From contig NZ_CP047080.1 in assembly GCF_030408595.1 (NCBI RefSeq), positions 2,073,685 through 2,137,684 of the forward strand: a DNA stretch of 64,000 bases, read 5' to 3'. Of this stretch, positions 1 to 64,000 are shown piece by piece. Position 1 is the first letter of the stretch; each line of letters starts with the position of its first letter. The notes beneath the pieces are model-generated. The model had not been told where the DNA came from, made no database searches, and saw only the letters and a list, made by a program, of their open reading frames with translations. This stretch comes from Corynebacterium canis. Lineage in GTDB: Bacteria; Actinomycetota; Actinomycetes; Mycobacteriales; Mycobacteriaceae. Made by a program: the position numbers and the translations under genes.

Positions 1-370
1 CGCGATCGCCGTAACGTTCGATGGCGCTTCGGCACCATTCCGGATGCTCCAATGCCGCGGTGCCGATATTGACGCGCCGCGCCCCCGTAGCAAGCGCACG
101 TTCCAGCGAAGCATCGTCGCGGATACCCCCGGTGAGCTCGACGTGAATATCCAACCGGCCCACAACTTCGGCCATAAGTTCGTGATTCGAACCGCGGTTA
201 AAGGCGGCGTCAAGATCCACGAAATGCAGCCATTGCGCGCCCTGGTCCTGCCAATTCAGCGCGGCCTCCAGCGGCGTTCCGTACACAGTTTCGCTGCCTG
301 CCTCGCCCTGATGGAGGCGCACCGCCTGACCATCAACGACATCAACGGCTGGGAGAAGTGTGAGACTCAT
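1..370 (-). CDS. hisA: Phosphoribosyl-formimino imidazole carboxamide isomerase HisA (3' part outside window)
   Basis: HisA isomerises ProFAR to PRFAR, the fourth step of histidine synthesis, in the cytoplasm. The first 123 residues are visible and the C-terminus lies beyond the window edge. The start reads [14 protein letters not shown], with the first catalytic Asp at about residue 10 in the PAVDVV strand. VDLDAAF (about 51-57) and ELTGGIRDD (about 78-86) are the usual phosphate and substrate strands of this TIM barrel. It follows hisH by 18 bases on the same strand, so it is in the his operon. The ATG at 370 gives the canonical N-terminus. A PriA-type dual function is unlikely in corynebacteria, which normally carry a separate TrpF activity, but that is family knowledge and is not shown here. 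Confidence 0.93.
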
Positions 371-388
371 GGCCTTAAAGTGTAGTCG

Positions 389-1021
389 CTAAAAGCTTGC
401 CAACCAGTTCCGCAGCAGCTTTTGCCCCGTTTCGGAGGATTTTTCCGGGTGAAATTGCGTAGCCCACAACGGACCATTTTCCACGGCCGCCACGAAATCA
501 CACCCGTGCGTCGCCCACGTCACCAGTGGCGGGGTGGTCAGCCCATCCTCCGCAAACTCCCACGTGCGCACCCCATACGAATGCACGAAATAGAAACGCT
601 CCGTCGGCGCGATCCCCGCAAACATTTGCGAACCTTGTGGGGCGCGCACGGTGTTCCAGCCCATGTGCGGCAATACCGCGGCGTCGAGACGCGTGACGAC
701 GCCCGGCCACTCGCCGCAGCCAGCCGCGTCAACGCCGTGCTCCACTCCATGCTCGAATAGAATCTGCATTCCCACGCAAATCCCCAATACCGGGCGACCG
801 CCCGCGAGCCGCTCCCCGATCATGCGGGCACCCTGCACTCGGTGCAAGCCCTCCATGCACGCCGCAAAAGCCCCCACGCCTGGGACCAGTAAACCATCTG
901 CGGCGAGAACCTCTTTGGGATCGTGCGTCACCTTCACCCGAGCGCCCGCTTGTGCTACCGCGCGTGCGGCAGATCGAATATTTCCGGAACCGTAATCAAG
1001 CACGGCGACAGTCGTTGACAT
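389..1021 (-). CDS. hisH: Imidazole glycerol phosphate synthase, glutamine amidotransferase subunit HisH
   Basis: HisH hydrolyses glutamine and channels ammonia to HisF, which makes imidazole glycerol phosphate and AICAR. The 210-residue length is normal. The class I amidotransferase triad is visible: the nucleophile Cys82 in GICVGMQ, and His191 and Glu193 in the QFHPEKS motif near the C-terminus. The N-terminus [10 protein letters not shown] is typical of the family. It is the first gene after a 411 bp gap holding a dispersed repeat. No ribosome-binding site is obvious, but a TACACT hexamer (1029-1034) sits 7 bases before the ATG, so hisHA may start as a leaderless mRNA in addition to read-through from hisB. 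Confidence 0.97.
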
Positions 1022-1028
1022 GACTGAA

Positions 1029-1034
1029 AGTGTA
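1029..1034 (-). promoter_or_regulatory. Candidate -10 element for leaderless hisHA transcript
   Basis: TACACT on the minus strand ends 7 bases before the hisH ATG. This is the spacing expected if transcription starts at the start codon. No convincing -35 hexamer is visible. It would give hisH-hisA a promoter downstream of the repeat that separates them from hisDCB. Confidence 0.35.
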
Positions 1035-1114
1035 GCGTGCGCTTAGGTTGCATACGCCGTCGAGCCCTGGCTAGCGCTAGAGTTTGGCCCGACGGAAAAA
1101 GGTTGCGCACTTCA

Positions 1115-1256
1115 CATGAAATTTTTTACACACGAAATCGGATTTCTGTGTAATTTTCATCGCTCCGGGGCGCTCTGGAGGCCCTGCCGCGATATTTTTT
1201 ACACAGATTTCTGGATTTTGATGTAAAAAATATCGGTAGACACCGTTCAACTCCCG
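1115..1256. repeat. Two-hairpin dispersed repeat, copy 1 (inside the his operon)
   Basis: This is one of three copies in the window of an approximately 140 bp element; the others are at 41408 and 41896. It consists of an imperfect palindrome built on TTTTTTACACA / TGTGTAA, a GC-rich centre, and a second palindrome (ATATTTTTTACA pairing with TGTAAAAAATAT). It ends with the conserved tail CGGTAGACACCGTTCAAC. No reading frame stays open and conserved in all three copies, so it is unlikely to be coding. It lies between the small membrane gene and hisH, so the his mRNA would carry both hairpins. Confidence 0.85.
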
Positions 1257-1433
1257 TTTGGGGAAAGGTTGCGGGCAACGCGATGAGCTGGGATAACGGC
1301 GTTCGGAGCATTTCGGCAATGGTTTTAATAAGGGTAGCGGTTTTCAAGGCCGCAGCGGGGCTCCTGCGGCGGCACAGCAAAATGCGGGCAGGAAAGTATT
1401 GGCCGCAAAGCTATTATGTGCGGTCCGCCCAGC

Positions 1434-1601
1434 CTACCGAGCGCCCAATAACCACAGCAGCGCCGCCGCCCCGGCAAGCGCCGAAAGGATGCCAAGCAGG
1501 AACGTAAACAAACGATGTTCAGCCTGGTAGGCGGACCAAGTTCCGCCCGCCAACAGCCCGGAAATAGCAAACAGCAGGTAGATCAGCCAGGAATATTCCA
1601 C
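1434..1601 (-). CDS. Small membrane protein in the his operon
   Basis: This is a 55-residue protein too short for routine gene calling. Its GTG start directly abuts the hisB stop codon (TAG then GTG), so translation is probably coupled. Two hydrophobic segments are visible, about residues 5-20 (WLIYLLFAISGLLAGG) and 33-53 (FTFLLGILSALAGAAALLWL), separated by a short polar loop, TWSAYQAEHR. A small membrane gene is known between hisB and hisH in the C. glutamicum his operon, and this is its positional equivalent. The function is unknown. Position and composition suggest a membrane accessory role, for example in transport. Confidence 0.75.
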   Translation of the reverse strand: MEYSWLIYLLFAISGLLAGGTWSAYQAEHRLFTFLLGILSALAGAAALLWLLGAR

Positions 1602-3286
<1,685 letters not shown>

Positions 3287-4618
3287 TTAAGCCTCCAAAG
3301 TTTCGAACCGGGCGCGGATAGCCTCGCCGTGGGCGGGCAGATCCTCTGCGTCCGCAAAGGCGACCACCGTATCTGCAAGCTCCTTGAGCGCGGCTTCGTC
3401 GTAGTCGATTAGGTGCACGCTCCGGAGGAACGTGTTTGTGGAAAGCCCGGAACTGTAGCGGGCGGAACCGGAGGTAGGCAGGACATGGTTCGAGCCAGCG
3501 GAGTAATCCCCCAACGGCACCGGTGCGAACGTACCTACGAAAATGGCGCCGGCGTTCCGGATCCGCTCGGCCACCTGGCGCGGGTTCACCGTGTGAATCT
3601 CGAGGTGCTCGGCGGCATATTCATCGACAACCCGAATTCCGGCCTCCAGATCATCCACCAGAACGATCCCGGATTGCGGCCCGGTCAGCGCTTCCTTCAC
3701 ACGTTCCGCGTTGCGGGTCACCGAATATCGAGCCGCCACTTCCCTATCCACGGCTTCCGCCAATACGGGCGAATCCGTCACCAACACGCTGGCCGCCATG
3801 ACGTCATGTTCGGCCTGGCTAATCAGGTCATAAGCAATATGGATGGGGTCGGCGGAAGCGTCGGCGAGGATGGCAATTTCGGTCGGTCCAGCCTCGGCGT
3901 CGATACCCACAATGCCACGGCAAAGCCGCTTAGCAGCGGTAACGTAAATATTGCCCGGGCCGGTAATCATATCCACGGGCACCAAATTCTCGCTGTGCTC
4001 CTCGTCGCCGTACGCCAGCAAAGCCACGGCCTGCGCGCCGCCCACGGCCCAGATCTCCGTCACGCCAAGGATCGCGCATGCCGCAAGTATGGTCGGATGC
4101 GGCCAACCCCCGAAACCGGCTTGCGGCGGGGAGGCAACCACCAAGCTTTCCACGCCGGCCTCCTGCGCGGGCACGACGTTCATAATCACGCTCGACGGGT
4201 ACACCGCATTGCCGCCGGGGACGTACAAACCCACGCGCGACACGGGCAGGAACCTCTCCGTCACGGTGCCGCCGGGGGCCAGCTCGGTGGTGTGCTCCTG
4301 CGGCTTCTGCGCGGCATGAACGCGCCGCACGCGCCGGATGCTTTCCTCCAGCGCAGCACGTACGTTCGGGTCCAGCTCGGCGAGCGCTTGTTCGATTACC
4401 GCTGCGGGCACGCGAACCGAGTCGGGGCGCACACGATCAAATTGCTCCCCATATTCCAACGCTGCGGCCGCGCCACGGTCAATTACCGCCGCCACCACGG
4501 GCTGCACCACCGGCAACACGGAATCAATATCCGTCCCGCCACGCGGCAATGCGCGACGCAACTCACTGACAGACGGAATTCGACCACGCAGGTCAATAAC
4601 GCTCAACATAGACGACAT
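3287..4618 (-). CDS. hisD: Histidinol dehydrogenase HisD
   Basis: HisD carries out the last two steps, oxidising histidinol to histidine with two NAD and a zinc ion. It is 443 residues, the usual length. [14 protein letters not shown] (about residue 117), the GPGN motif and [16 protein letters not shown] region, the AGPTEIAI segment, and [15 protein letters not shown] residues ([11 protein letters not shown]) are characteristic. It is the first gene of the minus-strand operon. A GGGAG ribosome-binding site lies about 11 bases before the ATG at 4618, and the in-frame ATG three codons later is a weaker choice. Confidence 0.97.
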
Positions 4619-4704
4619 GGGCTTTTAGCTCCCTTAAGGATCACAATCATGCGGGTTCACCAGATTCCTCATTGTATGCACGAGGGAGCACCGCGAGGGC
4701 AGTG

Positions 4705-4723
4705 AGGTCCACTACACGGACCT
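4705..4723 (-). promoter_or_regulatory. Hairpin in the hisD leader
   Basis: AGGTCC and GGACCT form a 6 bp perfect stem with a 7-base loop about 90 bases before hisD. Leader-mediated control of hisD is known in C. glutamicum, so this may be part of such a structure. No T-box consensus (TGGNACCGCG) is visible here, so no riboswitch class is assigned. Confidence 0.35.
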
Positions 4724-4920
4724 AACACACGTGCGAAAACCGCCGAGGTCTCCGAAACTCCGTGCGCTTTACGTGCGCCGCAGCCACCGTCAGCGTTGGC
4801 TGGTTGCTCGCCCGCCGCCTAAGCCCAACACAATCCGCAAAACCAAAAACGCACAACGATGAAGGCGACATATTTTTGCGCGCAACAGCATCGGTGCCCG
4901 CACGGTTGCTAGAACTCTCA

Positions 4921-4926
4921 TAGAAT
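4921..4926 (+). promoter_or_regulatory. Candidate -10 element, leaderless start of YbjN-like gene
   Basis: TAGAAT lies 6 bases upstream of the ATG at 4933 and no ribosome-binding site is present. This spacing predicts an mRNA that begins at the start codon. No clear -35 element was found. Confidence 0.45.
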
Positions 4927-4932
4927 AGCCGC

Positions 4933-5940
4933 ATGAAAATTCCGACGCTGTTCGACGTCACCCTTGTCGGCAGGTTTAACCAGTTGGACCCAATCATCGG
5001 CAAAGACTACGTTATTTTCGTCTGGGAGGACTTCTTTAGCGTTCTCTATTTCGCCTCCGAATTCGTCGACCACCTCGTGGTGCGTTCCGTTATGTACCGC
5101 CCGCTCGAAGACCAACACCGATTCGAACTCGCGCAAGAAGTCTCAAGGTGGAACACCAAAAACTACGACCCCACCGCGACAATCACCACCAACGACGGCT
5201 TTTCCTCCAATATCGAATTTCGAACCTCCTTGCCAATCGCGACCGGCGTTACCAAGCACCAACTCACCGCCGCCATCGCGCAGGCTTGCGACGCCGCCCA
5301 CAGCGCGGCCGACTTCTTCCTCAAACGTTTCCCCGAACTCGGCCGGATCTGCACGCTCAGCGAACGAATCGCCCGCGCGCAACAACGCGCAACCATACTG
5401 ACCGCACATTCCGACCCCACCCCGGAACGCCCGGCTCGCCTGATCGAAGAAGCGCGGCTTATGGAACACCTCATGAGCACCGAAGACGAAATCCTCGAAG
5501 GCATTTCCCTAGTAACGCAGGTGCGAATCAAACATATGTTGGCGGGGCTCGGGCCGTCCAGCTTGTCGCTCCGCGCCGAGGGAAACAGCGTCATGGTGAG
5601 CCTGTGCAATGTGCTGTTCAATATTTCGGTGACGGCGGGCCCCGCATTGATCCTGCGCGGGCACTGGATTTCAAAGTCGGATCCGAACAAGGATTTCATG
5701 CGCGTATTTACGCTTTGCAATGATTGGAACCGCGGCGCGCATTCCACCGACGCGTATTGCAGCACCAAACACCGCGAATTCATTGTGGTCAATGTCGAAT
5801 ACACGATCCCCATGACGCGCGGCCTTTCGGATGCCCAATTGGCGCAGGCACTCCGAGTCGGAATTTCGAACATTTTATCGTGCGTGGACAAGCTCAGCAC
5901 TACCGCCGACGGCACCAGCGTGGTCCACTGGGCAGAGTAA
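4933..5940 (+). CDS. YbjN-like domain protein, tandem copy 1
   Basis: A cytoplasmic protein of 335 residues with no signal peptide or membrane segment. The N-terminal half (about 1-140) and C-terminal half (about 190-330) each look like the alpha/beta YbjN / secretion-chaperone-like fold. Conserved features include FFSVLYFASEFVDHLVVRS near residue 35 and the C-terminal helix LRVGISNILSCVDKLS. It is followed 24 bases later by a paralogue with the same layout. YbjN family proteins are stress-linked in enterobacteria, but no function is established here. Identification rests on reading the sequence and not on a profile search. Confidence 0.7.
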   Translation: MKIPTLFDVTLVGRFNQLDPIIGKDYVIFVWEDFFSVLYFASEFVDHLVVRSVMYRPLEDQHRFELAQEVSRWNTKNYDPTATITTNDGFSSNIEFRTSLPIATGVTKHQLTAAIAQACDAAHSAADFFLKRFPELGRICTLSERIARAQQRATILTAHSDPTPERPARLIEEARLMEHLMSTEDEILEGISLVTQVRIKHMLAGLGPSSLSLRAEGNSVMVSLCNVLFNISVTAGPALILRGHWISKSDPNKDFMRVFTLCNDWNRGAHSTDAYCSTKHREFIVVNVEYTIPMTRGLSDAQLAQALRVGISNILSCVDKLSTTADGTSVVHWAE

Positions 5941-5964
5941 CCGAACCAAATTTAAGGCAGCAAC

Positions 5965-6987
5965 GTGCACATTCCTTCGCTTGACGACGTCGCGGCATTC
6001 CTCCGTGGCATCGACGAATTACCGGACGTAGCAGACGACCATATTGTGGTGTCTAGCCAGGACTTTTGCAGCGTCATCTATTTCGCCTCCGAGACCGTGG
6101 ACCACCTGATTGTGCGTTCGTTCCTCCGCAATCGGCTGGAACCACAGGAGATTGAGGTGGCTGCGGAGGCCGTTACTTGGTCCAATAGCGAATTCGTCGG
6201 GCTCACCACCTTGCTGGAGCCCGCCAAGGATTCTTCCATTGCGGTACATTTTCGAATCTCATTGCCGATCCGGGCCGGGTTGACCACGCACCAATTGCAT
6301 TCATTTCTGGAGCAAGCGTTTACGGAAACGCGGTCCGCGGCGGATCATTTTATGATTCAATTTCCAAGCCTTGGACGTCCGGTAAAAAGTGCGGACCAGC
6401 AACTAGAACAGGATCGCGAATACGCTCGAAACATTGCCGGCAAAAGCCTGATCACGGCGCACACCCCTACAACGTGGGCGGACGAATCGCGGCGGCTGGA
6501 GGAACTACTGGTCATTGATCCCGAGCTCTCGGCGGTAACCCCCAAACGCATCGAACACATACTCAAACGGTGGGGTCCTCGGAATCTCGAATACCAGATT
6601 CATGGAAGCTCCCTGCTTACGCAGCTGGGCGGGATCCGGCTGAGTTTCGTGATCACCGCCATAGCTCCGAATACGGATCCGCACTCCTTTGCACTGGTCG
6701 TTGAGGCGGATTGGGAGCCCGACCTCGTCCCGATCGGAGATTCCGTGCGCATGTTTCAGATATGCAACGAGTGGAACGAGTCTTCCGTGTCGGTAAAAGC
6801 GGCCTGTCACACCAACGGCACGGAGGCAATTCGGGTGAGCGTGACCAATACCATATTGATCCGCCACGGGCTGGGGGAAGCGCAACTTATTGGTGCGGTG
6901 CGCGTTGCTATTCACAATGTGCTCACGGCCGTCGATAGTTTAAGCATCGAAGCGACGGGGAACAGCATGGTGCATTGGCCGTTGTAA
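5965..6987 (+). CDS. YbjN-like domain protein, tandem copy 2
   Basis: A 340-residue paralogue of the preceding gene, starting at a GTG (5965) with AAGGCA just upstream. Shared landmarks are FCSVIYFASETVDHLIVRS (copy 1: FFSVLYFASEFVDHLVVRS), FRISLPIRAGLTTHQLHSF (copy 1: FRTSLPIATGVTKHQLTAA), RMFQICNEWN (copy 1: RVFTLCNDWN), and the ends VHWPL / VHWAE. It therefore arose by tandem duplication and has since diverged clearly. It is probably cotranscribed with copy 1. The function is unknown. Confidence 0.7.
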   Translation: MHIPSLDDVAAFLRGIDELPDVADDHIVVSSQDFCSVIYFASETVDHLIVRSFLRNRLEPQEIEVAAEAVTWSNSEFVGLTTLLEPAKDSSIAVHFRISLPIRAGLTTHQLHSFLEQAFTETRSAADHFMIQFPSLGRPVKSADQQLEQDREYARNIAGKSLITAHTPTTWADESRRLEELLVIDPELSAVTPKRIEHILKRWGPRNLEYQIHGSSLLTQLGGIRLSFVITAIAPNTDPHSFALVVEADWEPDLVPIGDSVRMFQICNEWNESSVSVKAACHTNGTEAIRVSVTNTILIRHGLGEAQLIGAVRVAIHNVLTAVDSLSIEATGNSMVHWPL

Positions 6988-7031
6988 GGGAAACACACGT
7001 GCCACAATCGCAGCGAACCGGGTACGCTCGG

Positions 7032-7376
7032 TTAGCTTTCGGTAACCATGGCGGACCAATACGCCAAAGCGGCCATCACGGGGCCCAGAGCCAGGGCCGC
7101 AGCGCCGGGGTAATGTGCCAGCCCCACCACGAGCGAACTAGCCGCAGAGGCGGCGCACAGGAGTGCGAATACTATGCCGCGGGGGCCGATGCCCAGCCGG
7201 CGGGCGCTGATCGCTCCGACCGCCAAGCCCAGAACCATATTCGAAAACACGATCAAGGCGTACAAGGCGAATTCGGGGCTGCGCCCAAGCGGCGGCAACA
7301 CGTGCGTGATGGCACCAATGGCAAACGCGCACGCATTGACGGCAAGAAGCATAATGGCTGCAGATTTAAGATTCAT
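7032..7376 (-). CDS. Small integral membrane protein downstream of bsaP
   Basis: A 114-residue protein with four hydrophobic stretches (about residues 5-22, 35-52, 62-80 and 85-108). The ATG at 7376 overlaps the bsaP stop as ATGA, which selects this start over an upstream in-frame one. Mycobacterium tuberculosis has a membrane protein gene in the same place, after bioB and its small partner (Rv1589-Rv1590-Rv1591), so the order is conserved. The function is not known. A link to biotin metabolism is inferred only from position. Confidence 0.75.
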
Positions 7377-7621
7377 CGTTGACCAAGATACGCGGAATCT
7401 ACCGATCCATGTCGAGAGCAACGCGCATCCCAGCCATCCGGGCGAATTTGCACAACCATTCGACGTCCGCAGAGCTGGCAGAAGCGGGGGGCCTCCAAAC
7501 CGGCTCGTGCGGACGGTGAGAGTTTAATCTCAACCCCATCCTCGATGCGTTGACCAGTGTTGGGGTGGTACACGGGCGCGGCGTCGGTAAGCAGCGCCAC
7601 CAAAAGGTCGTCTTTTTCCAT
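7373..7621 (-). CDS. bsaP: Biotin synthase auxiliary protein BsaP
   Basis: An 82-residue protein directly after bioB; its ATG shares one base with the bioB stop (TAATG). The C-terminal half carries [12 protein letters not shown], then [11 protein letters not shown], giving three cysteines and a histidine arranged as a metal or iron-sulphur site. Actinobacterial BsaP (Rv1590 type) is a small iron-sulphur protein needed for biotin synthase activity under air, and both sequence pattern and gene order match. The N-terminal half ([14 protein letters not shown]) is typical of the same family. It probably donates sulphide or electrons to BioB, or protects its cluster. Confidence 0.85.
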
Positions 7622-8631
7622 TACACCGTTGCGTTCAGTGCCTTAATCGGCAGGCGGAGCTTACCCATCATTTCCAGATCTTGTTCCTGCGGGCGGCCCA
7701 GCGTGGTCAGATAGTTGCCCACAATAATAGCGTTGATGCCGCCGAGCAAGCCCTGCTCCGCGCCCAGATCACCGAGGGTAAGCTCGCGGCCACCGGCGAA
7801 CCGGAGGATGGTTTTAGGCAGCGCGAGGCGGAACGCACCGATGGCGCGCAGGGCGTCGGCAGTCTCCATGACCTCGTAATCGGCGAAGGGGGTGCCCGGG
7901 CGCGGATCGAGGAAGTTCATGGGCACCTCATCCGGCTCCAAGGCCGCCAAATCAGCCGCGAATTCGGCACGCTGTTCGAGGGTCTCCCCCATGCCTAGGA
8001 TGCCGCCCGAACAAACCTCCATGCCCGCTTCCTTCACCATGCGCAAGGTTTCGCGGCGGGTCTCCCACGTGTGCGTGGTCACCACGTTCGGGAAGAACGA
8101 ACGTGCGGTTTCCAGGTTGTGGTTATAGCGGTGAACGCCCGCGGCGGCGAGGCGATCCACCTGCTCCTGAGTGAGAATTCCCACAGACGCGGCGACCTGG
8201 ATATCCACCTCGGCTTGGATCGCCGCGACGGCCTTTTCCATCTGAGACAACAGGTTTTCGTCGGGGCCTTTCACCGCTGCCACGATGCAGAATTCGGTGG
8301 CGCCGGACTTTGCCGTCTGCTTCGCCGCTTCGACCAGGCCGGGGATATCGAGCCAGGCTGCGCGCACGGGGGATTCGAACAGGCCGGACTGGGAACAGAA
8401 GTGGCAGTCCTCCGGGCAGCCGCCGGTTTTCAGGGAAATAATGCCTTCTACCTCGACTTCTTCGCCGCACCACTTGAGGCGAACCTCGTGGGCGAGGGAC
8501 AGGAGTTCCGAAAGGCGGTCATCGCCAAGTTGCAGCACTTGGAGGGTTTCTTGCTGGTCAAGGCCAATGCCCTGGCCCAGTACTTTGTCGCGGGCGATCT
8601 CAAGGATGTCAGTTGCCCCGGGATGAGTCAT
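7621..8631 (-). CDS. bioB: Biotin synthase BioB
   Basis: A radical SAM enzyme that inserts sulphur into dethiobiotin, the last step of biotin synthesis. It is 336 residues from the ATG at 8631, which has an AAGGAGG site 8 bases upstream. An upstream in-frame extension to 8682 lacks such support. The CxxxCxxC cluster motif is [14 protein letters not shown] (about residues 70-83), and the barrel continues with TGATEF-type residues ([15 protein letters not shown]) and [11 protein letters not shown]. The C-terminal [19 protein letters not shown] matches the family. It heads the bioB-bsaP-membrane gene operon behind a BioQ-type operator. Confidence 0.97.
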
Positions 8632-8678
8632 GTGCGCGGCCTCCTTCAAAGTGGGGGATGTGGTGGGAGCCACGCATG

Positions 8679-8708
8679 ACAATACCCCGCGGTATGAACA
8701 ACGTTCAA
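8679..8708 (-). promoter_or_regulatory. bioB promoter
   Basis: TTGAAC (8703-8708) and TATTGT (8679-8684) on the minus strand are separated by 18 bases. They lie about 50 bases upstream of the bioB start codon. The -35 hexamer is inside the TGAAC-AAC-GTTCA palindrome, so a bound repressor would block RNA polymerase. Confidence 0.6.
8695..8707. promoter_or_regulatory. BioQ operator upstream of bioB
   Basis: TGAAC-N3-GTTCA is a perfect 13 bp palindrome. The described C. glutamicum BioQ motif is TGAAC-N3-GTTAC, and mycobacterial BioQ boxes are similar. It overlaps the -35 of the predicted bioB promoter, and a BioQ-like gene lies less than 1 kb away. An outer 8 bp inverted repeat (TACCCCGC at 8683-8690, GCGGGGTA at 8712-8719) flanks it. 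Confidence 0.75.
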
Positions 8709-8729
8709 GTTGCGGGGTAAAGTGTCAGA

Positions 8730-9356
8730 TTAGTTGCACATTTTCCAGGTGCCGTCTTCCCGGAGCATGCGCATGGTAAAGGTCTCTTGCTTACCCTCCG
8801 CGGTGGAAGTCACCGTCGCGGAAGCCGTATCGCCATCCACCTTGATATCGGAGACCGAATTCACAGTCGGACGTTGGTGCGGGGGGATCTCCGCGTCCGG
8901 AATCTGGTTCAGGTCCTGGGGGCCCAGACCACCCTGCGCCTCAAGCGCCCGGCGACAGGTGTTATCGATCATATAGCCGAAGAACTGGCGGGTCGTCGTC
9001 GGGTTCGCCATCCCGTTCACCATCGCCTGGATAGCCGCAGCATCCTCGGGGCTGGCGGGAGAACCGCCTTCGATCGGAGCGTGTTGCGGAATCTCCACAT
9101 TTGCCGGTGGGGCATCCTCAGATTTTTCTTCCGGCTTCGGCTCCTCGCTCGACGAATTCGAAGACTCCTCCGATGAGGTTTCGGACTTAGCTTCGGACGA
9201 TGAAGACTTCGCAGCGGCCGAGGCTTTTGAGCTCGACGTAGAGGTACTGGGGTTTTCTTCGCCGCCAAACAAGCCACATCCCGTAAGCGCTAGCGGAAGA
9301 ACCAGCACCGCGGCCAATACCACCTGACGGGTTCGAGTGAAAGATTGAACGGACAA
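8730..9356 (-). CDS. Lipoprotein with Ser/Glu-rich linker
   Basis: A 208-residue secreted lipoprotein. A basic N-terminus and hydrophobic stretch lead to the lipobox LTGC, with Cys at about residue 27. A low-complexity Ser/Lys/Glu linker follows (about 35-85), then a globular C-terminal domain (about 95-208) ending KMCN, with a second Cys in DNTCRRAL that could form a disulphide with it. It uses a TTG start at 9356 preceded by AGGAG. The overall plan resembles the lipoprotein at 36403-37062. The domain could be an NTF2-like fold, but that is a guess and the function is unknown. Confidence 0.8.
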   Translation of the reverse strand: MSVQSFTRTRQVVLAAVLVLPLALTGCGLFGGEENPSTSTSSSKASAAAKSSSSEAKSETSSEESSNSSSEEPKPEEKSEDAPPANVEIPQHAPIEGGSPASPEDAAAIQAMVNGMANPTTTRQFFGYMIDNTCRRALEAQGGLGPQDLNQIPDAEIPPHQRPTVNSVSDIKVDGDTASATVTSTAEGKQETFTMRMLREDGTWKMCN

Positions 9357-9492
9357 TTGGACTCCTGACTACGGGTTTTCCGGTTCAAGTACGACTAGCC
9401 TACCAAAGACGCCTGCCGCCACAACGATGGCAACTCGGCGATTCTGACGCACTTCCCCCATAAAACTTGGGATATGACTACGATTAAAGCTT

Positions 9493-10062
9493 GTGCAGTT
9501 GACAAAAGACTCGATCATTAACGCCTCAATCGAAATCCTGGACGATTACGGACTCGCCGACATGACCATGCGGAGGGTTGCCAAGCGTTTATCGGTCGCA
9601 CCTGGAGCATTATATTGGCACATTCCGAACAAGCAAGCGCTTATCGCGGCGATTGCGAACCGGATCATTGAACCGGCTGTATATCAGAGTTCGGAGGTCC
9701 AGGGCGACAGCTGGCAAACCGCCGTGGCCACCACGTGCCGTTCGCTACGGGGCGCGATGCAGGCGCACCGGGACGGCGCTGAGGTTGTCATAGCGGCCCT
9801 CAGCAGCACCTCAGAATTACGCATCCAACTCGAGCAGCTGATCGAGCAAGCGTTAGGTGACGCACCGCTGAGCGAAAAGGACCGTAACGACGGCTCGCTA
9901 GCCTTACTGTATTTTGTTACCGGCGCCACCTTAAGTGAGCAGACCGCAACGCAATTGGCAGAGGCTACGGGCACCGCGGTGGATGCCCCTGCGGACCGAG
10001 CGCGGGTATTTAATTGCGGGATCGATCTCATCCTGGCGGGACTTGAAGCGAAAGGCAGATAA
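9493..10062 (+). CDS. bioQ: TetR-family regulator, BioQ-like repressor of biotin genes
   Basis: A 189-residue TetR-type DNA-binding protein. The helix-turn-helix is near residues 20-50 (MTMRRVAKRLSVAPGALYWHIPNKQALI), and a ligand-binding domain of the TetR C1 type follows. The call as BioQ rests on position: in C. glutamicum the bioQ gene lies next to glgX, as here (11 bases apart), and a BioQ-type operator controls bioB in this window. BioQ represses biotin synthesis and uptake genes when biotin is sufficient. The start is a GTG with no ribosome-binding site. TACGAT lies about 8 bases upstream, suggesting a leaderless mRNA. Confidence 0.75.
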   Translation: MQLTKDSIINASIEILDDYGLADMTMRRVAKRLSVAPGALYWHIPNKQALIAAIANRIIEPAVYQSSEVQGDSWQTAVATTCRSLRGAMQAHRDGAEVVIAALSSTSELRIQLEQLIEQALGDAPLSEKDRNDGSLALLYFVTGATLSEQTATQLAEATGTAVDAPADRARVFNCGIDLILAGLEAKGR

Positions 10063-10073
10063 GATATGGGACC

Positions 10074-12290
10074 ATGAGTCCCTCATCCCATGAAACTGCT
10101 TATCAAGTCTGGCCGGGTAGCGATTACCCGTTGGGCTCCACCTACGACGGTGCGGGCACCAACTTCGCCCTGTTCTCCGACATCGCCAAAAAGGTAGAAC
10201 TGTGCCTGATCGATGAAGAGGACAATGAAACGCGCATCGAGTTAGACGAAGTAGATGCTCACATTTGGCACTGCTATCTCCCTGGCGTGCAACCGGGACA
10301 ACGCTACGGATATCGCGTGTACGGCCCGTACGATCCGGCTCACGGGCACCGCTGCGATCCGAACAAATTATTGGTCGACCCGTACGCTAAGGCTTTCGAC
10401 GGAGAGTTCGACGGCCACCCATCGCTGTTTAGCTACGACATCACCGACCCGAGCGACCTGAGCAAGCGCAATACTGAGGACAGCTTGCACCACACCATGA
10501 AATCCGTGGTGATCAACCCGTTTTTTGATTGGGCGTCCGACCGCGCACCAAAAATCCCATACCACGAGACGGTCATCTATGAGGCTCATGTCAAAGGCAT
10601 GACCATGACCCACCCGGATGTGCCGGCGAAGCTGCGGGGGACCTACGCGGGCTTGGCGCACCCGTCGATCATCGGCTACCTCAAGGACCTAGGCATCACG
10701 GCCATCGAGCTCATGCCGGTGCACCAGTTTTTGCAGGATGACCGCCTCCGCGACATCGGGCTCAGAAACTACTGGGGGTACAACACGTTTGGTTTCTTCG
10801 CCCCCCATCAGGATTACGCGGCGTCGACAAAGCCGGGCGGCGCGGTGTCCGAGTTCAAGGGCATGGTGCGCGCGTACCACGAGGCGGGCATTGAGGTGAT
10901 TCTCGACGTCGTGTATAACCACACCGCCGAGGGCAACCACATGGGCCCCACCATCGCCTTCCGCGGTATCGATAATGCGGCCTATTACCGCCTGGTCGAT
11001 GGTGATAAACGCCACTACATGGATTACACGGGCACGGGCAACTCACTCAATGTTCGACACCCGCACTCGCTGCAATTGATCCTCGATTCGCTGCGCTACT
11101 GGGTCACCGAAATGCACGTCGACGGCTTCCGCTTCGACCTGGCCTCCACCCTCGCCCGCGAATTGCACGATGTGGACCGCCTTTCCGCCTTCTTCGACCT
11201 CGTGCAGCAGGACCCCGTGGTAAGCCAGGTCAAACTTATCGCCGAGCCGTGGGATATCGGCGAGGGCGGCTACCAGGTGGGTAATTTCCCGCCGCAATGG
11301 ACGGAATGGAACGGAAAGTACCGCGATACCGTCCGCGATTTCTGGCGCGGGGAGCATTCCACCCTGGGCGAATTCGCGTCCCGCCTGACGGGCTCCAGCG
11401 ACCTGTACGCGAACAACGGCCGTCGTCCCACGGCGTCGATAAACTTTGTCACGGCGCACGATGGCTTTACGCTGAATGACCTGGTGAGCTACAACCATAA
11501 GCACAATATGGCCAACGGCGAAGACAACCGGGACGGGGAAAGCCACAACCGCTCCTGGAACTGCGGCGTGGAAGGCGTGACCACCGACCCCGCCGTGCTG
11601 CAGCTCCGCGCGCAACAGCGCCGCAATTTCCTGACCACGCTGCTGCTTTCCCAAGGCACGCCGATGATCGCGCACGGCGATGAAATGGGCCGCACCCAAG
11701 GCGGCAACAATAACGTCTACTGCCAGGATTCGGAACTGAGCTGGATCGACTGGGCGCAGGTGAAAGACAACGCCACCCTGCACGGCTTTACCCGGCGCCT
11801 GCTGCGGATTCGCGCCAACCACCCGGTGTTCCGCCGCCGCCGGTTCTTCTCGGGCGGCCCGCTGGGCGACGAGGATTTAACGCAGCGGGACATCGCATGG
11901 CTGGTGCCCTCCGGCAAGCTCATGACCCAGGGCGACTGGGATTTCCGCTTTGGCAAGTCGCTCATGGTGTATATCAACGGCAACGCCATCACGGAGCCGG
12001 ACGAGCGCGGCCAGCGGATCCTGGATGATTCCTTCATCATGTGTTTCAATGCGTACCACGAAAGCATTGAGTTCACCCTCCCCGATGCCCGTTTCGGCCG
12101 CCGCTGGAAGCTCATCGTGGATACCACGGAGGAGACGGGCTACCCGCTGACCGAGGAAATCATCGCCGCGGGTGGCACACTGGAGGTGCCGGCCCGCTCG
12201 ACGATGTTGCTCAAGCAGCTGGAACCTCCGGAGGAATCGAAGGTACAGGCGGCTAAAGACGAATATAACGACCCGGACCGTTATAAGTAG
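10074..12290 (+). CDS. glgX: Glycogen debranching enzyme GlgX
   Basis: GlgX is a GH13 isoamylase-type enzyme that hydrolyses alpha-1,6 branches of phosphorylase-trimmed glycogen. It is 738 residues. A carbohydrate-binding N-terminal module (about 15-110, TNFALFSDIAKKVELCL) precedes the catalytic barrel. The catalytic residues are visible as Asp in VDGFRFDLAS (about 355), Glu in KLIAEPWD (about 390) and Asp in VTAHDGFTL (about 465). DVVYNHTAEGN is the conserved region I. It follows the regulator gene by 11 bases, so the two may share a transcript. The 3' end overlaps the convergent gene at 12281 by 10 bases. Confidence 0.96.
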   Translation: MSPSSHETAYQVWPGSDYPLGSTYDGAGTNFALFSDIAKKVELCLIDEEDNETRIELDEVDAHIWHCYLPGVQPGQRYGYRVYGPYDPAHGHRCDPNKLLVDPYAKAFDGEFDGHPSLFSYDITDPSDLSKRNTEDSLHHTMKSVVINPFFDWASDRAPKIPYHETVIYEAHVKGMTMTHPDVPAKLRGTYAGLAHPSIIGYLKDLGITAIELMPVHQFLQDDRLRDIGLRNYWGYNTFGFFAPHQDYAASTKPGGAVSEFKGMVRAYHEAGIEVILDVVYNHTAEGNHMGPTIAFRGIDNAAYYRLVDGDKRHYMDYTGTGNSLNVRHPHSLQLILDSLRYWVTEMHVDGFRFDLASTLARELHDVDRLSAFFDLVQQDPVVSQVKLIAEPWDIGEGGYQVGNFPPQWTEWNGKYRDTVRDFWRGEHSTLGEFASRLTGSSDLYANNGRRPTASINFVTAHDGFTLNDLVSYNHKHNMANGEDNRDGESHNRSWNCGVEGVTTDPAVLQLRAQQRRNFLTTLLLSQGTPMIAHGDEMGRTQGGNNNVYCQDSELSWIDWAQVKDNATLHGFTRRLLRIRANHPVFRRRRFFSGGPLGDEDLTQRDIAWLVPSGKLMTQGDWDFRFGKSLMVYINGNAITEPDERGQRILDDSFIMCFNAYHESIEFTLPDARFGRRWKLIVDTTEETGYPLTEEIIAAGGTLEVPARSTMLLKQLEPPEESKVQAAKDEYNDPDRYK

Positions 12291-12538
12291 TCCCGCAGGA
12301 CGTCGCCGAATGCGTCACGTACGCGGCGCACGGCGGGGTCGATGGGGCTGCCTGCCTCGCTCGGGCGCGGCGGGCGGCGGTCGGCGCGGGCGTCTCGCTG
12401 GCCGCCGAGGTCCACAACGAGATCGTCTTCCTCGACCACTACGGGCGTGGTGTCGGGCAGGCCGATGGCGTCCACGGCGTCGATAAGCTTGCGCAATTCG
12501 CCTATGGTCAGTTTGCTTGCTGAAAATGAAATCTTCAT
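12281..12538 (-). CDS. Conserved small protein of unknown function
   Basis: An 85-residue soluble protein starting MKISFSASKLTIGELRKLIDAVDAIG. An ordered N-terminal half (about 1-45) is followed by a charged, Arg/Pro-rich stretch and a C-terminal helix (AVRRVRDAFGDVLRDYL). It is divergent from the BRCT exonuclease gene and its 3' end overlaps glgX by 10 bases. A GTG three codons upstream (12547) is an alternative start. No domain is recognised. Protein-like composition at both ends supports a real gene. Confidence 0.6.
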   Translation of the reverse strand: MKISFSASKLTIGELRKLIDAVDAIGLPDTTPVVVEEDDLVVDLGGQRDARADRRPPRPSEAGSPIDPAVRRVRDAFGDVLRDYL

Positions 12539-12566
12539 ATCCACCACTATAAGGAAAGGATCGCTC

Positions 12567-13820
12567 GTGATCGTCGCTCACGGCGCTACCATTACCGTTT
12601 CCCCAGCTGAGATTTACATCAGCAACTCGCCGTTAGTGGCGGCGTTGCGCGGGCCCGGCTCCCGAGTTCCGCTCGCAAACGTGTCGGGTGTGACGGTGAT
12701 CGCCGCGCCCACGGACACCGATTGCGGGCGTGTGCTTCTCGACGGCGCGAATGTCAGCGTTACCTTTGCGCCCAACCAGCAGCAGCACCAGGAGCACTTC
12801 TTGGCGGCCATTGCTTCCGCACAAAAAGGCGATGCTCCGGCGGTGATACCTGGGTTCGATTTCGTGGCGCTGGATGTGGAAACCGCAAACGACGATTGGG
12901 GGTCCATCTGCCAGGTCGGCGTGGTGCGCGTACAGGACGGCAATGTCATGGAATCGCGCTCTTGGTTGTGCCAACCCCCGGCGAGCGTATCGGAATTTGC
13001 GGAATTCAATATCGGTATCCACGGGATCACCGCCGCCGATGTTGCGGGGCACCCGAGCATCGGCGAAATCATGCCCGCTATCAGCGATTTTATCGGTGAG
13101 CTGCCGGTGCTGGCGCATAACGCGCAATTCGATATGTCGGCATTGGGGCGCGCCTGCGCCGCCAGCGGTGTGCCCACGCCGGAGCTGACGTTCGGCTGCA
13201 CCCTATCGCTGGCCAGGCACAGCAAGGTGAAATTCCCGGCGCACCGGCTGCCGGTGGTGGCGGAGGTGCTGGGCGTGCCGCAGGCCCAGCATCACGACGC
13301 GGAAGATGATGCCCTGACCTGCGCCGGGATCGCCATCGAGCTGGCCAAACGCGCCGGCTACACGGGGGACGTGGTGTCCTACTTTGAGCACGAAGGGTGG
13401 ACGGCGGGCTCGCTGGTGGCGGAGCGCGTGTACCCCATGCTGCGCAAATTTGCGAGCGCGACGCCGGCGCAGCCCCGGAAGCGTACCGCCTGGTCCAAAG
13501 CCGCCACCCCGGAGGTGATTCCGGCGGCCAATACGGAGGCGGATCCGGAGGGCGTGCTGTTCGGGCAAAACGTGACGCTCTCGGGGGATTTCGAACCCTA
13601 TGACAAGGGCATGCTGTGGGAACGTATGGCCGAACTCGGGGCGACTATTGGAAAGAACGTAACCAAGAAAACCACGCTATTGGTGTGCGGGCCGTGGGCC
13701 ACGGTCACCTCCAAACAAAAGCGCGCGGAGCAGCTGATCAAGCAGGGGCAGGCGATCCAGCTGTGGAGCGCCGAACAATTGTATGCCGCGCTGGAATTGG
13801 AGGAGGAACCCCCGTTCTAG
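12567..13820 (+). CDS. DEDDh 3'-5' exonuclease with BRCT domain
   Basis: A 417-residue protein in three parts. An N-terminal beta-rich domain (about 1-85) is unassigned. A DnaQ-like exonuclease (about 95-265) shows the DEDDh residues in FVALDVETAN, AHNAQFDMSALG and HHDAEDDALTCAG. A C-terminal BRCT domain (about 330-412) has LSGDFEPYDKG and MAELGATIGKNVTKKTTLLV, as in the C-terminal domain of DNA ligase. It resembles the actinobacterial epsilon-subunit-like exonucleases. The GTG start at 12567 has AAGGAAAGGA 6 bases upstream; a longer in-frame extension to 12342 lacks support. A role in repair or replication proofreading is likely. Confidence 0.85.
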   Translation: MIVAHGATITVSPAEIYISNSPLVAALRGPGSRVPLANVSGVTVIAAPTDTDCGRVLLDGANVSVTFAPNQQQHQEHFLAAIASAQKGDAPAVIPGFDFVALDVETANDDWGSICQVGVVRVQDGNVMESRSWLCQPPASVSEFAEFNIGIHGITAADVAGHPSIGEIMPAISDFIGELPVLAHNAQFDMSALGRACAASGVPTPELTFGCTLSLARHSKVKFPAHRLPVVAEVLGVPQAQHHDAEDDALTCAGIAIELAKRAGYTGDVVSYFEHEGWTAGSLVAERVYPMLRKFASATPAQPRKRTAWSKAATPEVIPAANTEADPEGVLFGQNVTLSGDFEPYDKGMLWERMAELGATIGKNVTKKTTLLVCGPWATVTSKQKRAEQLIKQGQAIQLWSAEQLYAALELEEEPPF

Positions 13821-13878
13821 GTGGTTTGGGAACCCCGGTGGGCGCTGGCTGCGTCCAAGAAAGAAAAAAGGGGTTCCC

Positions 13879-14430
13879 ATGGACATTGGACAAGATTTCT
13901 CGTTGCAGGTGCGGCGGGCGCAAGGCTCGCCCCTGGTTGATGACCTCACCTTTGCGCACTGCCCCGTCTCCATCGCACTCTCGGACGAATTGCGTGCGGT
14001 GTTTGTGCGGCGGGGCAAGCTGGTCACCCACGCCGAGCTGGATGCCCTCGGGGTAGGCAGCACATCAATGTGGGACCTTACGGCGGAACGGACCACCAGC
14101 GCGCGCGTGCGCATCCGAAGCCATGTCCGGGGCGGGATCGAGGTGGCTGCGGATCCCGGCTCGGCCGTGGATTGGTTGGCGCACCCGCATTCGTTTTGGC
14201 TGCTGCACACGCACCTCCAGCAATTTTTTGGGGGCACGATCCTGTATTTCGCGCCCACGACCACGCTGCTGGTGGCCGCGCCCTGGGCCGCCGGTTATTT
14301 GCCGGAATTGCAGCTGTGGGCGGCGGAAACATACGCGGCGGCGGGTGCGCGTGGGCTGGTTCCGCACGGCGTGATATATCACCAGGGTTACCCCACGTCA
14401 GTGTCTCAGCAATTCGCTCATGCTCGCTAA
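13879..14430 (+). CDS. Hypothetical protein upstream of alarmone synthetase
   Basis: A 183-residue soluble protein, not recognised. The ATG at 13879 follows an AGGGG site. The protein is rich in Trp and His (PHSFWLLHTHLQQFFGG near residue 105) and has no signal peptide or clear membrane segment. It follows the exonuclease gene by about 58 bases, and its 3' end lies 10 bases before the next gene's preferred start, suggesting an operon with the alarmone synthetase. No function is proposed. Confidence 0.7.
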   Translation: MDIGQDFSLQVRRAQGSPLVDDLTFAHCPVSIALSDELRAVFVRRGKLVTHAELDALGVGSTSMWDLTAERTTSARVRIRSHVRGGIEVAADPGSAVDWLAHPHSFWLLHTHLQQFFGGTILYFAPTTTLLVAAPWAAGYLPELQLWAAETYAAAGARGLVPHGVIYHQGYPTSVSQQFAHAR

Positions 14431-14440
14431 TGTGGAGTGC

Positions 14441-15421
14441 ATGGACACCACTGAACTTGAGGTTCGCTACCACGATTGGGTGGCGGAACACCCGAGCGCG
14501 GCCGCGGATTTCCGGGAGGTGGTCGAGGACCTGCTGGCGGATTCCGGCGTGACCTACGATCGCGTGACGGCGCGCATTAAGGAGTGGCGCTCGCTGCAAA
14601 CAAAGGCGAATAAGAAAACCGCGGCCGGTACCCCCGCTTACCCCGACCCTTGGCATGATATTCATGACATTATTGGCGTCCGTGTGACCACCTATCATTC
14701 GACGGAGATTCCATCGGTGGTGTCCGTGCTGCAGGATTCCTTTCACGTGATCCGTTCCGTGGATAAGGCGGCGGAAACGCGGATCTCTGGGGGCTTCGGC
14801 TATGGGTCCCATCACGTGGTGATCAAAGTTCCGGAAACCCAGCAGGAGCTCAGCGCCTATCACGGAATGGTGTTCGAAGTGCAGGTGCGCACCGTTTTGC
14901 AGCATGCATGGGCCGAATTTGAGCACGATATTCGGTATAAGGACCCCGGCGGGTCCATGGACCCGCGCATCGATCGTGCGTTCACACTCGCCGCCGGACT
15001 GATCGAGCTGGCCGATCAACAGTTCGACCAAATCGCGGCGATTCAGGCCGCTCCCCCGGCGCAATCGGACGATGTTGCGCTATCGGCAGAGACCCTCCCG
15101 GGCGTGCTTTCCGTGCTGATCGGGAATCGCTTTTCGCGCTCCAAATCCGAATCGTATCGCTGGCTCGAAGAAATACTTACCGCCAATGGCATCACCACCA
15201 TCGCGCAGCTTAAGGATCTGCTCAATGATGCGGATATCGCCAAGGTGGAACAGGCCATGCGCTACCGCTTTAAGCCTGGTCACGTGCGCATTATCGACGA
15301 TGTCCTGCTCCGCAAATTCGGCCACCAACACATCCTGCGCACCACCAAGGGCCGCCGGGGCCTGGCGCGCGCCACGCGACTGCGGGATCGGTTAGAAACC
15401 ATGCGGCTGCATGAAAGGTAG
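14441..15421 (+). CDS. Small alarmone synthetase (RelA/SpoT synthetase domain only)
   Basis: A GTP pyrophosphokinase-type protein that makes (p)ppGpp or pGpp from ATP and GDP, GTP or GMP. It is 326 residues. The synthetase domain spans about 10-205, with IHDIIGVRVTTY, the substrate loop YGSHHVVIKV (RelA: GYRSLH) and RTVLQHAWAEFEHDIRYK containing the conserved Gln/Glu. There is no HD hydrolase, TGS or ACT domain, so it is not Rel itself. An extra roughly 100-residue helical C-terminus follows. Corynebacteria carry RelP- and RelS-type small synthetases, and this is one of these. The ATG at 14441 follows TGTGGAG; an ATG at 14420 is an alternative. Confidence 0.88.
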   Translation: MDTTELEVRYHDWVAEHPSAAADFREVVEDLLADSGVTYDRVTARIKEWRSLQTKANKKTAAGTPAYPDPWHDIHDIIGVRVTTYHSTEIPSVVSVLQDSFHVIRSVDKAAETRISGGFGYGSHHVVIKVPETQQELSAYHGMVFEVQVRTVLQHAWAEFEHDIRYKDPGGSMDPRIDRAFTLAAGLIELADQQFDQIAAIQAAPPAQSDDVALSAETLPGVLSVLIGNRFSRSKSESYRWLEEILTANGITTIAQLKDLLNDADIAKVEQAMRYRFKPGHVRIIDDVLLRKFGHQHILRTTKGRRGLARATRLRDRLETMRLHER

Positions 15422-15424
15422 CAG

Positions 15425-15430
15425 TATAAT
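15425..15430 (+). promoter_or_regulatory. -10 element before small gene
   Basis: A perfect TATAAT 38 bases before the ATG of the 40-residue gene at 15468. No good -35 is seen at the right distance. It overlaps the end of the alarmone synthetase gene region and supports separate transcription of the small gene. Confidence 0.45.
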
Positions 15431-15467
15431 GAACGCGTCAACGGTTGTTTTACTGAGGAGTCCGTCC

Positions 15468-15590
15468 ATGGGTTTATCCCCACAATCGCTCGATTTCATC
15501 CACGTGTGGGCGCTTACCAGCGCTGACTTTTTCCGCCCCTTCGGGATTAACTTCCCGCCGCCCCACTGGGGCACCTTCGGTTCCCGCTAG
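15468..15590 (+). CDS. Small 40-residue protein
   Basis: A 40-residue open frame beginning MGLSPQSLDFIHVWALTSAD and ending in a Pro/Phe/Gly-rich tail (FGINFPPPHWGTFGSR). It is supported by a GAGGAG ribosome-binding site 7 bases before the ATG and by a perfect TATAAT 38 bases upstream. It ends one base before the convergent S4-domain gene. The protein is amphipathic and aromatic-rich, with no recognised motif and no function proposed. Conservation of the peptide in relatives would decide whether it is real. Confidence 0.6.
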   Translation: MGLSPQSLDFIHVWALTSADFFRPFGINFPPPHWGTFGSR

Positions 15591-15591
15591 C

Positions 15592-15957
15592 TTATTCGCG
15601 GCCGCGGAGGCGATCTAAGGCGCGCCGATCGCGCTTGGTGGGGCGCCCCGCGCCGCGGTCTCGGCGCGGCATGGAGGCCAAGATTTCCTTCGGCGGTGGC
15701 GGCGGCGAATGGTCGATATAGCAGGTGCGGGCGACGGCGGCGCTGACGCGTTTGCGGATGGGCTCAACAACCTCCACATCGTATTGCCGGTGGTTTACCC
15801 AGATTTGGACTCGGTCCCCCGCCACCACCTGTTGCGCAGGTTTCACGGACGCGCCGCCAAGTTTGACGTGTCCGGCCTTGCAGGCGTCGGCGGCTTGGGT
15901 GCGGGTTTTGGCAAACCGGGTGGCCCAGACCCAAGCATCGATACGAACGCCGCTCAT
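15592..15957 (-). CDS. S4 RNA-binding domain protein, Hsp15-like
   Basis: A 121-residue protein with an S4 domain at about residues 3-65 (RIDAWVWATRFAKTRTQAADACKAGHVKLGG) and a basic C-terminal tail (RRDRGAGRPTKRDRRALDRLRG). This matches the Hsp15 / YrfH group, which binds free 50S subunits carrying nascent chains and recycles stalled ribosomes. It is followed upstream by a small membrane gene 5 bases away on the same strand. The family assignment is firm, while the exact role in actinobacteria is inferred. Confidence 0.88.
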   Translation of the reverse strand: MSGVRIDAWVWATRFAKTRTQAADACKAGHVKLGGASVKPAQQVVAGDRVQIWVNHRQYDVEVVEPIRKRVSAAVARTCYIDHSPPPPPKEILASMPRRDRGAGRPTKRDRRALDRLRGRE

Positions 15958-15962
15958 ATTTT

Positions 15963-16190
15963 CTAATCCTTGTAGTTGACGATGCGCTGTACTCGCTGAT
16001 AGGCCGTGACCCCACCGGCGACCGCAATAATCAATCCGACAATCAAAAAGAATCCCGTTTGAAAGAGCAAAGACAGTGCCGCGCCGCCGATAACCCCGCC
16101 CGCCACGGCGACAACTCCGTTTCGGGCGTGGCGGCGAACCGCCTGTTTACGCAGTTCAATTGGATTCTGGGGATAGCGCTGCATGCTCAT
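15963..16190 (-). CDS. Small membrane protein
   Basis: A 75-residue protein with a basic N-terminus (RKQAVRRHARNG) and two hydrophobic segments at about 25-43 and 46-63, the second rich in Gly/Ala/Val. It lies 11 bases after yigZ and 5 bases before the S4-domain gene, so it is within a compact minus-strand operon. No family is recognised. Confidence 0.75.
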   Translation of the reverse strand: MSMQRYPQNPIELRKQAVRRHARNGVVAVAGGVIGGAALSLLFQTGFFLIVGLIIAVAGGVTAYQRVQRIVNYKD

Positions 16191-16201
16191 AGCACTCCAT
16201 T

Positions 16202-16834
16202 CTAGTCAGCAATTTCCACCCACCGTTGCCCCGCCTCCCGCACCTGAGTATTGCCTTGTGTAAGGGCCGCTACCGTGGTCGCAAGAGTGTCCTGTCCGGG
16301 CGGCACGGCGATGGTAAGGGTGACGGTCGCGCCGTAGCTGGTGTCCACGACGTCGAAAAGCCGGTTGCGGAGTTCGGCCTCCATCCGCCCGGCAACGTCG
16401 TGTCCGAACGAAACTTCGTAGAGTTCGCGGAGCTCGCGCGTCACCGGAACAACGCCCCGCAAGCAACCCGAAACGGCGTCCGAATATGCGCGCACCAGGC
16501 CACCCGTGCCGAGCTTTACGCCGCCAAAGTAGCGCACCACAACGGCGCAGATGTCCAGCATTCCGCAGCCGCGCAACACGTCCAGCATGGGTTGCCCAGC
16601 GGTCCCGGCAGGCTCGCCATCGTCGCTCGAACGTTCGACGGGATTGGCGCCTTCGACGTGGTAAATAAAGGCGCTGCAATGGTGCCGCGCATCGGGGAAT
16701 TTATGTTTGATTTCGGCGATAAAGGCGCGCGCCTCCTCGGCGTTTTGCACGCGTCGAATAAAGGTAAGAAAGCGGGAGCGTTTGATCTCGAGTTCGTCGG
16801 TGAATGTGCGTGCGGAGGCCGGCAACTGATACAT
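16202..16834 (-). CDS. yigZ: YigZ / IMPACT family protein
   Basis: A 210-residue protein of the YigZ (UPF0029) family. The N-terminal domain (about 1-125) contains the motif block SSDDGEPAGTAGQPMLDVL and VVVRYFGGVKLGTGGLVRAY, which is diagnostic. The C-terminal half is the DUF1949-like ferredoxin-fold domain. Eukaryotic IMPACT modulates Gcn2, but the bacterial role is unsettled, with translation-related binding suggested. Its start lies 24 bases from the divergent treZ start. A TAAGCT hexamer sits 6 bases before the ATG. Confidence 0.9.
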   Translation of the reverse strand: MYQLPASARTFTDELEIKRSRFLTFIRRVQNAEEARAFIAEIKHKFPDARHHCSAFIYHVEGANPVERSSDDGEPAGTAGQPMLDVLRGCGMLDICAVVVRYFGGVKLGTGGLVRAYSDAVSGCLRGVVPVTRELRELYEVSFGHDVAGRMEAELRNRLFDVVDTSYGATVTLTIAVPPGQDTLATTVAALTQGNTQVREAGQRWVEIAD

Positions 16835-16840
16835 GGTTGT

Positions 16841-16850
16841 AGCTTAGGCT
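16841..16850. promoter_or_regulatory. Overlapping divergent -10 elements for yigZ and treZ
   Basis: AGCTTAGGCT holds TAGGCT (plus, 16845-16850), 7 bases before the treZ ATG, and TAAGCT (minus, 16841-16846), 6 bases before the yigZ ATG. The two hexamers overlap by 2 bp. This geometry predicts two leaderless transcripts starting 24 bp apart in opposite directions. Confidence 0.45.
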
Positions 16851-16857
16851 AGAACGC

Positions 16858-18402
16858 ATGAAACACTTTTCTGTATGGGCACCCAAGGCCAGCAATATTG
16901 AACTCGTCATCGATGGCGTTGCGCACCCGATGCGGCGCGGCAACGTCTGGACCAGCGATATTACGCCGGTGCCGGGCATGCGTTACGGGTTTCGCGTCGA
17001 TGGCGAGCTGCTGCCGGACCCGCGTTCCCAAAGCCAGCCGGACGGGGTGCACGGGCTGAGCGAGGTGTGCGATCCGGAGTTCGCTTGGCAGCACCCGTGG
17101 CGCGGGCAGCAGCGGAGCCGGATTTACGAGCTGCACGTGGGCACGTTTCGGGGTGATTTCCAAGGGGTGATCGAAAAGTTGCCCTATTTGCAGTCGATTG
17201 GCGTGGGCGCGATCGAGCTAATGCCCGTGCAACCTTTTGCGGGCGACCGAAACTGGGGTTACGACGGCGTATTCTGGCACGCCGTCCACGCCGGCTACGG
17301 CGGCCCCCGCGGCCTCAAACAGCTTATCGACGCCGCGCACGGCCACGGCATTGCCGTATACCTCGACGTGGTATACAACCACTTCGGGCCGGAAGGGAAT
17401 TATATGAACCGCTTCGGGCCCTACACCGTCCCGAATCCCACCGGTTGGGGCGACGCGATCAATATGGCGGACCCGCATGTGCGCGGCTATATCCTCGATG
17501 CCATCCGCCAATGGTTTATCGAATACCGGGTCGATGGGCTGCGGCTCGACGCCACGCACGCCTATACGGACCTTAGCCTGCTCGACGATATCGCGGAACT
17601 GGCCGCAGCTGTGGCCGCGGAGACCGGAATCCCCCGCACGCTGATCGCGGAGGACCTGCGGGACGACCCGGAAATTACCACCAGCCGCGGCATTGATCTG
17701 CAATGGAACGACACCATCCACCATTGCCTGCACACCCTGGTCACCGGCGAAAAACACGCCTATTACAAGGGCTATGGCACGGTGCAGCAGCTGGTGGATG
17801 CGATAAATCATCGGTACCACTCGGTGGTGTACACCACCACGCACGACCAGGTGGGCAACCGGCCGCGCGGCGACCGGCCGAGCCAGAATCTGACCGTGGC
17901 GCAACAATTGCTCAAGGCGGCGATCATCGCGGCGATCCCCTCGCCGACCATGCTATTTATGGGTGAAGAATACGGCGCCACCACCCCGTTTCCGTTCTTT
18001 TGTTCGCACTCCGATCCGGCCCTGCAGGCGGGGACCATCGCCGGGCGCGCGGAACAATTTCAGGATATGGGGTTGACGCAACCACCGCTGGACCCCACCG
18101 ACCCCGCCACCTTCGAGGCGGCGCGCCTCGATTGGCAGATCAACCCGGAGGTGTTCGCCGGCTACCAGCGCATCTTCGAACTGAGTGACCAGGTGCAGGA
18201 ACCGGTCAAGGCCATCGGCGGGCAGCGCTGGATCGCCCTGCTGGGTGCGCACCCGCTGGTGGCCAACCTTTCGGATCGGCCCGTCACCCTGCCATTCACC
18301 GGGGAGCTCGTATACAGTTTCGGTTCGCCGGAGTTTACCGAAACCCATATGGTGCTCGGGCCGTGGGAATTCGCGTTCTGCAAATACCTCACGTGTGACT
18401 AA
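16858..18402 (+). CDS. treZ: Malto-oligosyltrehalose trehalohydrolase TreZ
   Basis: TreZ is a GH13 enzyme that releases trehalose from maltooligosyltrehalose, the second step of the TreY-TreZ pathway from glycogen. It is 514 residues. A short N-terminal carbohydrate module (about 1-85) is followed by a barrel with LDVVYNHFGPEGNY (about 165), the nucleophile Asp in VDGLRLDATHAY (about 225), the acid Glu in LIAEDLRDD (about 265) and THDQVGNRPRGDR. No treY is present between glgX and treZ here, so TreY must be encoded elsewhere if the pathway is complete. The 3' end overlaps the convergent MFS gene by 4 bases. Confidence 0.95.
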   Translation: MKHFSVWAPKASNIELVIDGVAHPMRRGNVWTSDITPVPGMRYGFRVDGELLPDPRSQSQPDGVHGLSEVCDPEFAWQHPWRGQQRSRIYELHVGTFRGDFQGVIEKLPYLQSIGVGAIELMPVQPFAGDRNWGYDGVFWHAVHAGYGGPRGLKQLIDAAHGHGIAVYLDVVYNHFGPEGNYMNRFGPYTVPNPTGWGDAINMADPHVRGYILDAIRQWFIEYRVDGLRLDATHAYTDLSLLDDIAELAAAVAAETGIPRTLIAEDLRDDPEITTSRGIDLQWNDTIHHCLHTLVTGEKHAYYKGYGTVQQLVDAINHRYHSVVYTTTHDQVGNRPRGDRPSQNLTVAQQLLKAAIIAAIPSPTMLFMGEEYGATTPFPFFCSHSDPALQAGTIAGRAEQFQDMGLTQPPLDPTDPATFEAARLDWQINPEVFAGYQRIFELSDQVQEPVKAIGGQRWIALLGAHPLVANLSDRPVTLPFTGELVYSFGSPEFTETHMVLGPWEFAFCKYLTCD

Positions 18403-19886
18403 ACCAAGGCCACGTCGCGCGGCACAAACCGGGCCACCACGATCGCGATCACGATGGCGGTGGCCGCCGCCACGGCGGAGGATGCGACGACACCGTTGCG
18501 GAACGCGGCGTCGGCAAGCGCGATAAGGGAAGCGTCGCCCGTGGCATGGGCGGCGGACACGGAATCGCCAATAGCTTCGGGCACGCCGGAGCCGTACACC
18601 GCCATCAGAATCGAACCCAGAATCGCGGTGCCGAACGCCCCGCCGAGCTCATAACCCGTCTCCGAAATCGACGCCGCGGCGCCCACCCGATCCGGGGGAG
18701 CCGCCGCGATAATATAATCGTTGCTCACCGGGTCAACCATGCCCACCCCCGTGCCAAACACCGCGAACGCGAAGGCCAGCCAAAAGGCCGAATGCTCCAA
18801 CGCGCCGTAGGCGTCCAAGCCCAACAGGCAGCTAGCCACCACAGTAATGGAAAGCGCGATAATCAGCAGCGTGCGCGCCGGATAACGGGACATCACGCGG
18901 CCCGTCACCAGCGCCGCAAGCATGGACATCAGCAGGCCGGGCACCATCAACGCGCCCGCCGTGATCGCCGGAAAACCAAGGACCACCTGCAGGTATTGGC
19001 TTAGGTAAAACAGCACGCCCACATACAAAAACATGGACAAACCGTTGACCGTGACCATCGTGGCGTATACGGGGTTGGACATCAGCGAAATATCGATCAG
19101 CGGGTGCGAGGCAAGCCGCAGGTGGCGCAGCAGTAGGAAGCCCGCCACCACGGCGACCAGCCCCGTGGCCAGGCCGATCAGGCTGGGGCCCTCCACCGGG
19201 ATCACCTTCACCGCATACACCAGCGAAAACAGGGCGAGGATGCTGAGCATCGCACCGGTAAGGTCGAACGGTTGCGGCTCGGCGGAACGCGAGGAGGGCA
19301 GGTATTTCACGCCGCCGAGGATCATCACGATCACGAGCGGCACGTTAATGAAAAACACCGCGCCCCAATGGAAAAACTGGAGCAGGAAACCACCCAGCAA
19401 GGGCCCAGCCGCGGCACCCATGGAATAGACGGATACCCAGATGGAAATCGCGCGGCCACGCTCGCCGGGGTTTTGAAACATTGTTCGAATCAGCGAGAGC
19501 GTTGAGGGCATCAATGTGGCGCCCGCCGCGCCCTGCAACGCGCGGCCCGCGATCAACATTTCGGCGCTGGTAGACACGCCGGCGATCACGGAGGCGACAC
19601 CAAAGCAGGCGGCGCCGATCAGCAGCACGCGGCGGCGGCCAATGCGGTCGCCGAGGGTGCCCATGGTGACCAGCAACGCCGCGAGGACGAACGCATACAC
19701 GTCGACGATCCACAGCGTTTGGGTGGCCGAGGGTTGCAGCGAGGAATTAATGGCAGGGATGGCAAAGTTCAGCACCGTCGTGTCGATTGCCAACACGGCG
19801 ACCGCAACGCATAACACTGTTAGCCCCCACCACCGTTGCGGATAAGAATTGCTGGTAGTGGGGGAAGGTTTGGAACTAGGAGACAT
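18399..19886 (-). CDS. MFS multidrug efflux transporter, DHA2 (EmrB/QacA) family
   Basis: A 495-residue inner membrane proton antiporter with about 14 transmembrane segments. Diagnostic motifs are AIDTTVLNFAIPAI in helix 1 (motif D1), GDRIGRRRVLLIG between helices 2 and 3 (motif A) and RALQGAAGATLMPSTLSLI (helix 4-5 region). The family exports quaternary ammonium compounds and other drugs. The ATG immediately follows the ilvA stop, so the two are transcriptionally and probably translationally linked. Export of an amino acid-related metabolite is a possible alternative because of that link, but the sequence group favours drug efflux. Confidence 0.88.
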   Translation of the reverse strand: MSPSSKPSPTTSNSYPQRWWGLTVLCVAVAVLAIDTTVLNFAIPAINSSLQPSATQTLWIVDVYAFVLAALLVTMGTLGDRIGRRRVLLIGAACFGVASVIAGVSTSAEMLIAGRALQGAAGATLMPSTLSLIRTMFQNPGERGRAISIWVSVYSMGAAAGPLLGGFLLQFFHWGAVFFINVPLVIVMILGGVKYLPSSRSAEPQPFDLTGAMLSILALFSLVYAVKVIPVEGPSLIGLATGLVAVVAGFLLLRHLRLASHPLIDISLMSNPVYATMVTVNGLSMFLYVGVLFYLSQYLQVVLGFPAITAGALMVPGLLMSMLAALVTGRVMSRYPARTLLIIALSITVVASCLLGLDAYGALEHSAFWLAFAFAVFGTGVGMVDPVSNDYIIAAAPPDRVGAAASISETGYELGGAFGTAILGSILMAVYGSGVPEAIGDSVSAAHATGDASLIALADAAFRNGVVASSAVAAATAIVIAIVVARFVPRDVALV

Positions 19887-21188
19887 TTACACCAAAAAGT
19901 CGTATTCGGGGGTACCAGGTTGTAGCTGTTGCGTGTGAATGCGTGATTGCCTCATCCGCTCCAGCAGCGGTTCAAGGTCGGCGGCACTGCCGAGCTGCAA
20001 CCCAACCAACGCGGTCCCGGTTTCCCGGTTATTGCGCTTAAGGTATTCGAATCGCGTGATGTCATCGTGGGGGCCCAACACCTCCGACAGGAAATGCTTG
20101 AGCTGGCCAGGCTCTTGAGGGAAATCGACAAGGAAGTAGTGCTTGAGTCCGCGGTGGACCAAGGAACGTTCCACAATTTCAGCGTACCTGAGCACGTCAT
20201 TGTTACCGCCGGAGATGATGCACACCACCACCTCGCCGGGGCGCAATTTCAGCTCCTTGAGCGCGGCGACGGACAACGCGCCTGCCGGCTCCGCCACGAT
20301 CCCCTCCGATTGGTACAGGCCCAGCATTTCGGTGCACACCGCGCCCTCGCTAACGGTCAGCATATGCAGGCGCGACCGGTTGGCGTCCACAATACGGTAG
20401 TTCACATCGCCAATGCGTTTGACGGCGGCACCGTCGATAAAAGGATCGATCGTTTCCAGGGTGACGGGGCCATCATTGTCTAGGGCCGCCTTCATCGAGG
20501 CCGCCGAGGTGGGCTCCACGCCGATCACGGCCGTGTGCGGCGCCATGTCCGCCAGGTAGCTTAAAACGCCTGCGATCAGCCCGCCGCCACCCACGGGCAC
20601 CACCACGGCATCGGCGTTTTTGCCCAGGGTAGACAGCTGGGCGAGGATTTCGGCGGCGACGGTCCCCTGCCCGACGACGGTGTCACGGGCGTCGAAAGGC
20701 TCCACGAGGGTGGCTCCGGTTCGGTGGGCATCGTCGCGGGCGGCGGCTGCGGCTTCATCGAAACTATTGCCGGTGACCACAACATCCACGAATTCTCGCC
20801 CGTGCACGCGAATGCGATCGAGCTTTTGTTTTGGCGTTTGGTTTGGCACGTAGATGCGACCATTGATGCCCAGCGCACGGCACACATAGGCCACGCCCTG
20901 CGCGTGATTGCCTGCCGACGCCGCGACAATGCCGGCCGCGCGTTGTTCCTCGGTCAGCTGCGCCACATTGTTGTAGGCGCCGCGGATCTTGTACGAACGC
21001 ACGTCCTGAAGGTCTTCTCGTTTGAGGTAGATCTCCACCCCTGTTTCCTCCGAAAGCCGAGGGCAATATTGCAGCGGAGTCGGCGCGATCACGGAGGAAA
21101 TTCGTGCCTGCGCCATTTGAATATCTGCAGCGCGGACTGGCTCCAGATCGGAAGACAAGGCAGGAACGGCAAGAGCGTGATCGGTCAT
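19887..21188 (-). CDS. ilvA: Threonine ammonia-lyase (biosynthetic) IlvA
   Basis: IlvA is a PLP enzyme that deaminates threonine to 2-oxobutanoate, the first step to isoleucine. It is 433 residues from the ATG at 21188. The PLP lysine is in VRSYKIRGAYNN (about residue 75), and VPVGGGGLIAGV is the phosphate-binding glycine loop. A single ACT-like regulatory domain at about 345-430 (HYFLVDFPQEPGQLKHFL) gives isoleucine feedback control, as in the shorter C. glutamicum form. An upstream in-frame start at 21221 is less likely. The MFS exporter gene abuts the stop codon. Confidence 0.95.
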   Translation of the reverse strand: MTDHALAVPALSSDLEPVRAADIQMAQARISSVIAPTPLQYCPRLSEETGVEIYLKREDLQDVRSYKIRGAYNNVAQLTEEQRAAGIVAASAGNHAQGVAYVCRALGINGRIYVPNQTPKQKLDRIRVHGREFVDVVVTGNSFDEAAAAARDDAHRTGATLVEPFDARDTVVGQGTVAAEILAQLSTLGKNADAVVVPVGGGGLIAGVLSYLADMAPHTAVIGVEPTSAASMKAALDNDGPVTLETIDPFIDGAAVKRIGDVNYRIVDANRSRLHMLTVSEGAVCTEMLGLYQSEGIVAEPAGALSVAALKELKLRPGEVVVCIISGGNNDVLRYAEIVERSLVHRGLKHYFLVDFPQEPGQLKHFLSEVLGPHDDITRFEYLKRNNRETGTALVGLQLGSAADLEPLLERMRQSRIHTQQLQPGTPEYDFLV

Positions 21189-21384
21189 GAAAGCACATTG
21201 TAGCCCCCTTGTCCACGTCAAGCATATTGCCTGCCGCCCGAGGATCTAGCGCGACCGTAGAACAAACGCTGCGCCATTGCCGTGATGTTGCTATGTTCAC
21301 CCCAAAGGTGGGTACCCATTGCGAACAAAGCTTTTCACAGTAACCATTTAGGTAATCCTTAGTTTCGTGGAAGGTTTTTCCAAC

Positions 21385-21903
21385 ATGACAGCGTCGTTTG
21401 CGTATGACGGTGACGGCATCCCCGCCGCCAATAATAAAAAGCCCTTGAAGGCCATCGGCATCGGCCGCGGAGCGTTGTTCCTCTTGTTCTTCTTCGCCGT
21501 CAGCTTTGCGATGGTCGGCTGCAGCGCCAAGGACTCCGTCCGCACCGTCACCAGCACCGCGATCAGCACCGTAGTGAAATCAACGACGCATACCGTCACC
21601 AAGGCCCCTTCCAGCGAACCGGCCCCGCCGCCCGCCGAACCCGCATCGGAGGAAAACGCGCCGGTACCGGTGGTGGGCAATGAGGTCGCGGAAGAGCAAA
21701 ACCAGATTCATGGCTTTGTCGCCCCGCCGCCCGCCCCAGAACCGGCCCCCGCCCCAGCTCCTGCACCTGCGCCCGCACCCGCCGCATACTATCGCAATTG
21801 CGGGGAAGCCAAGGCCGCCGGCGTGGCACCGATCTACCTAGGCTCCCCCGGTTATCGCTCCGAACTGGACCGCGACGGAGACGGCGTGGCCTGCGAGCGT
21901 TAA
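21385..21903 (+). CDS. Excalibur calcium-binding domain membrane/secreted protein
   Basis: A 172-residue protein with one membrane segment at about 29-47 (ALFLLFFFAVSFAMVGC). That segment ends in Cys, so it could be read as a lipoprotein signal. A Thr/Ser/Val-rich region and a Pro/Ala-rich spacer (PAPAPAP repeats, about 118-138) place the C-terminal excalibur domain outside the cell. The domain runs YRNCGEAKAAG to LDRDGDGVACER, with the DxDxDGxxCE calcium motif and paired cysteines. GGAAGG lies 9 bases before the ATG at 21385, which is preferred over the GTG at 21367. Its role at the cell surface is unknown. Confidence 0.85.
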   Translation: MTASFAYDGDGIPAANNKKPLKAIGIGRGALFLLFFFAVSFAMVGCSAKDSVRTVTSTAISTVVKSTTHTVTKAPSSEPAPPPAEPASEENAPVPVVGNEVAEEQNQIHGFVAPPPAPEPAPAPAPAPAPAPAAYYRNCGEAKAAGVAPIYLGSPGYRSELDRDGDGVACER

Positions 21904-22820
21904 AGCTCGGGCAGCGGATCCTGCGCCGTCGGATACGAGGATTGCGCACCATACCCCGTTACCGTGTATGCGGCGACCCGGCAGGCGTGCTTCGCCGCGT
22001 CCAGCAGCGTATCGCCTTCGGAAAGTCTGGCCACCAATGCGCCGGTGAATGCATCGCCCGCGCCGGTGGTATCCACGGGCGTGACCGCAGGAGTAGGCAC
22101 GTGTTGCAGCCCATCCGGGGTTGCCACCAGCGCGCCGTTCGGCCCGAGCGTGAGCACGACGCTGCTAAAACCCGCGCCCAGCAATTCTTTGGCCATGGTT
22201 TCGGGATCGTTCACAATGTTCGGATCCCCCGCGCTCGGCGTGTCAAAAAGCTCGAGGATGCGGGCGGCTTCGTGTTCGTTGGCCAGCAGCGGGTCCGCCC
22301 GCAGCAGCGTTTCCCGCGCCACGGGGATCACTGGCGCGAGGTTGATCACTACCCTTCCGGTGGCGTGGCGCACGGCCGCTTCGATTCCGGACGCCGGGAT
22401 TTCCCCCTGCAGCAGCACGATTTCGGCGTTTCTGATAATGTCCGCGTGGAGCTTTACGTAGCTTTCCGTCACCCACGCATTGGCACCGGGCAGCACGACG
22501 ATGGTGTTTTCGCCGTCCTCCGCCACCGTAATCACGGCCAACCCAGTGCTATCTCCCCGCTTTTCGACGCCCATCATCATCACGCCCGCGTCCACCATCA
22601 GCGCCGTGGCACTCAACGCGTGCGGGTCGTTTCCAATCGCGCCGACGAAGGCGACCCCGGCCCCTTGGAGCGCCGCAGCTACCGCCTGGTTTGCCCCCTT
22701 GCCGCCCGGCGAGATGGTACCGCCCGTGCCGATCACCGTTTCGCCTGGCTGTGGGTGTTGCTTTACCCACATACTCAAATCGGCATGAATTGAACCTACA
22801 ACGGTTATTCGCGGAATCAT
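21900..22820 (-). CDS. rbsK: Ribokinase (PfkB family)
   Basis: A 306-residue PfkB-family sugar kinase that phosphorylates ribose to ribose 5-phosphate. GGTISPGGKGANQAVAA (about 32-48) is the substrate loop of ribokinases, LLQGEIP lies mid-protein, and DTTGAGDAFTGAL (about 245) holds the catalytic Asp and anion hole. The ATG is preceded by AGGGG at 5 bases. It has no ribose transporter beside it and its 3' end overlaps the convergent excalibur gene by 4 bases. A related nucleoside or sugar kinase activity is the main alternative. Confidence 0.9.
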   Translation of the reverse strand: MIPRITVVGSIHADLSMWVKQHPQPGETVIGTGGTISPGGKGANQAVAAALQGAGVAFVGAIGNDPHALSATALMVDAGVMMMGVEKRGDSTGLAVITVAEDGENTIVVLPGANAWVTESYVKLHADIIRNAEIVLLQGEIPASGIEAAVRHATGRVVINLAPVIPVARETLLRADPLLANEHEAARILELFDTPSAGDPNIVNDPETMAKELLGAGFSSVVLTLGPNGALVATPDGLQHVPTPAVTPVDTTGAGDAFTGALVARLSEGDTLLDAAKHACRVAAYTVTGYGAQSSYPTAQDPLPEL

Positions 22821-22918
22821 GTCAACCCCTAGAGACGCTCACAACGCGGATAGTAACTACTTCCACAGGTACATTGCTTTGCCGAACTTTGCCTTGGATA
22901 CACCGCCAGGTTTGGCGA

Positions 22919-23059
22919 TTATTCGTGCAGGTATTCGAAGTATGCGTTTTCGTGCGGGCGGCGGACTTTCGCGACGTGAGCGGCGAGTGGGTCGCCGTGG
23001 GTCGGGGCGTCGATAATTTCGAATCGCTGTTCGATTGTGGAAGATGTTATCGCGCTCAT
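22919..23059 (-). CDS. Possible 46-residue protein
   Basis: An open frame starting MSAITSSTIEQRFEIIDAPT, rich in acidic and aromatic residues and ending AYFEYLHE. An in-frame ATG three codons upstream (23068) is an alternative. The composition looks like a soluble protein, and it lies alone in a 340 bp gap between the methyltransferase and ribokinase genes on their strand. The ribosome-binding site is weak (GAGTGA). A competing Arg-rich frame over the same bases (22857-23114) looks like an artefact. Function unknown. Confidence 0.45.
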   Translation of the reverse strand: MSAITSSTIEQRFEIIDAPTHGDPLAAHVAKVRRPHENAYFEYLHE

Positions 23060-23162
23060 AATATACATCACTCATGCGCGGGGCTGGTCGCCAAACACGC
23101 TCAACGGGCCACACACACGCAGATGTGCAGCCCGTTAAGCATGCAAGCCGAAAGCGCCGATG

Positions 23163-23957
23163 CTATTTGAAGTCAGCCTTTACCACATACATACCCTGAA
23201 TCAACTCAAAGAAATTGAATCCCGCGCGGTATCCAAACGGCAGGAATTCGCGATCAGCCGGATCCAAGTAATTGGTCAGGTTAAACTCGATATCCACATC
23301 GGTGACACGGTCGCTCCACTCGCGGATCTCGTACGGATCCTCCACCTTAAACGGCATCGGGGCGTCTTCGAGAGCGCGCCGCTGGACCTGGCCGCCGGCC
23401 TGCACGCGGGGAGACTCGGCGTCGTAACACAAACGCCCGCCGGGGAAACGCTGCGCCAACTCCGCCACCAGCCGCTTGACATCCGCCACCTCAAGGTAAT
23501 GGAACTTGCCGGTGGCGATGGCGATAAAGCCCTTGGCGGCGTCCACCTGGTCCAGCCATGCGAGGTCCGTAATCGCGTACGGCAAATCCACCCCGTCATC
23601 CGAACACCAGTTCTTTCGGAGCTCGAGGGTTTCGGGGACATCAAGGTTATATACGGTGCAATCAAAATCTGTAAGGTCGCGACCAAGCTCGCCGAAACCG
23701 CTGCCCAAATTCACCACCGCGGCGCCCGGATGATTCGCTACATAACGCTTCGCCTCTTCCACAGCCATCAGGTGGCGCAGGCCGTACACCATGGCCGGGA
23801 AACCATCCATTTCCTCAACCGTGACACCTTGATCCTGAGCCGCCTGAGTCACCTCAACGGCCCACGGATCAGAGAAACACTCCGGCCATTTCTGCGCCGC
23901 CTGGGCACGGCCAAATAGCGGGAAAAACAAGGTCTGCTGGACATCGGTTACGCTCAT
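23163..23957 (-). CDS. Leucine carboxyl methyltransferase-family SAM-dependent methyltransferase
   Basis: A 264-residue class I methyltransferase of the LCM / TcmP type. The SAM-binding motif is AAVVNLGSGFGELGRDL (about residues 79-95), followed by YNLDVPETLELRK (about 104-116), the acidic end of strand 2, as in the family. The C-terminus has no extra domain. Members act as O-methyltransferases on small molecules, and the substrate here is unknown. TACACT sits 7 bases before the ATG, suggesting a leaderless mRNA. It lies 60 bases downstream of dnaE on the same strand. Confidence 0.75.
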   Translation of the reverse strand: MSVTDVQQTLFFPLFGRAQAAQKWPECFSDPWAVEVTQAAQDQGVTVEEMDGFPAMVYGLRHLMAVEEAKRYVANHPGAAVVNLGSGFGELGRDLTDFDCTVYNLDVPETLELRKNWCSDDGVDLPYAITDLAWLDQVDAAKGFIAIATGKFHYLEVADVKRLVAELAQRFPGGRLCYDAESPRVQAGGQVQRRALEDAPMPFKVEDPYEIREWSDRVTDVDIEFNLTNYLDPADREFLPFGYRAGFNFFELIQGMYVVKADFK

Positions 23958-23964
23958 GCAGACC

Positions 23965-23970
23965 AGTGTA
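23965..23970 (-). promoter_or_regulatory. Candidate -10 element, leaderless methyltransferase mRNA
   Basis: TACACT on the minus strand, 7 bases before the ATG at 23957 and within the 60 bp gap after dnaE. No ribosome-binding site competes with it. Confidence 0.4.
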
Positions 23971-24017
23971 TCCTCGCCCTAGCACCCACGCTGCAAGTGG
24001 TGCAGATGTGACGCAAA

Positions 24018-27000
24018 CTAACCTAAAATGGCCGCCCCCATGGTGGCTTTGAGGTCACCCATAAGGTTCGGGCCGCGCAACACGCGCAGGTGTTCGCCCA
24101 GGATCATAACCGTGGAATGGTCGCCATCCACGAGGTTCAAATACACATCCGATTCCCCGGGATTGGCCTGGAGCACACCCTTGAGCTTGGAAATGTTCGC
24201 CATGGAGCATTGGTCCGTGCGCAGCGTTAACCGCACCGGCAGGCCCGTGCCGGAGCCGATCCCTAATTCAGGGGCTTTAAGATCATCACAAAACACGCCC
24301 ATGCGATCGTCGCGGATGGAAATATGCGCCTTGGCCAGGATGATATTGTCCTCCACGATCAGGCTGGACACCATGGCGTAAATCTTGTTAAACACCAGCA
24401 ATTCCACCGAGGCGCCGTTGTGATCCTCCACCGTGACAATGGCCCACGGGGAGCCATCCTTTTTCGAAAACCTGCGGTCCACCGCCGAAATAATGCCGCC
24501 GATCACGATCTCCGTGCCGTGCTTGAGCTCGCCGGAAAGGATCGTGGTCAGCGCGGTATCCGTCTGCGCCTCCAAGGCATCCTCGTAACCATCGAGGGGA
24601 TGGCCGGACACATACAGGCCCAGCATTTCGCGCTCCAGTGCGAGTTCGTGCTTGCGCTCCCAGGTCTCATCCGGCACCTGAACCGCAAACACGTTCGTAG
24701 CTCCGGCGGCCTCGCCCCCAAACCCGGCAAACAGGTCAAACTGCCCCTTATCTGCGGCTTTCTTGGTAGCGGTAATGGAATCCACCGCATCCTCATGGAT
24801 CAACATCAGGCCGCGCCGCGGGTGCCCCAATGAATCAAACGCGCCCGCCTTAATCAAGGACTCCGTGACGCGTTTGCTGCACGGCAGGGTGTCAATCTTC
24901 TCCAGATAATCCGAGAAATCGCGGAACCCGCCCTTCTCCTTGCGGGTGCGCACGATGGATTCCACCACGTCTTCACCCACATTGCGCACCGCGCCCAAAC
25001 CGAAGCGGATATCGGTGCCCACGGACTGGAAATTCAGGGCGGATTCATTGACATCCGGGGACAGCACCTTGATGCCCAGGTGACGGCAATCCGCAAGGTA
25101 GATCGCGGATTTATCCTTGCGATCCGCCACGGAGGTCAACAAGGCTGCCATATATTCCGCGGTGTAATTCGCCTTGAGATAGCCGGTCCAGAAAGACACC
25201 AAACCATAGCCGGCCGCGTGAGACTTGTTAAACGCGTAGGACGCGAACGGCTCGATGGTGTCCCACAGCGCGCGGATCGCGGCGTCGGAAAACCCGTTTT
25301 CCTTCATGCCCGCCTCAAAGGTGACAAACTCCTTCGCCAGCACCTCCGGCTTCTTTTTGCCCATCGCCTTGCGGAAACCATCCGCCTGACCGGCCGTGTA
25401 ATTAGCAACCTTTTGCGAGATACGCATGATCTGCTCTTGGTACACGATCAAACCGTAGGTATCGGCAAGGATTTCCCGCAGCGGCTCCTCCAACTCGGGG
25501 TGGATCGGGGTGATCTCCTCGCGGCCGTTTTTGCGGTCCGCATACGCCCAGTGCGCACCCATGCCCATCGGGCCCGGCCGGTACAGCGCCAGCGCGGCCA
25601 CGATATCATCAAAACCCGTCGGCTCCATGCGTTTCAGCAGCTCACGCATGCCGCCGGAGTCCAGCTGAAACACGCCGAGCGTATCGCCGCGGGCCAATAA
25701 CTTATACGTGGCCTCGTCCTCGGTGGCCAAGGTATCAAGGTCGATGTCCTCCCCACGATTCGCCTTAATATTGCGGATGCAATCGCCGATCACGGTGAGG
25801 TTACGCAACCCCAAAAAGTCCATCTTCAGCAGGCCGATCGCCTCGCACGCAGGGTACGGCCAGCCGGTAATCAACGCCCCGTCCGCCGCGCGCTTCCACA
25901 TGGGGATGCAATCAAGCAGCGGCACGCTCGACATAATCACGGCGCAAGCGTGCACGCCCGCCTGCCGCACCACGCCCTCGAGGCCGCGCGCCGTCTCATA
26001 GATCTTTTTCACATCGGGATCGGATTCGATCAGGCCGCGCACCTCCCCGGCCTCCCCGTAACGTTCGTGCTTCGGGTCCATAATGCCCGCCAGCGGAATA
26101 TCCTTCGCCATGATCGCGGGCGGCAGGGCCTTGGTGATGCGGTCGGCGATCTGGTAGCCAGGCTGCCCGAACAGCGCGCGGGCGGAGTCTTTCAGCGCCT
26201 GCTTCGTTTTCACCGTGCCAAAGGTGATCACCTGCGCAACTTTGTCCTCGCCCCAGTTATCCGCGGCGTAGCGGATCATTTCGCCGCGGCGGCGATCGTC
26301 AAAGTCGATATCGATATCGGGGGCGCTCGGGCGCTCCGGGTTCAGGAACCTCTCAAACAGCAGGTCGTGCTGGATCGGATCAATGTTCGTAATGGTCAGC
26401 GCGTACGCCACCAACGCGCCGGCGGCGGAACCACGGCCCGGGCCCACCAAGATACCCACGGAACGCGCGTATTTGATCAGGTCCGCAACGATCAGGAAGT
26501 ACGAGGGGTACCCCTTCATGGCGATCACTTCGATCTCGTAATTGGCGCGATCCACATATGCCTGCGGCACCTGCCCGCCCTGGAAGCGCTCTTTCAGGCC
26601 CTCCATCACCTCGTGCTTCAGCCAGGATTCGGGCGTGTGCCCGCTGGGCACGTTCGCTATGGGCATGCGATCGTGCGGGTGCGGCTCCCACAGGCGGCTA
26701 TAGTCCTGCACGCGCTCCGCGATCAGCAGCGTGTTGTCGCAGGCACCGGGCACCAGGTTGTCCCAGGTGGCGCGCATTTCCGCGGCGGATTTAATAAAGT
26801 AGCCGTCGCCGTCGAATTTAAAGCGGTCTGGGTCCTGCATAGTTTTGCCGGTTTGCACGCAGAGCATCACCTCATGGGCGTGCGCCTGATCTTGCAGCAC
26901 ATAGTGGCAGTCATTGGTCACCAGCGGCGGCAGCCCCAGCTTGCGGCCGATTTCCAAAAGCTCCGACCGAACACGGTTTTCAATGTCCAGCCCGTGGTCC

Positions 27001-27575
27001 ATGAGCTCAAGGAAGTAGTTTTCCTTGCCGTAGATGTCCTGCCACATGGCGGCGGCCTCCAGCGCGGCGTCGAATTGCCCGAGCCGCAGCCGGGTTTGCA
27101 CATCGCCGGAGGGGCACCCGGTAGTGGCGATGATCCCGGTGGCGTTTTCGGCGATAAGTTCGGCGTCCATGCGGGGCCATTTGCCCAATTGCCCCTCGTA
27201 GGAGGCCATGGAGGACAGGTAGAATAGGTTTTGCAACCCGGTAACGGTTTCGGCAATCATGGTTTGATGCAGGTACGCTCCGGAAGCCGAGACGTCGTCA
27301 GCCTTCTGGTGCGGTTCCCCCCAGCGCACGCGGTTTTTATTAAAGCGGGACTCGGGAGCCAGGTACGCCTCGATGCCGATGATCGGCTTGATCCCCTCGT
27401 CCACCATTTTCCGGTAGAAAGCGTCGGTACCGAACATATTGCCGTGGTCGGTAATGCCTACGGCCGGCATGCCTTGGCGCTTGACTTCGGCGGCCAGCAT
27501 GTCCACCTTCGCCATGCCGTCCAGCATCGAGTATTCCGTGTGGTTGTGGAGGTGCACAAAGGAGGAATTGCTCAT
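24018..27575 (-). CDS. dnaE: DNA polymerase III alpha subunit DnaE
   Basis: The catalytic subunit of the replicative polymerase, 1185 residues, the normal size for actinobacterial DnaE1. The N-terminal PHP domain shows [14 protein letters not shown] and [10 protein letters not shown]. The catalytic acidic triad region is [13 protein letters not shown] (about residue 418). Helix-hairpin-helix and OB-fold segments follow in the C-terminal third ([16 protein letters not shown]). No intein interrupts it. It is divergent from the SDR gene, separated by about 95 bases. No strong ribosome-binding site precedes the ATG. Confidence 0.97.
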
Positions 27576-27669
27576 AGGTGTTCATTGTACGTCACCGATT
27601 AATGGCACGCGTTTTCATTAACGTCTGCGACTACGCTGGCGGGTAAGCCCCCTCGCAGAAAGGAACTCC

Positions 27670-28428
27670 ATGAACGCCCCCACTTCGCTCGCCGGCCGCA
27701 CCGCCCTTGTCACCGGCGGCTCCACCGGCATCGGCCTCGGCATTGCACGCTCGCTAGCCACGGCCGGTGCCAACGTTGTCATCGCCGCGCTTGACGACGC
27801 CCACCTCGCCGCCGTCACCGAATTCCCCACCGTCCCCTGCGACGTCACCGACCTATCGCAATGCCACAAAGCCGTAGCCTTCGCCGTGGAAACCTATGGC
27901 AACCTGGATATCGTAGCCGCCAACGCCGGCGCGTACCCACAGCTCGCCATCGCGGATATCGACGCCGCGGCCCTCGGCGAACTCACCAAGCTCAACGTCG
28001 GCGGGACCGCCAATATCGTGGTGGCGGCACTGCCATATCTCAAGCGTTCCGGGGCGGGGCGCATCGTGGTGACCAGTTCGATTACCGGCAATGTGACCGG
28101 CTTCCCCGGCTGGGCCCACTACGGCGCCACCAAGGCCGCGCAGATGGGTTACGTGCGCACCGCCGCAATCGAACTGGCTAACGACGGCATCACCTGCAAT
28201 GCCGTGCTCCCCGGCAATGTGCTCACGCCCGGCCTGCAGGCGCTCGGCCAGGAATATTGCGACCAGATGGCGCGCTCCGTGCCCGGCGGCAAATTGGGCA
28301 CTCCCGAAGACATTGGCAACGTGGTGGCATTCTTAGCTAGCGACGCCGCCCGCTACATCAACGGCCAGGGCATTATCGTCGATGGTGGCCAGGTGCTGCC
28401 CGAATCCCCCGAAGCACTCGGCGGCTAG
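27670..28428 (+). CDS. Short-chain dehydrogenase/reductase
   Basis: A 252-residue classical SDR. The cofactor loop is VTGGSTGIGLGIA (about residues 15-27), NAGAY is the NNAG-equivalent, and the catalytic Ser, Tyr and Lys are in VVTSSITG and HYGATKAA (about 136-156). FabG-like length and C-terminal motif YINGQGIIVDGG are present. The substrate is unknown: a 3-oxoacyl-ACP reductase or a polyol dehydrogenase are possible. AAAGGA precedes the ATG. The RarD-like gene follows 29 bases later and may be cotranscribed. Confidence 0.9.
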   Translation: MNAPTSLAGRTALVTGGSTGIGLGIARSLATAGANVVIAALDDAHLAAVTEFPTVPCDVTDLSQCHKAVAFAVETYGNLDIVAANAGAYPQLAIADIDAAALGELTKLNVGGTANIVVAALPYLKRSGAGRIVVTSSITGNVTGFPGWAHYGATKAAQMGYVRTAAIELANDGITCNAVLPGNVLTPGLQALGQEYCDQMARSVPGGKLGTPEDIGNVVAFLASDAARYINGQGIIVDGGQVLPESPEALGG

Positions 28429-28457
28429 GTGTTCGACCTGCCTGGCGAGTACTGTAC

Positions 28458-29318
28458 ATGCCCATGGCATACGCTGTACTCGCCTACGTGTTCTGGGGAT
28501 TTTTTGCGGCATTCTTTCCGCTGCTGAATCCGGCCTCGCCGCTGGAAATCCTGGCCCACCGCATCGTGTGGACCGCAGTATTTATGGTGGCAGTGATCTG
28601 GTATAGCGGCACCCTGCGCCAATTGCGGGCCGCCAGCCGGCGCACCTGGCTAATTATCGCGGTGGCGGCGACGGTGATTGCCATCAACTGGCTTACCTAT
28701 GTGATCGCGGTCAATAGCGGCCACGTGGCGGAGGCGGCCCTCGGCTACTTTATAAACCCGCTGGTCAACGTCCTGCTCGGCATGGTGTTTTTAGGGGAAC
28801 GCCTGCGCGCCTTGCAAAAGCTTTCGGTAGGCATCGCCGCAGCGGCCGTGCTGCTGCTCACCTTTGCGGGCGGCGAGCCGCCGATCCTAGGCCTGATCCT
28901 GGCCTTTAGTTTCGGGTTCTACGGGCTGATTAAAAAACGAGTGAACATGAGCGTATCCGCCTCGCTCACCGCCGAAACCCTGGCTCTGTTTCCCGCGGCG
29001 GCCGCGTTCCTGGCCTACCTGGAATTCACTGCCACCAGCTCCTTCCTGCAGCACGGTTGGGGGCACACCTTATTGCTCGTATCCACCGGCGTGGTCACCG
29101 CCATCCCGCTGCTGTGTTTCGGCATGGGAGCCAAACTCGTCCCGCTATCCACCCTGGGCATGCTGCAATACATGACCCCTACGGTGCAGATGCTGTGGGC
29201 CGTGTTTATCGTGCACGAACACCTCACGCCCATGCGCTGGGTCGGGTTTGTGATCATCTGGGTGTCCGTATCGGTGTATCTTCTCGACCTTGCACTGCAT
29301 CGCGCGCCGCGCCGCTAA
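28458..29318 (+). CDS. rarD: EamA/RarD-family transporter
   Basis: A 286-residue membrane protein with about ten transmembrane helices in two EamA halves. The RarD signature is clear: FWGFFAAFFPLL near the N-terminus, EILAHRIVWT and LGYFINPLVNVLLGMVFLGERL around residues 94-115. RarD was named for chloramphenicol sensitivity in Pseudomonas, and the natural substrate is unproven. It follows the SDR gene closely. A second in-frame ATG two codons later is possible. Confidence 0.88.
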   Translation: MPMAYAVLAYVFWGFFAAFFPLLNPASPLEILAHRIVWTAVFMVAVIWYSGTLRQLRAASRRTWLIIAVAATVIAINWLTYVIAVNSGHVAEAALGYFINPLVNVLLGMVFLGERLRALQKLSVGIAAAAVLLLTFAGGEPPILGLILAFSFGFYGLIKKRVNMSVSASLTAETLALFPAAAAFLAYLEFTATSSFLQHGWGHTLLLVSTGVVTAIPLLCFGMGAKLVPLSTLGMLQYMTPTVQMLWAVFIVHEHLTPMRWVGFVIIWVSVSVYLLDLALHRAPRR

Positions 29319-29809
29319 AACTCCCTCACGCCTGCGGACAGGTTGTGCGCAACCGCCCAGGTCAGCGTGGCCTTCCCGCACATAATGGTTCGAAGTTTCT
29401 CGAACCATTGGCCCCACCAAATCTGCCTCAGGCACATCTGACAGGGCAAGTTCAGCCTCCTGCGGAAACGCAACCGCTCGATGGCCGGCATGTCGAATCT
29501 GCCTGAGCGCGGATCTGATCGTCCGGCGCGTCCGATCTGCCTGAGCGCGGAACTCGGCGGCTGATGATTACACGCCGTGTGTGGGCGATACGGTCGCGTC
29601 CGTCTGTGCGTGACACCGAGTCCGGTACAGGCATCTCGCCACAGATTCGAGCGCTATGCACCACCGTTATCCGACAGCACACGTTCGACGATGATGCCGC
29701 GGGCGGCGTTGGCATGGCTCACGATATCCTCCCGGGATAGCAGCGAAGAAAAGCGGCCAGCCTAGGCAAGCTCGTCCCTATGGATAAATTGTCTAAATGG
29801 TCGGTTAGG
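29319..29809. other. Non-coding left flank of accessory segment, with ATCTGCCT motifs
   Basis: About 490 bases without a supportable gene. They contain three ATCTGCCT half-sites (29421, 29497, 29535), the first followed by a nearly complete mirror arm. The second and third lie in an 18 bp direct repeat (ATCTGCCTGAGCGCGGA). No terminator is evident after rarD beyond a weak GGTTG / CAACC stem near 29340. Confidence 0.6.
29421..29552. repeat. ATCTGCCT motif cluster, left
   Basis: The motif occurs at 29421-29428, 29497-29504 and 29535-29542. The first extends to ATCTGCCT-C-AGGCACAT, one mismatch from a perfect 17 bp palindrome. The other two are each followed by GAGCGCGGA. The same motif clusters again at 32943-33086 on the other side of the accessory genes. 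Confidence 0.75.
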
Positions 29810-30541
29810 CTATCGGAGAGCGGTGTTACTGATCACTTTGGCCAACGCATAGGGACAGCTCCACATGGGCCAGTGCCCAGTAGGAAGATCAATGACGTCG
29901 ACATTGGTCAGCTTCGACACCTCCGTGAACATCGGGTGTCCCCCCTGAGCCAACTCCAGGATTTGTTCACTAGACATAGAGCAACACACCAGCGTGGTCG
30001 GCACCGTTAAGCGGTCAACATTGGTCAGCTCGACAGTTGCACGTATAACAGCTGCCGGTTCGGCGACGGCCTTCTCGCGGAAGCGATGGAGATGCTCGGA
30101 GCTCAGCCCATCGAGACTGGCCTGCTCACCAAGAGCGTCGAAAGCAGGTAAGGGCACCTCCACAACTGATTCGGGGAGATCTGGAGCGAAGGTGCTGCCT
30201 GGCGAAACGGGGCCGGAGTCGACCCACACGACCCGTCGGATCAGTTCGGGGTTTCGGTCGATCACGACACTGACCGGAGCGTTAGCACCGCTATGAGCGA
30301 CGAGAACAACATCACCTCCCTGTGCATCGACAACTGACTGAATTGCCGCGATCTGATCGTCAAGAGTCCTGGTTGCGCGCTGTGAGTCGTGAACGTCGAG
30401 TCCTGGAAGAGTGATGGGAATGGCTCGCATACCGTCGGATGTCAACTGTTCGACGACTTCGTCCCATGCCCATGCCCCAAGCCAATGGCCCGCGATCAAG
30501 ATGATCGCCGGAGATGCTTTTTCCTGGTGATTTGATGTCAT
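29810..30541 (-). CDS. Alpha/beta hydrolase
   Basis: A 243-residue esterase-like alpha/beta hydrolase. The oxyanion region is LIAGHWLGAWAWDEV (about 15-29), the nucleophile Ser is in LVAHSGANAP (about 83), and the catalytic His is in LPTGHWPMWS near the C-terminus. It has no signal peptide and is thus cytoplasmic. It is divergent from a WYL-domain regulator, with a near-perfect palindrome over its start codon, so it is probably that regulator's target. The text reads less GC-extreme at third positions than its neighbours, consistent with acquisition. Substrate unknown. Confidence 0.85.
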   Translation of the reverse strand: MTSNHQEKASPAIILIAGHWLGAWAWDEVVEQLTSDGMRAIPITLPGLDVHDSQRATRTLDDQIAAIQSVVDAQGGDVVLVAHSGANAPVSVVIDRNPELIRRVVWVDSGPVSPGSTFAPDLPESVVEVPLPAFDALGEQASLDGLSSEHLHRFREKAVAEPAAVIRATVELTNVDRLTVPTTLVCCSMSSEQILELAQGGHPMFTEVSKLTNVDVIDLPTGHWPMWSCPYALAKVISNTALR

Positions 30542-30556
30542 GATGCGATCATGTCA
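30536..30556. promoter_or_regulatory. Operator candidate between hydrolase and WYL regulator
   Basis: TGTCATGAT-GCG-ATCATGTCA is an inverted repeat with one mismatched pair, covering the hydrolase start codon. A related half-site TGATGTCATGA lies at 30585-30595, closer to the regulator gene. Divergent placement suggests control of both genes by the adjacent regulator. Confidence 0.5.
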
Positions 30557-30614
30557 GTGCTGGTGGACAACAGTGTGTCACTATTGATGTCATGAATTTT
30601 GACCAGGCATTATC

Positions 30615-31313
30615 ATGAAGCGATCTGAGCGGCTTTACGCTCTCACGGATGTTTTGCGGCGTAGTGGATCGCGTGGAACCAACGCTGAACGCTTGGCCAA
30701 CGAGTTTGAGGTGTCAGTCCGTACCATCAAGCGCGACCTGGCTGCACTGGAAAACGCCGGTCTACCCATCTGGTCGCGTCCAGGCCCTGGCGGTGGATAT
30801 GGCTTGGTCCCAGGCGCATCGCTCCCACCGGTACGGTTATCCCCGACGGAAGCGATGGCCTTGTTAGCTGCGGTTGCTGTATCAGCTGATGCGCCGTATG
30901 CCGATCTGGCAGCTGCGGCCGCAGGGAAGATCGTTGATGTTCTTGATCCTTGTACGCGAAAACAGGCTGAGCGACTGACTGAGCGGGTGTGGGTCAATCA
31001 CCCCGCCACATCGTTGAGATCAACCCGTTCTGCGCTGGAGCAAGCTATGACAGACCAGAAGGTGGTTCGGATTCAGTACGTCACCAAAGAGGGGGTTGAA
31101 AGCTGCCGCGATGTCGAGCCGATGTTGTTCGCTTCCACCGGCGGGCGTTGGTATCTGATCGCGTGGTGCCGTCTACGATCAGCGGTCCGTTGGTTCGCGC
31201 TGTCGCGGGTAAAAAAGGCTGTTGTCACCGGTGAGCCTTGTTCGGGTCACGACATCGAGGAGGTTGGTGTACCGCCAGTCAATGCGCGAAGCGTAAGCCC
31301 TCATCACCGGTAA
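30615..31313 (+). CDS. HTH/WYL-domain transcriptional regulator (YafY-like)
   Basis: A 232-residue regulator. The N-terminal DeoR-type helix-turn-helix lies at about 20-45 (NAERLANEFEVSVRTIKRDLAALE), with the wing GPGGGYGLV. The C-terminal WYL-like domain (about 140-215) includes GRWYLIAWCRLR, where the WYL triplet itself reads WYL. Such proteins sense small ligands or nucleic acids and usually control an adjacent gene, here the divergent hydrolase. The pair looks like a self-contained module in an accessory segment. Confidence 0.85.
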   Translation: MKRSERLYALTDVLRRSGSRGTNAERLANEFEVSVRTIKRDLAALENAGLPIWSRPGPGGGYGLVPGASLPPVRLSPTEAMALLAAVAVSADAPYADLAAAAAGKIVDVLDPCTRKQAERLTERVWVNHPATSLRSTRSALEQAMTDQKVVRIQYVTKEGVESCRDVEPMLFASTGGRWYLIAWCRLRSAVRWFALSRVKKAVVTGEPCSGHDIEEVGVPPVNARSVSPHHR

Positions 31314-31687
31314 ATCATTCCATCAACGTCCCCGTACAATACAGCAATACTGCGGTAGACCATCAGTTATCACGGCGCTATCCGGCCCGTCGCTGGGCGA
31401 ACGCGATTGGTGCACTAGCAACGCGTCGCACATTTGAAGCGCTGGAAAATCCTAGCCACCGCGTCACGACCGAGACCACGCAAATAATCCACCTGCCTGC
31501 AACGTTGTTGTCCCGCCGTTTCCCGTGCTGTGGCGGACGACATTATACCCTTTCGGCTTGCTGGGCGCCACCTTGTTGCCGCTGGTACGCGACGTGCCTG
31601 TGGATTGTTTGGGGTTATCCACAGGTTGGTGGGGTGTGTTTGGGAAAACCCTGGGTTTTGTGCTGTTTTGGGGTTATCACTGGTGCT
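31314..31687. other. Non-coding stretch upstream of nuclease-like gene, with a DnaA-box sequence
   Basis: About 370 bases with no convincing gene. It includes a perfect TTATCCACA (31615-31623), the bacterial DnaA-box consensus, followed by a G/T-rich stretch leading to the ATG at 31688. A single box with no AT-rich region is not an origin. It may instead be part of the upstream region carried with the gene. Confidence 0.5.
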
Positions 31688-32680
31688 ATGGGTTTGTTTC
31701 AGCGTCGCACCAAATTGCTTGACACCTCTTTCATCAACATCACTCGCCGGCTTGCCATGCCGCGTGGGTATTGCCGGGCGAGCCGGGAGGTGGAGTGGGG
31801 TTCGCGGTATCACCCGCAGCGCCTCGGGTTTGCCGCCCCGATCATGCTGCGGGCACGGGCCCATTTCACCCAAACCCCGAATGTCATTATCGGCGGCTGG
31901 GCCGCCGCAGCCTACGCCGGTTTGAAGTATTGGGTGGATGATGCCCACATCACCGTGCATGTGGCCAGTAATTTCCAACGCAGCCACAACGTGTTCGACG
32001 CCACCCGCCGCAGACTGCGGCCGGGCACCAGGGTGTGGACACCGGATCAGGAACTGCCCGGCATGCAGGTCGTTGCCCCCGAATACGCCCTGGTGGATTG
32101 CCTGATTGATCTGCAGCGCGACCGCCACTCCTGGTGGGTCTACCAGGTGCCCAACCTTGCTAACTGGGAGGTCCGCGCCATCCAGTTGATTGACGCGCTG
32201 CGCGCATGCACCACCCTGAACTTTCAGCTGGTGCGTGACATCGCGCGGAATATTTTCAGCGCCCGCCAACTGAAAAAACTGCTGAAGCTGTCCCACTCTG
32301 GTGCGCAATCGCCCCCGGAAACCGTACTACGGTTAATTGCCGAGCAGCTTCGCCAACACCTGGAGGTGCAAATCCCGATCTATAACTCCGGTGCGCTAGT
32401 CGACGACGGCACACCCCTGCTGACCGTGCTTGATTCCGGCTGGCCAGATATCCGCGTCGGTTTGTTCTACGACGGTGCCCACCACCTCCAACGCAGCCAA
32501 CGCGACTACGACGCCAAAGTGTTAATCCGGCTACGCGAACTCGGCTGGGAACCACTGCGTATCACCCACGGGCTGCTGCAAAAACCCCGCGAACTCATTA
32601 CCACCCTGCGCCGCGCCATCCACCGCGCCGAAACCAACACCACACAAACACCAAAACCCGACGCGAATCCGAACGGCTGA
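31688..32680 (+). CDS. DUF559-type nuclease-fold protein with AbiEi-like N-terminal region
   Basis: A 330-residue protein. The N-terminal part (about 55-140, NVIIGGWAAAAYAGLKYW and EYALVDCLIDLQ) resembles the AbiEi / DUF559 helix-rich module seen in many actinobacterial proteins. The C-terminal part (about 240-305) reads PDIRVGLFYDGAHHLQRSQRDYDAKVLIRLRELGWEPLRI, broken here by function: the Asp and the Tyr-Asp-Gly/His of a Vsr-like restriction endonuclease fold. Activity is untested. It could be a DNA-nicking enzyme or an antitoxin-like repressor, but no toxin gene is adjacent. The C-terminal tail (NTTQTPKPDANPNG) runs into a 14 bp tandem repeat. Confidence 0.7.
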   Translation: MGLFQRRTKLLDTSFINITRRLAMPRGYCRASREVEWGSRYHPQRLGFAAPIMLRARAHFTQTPNVIIGGWAAAAYAGLKYWVDDAHITVHVASNFQRSHNVFDATRRRLRPGTRVWTPDQELPGMQVVAPEYALVDCLIDLQRDRHSWWVYQVPNLANWEVRAIQLIDALRACTTLNFQLVRDIARNIFSARQLKKLLKLSHSGAQSPPETVLRLIAEQLRQHLEVQIPIYNSGALVDDGTPLLTVLDSGWPDIRVGLFYDGAHHLQRSQRDYDAKVLIRLRELGWEPLRITHGLLQKPRELITTLRRAIHRAETNTTQTPKPDANPNG

Positions 32681-32757
32681 ATCCTCACGCCGAACCCTAA
32701 CGGCCGAATCCAAACGACTGAATCCTGACGGCTGAATACTCACGTCGAATCCTCGCG
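32671..32757. repeat. 14-bp degenerate tandem repeat at the gene's 3' end
   Basis: About six imperfect copies of GGCTGAATCCTNAC and its variants run from the last codons of the DUF559-type gene into the intergenic DNA. The period of 13-14 bases is not a multiple of three, so copy-number change would alter the C-terminus and reading frame. Confidence 0.65.
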
Positions 32758-33287
32758 GCGATCGTTCGCTGCACCCCAACAATCTTGGCATGCCCACCAC
32801 ACCCCACAACCGGTACGGTGACGCCCGAAACCCGGCGCACCCCGGCCGTTTTTGTGCTCCGTGCCTGCCCCGCCACTGCCGTCTGCCCGCAGCACCCCGT
32901 AGCTGTCCGTAGCTGAAGCGCCCCTTTCCCCGGCCACGTTAAATCTGCCTGTTCGCGCTCCTGCTATGTCACATTTGCCTGGTTGCGCGGGATCTGCCTG
33001 ATTTTTGGGCCGAGTTTTCCTGGGGAAATGCGGCCGCGACGAATCTGCCTCAGGCAGATCGGTCAGGGCAGGTGAGGCAGGCAGATTCTGCGCGTGAGAA
33101 TGAGGGCGGACAGTGCGGGGTCCTGTGGAAATGCTGCCAGCTCAGCCTCGATAGATTACGTGCGACCTATCCCGAGTTGCTCGCGCCCCCGCCAAAACAA
33201 CCGCCCCACCGCGGACAACCGCCCCGCCAACACGCCCCGCAAAACATCCTGCCCAAAACAACCGCCCCCACCAAGAAACTCGCGCCG
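32681..33287. other. Non-coding right flank of accessory segment
   Basis: About 600 bases with no supportable gene. They hold the 14-bp tandem repeat, the right ATCTGCCT cluster, and C/A-rich sequence (33180-33290) running up to the stop of the convergent gene at 33288. Confidence 0.6.
32943..33086. repeat. ATCTGCCT motif cluster with perfect 17 bp palindrome, right
   Basis: Half-sites occur at 32943, 32973 (ATTTGCCT), 32992 and 33043, and inverted at 33052 and 33079. The central pair ATCTGCCT-C-AGGCAGAT (33043-33059) is a perfect 17 bp palindrome with one central base. The same motif is found at 29421-29542, 3.5 kb away, on the other side of the hydrolase, regulator and nuclease-like genes. 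Confidence 0.8.
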
Positions 33288-33779
33288 CTAGGACACGTGC
33301 ACCGGTCGAATCCCGAACCTGCCCCACGCGGCGTCGGAGGGCAAAACCTCGATAGCAAACACACGTTCGTCTTTCGCAACCTCCCGGAGTGCGTCGCCAG
33401 GCGCATACGCCACCACACCCGGAATCGAGTCCGAGCCAAATACGGCCACCCGCGTCGCGCCGTGAACCGGCTCTGGCAGCGGCACCACGACTGTATCCGT
33501 GACCCGCGCATTCACCCTCGGCAGCGGTTCCAGAATCCGCGCCGCCTCCGCCGCGCTCAAGGGCTCGGTAAAGGTAATCAGCGCAAAGGCCGGGGCGTCC
33601 GCAGCTTCCAGCGTGGCGCGCGCCCGCTGCTGATAGGCTGCGGGAGTTTCGGAATCCATGCCCACGATATCGCCGTTGATATTCATGGGTTTGGACACCC
33701 TATCGGAATGCCCAAAGGCGAACACGAGGGCGATAATAGCGGCCGTCGATACGCCGGCCACGGCGAGGCGCGCTTCCAT
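33288..33779 (-). CDS. Membrane-anchored or secreted protein of unknown function
   Basis: A 163-residue protein with an N-terminal hydrophobic segment (about 5-22, LAVAGVSTAAIIALVFAFG) and an extracytoplasmic remainder. It starts directly at the rluD stop codon (TAA then ATG), so it belongs to the lspA-rluD operon. The rest has alternating strands (ALITFTEPLSAAEAARIL, TRVAVFGSD) but no recognised motif. Function unknown. Confidence 0.75.
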   Translation of the reverse strand: MEARLAVAGVSTAAIIALVFAFGHSDRVSKPMNINGDIVGMDSETPAAYQQRARATLEAADAPAFALITFTEPLSAAEAARILEPLPRVNARVTDTVVVPLPEPVHGATRVAVFGSDSIPGVVAYAPGDALREVAKDERVFAIEVLPSDAAWGRFGIRPVHVS

Positions 33780-34709
33780 TTAACCCTCGCGCACCACGTC
33801 AAGGGCATGTTGCAGGTCCGCGGGATACGGCGAGGTGATCTCCAGATAACGCCCATCCGCCGGATGGTGAAAACCCAATGTCACCGCGTGCAACCACTGC
33901 CGCACCAAGCCCAAACGCTGCGACAGCTGCGGGTCCGCACCGTACATCGGATCGCCGCAACATGGGTGATGAAGTGCGGAAAAGTGCACGCGGATCTGGT
34001 GCGTGCGCCCCGTCTCGAGGTGCACCTCCAGCAACGAAGCCTCACGAAACGCCTCAATTGTTTTATAGTGCGTCACCGAATGCTTGCCGTCGCTGGTCAC
34101 GGCGAACCGCCAACCCGCCGACGGGTGCCTGCCAATCGGCGCCTCGATCGTGCCCGTCAGCGGATCCAGATGCCCCTGCACCAGCGCATGGTACGTCTTT
34201 TTCACCGTCCGATCACGGAACGCGCGTTTGAGCAGCGTGTAAGCGCGTTCCGACGCCGCGACCACCATCACCCCGGAAGTGCCGACGTCCAAGCGCTGCA
34301 CGATACCTTTTCGCTCCGGTGGGCCCGAGGTGGAAATCCGGAACCCGGCGGCAGCCAAACCCCCAACCACCGTGGGCCCCTCCCACCCCACGGTCGGGTG
34401 CGCGGCCACCCCCACCGGCTTATCCACCACAATGACATCATCGTCCGAATATAGGATGTCCATACCTTCGACGAGCTCCGCCTTGGGCAACAACGGTTCC
34501 TTCGGGGCGGGCAGCGTCACATGCAGCCAAGACCCCGCCGCTAATCGAGCAGACTTTCCCACGGCTGCGCCGTCGATCTCCACGTCCCCGGCGGCGGCTA
34601 GTTCGGCGGCAACGGTGCGGGAAATGCCTAACAGTTTGGAAAGCGCGGCGTCGACACGCATCCCGTCTAAGCCCTCCGGCACGGGCATTTGGCGCGACTC
34701 CCGCATCAC
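33780..34709 (-). CDS. rluD: Ribosomal large-subunit pseudouridine synthase, RluD family
   Basis: A 309-residue RNA pseudouridine synthase. The N-terminal S4 domain (about 15-75) is followed by the catalytic domain, with the active-site Asp in [14 protein letters not shown] (about 140) and [20 protein letters not shown] near residue 230. RluD modifies helix 69 of 23S rRNA. The start overlaps the lspA stop by 4 bases. The lspA-rluD pairing is common in bacteria. Confidence 0.93.
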
Positions 34710-35191
34710 GCACGCACCTTTCGTTCTTCCAACATCACACCAATAAGGTAAACCACCACGCCAACCGTGATCGCGCTATCCGCCAGATTAAACACCGCGA
34801 AACTGCCCACCGACACAAAATCCACCACATGGCCGAAAAATACGCCGGGCTCGCGGAACAGACGGTCGAAAAGATTGCCGAGCGCGCCGCCCGCAATCAT
34901 GCCTAGACCAACCGCCTGCCACGAATGCGTAATACGACGCGCATACACCGACACGCCCACCACGAAACCCGCCTGGATCAGCGTAAACAACCACGTCATG
35001 CCCTGGCCCATAGAAAACGCAGCACCCGGGTTAAACACCAAAAGGAAGCGAAACCAATCCCCGATCACCGGTTGCGGAACCCCCGGCGTGAGGGTGGCAA
35101 GCACCCACGCCTTGGAAAGCTGATCGATCACAGCCACGAGCGGAATGATCGCAAAAACAAGCCTTGCTTTGTGTGTCACGGAATCCATCAT
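34706..35191 (-). CDS. lspA: Prolipoprotein signal peptidase LspA
   Basis: An inner membrane aspartyl protease of 161 residues that cleaves diacylglyceryl-prolipoprotein signal peptides. It has four transmembrane segments. The conserved [11 protein letters not shown] (about 53-63) and the two catalytic Asp residues in GNLFDRLF (about 107) and [10 protein letters not shown] (about 135) are present. It matures lipoproteins such as those at 8730, 35243 and 36403. It shares a 4-base overlap with rluD. A second ATG immediately follows the first. Confidence 0.95.
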
Positions 35192-35242
35192 TCCTTATCC
35201 TGGTGCTGTTTTCCCATTCTGGGCTTCGGTAGGTTGGATCAC

Positions 35243-36118
35243 GTGCATGCTCGAACTCGTATCCTCACTGCGGTTATCGCGGCCCTGCTCCTCACCTCCT
35301 GCAGCGACGAAGCGCCCAGCGAACCGCCCATCGCCGTGGAAGCCGACGCCGTGAAAATCTCCCTGGTAGACGGCGGCTCCGGCTCGAAACAGCCCATACG
35401 TTTCAAACCCACCGCAACGCCGCAGCAAGCGACGCTGATTATCGACGATGGGTTCCACCAGACAACATCCACCGGGGACGACACCCCCGAAGAAACCCAC
35501 ACCATGAAACTCCCCGTGACGGCGGAGGCGACCGAGCAGCGCAAGGTCACCCTCACAGTGGGGACCCCGACCTACTCCGACACCACCCTCAACGACGAAC
35601 TAGCAACCGCACAAGGATTCGCAGTGAGCTGGGAAGGGGACGACACCGGGCGCATCCACACATTGGTGTTCTCCGCGCCGGACGAAGCCACCGACACCGC
35701 GCGCGCGGCCACGGAACGATTCCTGCAGCACGTGATCAACCTGCCGGTGGTGTTCCCCGGCGAAGACATTGGTACCGGCGCAAAGTGGAAGGTGGAAAGC
35801 CGGGTCAGCGGGGCCTCAACATTACTGCAAACAACCACCTACACGGTGAAATCTATCGCGGGCTCCGTGGTAGAGCTCGACGTGCAGGTGGAGCAACGGC
35901 CGGCGGTAAGCAAACTATCCATCACGGGAGCCGACGGGCAGCCCACCGGCGACCTCCAGGTGCTGGATTCCACGACGAATTCCAAGGGGACCATCAAGGT
36001 GGACCTGAGCAAACCGCTGCCCGAGGGCGACGTGCAATTCACCACCACGGTGGAATACGGCGGCGATTCGGACGTGACGGTGACCCAAAAGGCCACCACC
36101 CGCATCCAATTCCAATAG
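35243..36118 (+). CDS. Lipoprotein of unknown function
   Basis: A 291-residue secreted lipoprotein. The GTG start at 35243 gives a short basic N-terminus (HARTR), a hydrophobic core and the lipobox LLTSC, with Cys at about residue 20. The mature part is beta-rich and repetitive in character, with segments such as VFPGEDIGTGAKWKVES (mid-protein) and TTTVEYGGDSDVTVTQKAT at the end. Much of it is Thr/Asp-rich. It is divergent from lspA by about 50 bases. No enzyme motif is visible; a wall-binding or sensing role is possible but unproven. Confidence 0.75.
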   Translation: MHARTRILTAVIAALLLTSCSDEAPSEPPIAVEADAVKISLVDGGSGSKQPIRFKPTATPQQATLIIDDGFHQTTSTGDDTPEETHTMKLPVTAEATEQRKVTLTVGTPTYSDTTLNDELATAQGFAVSWEGDDTGRIHTLVFSAPDEATDTARAATERFLQHVINLPVVFPGEDIGTGAKWKVESRVSGASTLLQTTTYTVKSIAGSVVELDVQVEQRPAVSKLSITGADGQPTGDLQVLDSTTNSKGTIKVDLSKPLPEGDVQFTTTVEYGGDSDVTVTQKATTRIQFQ

Positions 36119-36120
36119 GG

Positions 36121-36318
36121 CTACTTCACCTTGCAGGTGGAAATGCCGAACACGCGGTACAACGGGCAGACGCCGGTCAGGCCCGTCACGGCCATGACTG
36201 CGGAAACACCCCACATGACCTTGGACAGGGTACCCGTGGTTTCGCGGGCGACTGCACCGGTGATCGCAGACAGGACTAGCCGAAGGAAACGGTCAAAAGC
36301 ACGCTCATTTTTTCTCAT
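36121..36318 (-). CDS. DUF2892 / YgaP-like small membrane protein
   Basis: A 65-residue protein starting MRKNERAFDRFLR. Two hydrophobic segments (about 12-25 and 32-50) are followed by LTGVCPLYRVFGISTCKVK, the Cys-Pro-containing end of the DUF2892 family. In that family the domain is found alone or fused to rhodanese (YgaP). Upstream in-frame codons to 36381 are unlikely to be translated. It ends 2 bases from the convergent lipoprotein stop. Confidence 0.8.
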   Translation of the reverse strand: MRKNERAFDRFLRLVLSAITGAVARETTGTLSKVMWGVSAVMAVTGLTGVCPLYRVFGISTCKVK

Positions 36319-36402
36319 GCGACCCAGCCTAGAAAGGCCCGACAGCACACATCCTGCCTTGTGAGGGAGCTCACACTCCAACGGGCCTAGGCCAACAAAC
36401 CT

Positions 36403-37062
36403 TTAAGGGTTCGGTGCGGGGGCCTCGGGGGCAGGCGCGGGGGCCTCCGCCGGGGGTACCTCGCCGGGAGCGGGAGCCGGCGCGGCTGGCGGCTCACCGG
36501 CCGGTGGTGGGACCGGCGCTGGGACGTCACCCTGGCACATTTGCGGCACCTGCTCCGGGGGCACCGTATTGGTGATCAACGTACAGGCCCATGTCTTGGA
36601 CAGCTTCCAAGTGTTTTCTTCGTAGATAAACTCCACGTTGTCCGCCACCTGCGGCTCCCGATCGGGCAGCGTGAAATTCACGGTGGCAAGCACGGAATTA
36701 GGGGTGTAGCCGGGGAGCACCGGAGGCACTACCTGGAAGTCCGCGCCGGATTCCTGCTTGGAGCGGGTCATGGTTTCAAACAGCTCAGGGGCGGTTTCGC
36801 CGCCCTCAACGGTCTTAATCTTGTCTTCTACAGAAGCGTTAGGGTCGGTCGCGATAGCAAGCACAGCGTTAAGGTCTTCAGCAGTGGGTTGCGGGGCGCT
36901 CGCGGAGGTGGCGGCGCTAGAAGCCTGCGAGCTGGAAGTTGCGGCCGATGAAGAAGTGGAGGAATCACCCCCAAGGAACGGTATGTTTCCCGGCAATGAC
37001 CCACACGCGGTGAGCATAAATGCAGCAGCGCCGACTGTAACGGCGGTGTAGATTTTCTTCAC
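36403..37062 (-). CDS. Lipoprotein with Pro/Ala-rich C-terminus
   Basis: A 219-residue lipoprotein. The GTG at 37062 has GAGGAG 8 bases upstream. The signal peptide ends in the lipobox MLTAC, with Cys about residue 20. A Ser/Ala linker (about 38-62), a globular domain (about 65-175, with two Cys in TWACTLIT and PQMCQG) and a Pro/Ala/Glu-rich tail follow. The plan is like the lipoprotein at 8730-9356, so they may be distant paralogues. Pro-rich tails of this kind often span or contact the wall. Function unknown. Confidence 0.78.
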   Translation of the reverse strand: MKKIYTAVTVGAAAFMLTACGSLPGNIPFLGGDSSTSSSAATSSSQASSAATSASAPQPTAEDLNAVLAIATDPNASVEDKIKTVEGGETAPELFETMTRSKQESGADFQVVPPVLPGYTPNSVLATVNFTLPDREPQVADNVEFIYEENTWKLSKTWACTLITNTVPPEQVPQMCQGDVPAPVPPPAGEPPAAPAPAPGEVPPAEAPAPAPEAPAPNP

Positions 37063-37146
37063 GGATAACTCTCCTCTTCGGTGCCTTTGGTTGGGCTGAC
37101 ACCACAATGCGAAACCATGGTACACGGGATGCACATACGATCACAG

Positions 37147-37152
37147 TAAGCT
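37147..37152 (+). promoter_or_regulatory. Candidate -10 element, leaderless asparaginase mRNA
   Basis: TAAGCT lies 6 bases before the ATG at 37159, which favours that start over the GTG two codons upstream (37153). Confidence 0.4.
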
Positions 37153-37158
37153 GTGCCT

Positions 37159-38076
37159 ATGAGCAAAATCGTTGTGATTACTACTGGGGGAACTATTGCC
37201 TGCACCACAGGCTCCGATGGTGCCCTCATCCCCACTGTAAGCGGGGAAGCACTTGTACAGCCACTGGTGTCGCGCTTCCCAGGGGTAAGCATTGAGACGC
37301 GCGAGCTGACCCGCCTGGACTCCTCCAATATGACGTTCGCGGATATCGATGACATTGTGGTGAGCGTCCACGACGCGCTGCAGGACCCTGAGGTTTCCGG
37401 CGTGGTGGTCACCCACGGCACGGATTCCATGGAGGAGACGGCGATCGCTCTTGATTGCTTCCACACGGATTCTCGCCCCGTGGTGTTGACCGGCGCGCAG
37501 CGGCCCTTCGACCACCCGGAGAGCGACGGCGCGGAAAACCTGCTCCAGGCGATGATCATTGCGAGCGACCCGTTGGCGCGCGATATGGGCGTGCTCGTCG
37601 TGTTCGCCCACGCCGTGATTCCGGCCCGCGGCTGCGTGAAGTGGCATACCACGGATACCTTGGCTTTTGCCACGAACGGCCCCGAGGAGCCGACCCGCCC
37701 GGAGCCGATGTTGCCGCACCCCTTAGCGAACATTCGTGTGGACATTATTCCGGCCTTCCCCGGCGCCACCCGCGACCTTGTCGACGCCGCGCTCGCAGGC
37801 GGTGCGCAAGGCTTAGTCGTCGAAGGCATGGGCGCCGGCAATGTGGGCCGGGAAGTTGCCATTGCTTTGGGCGAGGCCATGGACCGCGGCATTCCGGTGG
37901 TCATTTCCACCCGTGTTCCGCGTGGCGACGTCCATGGCTCCTACGGTGGCACCGGCGGTGGCGCGACGCTCGCGGCTAAGGGCGCCATCGGGTCTACCTA
38001 TCATCGGGCGGGCCAGGCTCGAGTGCTGTTGGCCGTGGCGATCGCCACCGGGGCACATCCCGCAACCTTGTTCTAA
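37159..38076 (+). CDS. ansA: Type I/II-fold L-asparaginase
   Basis: A 305-residue asparaginase that hydrolyses asparagine to aspartate and ammonia. The first nucleophile is in VITTGGTIACT (about 5-15), the second motif is VVVTHGTDSMEETA (about 80-93), and VEGMGAGNV lies in the C-terminal half. No signal peptide is present, so it is cytoplasmic. The ATG at 37159 is chosen because of the TAAGCT hexamer 6 bases upstream. It converges with the polymerase IV gene, leaving 3 bases between the stops. Confidence 0.93.
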   Translation: MSKIVVITTGGTIACTTGSDGALIPTVSGEALVQPLVSRFPGVSIETRELTRLDSSNMTFADIDDIVVSVHDALQDPEVSGVVVTHGTDSMEETAIALDCFHTDSRPVVLTGAQRPFDHPESDGAENLLQAMIIASDPLARDMGVLVVFAHAVIPARGCVKWHTTDTLAFATNGPEEPTRPEPMLPHPLANIRVDIIPAFPGATRDLVDAALAGGAQGLVVEGMGAGNVGREVAIALGEAMDRGIPVVISTRVPRGDVHGSYGGTGGGATLAAKGAIGSTYHRAGQARVLLAVAIATGAHPATLF

Positions 38077-38079
38077 CTC

Positions 38080-39441
38080 CTATTCAATATTGGCGGCGAT
38101 CCAGTCGTCCCAGTCCAAGCTCTGCAGCGGGTCCGCAGGCTGCAGATCGGGATCGTCGAATGCGAAACTGCGGGTCTTGCCGCGTTCTGTGGTGCGGGTT
38201 TCAAAGCGTACGGAAACCACGCCGTGGCCCGCGCCTTGCACCCACCCATGCCCGAATTCGGGGTGCCAAACATCCTGGGTGGCAAACCATTTCGATGGCT
38301 CCTCCACCGCCACATCCACAATCGGTGCGGCCTCGCTGCGCACCCCCGCCTCCCAATCGGTATCAAAGGGGATCACCGGGGCTAGGTCGGGAAACAGCAG
38401 GTCTTGGTAGACCGGCTCTAAGTTCGAAAACGAGACCCCCACCAGGCGAATCGGGCCGACGTCATCGGGATAGCGCGTCAGGGTTTTTGCGGCGTTGAGC
38501 AGGACCGCGGCGTCGTCAGACGCGTACGGCAACGAGGTGGAGCGGCTCTCGGTGTGGAAGTCCGCCATCTTCAGCTTTACCGTTACAGTGCGCGCCCCGC
38601 GGCCATCCTTTGCCAACCTTTGCAGCGCGCCATTCGCCGCGCGTTCGATAGCTTGTTCAACTCCCGCGCGGGTGGTTAGGTCCTGCGGGTAGGTGTGCTC
38701 GCTGGACACCTGCTTCGCCTCCGCCCGCGGCGCCAACAGCCGCTCGTCGCGCCCCTGAGCGAGCTCCCATAACGCCACGCCTAGCTGCCCCAACAACAGT
38801 TCGACATCTTTCCTGGTCAGCGCGGCAAATTCCGCGATGGTTCGCACACCGATTCGTTGCAACTTTGCCTCCGTCACCGCCCCAATCCCCCACAGCTTGC
38901 GCACCGGCATCGGCCCTAGGATCGCCTGCTGCTCAGAGGCCGGGATCACGTACACGCCATCCGGCTTCGCCAAACCCGAACCAATTTTCGCATATTGCTT
39001 GCCCGAGCCCGCGCCGATCGAGCTGGGCAGCCCGGTCTCCTCGAAAATTTTTGCGCGCAGCGAGTTCGACCAATCCCGCACTTCATCAGGGCTCGCGCCC
39101 GCTAATTCCGGCGGCTCGAGAAACGCCTCATCGACGCCAAGCTGCTCCACCATGCCGCCGCGCTCGTGCACCAGATCAAACACTCGTTTGGATGCCGCGC
39201 TGTACACCGAAAACCTCGGCAGCACTACCACCGCGCGAAACCCCACCATCATCCGGGCCCGCTGCATCGGCATGGCCGAACGCGCCCCGAAGGCGCGAGC
39301 CTCATAGGATGCGCCGGCCACCACCCCCCTGCCGGAAGGCCCGCCTACCAGCACCGGTCGGCCGCGCAAGGTGGGTCGGGTCAGCTGCTCACAGGATGCG
39401 AAAAACGCATCCATATCTATGTGCAGAACCCACCGTTGCAT
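38080..39441 (-). CDS. dinB: DNA polymerase IV (Y family)
   Basis: A translesion polymerase of 453 residues from the ATG at 39441. The first catalytic motif is LHIDMDAFFASCEQ (about residue 7) and the second is EQLGVDEAFLEPP (about 100), where the family usually has SxDEAY. YxAR-type residues (ASYEARAFGARSAM), the helix-hairpin-helix (VRKLWGIGAVTEAKL) and a little-finger domain follow. It is longer than E. coli DinB because of a C-terminal extension after about residue 350. The upstream in-frame stretch to 39564 lacks support. No LexA-type box was recognised upstream. Confidence 0.93.
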   Translation of the reverse strand: MQRWVLHIDMDAFFASCEQLTRPTLRGRPVLVGGPSGRGVVAGASYEARAFGARSAMPMQRARMMVGFRAVVVLPRFSVYSAASKRVFDLVHERGGMVEQLGVDEAFLEPPELAGASPDEVRDWSNSLRAKIFEETGLPSSIGAGSGKQYAKIGSGLAKPDGVYVIPASEQQAILGPMPVRKLWGIGAVTEAKLQRIGVRTIAEFAALTRKDVELLLGQLGVALWELAQGRDERLLAPRAEAKQVSSEHTYPQDLTTRAGVEQAIERAANGALQRLAKDGRGARTVTVKLKMADFHTESRSTSLPYASDDAAVLLNAAKTLTRYPDDVGPIRLVGVSFSNLEPVYQDLLFPDLAPVIPFDTDWEAGVRSEAAPIVDVAVEEPSKWFATQDVWHPEFGHGWVQGAGHGVVSVRFETRTTERGKTRSFAFDDPDLQPADPLQSLDWDDWIAANIE

Positions 39442-39803
39442 AGCACTAGGGTAAAGGACCGGCCCCGACAGTTCCGCCTTACCTGCCCGCGCCGGCGGCG
39501 ATAACTTAATCCAATAGATATTTTCCAAGGAATGTGTAACGCGTCGGCCGGGCCCGCTGCGCACGGAAAAGGCGCGAAACTGCGCGGGTGGCGGGGGTAG
39601 CGAAACTGAGTTTTTTCAACGTAAACCTTGCAGCAGCTGAGCTTCATCTAATAATCTGATGTGAGTTATAACGAAACTTAATAAAACGCTTGACGGTTAC
39701 GTATTGTTCCACTCTACTAAGCATATTCAGTTTACTTCAATGAAATCTATCAGTTCCTACTAGTTCGAGGTCAATGGAACCTCCTTAGCACCCGCCGAAA
39801 GAA
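39442..39803. other. Divergent intergenic region dinB / sugar transferase
   Basis: About 360 bases, AT-rich towards the right end compared with the surrounding genes. A TTGACG hexamer (39690-39695) could be the -35 of a promoter for the polysaccharide gene. The -10 is weak (TCTACT at 17 bases, TACTAA at 19). No gene is visible. Confidence 0.5.
39690..39718 (+). promoter_or_regulatory. Candidate promoter of the sugar transferase gene
   Basis: TTGACG followed after 17 bases by TCTACT, about 85 bases before the ATG. The -35 is good and the -10 poor. It is the best match in the gap. Confidence 0.3.
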
Positions 39804-41273
39804 ATGACGCTTACCGAATACAAAACAAGAGAGACGAGATCCGATACCCGCTCCCGCACCAAGCGCAGTGAGCGGCCGAAAAATGTTGTCTTGTGCACAG
39901 ATATCGTCACCATTAGCGCATCGATCTCGCTCAGCATAGCGCTGGGTAACCACCACATTCCGCTCGCTAAAATGGGCGGGATTCACGCCCGAGAATGCTT
40001 TATCATCGGCCTTGTCGCAGCCAGTTGGATAGCCGCCATTTGGCTTAAAAAAGGATACGAATTCCACTCCTACGTCCAACATATGTCGGGCGTAAGAATC
40101 GTGATCACGTCATCATTATTCGTGGCGGGTACTTTTGCAATAATTAGTGCAATATTTGACATAGAATTTATCCACCGTTACCTGCTATTCTCTTTTGTCG
40201 TCGGCATCGCCGTCATGAGCTTAACCCGGCTGCTCGCCGCCTGGATATGCCGCCGCGCATATCGCTCCCAGCCTTCCCGAATCCTATTTGTTGGCCGCAC
40301 CGAAGACATTCTCGATGTGCTCGGAACCGACTTTGAAGTGCGCTTTCCTTACCATCAGGTCGCCGCGTTCTCCATCATGGACCCCGAAAATCAGCGCCTC
40401 CTGCCACCGGTCAAGGAGTGCCACGTCGTATCCTACGTATCCAATCTGGACGTTGCACAGACAGCTCAGCAATTCGATTGCGACACCGTCTGGGTCGCCT
40501 CCGTCACGCACTTTGGCCACAAAAATCTTCGCCGCCTAGCGTGGGATCTCCGCTCACTGAACACGAATCTGTACCTAGAGCCGATGATCGAGGACGTGGC
40601 AGAAACCCGACTCCACCAACTCGCAATCGGCCCACGCACCGTACTTTCCTTGGATCATCCACGGATTCGCGCCGCCAATGGCTGGTTTAAGCGGGCATTT
40701 GATATCGGGTTTTCCGTCGCCTGCTTAATCCTTGCAGCACCCATCATGATCCTCACCGCAATTGCCATAAAGTTTGAGGACAACGGACCGGTGCTCTACA
40801 AAAGCGAACGCATCGGACGCAAAGGTCAACCCTATTACGTCTGGAAATTCCGAAGCATGTGCCTCAACGCGGAAGATCGTGTGCAAGAGCTCATTGCCCA
40901 GACCGGTGGAACCTCGCTGCTATTCAAAATGAAGGACGATCCTCGCGTCACCCGCGTAGGTAAATTCATTCGCAAATATAGTATCGACGAACTCCCCCAG
41001 CTCTTTAATACCCTGAACGGTACCATGAGCCTGGTCGGCCCCCGCCCACAGGTTCAGCGCGAAGTCGATGAATACGACAATGACATGTTCATGCGCCTCG
41101 AAGTACCACCCGGCATCACCGGATTGTGGCAAGTCAGTGGTCGCAGCAATCTGAGCCCCGAGCTAGCCCAAGCCCTCGACCTTTATTACGTTGACAACTG
41201 GTCCTTCGGCCTCGATCTGCGAATCCTGTTGGCCACGATCAAAGCCGTGCTCAAACCCGAAGGCGCATACTGA
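39804..41273 (+). CDS. Exopolysaccharide initiating sugar transferase (WcaJ/CpsE type)
   Basis: A polyprenyl-phosphate hexose-1-phosphate transferase of 489 residues, which loads the first sugar on the undecaprenyl carrier in the inner membrane. Four N-terminal membrane helices (about 28-150) precede a nucleotide-binding-like region (FVGRTEDILDVLG, about 170-290). The C-terminal bacterial sugar transferase domain starts at KRAFDIGFSVACLILAAP (about 295) and contains YKSERIGRKGQPY, VWKFRSM, SIDELPQLFNTLNG and VGPRPQ. It faces the seven-gene polysaccharide operon across a repeat-rich gap, and probably supplies its first step. Confidence 0.93.
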   Translation: MTLTEYKTRETRSDTRSRTKRSERPKNVVLCTDIVTISASISLSIALGNHHIPLAKMGGIHARECFIIGLVAASWIAAIWLKKGYEFHSYVQHMSGVRIVITSSLFVAGTFAIISAIFDIEFIHRYLLFSFVVGIAVMSLTRLLAAWICRRAYRSQPSRILFVGRTEDILDVLGTDFEVRFPYHQVAAFSIMDPENQRLLPPVKECHVVSYVSNLDVAQTAQQFDCDTVWVASVTHFGHKNLRRLAWDLRSLNTNLYLEPMIEDVAETRLHQLAIGPRTVLSLDHPRIRAANGWFKRAFDIGFSVACLILAAPIMILTAIAIKFEDNGPVLYKSERIGRKGQPYYVWKFRSMCLNAEDRVQELIAQTGGTSLLFKMKDDPRVTRVGKFIRKYSIDELPQLFNTLNGTMSLVGPRPQVQREVDEYDNDMFMRLEVPPGITGLWQVSGRSNLSPELAQALDLYYVDNWSFGLDLRILLATIKAVLKPEGAY

Positions 41274-41384
41274 AACCCTAAAAACCGCAACCAGCCACAC
41301 CGACCCGTCCCAATTCCCATGCGGCAACAGACCCATCGGTGGCGAGGAGCACAAATCGGCCCGTCTTAGGGCTATCGGCTCGCC

Positions 41385-41722
41385 GCAGGAATTGGTTGTG
41401 TGCTGCGCATGAAGTTTTTTACACACGAAAGCCGGATTCTGTGTAATTTTCATCATCTGGGGCCCGCTGGGGCCGCCACCGCGATATGTTTTACACAGAT
41501 TTCGGGATTTTGATGTAAAAAATATCGGTAGACACCGTTCAACTCTCGCCATCGCAATAGATTGTCCACGACTAATCTGGTCACCTTTTCGTCACAGTGA
41601 CGTAATTCGACCATGCTCCATATTGGGCGGTTGAATTGAGGCCCGCAGCGACGTTATTATACTTGGGCACAAAATGGTGGCAAGCTACGTTTCCAAGAAT
41701 GCAATTTGGCTTCGACTCCGGC
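41385..41722. repeat. Large direct repeat, copy A
   Basis: The unit begins GCAGGAATTGGTTGTGTG and contains the two-hairpin element (41408-41548), an 11 bp palindrome GTCACAGTGAC (41591-41601) and about 120 bp more. The same unit recurs 488 bp downstream, with aligned landmarks at constant offset until the last 30 bases, which drift by one or two bases. Confidence 0.8.
41408..41548. repeat. Two-hairpin dispersed repeat, copy 2
   Basis: The same structure as at 1115-1256: a TTTTTTACACACG / TGTGTAA palindrome, GC-rich centre, ATATGTTTTACAC to GTAAAAAATAT palindrome, then CGGTAGACACCGTTCAAC. One change (ATATGTTTT for ATATTTTTT) is seen against copies 1 and 3. Confidence 0.85.
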
Positions 41723-41872
41723 ACCGCCGCTCCCGCAAATCTAGTTACGCATACATATTCATTACTGTCGATTGCTTGCCCATCGTTTGCCGGAGCCCGA
41801 ACGCCCGCGCCCCTTCCCTGGTGTATGTCCATATTCTGGCGGCCCATTGGAAAGCTAAGGTGTCAATGAGCT

Positions 41873-42212
41873 GCAGGAATGGGTTGTGTGCTGCGCATGA
41901 AGTTTTTTACACACGAATCGGCGATTCTGTGTAATTTTCATCATCCGGGGCTCGCTGGGGCCGCCAGCGCGATATTTTTTACACAGATTTTTGGATTTTG
42001 GTGTAAAAAATATCGGTAGACACCGTTCAACTCCCGGTCCGGCAATGGGTTGCACGCAACCAACCGTGCCTCCTTTTCGTCACAGTGACGTAATTCGGCC
42101 ATGCCCTCATATAGGGCGGTTGATTTGAAGCCCACAGCAGGCAATTAACTATGGGGCGCAAAATAGTAGCAAGCTACATTTCCCAAGGTGCGATCCGGCT
42201 CGACCCCGCAAA
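41873..42212. repeat. Large direct repeat, copy B
   Basis: The second copy of the unit at 41385. It begins GCAGGAATGGGTTGTGTG, contains the third two-hairpin element and GTCACAGTGAC at 42079-42089. Many scattered substitutions separate it from copy A, so the duplication is not recent. Confidence 0.8.
41896..42036. repeat. Two-hairpin dispersed repeat, copy 3
   Basis: The third copy. The second palindrome is the best preserved here (ATATTTTTTACAC to GTGTAAAAAATAT). The conserved tail CGGTAGACACCGTTCAAC is followed by CCCG and a TTGCACGCAA inverted repeat. Confidence 0.85.
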
Positions 42213-42300
42213 CCTGCCCCGCAAACCCATCCAGCTCGACCCCGCAAACCCGCCGCGCAAACCCATCCGGCTCGACCCCGCAAACCCGCCCCACTAACCC
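42193..42300. repeat. 36-bp tandem repeat, three copies
   Basis: Three head-to-tail 36-bp units begin ATCCGGCTCGACCCCGCAAA (second: ATCCAGCTCG) and end near AAACCC (third: TAACCC). The period is a multiple of three, and the frame 42188-42300 reads repeated SSTPQT-like residues, but there is no ribosome-binding site or sensible protein around it. It is not a CRISPR array, since there are no spacers. Confidence 0.85.
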
Positions 42301-42313
42301 ATCCCCGCCCAGA

Positions 42314-43153
42314 TCATTCTTGGCCCCACGTCCGGCCGAGCAGGCCTTCGAGCCGTCCGAGCATGATATTGAAGCGCAAGTTGGCGTTGTGCCATTCGCC
42401 ACGCGCGGCACATCGGGCGGCACGCCCTGCCGGCCCCAACAGGCCCTGGAATTGCTGGGATTTCGGGCACCATTTCCGCATGACACGGCCGGTTCCGCGG
42501 GCGTATCGCCGATGTTTGGAGATCGGAAAGTCGGTACTGCGATACGCCGCAGCAGTGACCACAAAATCGGGGTCATACAACACGGGCCCATACCGCATGC
42601 ACCGGAAGATCAGATCCGTTCCCTCCCCGGATTGCCAGGGGGTAGCGCTCCCCGTGCCCAGCGTTTCGTCGAAAAGGCCGACGGCGCGCAGGGCGTCGCT
42701 ACGAAAAAACATTGCGGACTCGACGGTGTGCGTCCACGCAGTGCGAAGATCAATGGTAAACCTCATTGGCGCGTAGCTGGCAATCCGGGAGCTGCGGTAC
42801 CGGCCGGCGATGGCGCTGGCGTTGCCGAATTCTTCGATGCGGCCGATGGGCGAGTCCACGATCACGGAGTCGTCATCGAGTGTGCAGATCCAGTCGACGT
42901 CGCCGAGGATCGCCGCGATGGCCCCGTTGCGCGCGGATGACACGCCACGCGGAAAGGTTCGTGTTGTGCGCCGCAGGATCGGAAATAACCCCTGGCGTTC
43001 CTCGCACACCCTAGCTATTTCATCGCTTTCGGATTGGTCGTTCACGGCCACGGCATAGGGCGGCAGCCGCAACCCCGCCAACGATTCGAGGATATTCGGC
43101 AGGTTCTTGCGCCGCCCCTGGGTCGGAATCACCACCCCAAACGTTTGTTCCAT
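42314..43153 (-). CDS. Glycosyltransferase family 2
   Basis: A 279-residue GT-A fold transferase with FGVVIPTQGRRKNL at the N-terminus, CTLDDDSVI (about 95-105) as the DxD-type metal site, and a long C-terminal extension. It probably adds one sugar to the lipid-linked repeat unit on the cytoplasmic face. The ATG shares a base with the wzx-like stop (TAATG), selecting this start over an in-frame extension to 43252. It is the last gene of the operon, next to the repeat array. Donor and acceptor are unknown. Confidence 0.88.
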   Translation of the reverse strand: MEQTFGVVIPTQGRRKNLPNILESLAGLRLPPYAVAVNDQSESDEIARVCEERQGLFPILRRTTRTFPRGVSSARNGAIAAILGDVDWICTLDDDSVIVDSPIGRIEEFGNASAIAGRYRSSRIASYAPMRFTIDLRTAWTHTVESAMFFRSDALRAVGLFDETLGTGSATPWQSGEGTDLIFRCMRYGPVLYDPDFVVTAAAYRSTDFPISKHRRYARGTGRVMRKWCPKSQQFQGLLGPAGRAARCAARGEWHNANLRFNIMLGRLEGLLGRTWGQE

Positions 43154-44385
43154 TACGCGGCCTCCTGTTTGCGCGCCGTCACCAGCACCAATGCGCTCAA
43201 GCCGATAAACAGCATGAGGTAGGTGATCATTTCTCCCATCAGCGCTCCCCACGCGCCATAGAGGTAAGCGCCGAGCGGACCGATCACAATGCCGAGCGTA
43301 ACAACAATGATGCGCAGCCGCGTGGCAGTCCAGGTCACCCCCTGCGCGCGCAAGAAAATAGTGGGGATCGTGGAGCAGCTAGCGCTCACCCGGTGCAGGA
43401 TCGTGGGCAGCAACACCGGGACGATCGCCAAGAAATTCGAACCGAAGATCGCCACGGTAAGCCAGCTCGGTGCCACCCAGATGCACACGCCGAACGCGAC
43501 GATCACCGTGGACACCGCCGCCACCATCAGGCAAAATACGCGCAGCAGCGTCCTGCGTTGTTTAAGCAGTTCCGGCGAGAGTTCCCGCAATACGGTGCTG
43601 CGCATGAAATTATTGATCAGCCCCGTCACGCCCATAATGGTCAGCGCCGTGCGAAAAATGGAAATTTGTTCGCTATCGGTCACGATCGCCATCACGGACA
43701 GCACCGCCACACCCGCCAGCGCCCCGAGCGCGGCTTCCGCAACAAAGGCGGAGCTGCGGGCAAAGTTCACGCGCAGCCAATTCCAGGTAGTTCGCGTATC
43801 GACGCCGCGTATTCCCAACCGAAGCGCCAACGCCCCCGCGCACACCCCACAGGCCGCACCCCAGGCGATAAGGAATACCACCGGCGATTGTGTGTAGCTT
43901 CCGGCGATGATATAGGCGCTGATTGTGATGATAAAAACGGCCGCATCGGTGGCCAGGAGCAGGGTGCTGCGTTTCATGGAGATCGTGCAATAGCGCACGA
44001 CGTCGAGGAAGCAGACGGGCAGGCAGACGAATGCGGTGGTGATGAGCACGGCTCGGTATTCGGCCCAAAACGCCCCGGCCACGAGGCAGGCGGCGGATCC
44101 GATGGCGGTGGCTAGGACCGCCGCGCTCACCGCGGAATCGAAAGTCTTTTTGGCCACCTTGCCGCGGGTGGAGAGCACCACGATGGTTTCGCCGCAGAGG
44201 GCCCGGACGAGGCTTAACACGATCTGGCAGAGGGCCACGCCGAACACAAAATGGCCGTGCACGCCGAGGTCGAGAAAGCGCGCGGTGAGGATAACGATAA
44301 CAAAGGTGGTCAGGCTACTGAACACCTGTGCGAGAAAACCGGCGAAGGCGTTGCTGAATGAGAGGACGCGTGCCACGTAGCTCAT
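43153..44385 (-). CDS. Wzx-like polysaccharide flippase
   Basis: A 410-residue multi-pass membrane protein with about 12 predicted helices, of the oligosaccharide flippase / MOP type. It would move lipid-linked repeat units across the membrane. It has FAGFLAQVFSSLTTFVIVILTARFL at the N-terminus (shown in parts: FAGFLAQVFSSLTT then FVIVILTARFL) and conserved charges between helices. The ATG overlaps the pyruvyltransferase stop by four bases (ATGA). The family call rests on topology and operon context, as sequence identity in this group is always low. Confidence 0.82.
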   Translation of the reverse strand: MSYVARVLSFSNAFAGFLAQVFSSLTTFVIVILTARFLDLGVHGHFVFGVALCQIVLSLVRALCGETIVVLSTRGKVAKKTFDSAVSAAVLATAIGSAACLVAGAFWAEYRAVLITTAFVCLPVCFLDVVRYCTISMKRSTLLLATDAAVFIITISAYIIAGSYTQSPVVFLIAWGAACGVCAGALALRLGIRGVDTRTTWNWLRVNFARSSAFVAEAALGALAGVAVLSVMAIVTDSEQISIFRTALTIMGVTGLINNFMRSTVLRELSPELLKQRRTLLRVFCLMVAAVSTVIVAFGVCIWVAPSWLTVAIFGSNFLAIVPVLLPTILHRVSASCSTIPTIFLRAQGVTWTATRLRIIVVTLGIVIGPLGAYLYGAWGALMGEMITYLMLFIGLSALVLVTARKQEAA

Positions 44386-45470
44386 TGTTGCGATACGCTC
44401 GCCTGCAGGATTTCGATCATTTCGGCGTGACATCGCTCTAGATAATCGCACCGCTCCCGAACTTTTTTGCGATACTCGGCGCGGGCGGTTTCATCGGTGA
44501 GCAGCGTTTTTACCTGCTCAAGCACACATTCGGGATCAAAGGTGTTCACGTTGTGCACCCAGGGGGACAATCCGGCGTCTTCAAACGCCGCGAAGCCCTT
44601 GCGCTCGTAGGCAAGATGGATCACATAATGCCCCGCCTGCAACGCCATCAGGGCCGCGTGCAGACGCACCGCCACCACCACTCGAGCGGGGTATTCGGGC
44701 CCCTGGCGTAAGTATTCCGCGGGGGTGATTTCCGCCGCGCCGGTCAGCGAGCGCTGCACCTCGGTATCGTTATTGCCGCCCACCGCGCTTTGGATAAAGC
44801 CCACCACGGGGATATCACTTTGGCGCAGCCGGGCATACAATTCCCGCACGCCGGGCGGCAGCGATCCGTGCACCGCGCGCGCCGTAAACACCACCGTATC
44901 GTCCACATCCACCTCGGAAAAACCACGCACTGCCTGGGTAAATTCGGGTGAAGTCAAGGCCAGGTCCGGCAGGCGCACGCAGTTGGATTGGCGGATTTCG
45001 GCTAGGGAGCGGGCGTCGCGAAGCATGTAGCTGGTGATGCGCCCCACGAGGTAGCGGAACAGATACGCCGAGCCGCAACGAAACGGGCCAATGCTTTGCG
45101 GAAGGTACACACTGGGGGTACGCGCGGCCCCGGCGGCGAAGATTTGCGGGCCCATGACAAGCAGCGTTTTCGCCATCTCCACGGGGTGCCCGGCGCGCAG
45201 GCAACCGCCGCCGACGCCGACGATAAGGTCGTAGCTGTTGAGGCGTCGCAACACGCGCAGGTACTCTCGGTTCCACCCGCTGCGACCGGGCTTGGCGCAA
45301 TACACGGGGATGCCGAGATAGGAAAAGCTTTCGGGATAGGATGCGACCATTTCAAGCTGGACATCGGCGCCGAAGGCTTCGCGCAGGAGTGCGATTGAGC
45401 GGTCGACAAGCAAGCCGTCGCCGCGGTTGTGGGCGCTGTACGCATGAAGCACAAGCACTTTCGGACTCAT
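44382..45470 (-). CDS. Polysaccharide pyruvyl transferase family protein
   Basis: A 362-residue protein of the CsaB / WcaK group, which transfers pyruvate from phosphoenolpyruvate to form ketals on polysaccharide sugars. The N-terminus VLVLHAYSAHNRGDGLLV is the NxGD motif of the family, VGVGGGCLRAG the glycine loop, and RLHAALMALQAGHYVIHLAYERKG (about 270-293, the C-terminal RxH motif) is typical. The start is set by an ATGA overlap with the upstream GT4 gene. Pyruvylation would give the polymer negative charge and can bind wall proteins with SLH-like domains. Confidence 0.88.
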   Translation of the reverse strand: MSPKVLVLHAYSAHNRGDGLLVDRSIALLREAFGADVQLEMVASYPESFSYLGIPVYCAKPGRSGWNREYLRVLRRLNSYDLIVGVGGGCLRAGHPVEMAKTLLVMGPQIFAAGAARTPSVYLPQSIGPFRCGSAYLFRYLVGRITSYMLRDARSLAEIRQSNCVRLPDLALTSPEFTQAVRGFSEVDVDDTVVFTARAVHGSLPPGVRELYARLRQSDIPVVGFIQSAVGGNNDTEVQRSLTGAAEITPAEYLRQGPEYPARVVVAVRLHAALMALQAGHYVIHLAYERKGFAAFEDAGLSPWVHNVNTFDPECVLEQVKTLLTDETARAEYRKKVRERCDYLERCHAEMIEILQASVSQQ

Positions 45471-46486
45471 CGCTGAATCAACTCCTCGTACAGGCGGTGA
45501 TGCGCCGCCACGCTCTTGTCCCAACTGAATTGCTCGGCCCAGTGCCGCCCCGGCGTGACCACATCGCGCAACCAGGCGTCGTCGCCAAAGTACCTCGTCA
45601 ACGCCGTTTCGATGGCGCTGGCACCCACATCCTCGATATGCCCGGCGGGGCCCGCGACATCCCGCAACGAACCCCGGCGCGTGGCCAAGACCGGAGCCCC
45701 CGCCGCCATCGCCTCCAATACGGGGAAACCGAATCCCTCGTACAAACTCGGGAAAATAAAGGCGCGGCAATGTTGCAGCAAATACACTCTGTCTTGATCC
45801 GAAACGAAACCGAGGCGGACGGTATTCGGGCTTTCCGCAATGCGCTGTTCAATTCCTTCGGCGTTCCAGGCGGTGCGGCCCGCCACCACGAGGGGGATTT
45901 CCAGGTGGTCCACGGCGTTGACGAGTTGGATAAGGTTCTTGCGCGGTTCCACATTGCCGAGGTACAACAGGTATTCGCTTGGCAGCTGTTCGCGCACCTC
46001 GCTGGTGCATACCGTCGGCGTGGCAAATTGCGCGATATCAATGCCGTGGGGAATCACGTGGATGCGCGCGGCGTCGAGGCCGAATACCTCCTGCAGGGTT
46101 TCGCTACTAGATTCGGATACGGTGATAAGCGCGTCGGTGCATCGGATCGCCGCACGCACCCTGGTGCGCCACGTCGCCTCCTGCAGCGGATTGCGCACGC
46201 CCTGCGCCACCGCGCTGGCAACCCCATGCACCGTTACCACCGACGGGCGCCGCACCGGCACCAGGGGGCCCGTGTCCGCGCTATAGTGCACCAGCTCGCC
46301 TGCCTTGGGTTTTGCCAATGCGGAGCGTTGTTCCAAAAGCGCTGTGATCGCCGCCTTGGAATGGTAGGGCAAGGTGGCCACCTGCCATCCGTAGCTTGTG
46401 ATGCCGGATGCGATCGCCCGGGTGTAGGTGGTGTTGCCGCCCACATTGCGTTCTAAAATGCGCCCTGGATAAAAGACCTTTTTCAT
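45467..46486 (-). CDS. Glycosyltransferase family 4
   Basis: A 339-residue GT-B transferase. The N-terminal domain contains PGRILERNVGGNTTYTRAIA. The donor-binding C-terminal domain shows LGNVEPRKNL (about 180) and PSLYEGFGFPVLEAMAAGAPVLA (about 260), the EX7E motif. It overlaps the neighbouring genes by four bases on each side. Sugar specificity cannot be read from sequence. Confidence 0.92.
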   Translation of the reverse strand: MKKVFYPGRILERNVGGNTTYTRAIASGITSYGWQVATLPYHSKAAITALLEQRSALAKPKAGELVHYSADTGPLVPVRRPSVVTVHGVASAVAQGVRNPLQEATWRTRVRAAIRCTDALITVSESSSETLQEVFGLDAARIHVIPHGIDIAQFATPTVCTSEVREQLPSEYLLYLGNVEPRKNLIQLVNAVDHLEIPLVVAGRTAWNAEGIEQRIAESPNTVRLGFVSDQDRVYLLQHCRAFIFPSLYEGFGFPVLEAMAAGAPVLATRRGSLRDVAGPAGHIEDVGASAIETALTRYFGDDAWLRDVVTPGRHWAEQFSWDKSVAAHHRLYEELIQR

Positions 46487-47898
46487 GGCTGTTCCTCAAC
46501 GAGTTCGTAATACTGTTTCATCGCGATGTGGTACCTGTGTCCCGCCGGCAGCTGGTGATGGCGCCGCGCCTTTTCCTGCGGGGGCGCCTCGCGCGGGGGT
46601 GTGCTCCCCGCCGCCTTCCAAAGATCGAACACAAGCCACAGCACCAGCAGGCCCAAAAACATGGGCACGCTGCGCCCCAAGGTGAGATAGGAAATCCGCG
46701 GCAATTCCATAAACGCGAAGCACAAAATAGGCACGATGAGCAAGGACAATAAATGCCCTCGCGCGGCCTGCCGGAATAGCACGGTGGTAAGGAACGCCAA
46801 TACAAAGAACACCACTATGACCGTGGTCAATGAAAGTTCGCCGACGAGCGGAAATACGGTTCCGATATTGGTCAAGGTGGGGTTTGCGGAGGTTTCCAAT
46901 TGCAGCGCCCACCATTGGTCGAACGAAGTTCCGTCTACGGTATCCACCCCGAACGGCTCCCCGGGGAAATTGTAGAAGGCGTAAAACGCGGTGTGCTGTA
47001 TGCCCTTTTCGTTGGCGATGCGGCCGTAAAGCGCGCCGTTATTCGTGGCGGTGGCGTAATAGGAGATAAACCGGCTGGCAATATAGCCCACGAACGTTTG
47101 GTCGGTCTCCTGGCGGACAAAGGCCCACGAGCGAAAATATTCGCCAAGCGCAAAGAGCCCGAAGACCACCGCCACGGCCACCACGGGGAACACGCGGATG
47201 ACCATGCGGCGCGCATAAGGCCACCGCACGCGGGCCGGCAGCAGGGCCACCGTCAGGATGATGGCGGGCACGGCCACCTCCAAAAACGCGATGCGTTCCG
47301 CATAGAACAGGAAGCGCACCAGGGAAAGCAGCAGCACCGTGATAATCAGGATCGTGGCCCGCTTGCCCGTCAGCCGGGAGCGGACGATGCCCAGCACCGC
47401 CACCAAGGTGCCGCATTGCGTAAAGGTGGTCACGCCCGCGGTGGGCTGGGCGTTTTTCTTTAGCTCGGAGATCGCCCCGGGGTCGCCCTGCACCACGGCC
47501 TGCAACGTGCTGATGGTCAATCCGCTCTGCACCGCCTTGGCGATCCACAGCGCATAGCCCGCCACGGTAAGCGCAAAAAACGCGTACAAAAATACGGTGA
47601 CAATGCGGGTGCGCAGGAAGCGTTGGGTCTGTTCCAGATACGGGGCCGTGGCGGCGGGGCGCATGACCACGCAGCGGCCAACGATGCCGCCGCACACCGC
47701 GGCCACCAGGATGCCCACCACGATGGGGCCGTCGGCCGGGGTGACGTGCTGGGCGGTCTTCCACATTTCGTATTGGCTCGGCCCAACGAACAACACCACG
47801 TATGCCACCACGCACAGGCTGATCAACATCAATACCATCGGATTGGCCCACCAGGGGAATTGGATCCGCTGGTGCTCGGCCACGGGCAGCTTAGGCAT
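46483..47898 (-). CDS. Wzy-like polysaccharide polymerase
   Basis: A 471-residue membrane protein with about 11-12 hydrophobic segments and a large periplasmic-type loop (about 260-330, ETDQTFVGYIASRFISYYATATNNG and the PGEPFGVDTVDG region). That topology, and its place between Wzz-like and GT genes, fits the O-antigen polymerase (Wzy) that joins repeat units outside the membrane. The hydrophilic C-terminus (KAAGSTPPREAPPQEKARRH) is cytoplasmic. No motif is decisive, as Wzy proteins are poorly conserved. Confidence 0.78.
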   Translation of the reverse strand: MPKLPVAEHQRIQFPWWANPMVLMLISLCVVAYVVLFVGPSQYEMWKTAQHVTPADGPIVVGILVAAVCGGIVGRCVVMRPAATAPYLEQTQRFLRTRIVTVFLYAFFALTVAGYALWIAKAVQSGLTISTLQAVVQGDPGAISELKKNAQPTAGVTTFTQCGTLVAVLGIVRSRLTGKRATILIITVLLLSLVRFLFYAERIAFLEVAVPAIILTVALLPARVRWPYARRMVIRVFPVVAVAVVFGLFALGEYFRSWAFVRQETDQTFVGYIASRFISYYATATNNGALYGRIANEKGIQHTAFYAFYNFPGEPFGVDTVDGTSFDQWWALQLETSANPTLTNIGTVFPLVGELSLTTVIVVFFVLAFLTTVLFRQAARGHLLSLLIVPILCFAFMELPRISYLTLGRSVPMFLGLLVLWLVFDLWKAAGSTPPREAPPQEKARRHHQLPAGHRYHIAMKQYYELVEEQP

Positions 47899-48574
47899 CT
47901 TCGGACCCCCTGCGTAGCTGCGGCAGCCGCGCGCTGACCACCACCACGGTGAATCCTATAATCATGCCGAGGACGGTGCCGGACACCGGCCAATCCGCAC
48001 CCACTCCGGCGTAATAGGCGGTTATGCCCGCCGGTTCCGTGGGCGCGATGCCGGTGTCTAGGTACACGGACCCGCGGTGCTGGTCCAGGTATTGCTGCAT
48101 GGTGACAAAGACACGCACCGCCACCACGGAGCTAATCCGGGGGTCCTTGGACGTGACCCGCAGCGTGATGGTCCGCGCGGCGCGGGTGGCGGTGCTGGTC
48201 ACCTCGAAGGAGTCCTCGGCCACCCCGGAATTGGCCACCAACAGCCGCTGGAAGTCCGGGGACTCCACCGCGCCACCCAAAAACACCGTGTCATCGCGGG
48301 TTTTTCCAAGGGCGATCAGGCGCTGGTGCTCATCGGGATCCTCGATGCGCGGATTGGTCACCAGGATTTTCGTATCCACCACATAGGTGATGTCCCGGGT
48401 GCGCAGATACGATTGCCCGATTTCCCACCCGGTAAGCGCGAACACCGGAATGCACAACCAGGCCACCAGCCGCACGGCGATGCGCTGCCACCGGGCGCTA
48501 CCAAAATCATTGTTCCACCAGCTAAGCAGCGCCTTAAGGCGCGCCGGCCGCCGCAAAGCTTCGCGTAATTTCAT
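47891..48574 (-). CDS. Wzz-like polysaccharide chain-length protein
   Basis: A 227-residue protein with two transmembrane helices, about 35-52 and 195-215, enclosing an extracytoplasmic domain. This is the Wzz / YveK polysaccharide co-polymerase layout. The second helix is followed by a short basic tail, with no kinase domain fused. Its partner tyrosine kinase is not encoded in the window. The start is fixed by a four-base overlap with the GT4 gene, and it overlaps the polymerase start by 8 bases. Confidence 0.8.
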   Translation of the reverse strand: MKLREALRRPARLKALLSWWNNDFGSARWQRIAVRLVAWLCIPVFALTGWEIGQSYLRTRDITYVVDTKILVTNPRIEDPDEHQRLIALGKTRDDTVFLGGAVESPDFQRLLVANSGVAEDSFEVTSTATRAARTITLRVTSKDPRISSVVAVRVFVTMQQYLDQHRGSVYLDTGIAPTEPAGITAYYAGVGADWPVSGTVLGMIIGFTVVVVSARLPQLRRGSEDA

Positions 48575-49608
48575 AAGGCGGTAGCGAGTTCGTACGCGCG
48601 GATCAGCGCTTGTCGCTGGTTTTCAAAGGTATGTTCCGCCAAGAGCGGGTCCCAATACCAAGCCAATGGCTCGTTCAGGTCGAGTTGGGCGAGCACTTTC
48701 GCGGCGGCCTGGTCCGCGTCGTCGAAACGCGCGCACGTGGGGCACTCGCGCAGCGGAGCAATATCGGCGACGATGGTGGGCACACGGGCGGTAATTGCCT
48801 CAAGGATCACCATGGGGAAGCCGTCCCAGCGGGAGGTGTACAGGAGCATGGACAACGCCGTGATGCGCCGCTGCAATTCCTCGCTGCTCAGCCAGCCCGT
48901 CACGTGGACGCCGGCGGCGGTAAGGCGGATGCGCTGCTCCTCGTCGCCGTCGCCGATCCATTCGAATTCGACGTCGGCGCGCTGTTCGCGAACGCGCCGC
49001 ACAATGCTAAGGAAACGCTCAGGATCGCGGTATTCATTGATGCGCCCCACCATGCCAACCACCTTGCGCCCCGCACACGCTTGCCATTCGTATCGACGCG
49101 CCGGGTGGTCCAGCGGCAACGCATTCGGCACCGTGACCACGGGGACCCGGCCGTTCAAACGTGCAAGCAGGTCGCGCTCGTGCACGGAACAGGCTGCAAA
49201 CACATCGGTATTCATGGAAAGCAGCTTTTCCACGGCATGCAAAAGCGCCCGTTTGGGCGGCGAGAAATCCGGACGTCCGTACGAAATCGCGTGTGGGGTA
49301 TACACCACGGGAACCTCCGAACCCAGCGCCCCCAGCCGCGCATACACCCCAGCGTACGAGGAGTGTGCGTGCAGGACATCGGGCCGCAATTCGTGCAATT
49401 GTTTGGCCACGGCACGGATCGCCCGCGCGTGGTTATGCGGCAGCTGAATGAATTGTTTGCTCCCCGCCACGGTGCGCATGGCAAGGTTGTGCCCGCGCCG
49501 AGAATTTCCAAGCACAATGTGCTCCAGGTTCGGTGTCGCCTTCACGTAGCCTTCCAGGGCGGTCAGAACGCCTCCGGCGAGGCATTCCGCCACATGTAAA
49601 ACCCGCAT
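48571..49608 (-). CDS. Glycosyltransferase family 4 (first gene of the polysaccharide operon)
   Basis: A 345-residue GT-B enzyme starting MRVLHVAECLAGGVLTALEG. The N-terminal domain has DVLHAHSSYAGVYARLGA, and the C-terminal donor site VGMVGRINEYRDPERFL (about 180) and YTSRWDGFPMVILEA (about 255). GGAAGGAAAAC precedes the ATG, and an in-frame extension to 49659 is unsupported. It leads a seven-gene operon in which every junction overlaps by 1-8 bases. Confidence 0.92.
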   Translation of the reverse strand: MRVLHVAECLAGGVLTALEGYVKATPNLEHIVLGNSRRGHNLAMRTVAGSKQFIQLPHNHARAIRAVAKQLHELRPDVLHAHSSYAGVYARLGALGSEVPVVYTPHAISYGRPDFSPPKRALLHAVEKLLSMNTDVFAACSVHERDLLARLNGRVPVVTVPNALPLDHPARRYEWQACAGRKVVGMVGRINEYRDPERFLSIVRRVREQRADVEFEWIGDGDEEQRIRLTAAGVHVTGWLSSEELQRRITALSMLLYTSRWDGFPMVILEAITARVPTIVADIAPLRECPTCARFDDADQAAAKVLAQLDLNEPLAWYWDPLLAEHTFENQRQALIRAYELATAL

Positions 49609-49729
49609 GTTTTCCTTCCGTGTCGCCGCCACGCCGTCATCTTGCGCGCAATACTGCATAGTAAAACTAAATGGGCTTCTAAAGGAAATCTAATAGATGC
49701 TTATTAAGTTGTGAACATGACACGGCCGA

Positions 49730-49752
49730 AAAAGCAGTTTTCTCAGGAAAAC
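49730..49752 (-). terminator. Possible terminator after the RhtA-like gene
   Basis: On the minus strand GTTTTC-CTGA-GAAAAC forms a 6 bp stem with a 4-base loop, followed by TGCTTTTTC. It lies about 85 bases downstream of the exporter stop and before the polysaccharide operon. The stem is AT-rich and thus weak. Confidence 0.4.
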
Positions 49753-49834
49753 GCATATACATTCAGTAGCAGCAGGCAAGGAAACGGGCGCGAAAGAGTC
49801 GCATATATCACAATCGCTACCGCCCCCGAATGCG

Positions 49835-50662
49835 TCATTGCTTGCGCAGCGCCACCGCGGCGACCACCGCGCCGATGCCCACCATCTCCGCCACGCTCAG
49901 CACCTGGCCGAGCGCCACCGCCCCCAGCAGCGCGGCCGTCAACGGCAGCAGGGCGAGCAGCACCGCGAAATAATCGGGGCTGGTGATGCGCAGGATCACC
50001 TGGTCCAAGCTGTATGGGATCACCGCGCTCAGCAGGCCGAGGCCCGCGGCAAGCGCGAGGAGCTGCCACGTGGCCATGCCCACGCCGTGCTGCGGCCAGG
50101 CGAGCACGGCCAGCGGGATGGCCAGCACGCCGGCCCAGCAGAAGCTCACGGCCAGGCTGTTTTTCGAACGTTCTTTTGCCACGCGGGCGCCCACCACGAT
50201 ATAGAGGGCCCACAGCGCGGCGGCGAGCAGGGCGAACAAAACCCCGTAGGCGCTTGCGGACCATTGCGCCCCCGACAGCACCAGCACCCCGCCGCCCGCA
50301 AGCACCAGCGCCAACCAATCGCGCACGCTACGGCTCCCCCACGCGGCCACGGCAATGGGGCCCAAAAATTCGATCGCCACGGCAGTGCCTAGGGGCAGTT
50401 CCGAAATCGCCTCGTAGAAGGCCATGTTCATACCGAGCGTGACCACGCCGAAAACCGCAGCTACAGCGCCCGCGCGCCCGAAAAACTCGGCGATCTTTGG
50501 GCGGCGCAGCACCAGCAAGAGCAGGCCGGCGGCGGCGATGCGCAGCCAAGCCACCACCGACGGCGGCAGCACATCGAACAAACCTACGGCTACCGCAGCG
50601 CCGGCGTACATGGACAGCCCGGACACCACCATCAGCACCGGCGCGGCGAAACGTTGACCCAT
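49835..50662 (-). CDS. RhtA-like EamA-family exporter
   Basis: A 275-residue membrane protein with about ten helices in two EamA halves. ELPLGTAVAIEFLGPIAVA (about 90) and LSAVIPYSLDQVILR (about 210) are characteristic of the RhtA threonine/homoserine exporter branch. It sits alone between a terminator-like hairpin and the beta-helix gene. Substrate is inferred from family only; other amino acids or small metabolites are possible. Confidence 0.85.
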   Translation of the reverse strand: MGQRFAAPVLMVVSGLSMYAGAAVAVGLFDVLPPSVVAWLRIAAAGLLLLVLRRPKIAEFFGRAGAVAAVFGVVTLGMNMAFYEAISELPLGTAVAIEFLGPIAVAAWGSRSVRDWLALVLAGGGVLVLSGAQWSASAYGVLFALLAAALWALYIVVGARVAKERSKNSLAVSFCWAGVLAIPLAVLAWPQHGVGMATWQLLALAAGLGLLSAVIPYSLDQVILRITSPDYFAVLLALLPLTAALLGAVALGQVLSVAEMVGIGAVVAAVALRKQ

Positions 50663-50702
50663 AGCGTCCCAGTGTAACTTCCCGCTTAGCGACGCCGCGC
50701 CC

Positions 50703-51863
50703 TTACGGCACCTCTAAATCGCCGACGAACAGCGTGACGAACTTCTTATCGAACACGACGGGATACCCCATAAACCCACCGGCATTGGTCTGGCTGGCAA
50801 TCACCGCGGCCTTCAGCTGCCGCGGCGAACCCGTAAAGTACATTTCCGTGCCCGGATCGGGCTCCACCTCTTCCCCCTCGCAATAGCGCAGCACCTCGCG
50901 GTAGGTGTTCGGGCCCACGTGATCGAAGTAGAACGTGGATTCGTAGCCGCCGGTAAAACACTGCCGCGCGGGATCGAACACAAATACGCCGTCGGTGAAT
51001 TCCTGCCCGGCGCGGGCATCCAATTCCTCCGTGGTAAGCGTATCCGGGATATCCAATTCGATATCTTCGCCCGCGCGCGCGGTACCGCTGAACCGGCCCG
51101 CGCACACATGGGCCTTGCCGCTCAGCTGCGCATAGCCGAACACCTGCGCCCCGCCTTCCACGGCGGCCAGGCCGGAAACCCATGCGTGCCCAAATATGCG
51201 GGCGCTGCCCAGCACCTGCGATTGCCCGAAGGCGCGCGCATTTTCGAACACTTGCGCGTCTTCGTGGATCCAGGATTGGCCGGCAACCTGAGCATTGCCA
51301 AATACCTGCGATTGCCCGGATACCCAGGCCTGTTCCGTCACGGTGGCGTGCGTAAACACGCCGGCCATGCCGCCCACGCGGGCCCGCCCCTGCACCGAAG
51401 CGCAACCGAACAATCGCGCGTGGTCGCCGACCCAGCACTCGCCGAACACCCGGGCGTTTTCAAAGACGCGCGCGTCGCCCGCCACGGTGCACGGATTGGG
51501 GCCGGATCGCCACACCGTCGCATTACCGAACACCTGCGCGGAATCCGTGATGTCCCCGGACACCATGGCATGGCCAAACACCTTGGCGGTGCCGGATACC
51601 TTCGAGCGCCCGCGCACCTGGGCATGCTCGTACACCTCGGCCTCCCCACACACCACGGCCTCGTCGGTGATGGTGGCATCGCCGTACACTTTCGCATCGT
51701 CGGCGACCCACGCGTCGTCGGAAAGGTTTTCGTGCTGCTCCACCCAACCCCCGAGCACGCCGGGGAGCACGCCACAATGCCGCAAGAATTTCAGGGCCCG
51801 AATGCGGCGCAAGGTCCGTCCACGGTATTCGCAAGTTTCGCCAGTCAATTCAAAATGCGCCAT
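50703..51863 (-). CDS. Hexapeptide-repeat left-handed beta-helix protein
   Basis: A 386-residue protein from the ATG MAHFELTGE. From about residue 45 to 270 it is an almost unbroken series of hexapeptide-type units, for example DAKVYG, AQVFGN, AQVAGQ and ARIFGH, with Val/Ile at the turn position. Such units predict a left-handed beta-helix of roughly a dozen coils. A C-terminal alpha/beta part (about 285-386, YFDHVGPNTYREVLRYCEGEE) carries no catalytic motif known to me. No acyl-CoA site of the usual hexapeptide acyltransferases is recognised. Structural or polymer-forming roles are more likely than catalysis. Confidence 0.75.
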   Translation of the reverse strand: MAHFELTGETCEYRGRTLRRIRALKFLRHCGVLPGVLGGWVEQHENLSDDAWVADDAKVYGDATITDEAVVCGEAEVYEHAQVRGRSKVSGTAKVFGHAMVSGDITDSAQVFGNATVWRSGPNPCTVAGDARVFENARVFGECWVGDHARLFGCASVQGRARVGGMAGVFTHATVTEQAWVSGQSQVFGNAQVAGQSWIHEDAQVFENARAFGQSQVLGSARIFGHAWVSGLAAVEGGAQVFGYAQLSGKAHVCAGRFSGTARAGEDIELDIPDTLTTEELDARAGQEFTDGVFVFDPARQCFTGGYESTFYFDHVGPNTYREVLRYCEGEEVEPDPGTEMYFTGSPRQLKAAVIASQTNAGGFMGYPVVFDKKFVTLFVGDLEVP

Positions 51864-51988
51864 CGTTGATTCCAATCTCCAACGTCTCTCCACTGCGCGG
51901 CCACAGACGCAAAGCCACCCGTGCCGTTCCCCCAAACTACCGCCCTTGCCTGCGGTGTGGCGCGACCGCTACCCCCAGCCCTCCCGAA

Positions 51989-52018
51989 CCCCGGGCCGCG
52001 TGTATGCGGTGCCCGGGG
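51989..52018 (-). terminator. GC-rich hairpin after ileS
   Basis: CCCCGGGC and GCCCGGGG form a perfect 8 bp stem around a 14-base loop that itself has a CGC / GCG stem, 11 bases after the ileS stop. There is no T tract. Hairpins without a T tract are common ends in actinobacteria. Confidence 0.5.
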
Positions 52019-52028
52019 CCAATGCGAA

Positions 52029-55000
52029 CTACTCGGCTGCCACTTTTGCCAACGTGGCAGTGACGCCTTCGATGATATCCAGACCCGCGATGGATTCGTC
52101 CGTGATTGCGAAGGAAGTGGCCAGCACCTCGCCCGCGATATAGTCCTGGTGGCGCTGCGCCCACGCCACCTTATCCGCAGGCACGCTCACCGTGACGGTA
52201 ATGCGGTCCGAAACCTCAAAGCCGGATTGCTTGCGGGCGTCCTGCAGGCCGCGGATCAGGTCCGCCGCCCACCCCTCGGCCTCGAGGGCTACGGTGACAT
52301 TACGATCGACGAGCACAAGCCCGTCCACACCTTCGATTTGCGCGGTGCATTCGGGGTCCGCCACCACGAGGCGCTCGGTGAATTCGCCTTCCTGCAGTTC
52401 GATACCATCGGCGATTACCGCGGCGTCGACACGCTGATAATCGCCGGCCTTAACCGCGCGGATGGCGCGCTGCACGTCCTTGCCCAGGCGCGGCCCGGCC
52501 ACCCGCGCATTCACCACCACTTCGAAGTGCCCGATGGCGTCAACATCGTCGGTAAGCACCACTTCCTTGACATTGACCTCCTCCTTGATGATGTACGCGA
52601 ACGGCTCCAGGCGCGCGGACTCCGGCAGCGCCACCGTCAGCTTCGGCAGCGGCAGGCGATTGCGCAATTTGTTCGCCTTGCGTATCGACGACGCGGCGGA
52701 ACAGACACTGCGCACCTCGTCCATCGTGCGCACCAAGGCATCGTCCGCCGGGAACTCGGAGGCCTTCGGGTAATCGGCCAAGTGTACGGAACGCTCGCCG
52801 GTGAGCCCGCGCCAGATCACCTCCGTGGCCATGGGCAATAGCGGCGCCGCCACGCGGGTCAGGGTTTCCAACACCGTGAACAGGGTGTCGAATGCCTCGG
52901 GGTATTCCTCGTCGCCGGCCCAGAAGCGATCGCGGGAACGGCGCACATACCAGTTGGTGAGCGCGTCGCAGAACCAGCGCACCTCGTCGCACGCACGGGC
53001 GATATCGGAGGCGTCCAAAGCCTCTTGGCACGCCGCCACAAGGTTGTGGAGCTTGGCCAAAATATAGCGGTCGAGCACATTGGTGGAGGCGGTGGACCAC
53101 CGCGCGGGCTTGCCGGAATACAGCTGCAGGAAGGTGTATGCGTTCCACATGGGCAGCAACGCCTGGCGCACGCCTTCCCGGATGCCCTGCTCGGTGACAA
53201 TCAGGTTGCCGCCGCGCAGGATGGGGCTGGACATAAGGAACCAGCGCATCGCGTCGGAACCGTCGCGTTCGAACACTTCATTGACGTTCGGGTAGTTGCC
53301 CTTGGACTTGGACATCTTCAGCCCGTCATCGCCGAGAACGATACCGTGTGCGACGACCTTCTTATAGGACGGGCAATCGAAAAGCGCGGTGGCCAGCACG
53401 TGCATGGTGTAGAACCAGCCGCGGGATTGGCCCGAGTATTCCACGATGAAATCCGCCTGGTTGTGGGTATCGAACCAGTCTTTGTTTTCGAACGGGTAAT
53501 GCTTCTGCGCAAAGGTCATGGAACCGGACTCGAACCAGCAGTCCAGCACCTCGGGGACACGGCGCATCATGGACTTTCCGGTCGGGTCGTCCGGATTCGG
53601 GCGCACCAGCTCATCGATATAGGGGCGGTGCAGCGAGGTGGGACGAACGCCGAAATCGCGCTCCAGTTCGTCCAGCGAACCGTATACGTCTACGCGCGGG
53701 TACTCCTCGGAATCGGAGACCCAGACCGGGATCGGGGAACCCCAATAACGGTTGCGGGAAATGTTCCAGTCGCGCGCACCCTCCAGCCACTTGCCGAACT
53801 GCCCGTCGCGCATATGTGCGGGCATCCATTCGATCTGCTCGTGGTTGAGCTCCACCATGCGGTCGCGGAACTTGGTCACGGCGACGAACCACGAGGGCAG
53901 CGCCATATAGATCAAGGGTTGCCCAGAGCGCCAGGAGTGCGGGTAGGAGTGCTCGATGGTCTCGTGGCGCAGGACGCGGCGTGCCGCCTTGAGATCGCGG
54001 ATGATGTTCTTGTTCGCATCGAAGACCAGCTGGCCCTCGTAGTCTGGGACCAGCGAGGTGAATTTGCCGTCCATGTCCACGGGGATAACAAGTTCGATAT
54101 CCTCGGCGGCGCAGGTGTTTAAGTCGTCCTCACCGAAGGCGGGTGCCTGGTGGACGATGCCGGTGCCGTCCTCGGTGGTGACATAGTCCGCGGCAAGCAC
54201 GCGGAATGCATTGGGGTGGTCGCGGAAGAATCCGAACACCGGTTCGTAGGTTAGGCCGACGAGGTCTGCGCCCTTATGGGTGGATAGCACCTCGTACTCG
54301 CCGAGCTCCTTGGCGTAGCCGCCGACGAGGTTTTCGGCCACCAAGAACCGTTCGCCAACAAATTCGGATAGCCCGCCGGGGCCGGCCTTGACCACCGCAT
54401 AGGACACCGCCGGGTTCACGGCCAGCGCAAGGTTGGACGGCAGGGTCCACGGGGTGGTCGTCCACGCTAGGGCGTTTACCCCGATAAACTCCTCCGGCCC
54501 GCCGGTGATGGGCATGGTAACGGTGAGCGCGGGGTCTTGGCGCATCTTGTAGGAATCGTCGAGGCGGGTTTCCTGATTAGACAGCGGCGTGTGCTCTGCC
54601 CACGAGTACGGCAGCACGCGAAAACCCTGGTAGATCAGGCCCTTGTCGTACAGGGTTTTAAACGCCCACATAACGGATTGCATGAACCCGAGGTCCATGG
54701 TCTTGTAGCCGTTTTCGAAGTCCACCCAGCGGGCTTGGCGGGTGACGTAGTTCTTCCACTCCTCGGTGTATTCGAGGACCGACTTGGCGCAATATTCATT
54801 GAACTTTTCCAGGCCCATGGCCTCGATCTCGCCCTTGTCCTTGATGCCGAGTTGCTTTTCGGCCTCCAGTTCCGCAGGCAGACCATGGCAATCCCAACCG
54901 AACACACGGGCTACCTTCTTGCCGCGCATGGTTTGGTACCGGGGAATGATGTCTTTGACATATCCGGTGAGCAAGTGGCCGTAGTGCGGCAGGCCGTTCG

Positions 55001-55172
55001 CAAAAGGCGGACCGTCGTAGAACACGAATTCCGGTGCGCCATCGCGCGCATCGATGGAGGCCTGGAAGGTTTTATCCGCCTCCCAAAACTCGAGGACGCG
55101 CTGTTCCATGTCTGGGAACCGGCTGGAACCCCCCGTAAGATCGACGCGGGGGTACACGCCACCAACTGCCAT
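52029..55172 (-). CDS. ileS: Isoleucyl-tRNA synthetase IleS
   Basis: A class I synthetase of 1047 residues, the long actinobacterial (eukaryote-like) form. [16 protein letters not shown] (about 50) is the HIGH-type motif, and [12 protein letters not shown] (about 600) the KMSKS loop, with the CP1 editing domain between. The [13 protein letters not shown] at 55172 has AAGGAG 9 bases upstream; an in-frame extension to 55265 runs through the T-box leader and is not coding. Expression is set by that T-box: uncharged tRNA-Ile should expose the ribosome-binding site. Confidence 0.97.
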
Positions 55173-55194
55173 TTTGTTCGTCTCCTTGCAAAAA

Positions 55195-55385
55195 GTTCTG
55201 TCACTTATTGCTGGGACGCACCAAAAAGCGCGCGGTACCACCCGGCTTGAGTGTGTGCAAAACACTCCACTTCGTTTAAGGGTCTATCACGGTCCCACCC
55301 GTCCGGTTCTACTGAGCACACCCTCGTGCCGTTCTTCCGAAAGCTCCCCGGTGATTGCCGGATCATCGCCACTTCCGCACACTAG
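55195..55385 (-). promoter_or_regulatory. T-box riboswitch leader of ileS
   Basis: The leader contains the T-box consensus TGGTACCGCG (55231-55240, minus strand), which pairs with the tRNA acceptor end. A specifier loop region has an ATC codon (55353-55355) in CCGGCAATCACCGGGG, matching isoleucine. A long Stem I and an antisequestor that can hide the AAGGAG at the ileS start are present. Actinobacterial ileS T-boxes act on translation, and no terminator is seen here. Confidence 0.9.
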
Positions 55386-55386
55386 C

Positions 55387-55542
55387 TTAACGCCTAGTGC
55401 GAATCACATCCCAAATCCACAGGACAAAGCCTATTCCGGCGACCAAAATCAGCAGATACGACCAGATGTCGGATTCTGCCTGCACTGCTATGACCAGCAG
55501 CACCAGCGCGACCAGTGCGACCAGCACTGCGGCTATGAGCAC
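55387..55542 (-). CDS. Small membrane protein between divIVA and ileS
   Basis: A 51-residue protein with a GTG start and an AAAGGAG site 6 bases upstream. Two hydrophobic helices (about 1-20, very Val/Leu/Ala-rich, and 29-44, LLILVAGIGFVLWIW) surround QAESDIWSY, and a basic end VIRTRR follows. It lies after a hairpin behind divIVA and just before the ileS leader, on the same strand. The gene is too short for routine calling. Function unknown. Confidence 0.75.
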   Translation of the reverse strand: MLIAAVLVALVALVLLVIAVQAESDIWSYLLILVAGIGFVLWIWDVIRTRR

Positions 55543-55560
55543 CCCATTCTCCTTTCGCGC

Positions 55561-55591
55561 GGAAAGGCCCTACAGCGCTTGCTGAAGGGCC
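55561..55591 (-). terminator. Hairpin after divIVA
   Basis: GGCCCT-T-CAGC-AAGC-GCTG-T-AGGGCC forms a 26-base hairpin on the minus strand 15 bases after the divIVA stop, followed by only TTTCC. It may be a weak terminator or an RNA-stabilising end before the small membrane gene, whose GTG follows within 25 bases. Confidence 0.55.
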
Positions 55592-55605
55592 GGGTCGCGT
55601 CGCGA

Positions 55606-56469
55606 CTAGTTATCGTCGGCACCGTGCGGTGCCGCAGTGCCTCGAGTAGATAGCTCTTCGAGCTGGCTTTCGAGGTAGGTCTTGAGGCGAGTACGGTACT
55701 CGCGTTCGAAGGTACGCAGCTCTGCAATGCGGCCTTCCAGCGCGGCCTGCTGCTTCTTGACGGTAGCCATGATCTCGGTGTGCTTACGCTCAGCATCCAG
55801 CTGCAAGGCGTTTGCTTTATCCTCAGCTTGGCGGATCTGCGCCTCAGCTCGTTCGGTGGCCTCGAGGATCATAGATGTGGAGTCCTGCTTAGCCTTTGCA
55901 AGCATCGCCTCGGACTTCTCAGTGGCGTCAGCGACCTTTGTAGAGGCTTCACTGTTCGCGCGGGAAATTGTGCGCTCAGAGGCGACGTTAGCTTGCGCAA
56001 CGGTACGCTCTGCCTCGGCGCGTGCGGTTTCCAACATATTGTGGGATTCCGCGCGGGCATCGCTGGTAAGGCGATCCGCCATTTCTTGCGCAAGGCCCAG
56101 CACGCGGGCAGCCTGCAGGTTCGTATCGGCGGCGGGCTCGGGGGCCTTATGCTCCTCAACCCACTTGGCCTGCTTAGCTTCGTATTCGGCACGCAATTCG
56201 GACTCAAGCTCCGCGCGAATGCGCTGACGGATCGCGGCTTCGTCAACCTGGGGAACGGCAGCAATGGGGGCGGGTCCACCTCCCTGGGCGAGCTCTGCGC
56301 GGAGTTCGTCGACCTGCTGGCGCAGATCATGATTCTCTTCGTGAAGCTGGCCGAGGGTGTCTTCCACCAGATCGAGGAACTGGTCGACCTCGTCCTCGTT
56401 GTAGCCACGCTTTCCAATCGGCGGCTTGCTGAAAGCCACGTTGTGCACTTCAGCTGGAGTCAGCAGCAT
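55606..56469 (-). CDS. divIVA: DivIVA / Wag31 polar growth protein
   Basis: A 287-residue coiled-coil protein that marks curved membrane at cell poles and recruits peptidoglycan synthesis in corynebacteria. The N-terminal membrane-binding domain ([17 protein letters not shown] and [17 protein letters not shown]) is nearly invariant. The rest is mainly coiled coil (about 30-70 and 125-265, with heptads rich in Ala/Glu/Lys), broken by a disordered segment. It is essential in C. glutamicum. It has its own likely promoter in the 254 bp gap upstream. Confidence 0.96.
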
Positions 56470-56606
56470 GGACGGTTCCCTTCGCGTGTCGATTCAAAGC
56501 CCCGAATGAGAGGCCCTTTAGCTTCAGGGGGGACCCTAAAGCGCTTTGTTCAGATAGTCGCAAGTGTAACCCAATTGAAACCCTTGCGCACTGCATTACA
56601 TAGCTC

Positions 56607-56635
56607 ATTGTTCCCTGAATGCACGTGATTGACAA
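56607..56635 (-). promoter_or_regulatory. Candidate divIVA promoter
   Basis: TTGTCA (56630-56635) and AACAAT (56607-56612) with a 17-base spacer on the minus strand, about 140 bases before the divIVA ATG. The match is moderate and no other pair in the gap is better. Confidence 0.4.
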
Positions 56636-56723
56636 CTGAAACCCGTAAAGATGGTGCACAAGATAGCAGCTGACACGCACACGATAGTCACCATTTACCC
56701 CCGAATAGTCCCCCCGAGTAATT

Positions 56724-57011
56724 TTAATAACCCCTGCTCAGGAGCATCTGAATCAATTGAAGGCCAAAAAACAGCACCAAAACTGAAACGTCTAATGCAA
56801 CAGATCCCATACGTACGGGCGGGATCACGCGACGCAAAGCCTTCACCGGCGGGTCTGTGATGACGAAAATGGGTTCCGCTATCATCACGAACCAACGAGG
56901 GGGACGGAAATTACGCGAGAAGGATTGGACCATCTCGATAAGAATGCGCGCTATCAACAAGAAAGTAAATATTTCAATGATGAGCGATAGCGTTAAAAAC
57001 AGGTAGTTCAC
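56724..57011 (-). CDS. yggT: YggT family membrane protein
   Basis: A protein of about 95 residues with two hydrophobic segments (about 5-25 and 70-92) around ILIEMVQSFSRNFRPPRW and ITDPPVKALRRVIPPVRMG, the YggT signature. YggT proteins sit beside sepF in many actinobacteria and firmicutes and are linked to division or osmotic tolerance, without a settled role. The GTG at 57011 is 7 bases after TAGGCT (57019-57024), giving a leaderless start just past the sepF terminator. A GTG one codon upstream is also possible. Confidence 0.85.
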   Translation of the reverse strand: MNYLFLTLSLIIEIFTFLLIARILIEMVQSFSRNFRPPRWFVMIAEPIFVITDPPVKALRRVIPPVRMGSVALDVSVLVLFFGLQLIQMLLSRGY

Positions 57012-57018
57012 CACACCG

Positions 57019-57024
57019 AGCCTA
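57019..57024 (-). promoter_or_regulatory. Candidate -10 element for leaderless yggT
   Basis: TAGGCT on the minus strand lies 7 bases before the GTG at 57011 and immediately after the T tract of the sepF terminator. This gives yggT its own transcript. Confidence 0.45.
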
Positions 57025-57026
57025 AC

Positions 57027-57068
57027 GCAAAAAGAGGGCCACCACGAAAGCAGACGTACGTGGTGACC
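57027..57068 (-). terminator. Intrinsic terminator of the division cluster after sepF
   Basis: GGTCACCACG pairs with CGTGGTGGCC (10 bp, one G-U pair) around a 12-base loop, followed by CTCTTTTTGC on the minus strand. It lies 25-65 bases after the sepF stop and separates sepF from yggT. Confidence 0.75.
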
Positions 57069-57092
57069 CCGACGGGAAAAGGTGCCAACAAG

Positions 57093-57503
57093 CTATCGGA
57101 TTGCACGCTCTAGTTCGATGGTGCTCACGGACGCGCCTTCCGGAATGATCGCGAACACTCGGCTATCCAATTGTCGCATGGTACCGCGCAAGGCAAAGCA
57201 CAGGCCAGAGGCGAAATCCACGATCCTTCGAGGGATACCGCTAGCCGCCCCACCCATATCGAACACCACGGCGTCGCCATCGCGGAATGGCTCGGCAACC
57301 GCAGTGCAATCATCGAACGTCTGGGTGCGCACATACACGATGTTCGGGGAGTAGGAACGCGATACGGTTTCGCGGTAGGAGTAGCTTTCTGCCGGCTTGT
57401 ACGCTGCGCCACTGCGGGGGTCCGCGGCGTACTCATCCTCGTAGTATGGTTCCTCAGGCGCGTCGAGGCCGAAAAATTCCTTGAACTTCTGCAACTGCGA
57501 CAT
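57093..57503 (-). CDS. sepF: Cell division protein SepF
   Basis: A 136-residue protein that anchors FtsZ to the membrane and is essential in actinobacteria lacking FtsA/ZipA. An N-terminal amphipathic helix (MSQLQKFKEFFGL) binds membrane, a disordered acidic linker follows, and the SepF core (about 52-132) contains VVFDMGGA, RIVDFASGLCFALRGTM and FAIIPEGASVS. It comes 55 bases after yggS in the division operon and ends before an intrinsic terminator. Confidence 0.95.
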   Translation of the reverse strand: MSQLQKFKEFFGLDAPEEPYYEDEYAADPRSGAAYKPAESYSYRETVSRSYSPNIVYVRTQTFDDCTAVAEPFRDGDAVVFDMGGAASGIPRRIVDFASGLCFALRGTMRQLDSRVFAIIPEGASVSTIELERAIR

Positions 57504-57558
57504 GGGGTCGTAATCCTTTTCCGTTGTGCAACATTACGTTGTGCGTCATTTGCTTGTC

Positions 57559-58251
57559 CTACGGTAAATCGCGCGGCCCCATGATGCCGGTTCCGACACG
57601 CACGATTGTCGAACCCGCGAAAATTGCTTGTTCTAAGTCCTGCGACATTCCGGCGCTAAAATCCAGAGAATCTCCATAACAAGCGCACAATTTAGCAAAC
57701 ATGCGTTGCGCGCTATCAAACATATGGTCGCCTACCGGCAGAACGCACATAAGTCCGACAAATTCCAGAAATTCGGCCTCTGCGATCCACTCCGCCAACG
57801 GTTCCACAGCAGCCTCTACTGCCCCACCACGCCCGGGGTCACCATCAATGCTCATTTGCACCATGCACCTCAGACGCCCCTCGCGTTTACTTGTTTCAAG
57901 CGCAAGACCAGCGCCTTTATTGAGCGCCTGCGCGAGCTTCAACGAATCCACGGATTGCACGGTGTGCGCCCACCGCGCCACGGAGTTCGCCTTTTTCGTC
58001 TGCACCTGACCGATCATGTGAAAATTCATGCCCGGTAGCGCAGCCGCTTTCTCGCGCGCCTCCTGATCGCGATTCTCCCCGACTTCCCTAAAACCCAACT
58101 CGAACAGCAACTCGATATCTTCTATTGGGCGAAATTTAGTTACCGGGAGTAGCTGAATCTCTTCCGCATCCCGCCCCGCCGCCGCAGCCGCCCGCGCAAT
58201 GCGATCTCGAACGAGTGTGAGATTTGCTACCAAGTCATCGCGGCGCGTCAT
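57559..58251 (-). CDS. yggS: PLP homeostasis protein YggS
   Basis: A 230-residue PLP-binding protein (alanine racemase-like barrel) that buffers pyridoxal phosphate. The PLP lysine is in LLPVTKFRP (about 40), with FREVGENRDQEAREKA and the terminal RVGTGIMGPRD matching the family. The ATG at 58251 overlaps the pgeF stop (ATGA), which selects it over the M three codons upstream. It sits between pgeF and sepF, as in many actinobacteria. Confidence 0.93.
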   Translation of the reverse strand: MTRRDDLVANLTLVRDRIARAAAAAGRDAEEIQLLPVTKFRPIEDIELLFELGFREVGENRDQEAREKAAALPGMNFHMIGQVQTKKANSVARWAHTVQSVDSLKLAQALNKGAGLALETSKREGRLRCMVQMSIDGDPGRGGAVEAAVEPLAEWIAEAEFLEFVGLMCVLPVGDHMFDSAQRMFAKLCACYGDSLDFSAGMSQDLEQAIFAGSTIVRVGTGIMGPRDLP

Positions 58252-58970
58252 TGCAGCCACACCAAACCGGCCTGGCGCCCGGTAACACCGTCACGACGAT
58301 ACGAAAACATTGTTTCCTCTTCTATAGTGCACCTCGGGTCTGCGTCGATCGCACGCACCCCAAGGCTCAATAATTGCCGCACAATTCCCGCCCGCAGATC
58401 CAAACCGCAGCTGCCGCGTTCCGTGGTGGTCTTCGTTCCCGGCAGCCGCGCCTCCACGTCATCGGCCATCGCCGGGGGTACCTCGTAGTGCCGCCCAGAG
58501 GCCGCGGGGCCGATCAGCGCGTGGATCTGGTGCGGGGTTGCACCTAGCTCAACCATCTTGGATATCGTTTTGGCCACGATGCCGTTACGCGCCCCCATTC
58601 GCCCGGCGTGCACCGCCGCCACCACGCCCGCTTCCGTGTCGGAGAGCAGCAGCGGCACGCAATCCGCGGTCAGCACGGCCAAGGCGAGCCCTTTGCAGCG
58701 CGTCACCAAAGCGTCGGTGGCCGCCACCGGACCCGCCGTCACCGGACCGTCCACCACGGTCACATTATTGGTGTGCAGCTGTTCCATCCACACGATTCGC
58801 TCGGGCGGCAGCCCTAGGACCCGGGCCAGCCGCGCCCGGTTTGCCGCCACCGCCTGCAGGTCGTCGCCGACGTGGTCGCCGAGGTTAAAGGAGTCGTATG
58901 GAACGCGGGAAACCCCGCCTGCTCGGGTGGTAAACACCTTGCGGACGGGGCGTTGCTCAATTGCTTCCAT
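58248..58970 (-). CDS. pgeF: Purine nucleoside phosphorylase / laccase-domain protein PgeF (YfiH family)
   Basis: A 240-residue YfiH/YlmD-type protein. The metal ligands are His in QLHTNNV (about 66), Cys in TADCVPLLL (about 104) and His in AVHAGRMGARNG (about 121). Family members act as purine nucleoside phosphorylases or adenosine deaminases, and E. coli PgeF removes mis-incorporated L-serine from UDP-MurNAc in peptidoglycan precursors. The start immediately follows the ftsZ stop, so it is coupled to division-cluster expression. Confidence 0.92.
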   Translation of the reverse strand: MEAIEQRPVRKVFTTRAGGVSRVPYDSFNLGDHVGDDLQAVAANRARLARVLGLPPERIVWMEQLHTNNVTVVDGPVTAGPVAATDALVTRCKGLALAVLTADCVPLLLSDTEAGVVAAVHAGRMGARNGIVAKTISKMVELGATPHQIHALIGPAASGRHYEVPPAMADDVEARLPGTKTTTERGSCGLDLRAGIVRQLLSLGVRAIDADPRCTIEEETMFSYRRDGVTGRQAGLVWLQ

Positions 58971-60182
58971 CTAGCGCAGGAAACTCGGTACGCCGAGGTC
59001 GTCTTCGTCGTTATTGCGCGAGTCATTGCCCGTAAACATGCCGCCATGCTGCAGCCGGTTGCGCGCCTCACCCGCCCGCGCTTCGTAGGTGCGGGGCGCG
59101 GGTGCAGGTTGATGCCGCTCCTCCTCCACGTCAGGGAACAAGGATTCGCGGGGCGCCGGCGTGGGATTGTGCTCAGGCTCCTTATCGACGACCGCGTCCG
59201 CCTTCTTGTTTAAGTGGGTCACCGTCCCCGCATTGGTAGCGGGATCGAACCCAGCTGCGATCACGGTAACGCGGATTTCATCGCCCAGGTTGTCGTCGAT
59301 AATAGTGCCGAAGATCAGGTTCACATCATCGTCGGCGAGTTCCTTGACGCAATGCGCCGCCTCGTTGACCTCCTGCAGGCCCAGGTCGGAGCCGCCGGCA
59401 AAGGACAAGAGCACGCCCTTGGCGCCCGCCATGGTGGATTCCAGCAACGGGGAGTTTACGGCCTGTTCGGCGGCGGCACGCGCGCGGTTTTCGCCACGGG
59501 CCGAACCGATACCCATCAGGGCGGATCCGGCGTCCTGCATCACGGAGCGCACGTCGGCAAAGTCCACATTGATCACGCCGGGGGTGGTGATCAGGTTGGT
59601 AATGCCCTGCACACCGTCGTGCAACACCTGGTCGGCGTTGCGGAAGGCGTCTACGAGCGACATGTTCGGCTCGCCGAGCTGCATCAGCCGATCGTTGGGG
59701 ATAACAATGAGGGTGTCGCAGACTTCCCGCAGCGCCTCGATGCCCTCCTCGGCCTGGCGCGCGCGCCTATTGCCTTCGAAGCTAAACGGCCGGGTCACCA
59801 CGCCAACGGTCAGGGCGCCGAGCTTTTTGGCGATATTGGCCACCACGGGGGCGGCACCGGTTCCGGTACCGCCGCCTTCGCCCGCAGTTACGAATACCAT
59901 GTCGGCGCCGCGAAGGGTCTCCTCGATTTCGCTCTTGTGATCTTCTGCGGAGGTGCGGCCCACTTCCGGGTTTGCGCCTGCGCCTAGCCCGCGGGTTGCC
60001 TCGCGACCGATGTCGAGCTTTACCTCGGCATCAGAAAACATCAGCGCCTGGGAGTCCGTATTGACGGCGATAAATTCGACGCCTTTCAACCCCTCTTCGA
60101 TCATGCGGTTTACGGCGTTCGCGCCGCCACCGCCGACACCGACAACCTTAATCACGGCGAGGTAATTGTTCGGAGAGGTCAT
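58971..60182 (-). CDS. ftsZ: Cell division protein FtsZ
   Basis: The tubulin-like GTPase that forms the cytokinetic ring. It is 403 residues from [20 protein letters not shown]. The GTP-binding GGGTGTG motif ([13 protein letters not shown], about 105) and the synergy-loop region [11 protein letters not shown] (about 205) are present. A disordered acidic linker (about 315-390) precedes the conserved C-terminal tail [10 protein letters not shown], which binds SepF. The leader upstream contains a perfect 6 bp hairpin. An N-terminal extension to 60239 is unlikely. Confidence 0.97.
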
Positions 60183-60228
60183 ATGAGGTTGACTCGCCTT
60201 TCTTTTACGATGATGAATGCTAGACATT

Positions 60229-60244
60229 CCTACAACCATGTAGG
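60229..60244 (-). promoter_or_regulatory. Hairpin in the ftsZ leader
   Basis: CCTACA-TGGT-TGTAGG is a perfect 6 bp stem with a 4-base loop about 45 bases before the ftsZ ATG. Its role is unknown; the spacing would allow an effect on mRNA stability or a regulator site. Confidence 0.35.
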
Positions 60245-60345
60245 GACCTATTTATCATCGGTGAAAACGCCCAAAAATTGGCGGACATTTCGGGGCGTGT
60301 CGGTACATTCAACCTCTACTTTAAAGTTGCTGAACTGCGGAAACG

Positions 60346-61005
60346 CTACTTTACGGTGACCTGAATTGGGTCACTCACATTCCAGTGCTGGCCCTCCCGG
60401 CCCAAGACAATGCGGGTGGCAACCGCTTTATCCTCGTTGTTTTCCGGCGCGCCCCACACCACAGTGCGCCCATCGTCGAACACAAGTGTGACCTCATACG
60501 GGCCCGAAACCTCAAAGGCCTCGACCTGCCCCCGAACATCCCCCAAGGCGTCCAAAATTTCGCTCAACTTGCCGAATAATTTCTGATCGTCCTCATCGGT
60601 GCCCCGAATCTCCACCGAATCCTCCGGCGGCGTATCGATCAAAAAAGCGGTTCCGGTGGTATCCACAAGGTGATCGCCATCCTCGCGGTGCACGTACATC
60701 ACCGCCGTGCGTTCCACCACATCAACCACGATCGTGTCGGGCCAGGAACGCGAGACCGTCGCGTTGGCCACCCATGGCAGCGTGGCCACATCGTTGGCGG
60801 CGCGGTGCGCATCCACGCTCGCCAGCACATCCCCCTCGCGGATCTTGGTGGCGGCCACCACATCGTCCGCACTGGTGACCGATTGTCCGTGTACCTCGAA
60901 GCGCTGCACGGTAAACAGCGGGGTAAAAAACACGGCAATCACCGCAGCGACAATAACTATCACTGCGGCGATAACGTACAGGAGTTTTCGATTCAACCGT
61001 TTCAA
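60346..61005 (-). CDS. ftsQ: Cell division protein FtsQ
   Basis: A bitopic divisome protein of 219 residues. A cytoplasmic basic tip and one transmembrane helix (about 8-29) precede the POTRA domain ([17 protein letters not shown], about 33-100, with [24 protein letters not shown]) and the FtsQ beta domain. It links FtsL/FtsB with wall synthesis. The start overlaps murC by four bases. The ftsZ gene follows after a 163-base gap, so ftsZ can have its own promoter. Confidence 0.95.
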
Positions 61006-62411
61006 TGGAGTTCGTTCAGTATTTCTGGTCCGAGCATGGTCACGCTTCCGGCACCCATTGTAAGCACAAGGTCTCCCGGCTGAGCGATCTCCGCGACACG
61101 CCTCGGCACATCAGAAAAACTCTTGACGTAGTGTGCACCAATAAGATCGCTAATAATGCGACCGTCCACACCCTCCACGGGCTTCTCTCGTGCACCAAAT
61201 ATATCCATGACTATGACCTCATCGGCCGCCGACAAAGCCTCCGCGAATTCCTTATGGAATTCGATTGTGCGGGAATACAGGTGCGGTTGAAACACCACCA
61301 CGACGCGGCCCTGCGCCCCGTTTTCCGCGCGCTCGGATTCCAGCTTTTCCCGCGCCGCCTGCAGCACCGCGCGCACCTCGGTCGGATGATGCGCGTAATC
61401 ATCGATCACCCGCACCCCGGCGTAATCGCCATGGGTAACCACGCCGCGGAAATCGAAGCGCCGCCGCACCCCGGTGAAACCGTTCAAACCTTCGGCGAGC
61501 CGCTGCGGCTCCGCACCGACCAGCGTGCCGGCCAGAAACGCCGCCGTGGCGTTTAAGGCCATGTGTTTGCCCGGCACCCGCAACCGCACCGGCACGGCAC
61601 CATCGGCAGTGACGATGTCAAAGGAACAGCCTTCGTGGGTGGCGGTAAAGCCCACCACGCGGGCGTCGCACTCCTGTGCGGACCCATAGGTAAGCACCCG
61701 CACGCCCCGGGCGCGGGCGCGTTCCCCGAGCGCCTTGGCGTGCTCATCATCCTGGCACACCACCAATGCGCCCTGCTCGGTAATGCATTCGCTGAAATCA
61801 TCGAATACCTGGAAGTACGCCGCGGGGGTTTTAAAGAAGTCGAGGTGATCCGGCTCGATATTGGTCACCACCGCGACCGTCGGGCTATAGCGCAGCAGCG
61901 AGGCATCGGACTCGTCGGCCTCCGCCACGAAGCAATCGCCGGTGCCCTGGTGCGAGCTCATGCCCGCCTTGCTCAGCTGCCCACCGATGGCAAAGCTGGG
62001 GTCCAGCCCGGCGGTTTGCAGCGCCACCACCGTCATCGAGGTGGTGGAGGTTTTCCCATGGGTGCCCGCGATAAGCACTTGCCGCGAACCTTCCATGAGT
62101 TCCGCCAGCAGGTCGCTGCGCCGCAACAAGGGGATGCCCGCCTGCTGCGCCGCCACCAGCTCCGGGTTGTCCTTGGGGATCGCCGTAAAGGAAATGACCA
62201 CCGCGGTGGGCAATTCGCCGGACAGGGTCAGGTGTTCCGCCTGGTGCCCCACCGCGATCTTTGCACCCATGGAACGCAGCGCCGCCAAGGTGCGGGATTC
62301 CTTGACGTCGGAGCCGCTCACCTGCGCCCCGCGGGCGAGCAGGATGCGGGCAACGCCGGACATGCCGGCACCGCCAATACCAATAAGGTGTACTCGAGAA
62401 AGGTCAGTCAT
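61002..62411 (-). CDS. murC: UDP-N-acetylmuramate-L-alanine ligase MurC
   Basis: A cytoplasmic Mur ligase of 469 residues that adds the first amino acid to UDP-MurNAc. [16 protein letters not shown] (about 9-24) is the nucleotide-binding N-terminus, [11 protein letters not shown] (about 110-120) the ATP P-loop, and [12 protein letters not shown] (about 335) the conserved C-terminal motif. It overlaps murG by 8 bases and ftsQ by 4. Confidence 0.97.
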
Positions 62412-63480
62412 GTTCCTCTAGGTTTTCTTTCGTCTGTAGGATGCGCGAAGCGATTGCCTCGGCGGCGTGCCCCAGGCCACTGCGCCGGGCGGCATCGATC
62501 ATGCTGTCGTGGATCTCCGGATCCCCAAGGATCGCATTCACCTGCGTGGCCAACCCCTCGGCGGTAAGATCCGCATCGTAGATCAAGGTGGCACCGCCGG
62601 CGTCCACCACCGGCTTGGCGTTCAGGGCCTGTTCGCCATTGCCGTGCGGCAGCGGCACATAGATGGCGGGGATCCCGGCGGCCGTCACCTCCGCCACGGT
62701 CATGGCCCCGGCCCGGCACACCACCAGGTCCGCCACCGCATAGGCCAAATCCATGGTGTCAATGTACGGCACCGCCACATAGCCCTCCCGGGCGGGCGGG
62801 GCCTCGTTTTTGCGCCCATAGGCGTGCAAGACCTGAATGCCGGCTGCGGTGATGCTTTCCACCGCATCGGCGACCGTAAGGTTCAGGGAACGCGCGCCTT
62901 GGGAACCGCCCGTGACCAATAGGGTTTGCTTGGCGGGATCTAAGCCCCATTTGGCGTAGCCTGCGGCGCGTTTGTCTGCGGACTGCGCGCCGGAAAGGTT
63001 CGCGCGGATCGGCACGCCCACGACGTCGCCACGCATGCCGGAACCGGCGACGGCGTTGAGCCCCGTGCCGCCCATCCACACGCCCAGCTTATTGGCCAGC
63101 CCAGCGCGCGCGTTTGCCTCGTGCACAAAATACGGTATACCCAGCGTGCGGGCGGCAACATAGGCCGGCGCCGCGACGTAACCGCCGAAGCCGATCACCG
63201 CATCCGCGCGCTGTTTGCGCAGGATTTTCCGGGTCTGCCGCACGGCCTTAAGCACCCGCAAAGGCAGCAGCAGCAGGTCCAGGTTGAGCTTGCGGGGCAC
63301 CGGCACGGGATCGATAAGGTTCAGCTCGTAGCCGCGCTTGGGCACGAGGTCGGTTTCCAGGCCGCGGGCGGTGCCCAATGCAGTGACGTCTGCCCCCTGC
63401 GCACGTAGTGCATCCGCTACGGCGAGTGCCGGCTCGATGTGTCCTGCGGTACCGCCACCCGCCACAACGATGTTCACCAC
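62404..63480 (-). CDS. murG: UDP-GlcNAc transferase MurG
   Basis: A GT28 enzyme of 358 residues that adds GlcNAc to lipid I, forming lipid II at the inner face of the membrane. [21 protein letters not shown] (about 5-25, given in two parts: [13 protein letters not shown] and ALAVADAL) is the N-terminal glycine loop, [12 protein letters not shown] (about 190) the donor-site loop, and PLPHGNGEQ (about 285) the uridine region. It overlaps ftsW by 7 and murC by 8 bases. Confidence 0.97.
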
Positions 63481-64000
63481 GGTTTTGTTCTCCTTCGTCG
63501 ATTCGCTGGCGTCCTTGCACCGACGCTACCACCACGCGCCGTGACCGGCTCGCCAAAGCGGGGCCTTACCTGCGGCTTCGGGCGGCGTGCATTGGGCGCC
63601 ATCGGTTCCGGCAAACGCAACAATCGATCCCAGAAAGATCGTCCGTAATTCTGCATATTGGAAATCGCCTCGGGTTCGTGCCGCGCGCAATTAGCCAATA
63701 GCCCCATTGCGGCCAATGTAATAATTGCGGAGGTTCCGCCCGCGGAAATCATGGGCAGCTGAATGCCGGTCACGGGCACCAAACCCACCACGTAGCCGAT
63801 ATTGATAAACGCCTGCGCCGTCACCCCAGCGGTTAACGACGCCGCGAGCAAACACTGAAAACGGTTACGGCTCCGCTGTGCGGTGCGCAGCCCAAACCAG
63901 GCGAGGACACCAAATAATCCAATGACCATGGCCCCGCCCCACAGGCCTAATTCCTCGCCGATAATGGCAAAAATAAAGTCGTTTTTCGCTTCCGGTAAGT
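63474..64000 (-). CDS. ftsW: Peptidoglycan polymerase FtsW (N-terminus outside window)
   Basis: The visible C-terminal 175 residues of a SEDS-family lipid II polymerase. EAKNDFIFAIIGEELGLWGG is the conserved loop, and GIQLPMISAGGTSAI the last helix motif. It carries a long basic cytoplasmic tail (NARRPKPQVRPRFGEP and RRRRTKPW) after about the last helix, as in other corynebacteria. The rest of the gene lies beyond position 64000. It overlaps murG by 7 bases. Confidence 0.95.
   Translation of the reverse strand, partial: LPEAKNDFIFAIIGEELGLWGGAMVIGLFGVLAWFGLRTAQRSRNRFQCLLAASLTAGVTAQAFINIGYVVGLVPVTGIQLPMISAGGTSAIITLAAMGLLANCARHEPEAISNMQNYGRSFWDRLLRLPEPMAPNARRPKPQVRPRFGEPVTARGGSVGARTPANRRRRTKPW

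Follow-up and report, generated by a model that had tools for sequence, protein, structure and literature searches.

MITEs (Correia, ERIC and similar elements) are short, non-coding, dispersed, intergenic sequences with related end motifs, and the REP/BIME sequences of E. coli are reportedly bound by IHF, among other proteins. In the accessible part of one report, REP, PU and BIME repeats are described as extragenic palindromic sequences of high copy number, often located between converging genes and used as targets by insertion sequences (IS), and REP-targeting IS3 elements of the IS1397 / ISKpn1 type are known (PMC1525189). For C. diphtheriae, the available portion of a survey counted 9 stem-loop clusters (PMC2267715); no description of a 140-base repeat was found in the portions of the literature covered.

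Here, we analyzed a repeat of a Corynebacterium genome (G000, one contig of 3,045,310 bases) noticed by a first-pass annotation of a stretch of 64,000 nucleotides, referred to as the window (positions 2073685-2137684). Like REP/BIME sequences as that partial source presents them, it is palindromic and extragenic (94 copies), often lies between converging genes and is targeted by an IS; like MITEs, it is short, non-coding, dispersed, intergenic and bounded by related end motifs. It differs from REP/BIME sequences in three respects: the core is ~137 bp long with two large palindromes, the dimers are direct in 38 of 38 pairs whereas REP composite units alternate, and the Y1/RAYT transposase is absent from G000. 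It differs from MITEs in that a parent transposon was not found beside the elements (15 ORFs), visual inspection of the few copies read at both ends revealed no target-site duplication, a conserved core is followed by a less conserved tail, and the palindromes vary between families with similar flanks. We regard the repeat as a REP/MITE-like element of a genome that lacks RAYT; its further families hold the DNA geometry while the palindrome sequence changes. Our preferred reading, to which we give a probability of about 0.6, is that the repeat, present in a few Corynebacterium species, is a non-autonomous mobile cassette whose helically phased palindromes would be presented to a DNA-binding protein.

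Copies of the repeat in the genome

The first-pass annotation had listed three copies, at window positions 1115, 41408 and 41896. All three are present, each with its two palindromes and the tail of 18 bases, and the number was an undercount, at least 94 copies being present genome-wide. A search of G000 with the conserved end ATATCGGTAGACACCGTTCAAC, allowing up to 3 mismatches, gave 94 places (63 exact, 26 with one mismatch and 5 with two) and 0 in the reversed control; a single recent local duplication producing the three copies is not upheld by this result. No relative was seen to code for a protein there. In the alignment inspected by eye, nucleotide blocks are conserved with indels between copies, so that no reading frame is kept, in agreement with the original description.

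The 94 copies form 56 sites (18 single and 38 double). Partners of a double site are separated by a median of 500 bp (range 327-896 bp), with two exceptions of ~2.2 kb that each contain an insertion sequence. Altogether, the cores cover 0.42% of G000. No match was obtained when copies were searched in plasmids, phages and viral contigs, nor in an exact-pattern search of a genome contig collection. The position of the copies relative to the origin is unbiased (KS p 0.14), and a depletion near the origin, considered at one stage, was dropped on this value.

Some copies and neighboring repeats depart from this pattern. The copy at 461439 has a center seemingly inverted between TTTTTTACAC arms, with an IS adjoining, and a divergent cassette resembling this family, with a second palindrome of the TTACATCAAAA type, is found at 1429790. 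In the window, three tandem repeats, 36 bp apart, directly follow the cassette pair (42193-42304).

Anatomy of the core and its tails

A bounding motif RATAGGTTGYGYRC comes first from the left, then palindrome 1, which a GC-rich spacer (~30 bp) separates from palindrome 2, and lastly the constant tail (Table 1); the left arms of both palindromes have the sequence TTTTTTACACA. Mean column identity is 86% among the 82 complete cores of alignment A1, from which 11 of the 94 copies lacking a complete left part and the inverted-center copy 461439 were excluded. End motifs, of the ATAGGTTGCGCAC type on the left and of the GTGCGCAAYC type on the right, were read by eye in about ten copies, without statistical test.

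Table 1. Positions of the cassettes in the window and of the family-2 places in G000
Feature	Position	Strand	Remark
Left bounding motif GGTTGCGCAC, single copy	1101..1110	+	conserved left of core in 83 copies
Core, his-operon copy (row of alignment A1)	1115..1251	+	
Palindrome 1 (TTTTTTACACA ... TGTGTAATTTTCAT)	1122..1160	+	
GC-rich spacer between palindromes	1161..1190	+	folds no better than shuffles, 82 copies
Palindrome 2 (GATATTTTTTACACAG ... TGTAAAAAATATC)	1191..1234	+	
Constant tail CGGTAGACACCGTTCAAC	1234..1251	+	exact in 63/94 copies
Class A tail, faster evolving	1252..1374	+	right limit approximate
Left bounding motif GGTTGTGTGC, first copy of pair	41394..41403	+	
Core, first copy of direct pair	41408..41543	+	
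Class B tail and spacer start, first copy	41544..41720	+	right limit approximate
Left bounding motif GGTTGTGTGC, second copy of pair	41882..41891	+	
Core, second copy of pair	41896..42031	+	488 bp after first
Class B tail, second copy	42032..42180	+	right limit approximate
Family-2 places (G000 coordinates)	1108911, 1109326, 581529, 682070, 1146208, 1553442, 2650715		

Downstream of the core, 51 copies carry a class A tail, 22 a class B tail and 21 another sequence. These tails belong to the cores: 38 of the 40 matches to a class A query and 22 of the 25 matches to a class B query lie beside cores, and the matches found elsewhere (2 class A, 3 class B) are only 20-47 bp long. When the tails are counted in, the spacers of 36 of the 38 pairs can be assigned to two homology groups, with 22 and 14 members, and the deep part of the spacer (beyond 190 nt) matches another site in 16 of the 33 tested. 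These deep matches indicate that the two-core dimer is a repeated unit, copied as such. Partner cores are 90.7% identical (30 pairs) compared to 85.6% for non-partners, and the best match of a core is its partner in just 28 of 60 copies; direct tandem dimers may be kept alike by local duplication or conversion. At six related sites, identity counted over all alignment columns was 88.6% for the core, 75.6% for the tail and 46.2% for the shuffled tail. Identities over aligned columns alone were abandoned, as unrelated spacers then scored 0.80 and shuffled tails 0.78. Separately, a repeat of 194-330 bp (87-90% identity) is found in the spacers at 796736 and 2520392 and in the flank downstream of 1856796.

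Gene context and the his operon

Among the 58 gaps that contain an element in the fetched loci (58 rather than 56, two sites being split by insertion-sequence ORFs), 34 separate converging genes, 21 codirectional genes and 3 diverging genes. The 274 element-free gaps of the same loci comprise 34 converging, 189 codirectional and 51 diverging ones. The excess of converging gaps (34/58 versus 34/274; Fisher p 6e-13) persists against element-free gaps of at least 100 bp (10/112 converging; Fisher p 7e-12), the effect sizes being approximate because only loci around elements were sampled and the simple codon-usage gene finder misses real genes. With the same crude gene finder, no core lies inside a called gene, and overlaps with gene ends reach 86 bp. 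Cassettes of this main family would insert, or would survive, chiefly where the 3' ends of two genes converge.

The copy at 1115 is an exception to this bias, its flanking genes lying on one strand. It is located, as first described, within the his genes; hisH lies on one side of it and a small ORF adjoining hisB on the other, and it is on the opposite strand from these genes. In the closest relative, an MFS_1 gene separates hisB from hisH; this gene is missing from the window (1022-1601), and the cassette stands in its place. The hisB-hisH gap is 581 bp here and at least 1.3 kb in 22 of the 24 Corynebacterium loci (among 73 measured).

An IS3-type element targets the cassettes

An IS of 1,709 bp (three copies measured), whose ORFs belong to HTH_Tnp_1 and rve, is present in 11 copies in G000 with identical 115-nt right ends. 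Seven of them are inserted inside a cassette palindrome, one abuts a cassette and three lie elsewhere. Given the fraction of the genome covered by cores, such a distribution has a binomial p of 8e-15, and the cassettes are a preferred target of this IS. The likeness to the IS1397 / ISKpn1 type, as far as the consulted part of the report on REP targets describes it, is that of an IS3 element sitting in repeat palindromes; the difference is that the target repeat here is not REP. The IS is here a guest of the cassette.

Further families in relatives

A DNA query gave no match in 200 other genomes of the genus (4 candidates scored per genome), and covariance model R1, run with 241 other genus genomes, matched only G000 (13 candidates scored). 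A later model, R2, found other genomes, and these negatives therefore reflect a limit of sensitivity. A more permissive R1 search, covering the genomes from which seven HisB loci came, gave 14 matches (E up to 1) in one of them, G242, a metagenome-assembled genome of Corynebacterium sp. with the highest HisB identity (86%), and none in the six others. One G242 core, used as a query on its own genome, gave 142 matches, many of which were incomplete or came from the other strand of a palindrome. Among the matches listed, 30 loci each cover at least 117 of the 156 query positions; they correspond to ~26 distinct sites and include four direct pairs 461-473 bp apart. Alignments A2 and A3 contain 22 of the 30 loci, partial and duplicate ones being excluded, and R2 was built from G242 loci.

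R2 matched 4 of 242 genus genomes (G115, G199, G023 and G000). G115 has the same contig coordinates as G242 and is the same genome. The 13 matches in G199 fall at 10 places, with E values from 1e-26 to 5e-14, and G023 has one possible copy (E 3e-5). In G000, seven additional places of 84 bp were found (E values between 5e-4 and 0.04), including a pair separated by 415 bp. The latter constitute family 2, the repeat of the window being family 1; six copies were compared and the seventh, 1553442, was left out. The palindromes of family 2 (GAAGAAATTC type) are unrelated to those of G242 (TTCCAT type). Despite these differing palindromes, GATCGCAGGTCA and GTTGTGCGCAAC-type motifs are common to both, and a right flank consisting of GATCGCAGGTCA then RCGG[TC]TG..GCAAC (with variants) is common to G242 and the six family-2 copies. 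Family 1 resembles the others in its layout of two palindromes, its direct pairs, its bounding motif and the ..TCAAC with which it ends. From this layout, the boundary motif and weak covariance scores, and not from palindrome sequence, we infer, with less certainty, that family 1 is homologous to the other families and descends from a common ancestor with them.

The context of these families was also recorded. Among the G242 loci, 19 of 30 have no called gene on at least one side and the remaining 11 comprise 8 converging and 3 codirectional loci (6 and 3 when callable distinct sites are counted); the four G199 loci yielded no genes. The bias is absent in family 2 (1 of 6 copies between converging genes). 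Some family-2 copies are flanked by tandem repeats of the GGTTGTGCGCAACC-CATCGGCGACCTAGGC type. Other repeated palindromic modules, of the TCTGCCTCAGGCAGA type, are located at 29341-29560 and 32930-33080 of the window, with a GGTTGTGCGCAACC motif at 29341, and modules of this kind are also seen near family-2 cassettes.

Palindrome spacing is kept to the helical turn

The distance between palindrome centers is 72.0 bp in 62 of the 76 measurable family-1 cores and 71-73.5 bp in the others (18 of the 94 copies were not measurable). It is also 72.0 bp in 5 of 5 family-2 copies, the sixth having one palindrome. In G242, 15 of 31 intervals are 82 bp and 12 are 61 bp; in G199, 8 of 20 are 82 bp and 8 are 61-62 bp; the G023 copy has 61.5 bp. 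At 10.5 bp per turn, spacings of 61-62, 72 and 82 bp correspond to 5.8-5.9, 6.9 and 7.8 turns, in steps of about one turn. Phased spacing of this kind is expected where proteins occupy a single face of the DNA duplex; it is not expected of RNA hairpins. Spacing kept to the turn thus argues for double-stranded DNA and protein binding rather than RNA, and is the strongest argument for the cassette being, as the first-pass annotation had envisaged among other possibilities, a protein-binding repeat, which it probably is.

As the half-sites are common to both palindromes of one core and lie on one helical phase, a DNA-binding protein probably binds them as cooperating dimers. A tentative extension, which we hold to be possible but somewhat doubtful, is that the cassette is modular: the common flanking motifs would carry interchangeable palindrome pairs, each type being read by its own cognate protein, with the recognition sequence replaced and the geometry held. 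The half-sites of the two G000 families are unrelated although both have the 72.0-bp spacing, and in families of other species the spacing is a turn shorter (61 bp) or longer (82 bp).

Mobility of the cassette

Flanks of 1.5 kb (~63-86% identity) were compared between the two genomes. Six of the 30 G242 loci have flanks matching DNA fetched around G000 elements; one was assigned to the same gap by both flanks (C139:7425 and 602459/603051) and two more by one flank, although some common sites may be missed by such a search. In G000, the stop codon of imuB (509297-510766, IMS family) overlaps that of its converging neighbor and the junction is closed. In G242, palindrome arrays come after the same two gene ends (that of the neighbor read by eye), at contig ends or close to them. 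This junction would thus be closed in G000 and filled in G242 if the two contigs of this fragmented assembly adjoin. Combined, the dispersed copies and this junction agree with the earlier proposal of a non-autonomous mobile element, and the cassette is probably mobile.

A search for the Y1 (RAYT) transposase family PF01797 gave 0 matches in G000 and was positive in 5 of 14 control genomes, and a RAYT-mobilized REP was rejected. The 15 ORFs beside elements showed no transposase family (ordinary families, weak HTH below cut-off, or no family), and a mobility gene beside the elements was dropped as a candidate. Each cassette comprises the bounding motif (GGTTGYGCRC / GTTGTGCGCAAC type), palindrome 1, the center, palindrome 2, a short conserved stretch with ..TCARC at its end and the bounding motif again. 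In the proposed mechanism, a protein recognizing the palindrome pair, possibly a transposase, a recombinase or an accessory factor, would most likely move or maintain the cassette in trans.

Alternative roles of the repeat

Three other roles were weighed against a mobile cassette. Firstly, the cassettes may be architectural sites beneficial to the host and kept by selection. Their palindromes would bind a protein of the nucleoid or of DNA topology and act between converging genes, where they might for instance take up supercoils. The bias to converging gaps, the higher conservation of the core than of the tail at the same sites and the fixed helical phase are in keeping with such a role. However, tolerance alone also predicts the converging bias, which family 2 does not have. 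Moreover, at most 3 of ~26 G242 sites match a G000 site, six other relatives have no R1 match and R2 matches only 4 of 242 genus genomes; with so few relatives and sites carrying the cassette, an architectural function would be recent or dispensable. We consider this role unlikely.

Secondly, the repeat could act in RNA as a 3'-UTR hairpin that terminates, stabilizes or marks transcripts for processing; the first-pass annotation had likewise suggested an RNA-processing site. The cores are located at 3' ends of genes and fold better than shuffles: the window copy reaches -51.3 kcal/mol versus a shuffle mean of -27.3 (z -7.45), z is -7.5 and -5.4 on its two strands, and the means over 82 copies are -5.7 and -4.7. 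The column pair with the highest covariation (22-41, palindrome 1) is A-T in 62 rows and C-G in 7, the one compensating pair, and in the third window copy the GC center fits the terminator pattern (41953-41969). The palindromes fold better than dinucleotide shuffles (mean z -2.0 and -4.2 for palindromes 1 and 2, + strand, 82 copies). Against this role, the GC center folds no better than shuffles (mean z -0.1, 82 copies); both strands fold alike; terminator scans gave 1 versus 1.2 expected and 3 versus 1.4; and helical-turn spacing suits DNA. An intrinsic terminator was rejected on the folding of the center and on the pattern being met by 1 of 3 window copies only. A known structured RNA was rejected on the window having 0 Rfam matches at gathering level, two sub-threshold ones occurring in one of the 3 loci. 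The RNA-processing proposal was therefore not retained, and a role in RNA appears improbable.

Thirdly, a DnaA-box element, in which two TTTTACACA boxes per core would titrate DnaA or tie mobility to replication, is very improbable: TTWTNCACA occurs 364 times in G000 (reversed control 119), 159 of its 190 occurrences in the fetched DNA are in cores, 65 of 94 cores have two boxes and the right box scores like the oriC boxes of G000, but the TTTTACAC sites are 70-75 bp apart in the 79 cores having two, whereas the separation preferred by E. coli DnaA is 2-3 bp in the accessible part of the source (PMC11317965), and boxes are absent from 22/22 G242 cores, 6/6 family-2 copies and 10/10 G199 arrays, the copies being also unbiased relative to the origin. 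Titration of DnaA was rejected on the distance between boxes and their absence from the other families. Independently of the cassettes, six TTATCCACA boxes are present within 850 bp at 13370-14212 of G000, ~12 kb from oriC, and may form a DnaA-box cluster.

Implications

Among systems that read and move intergenic palindromic repeats, the best understood are the REP/RAYT ones, and the mobile cassette proposed here has reached a high copy number in a genome that lacks RAYT. It shows how such repeats may keep their geometry while replacing the recognition sequence; if the modular reading is true, recognition sequence would evolve by replacement with the DNA geometry held. As several families are present in several species and a junction differs between relatives, a direct search for the reading protein is feasible.
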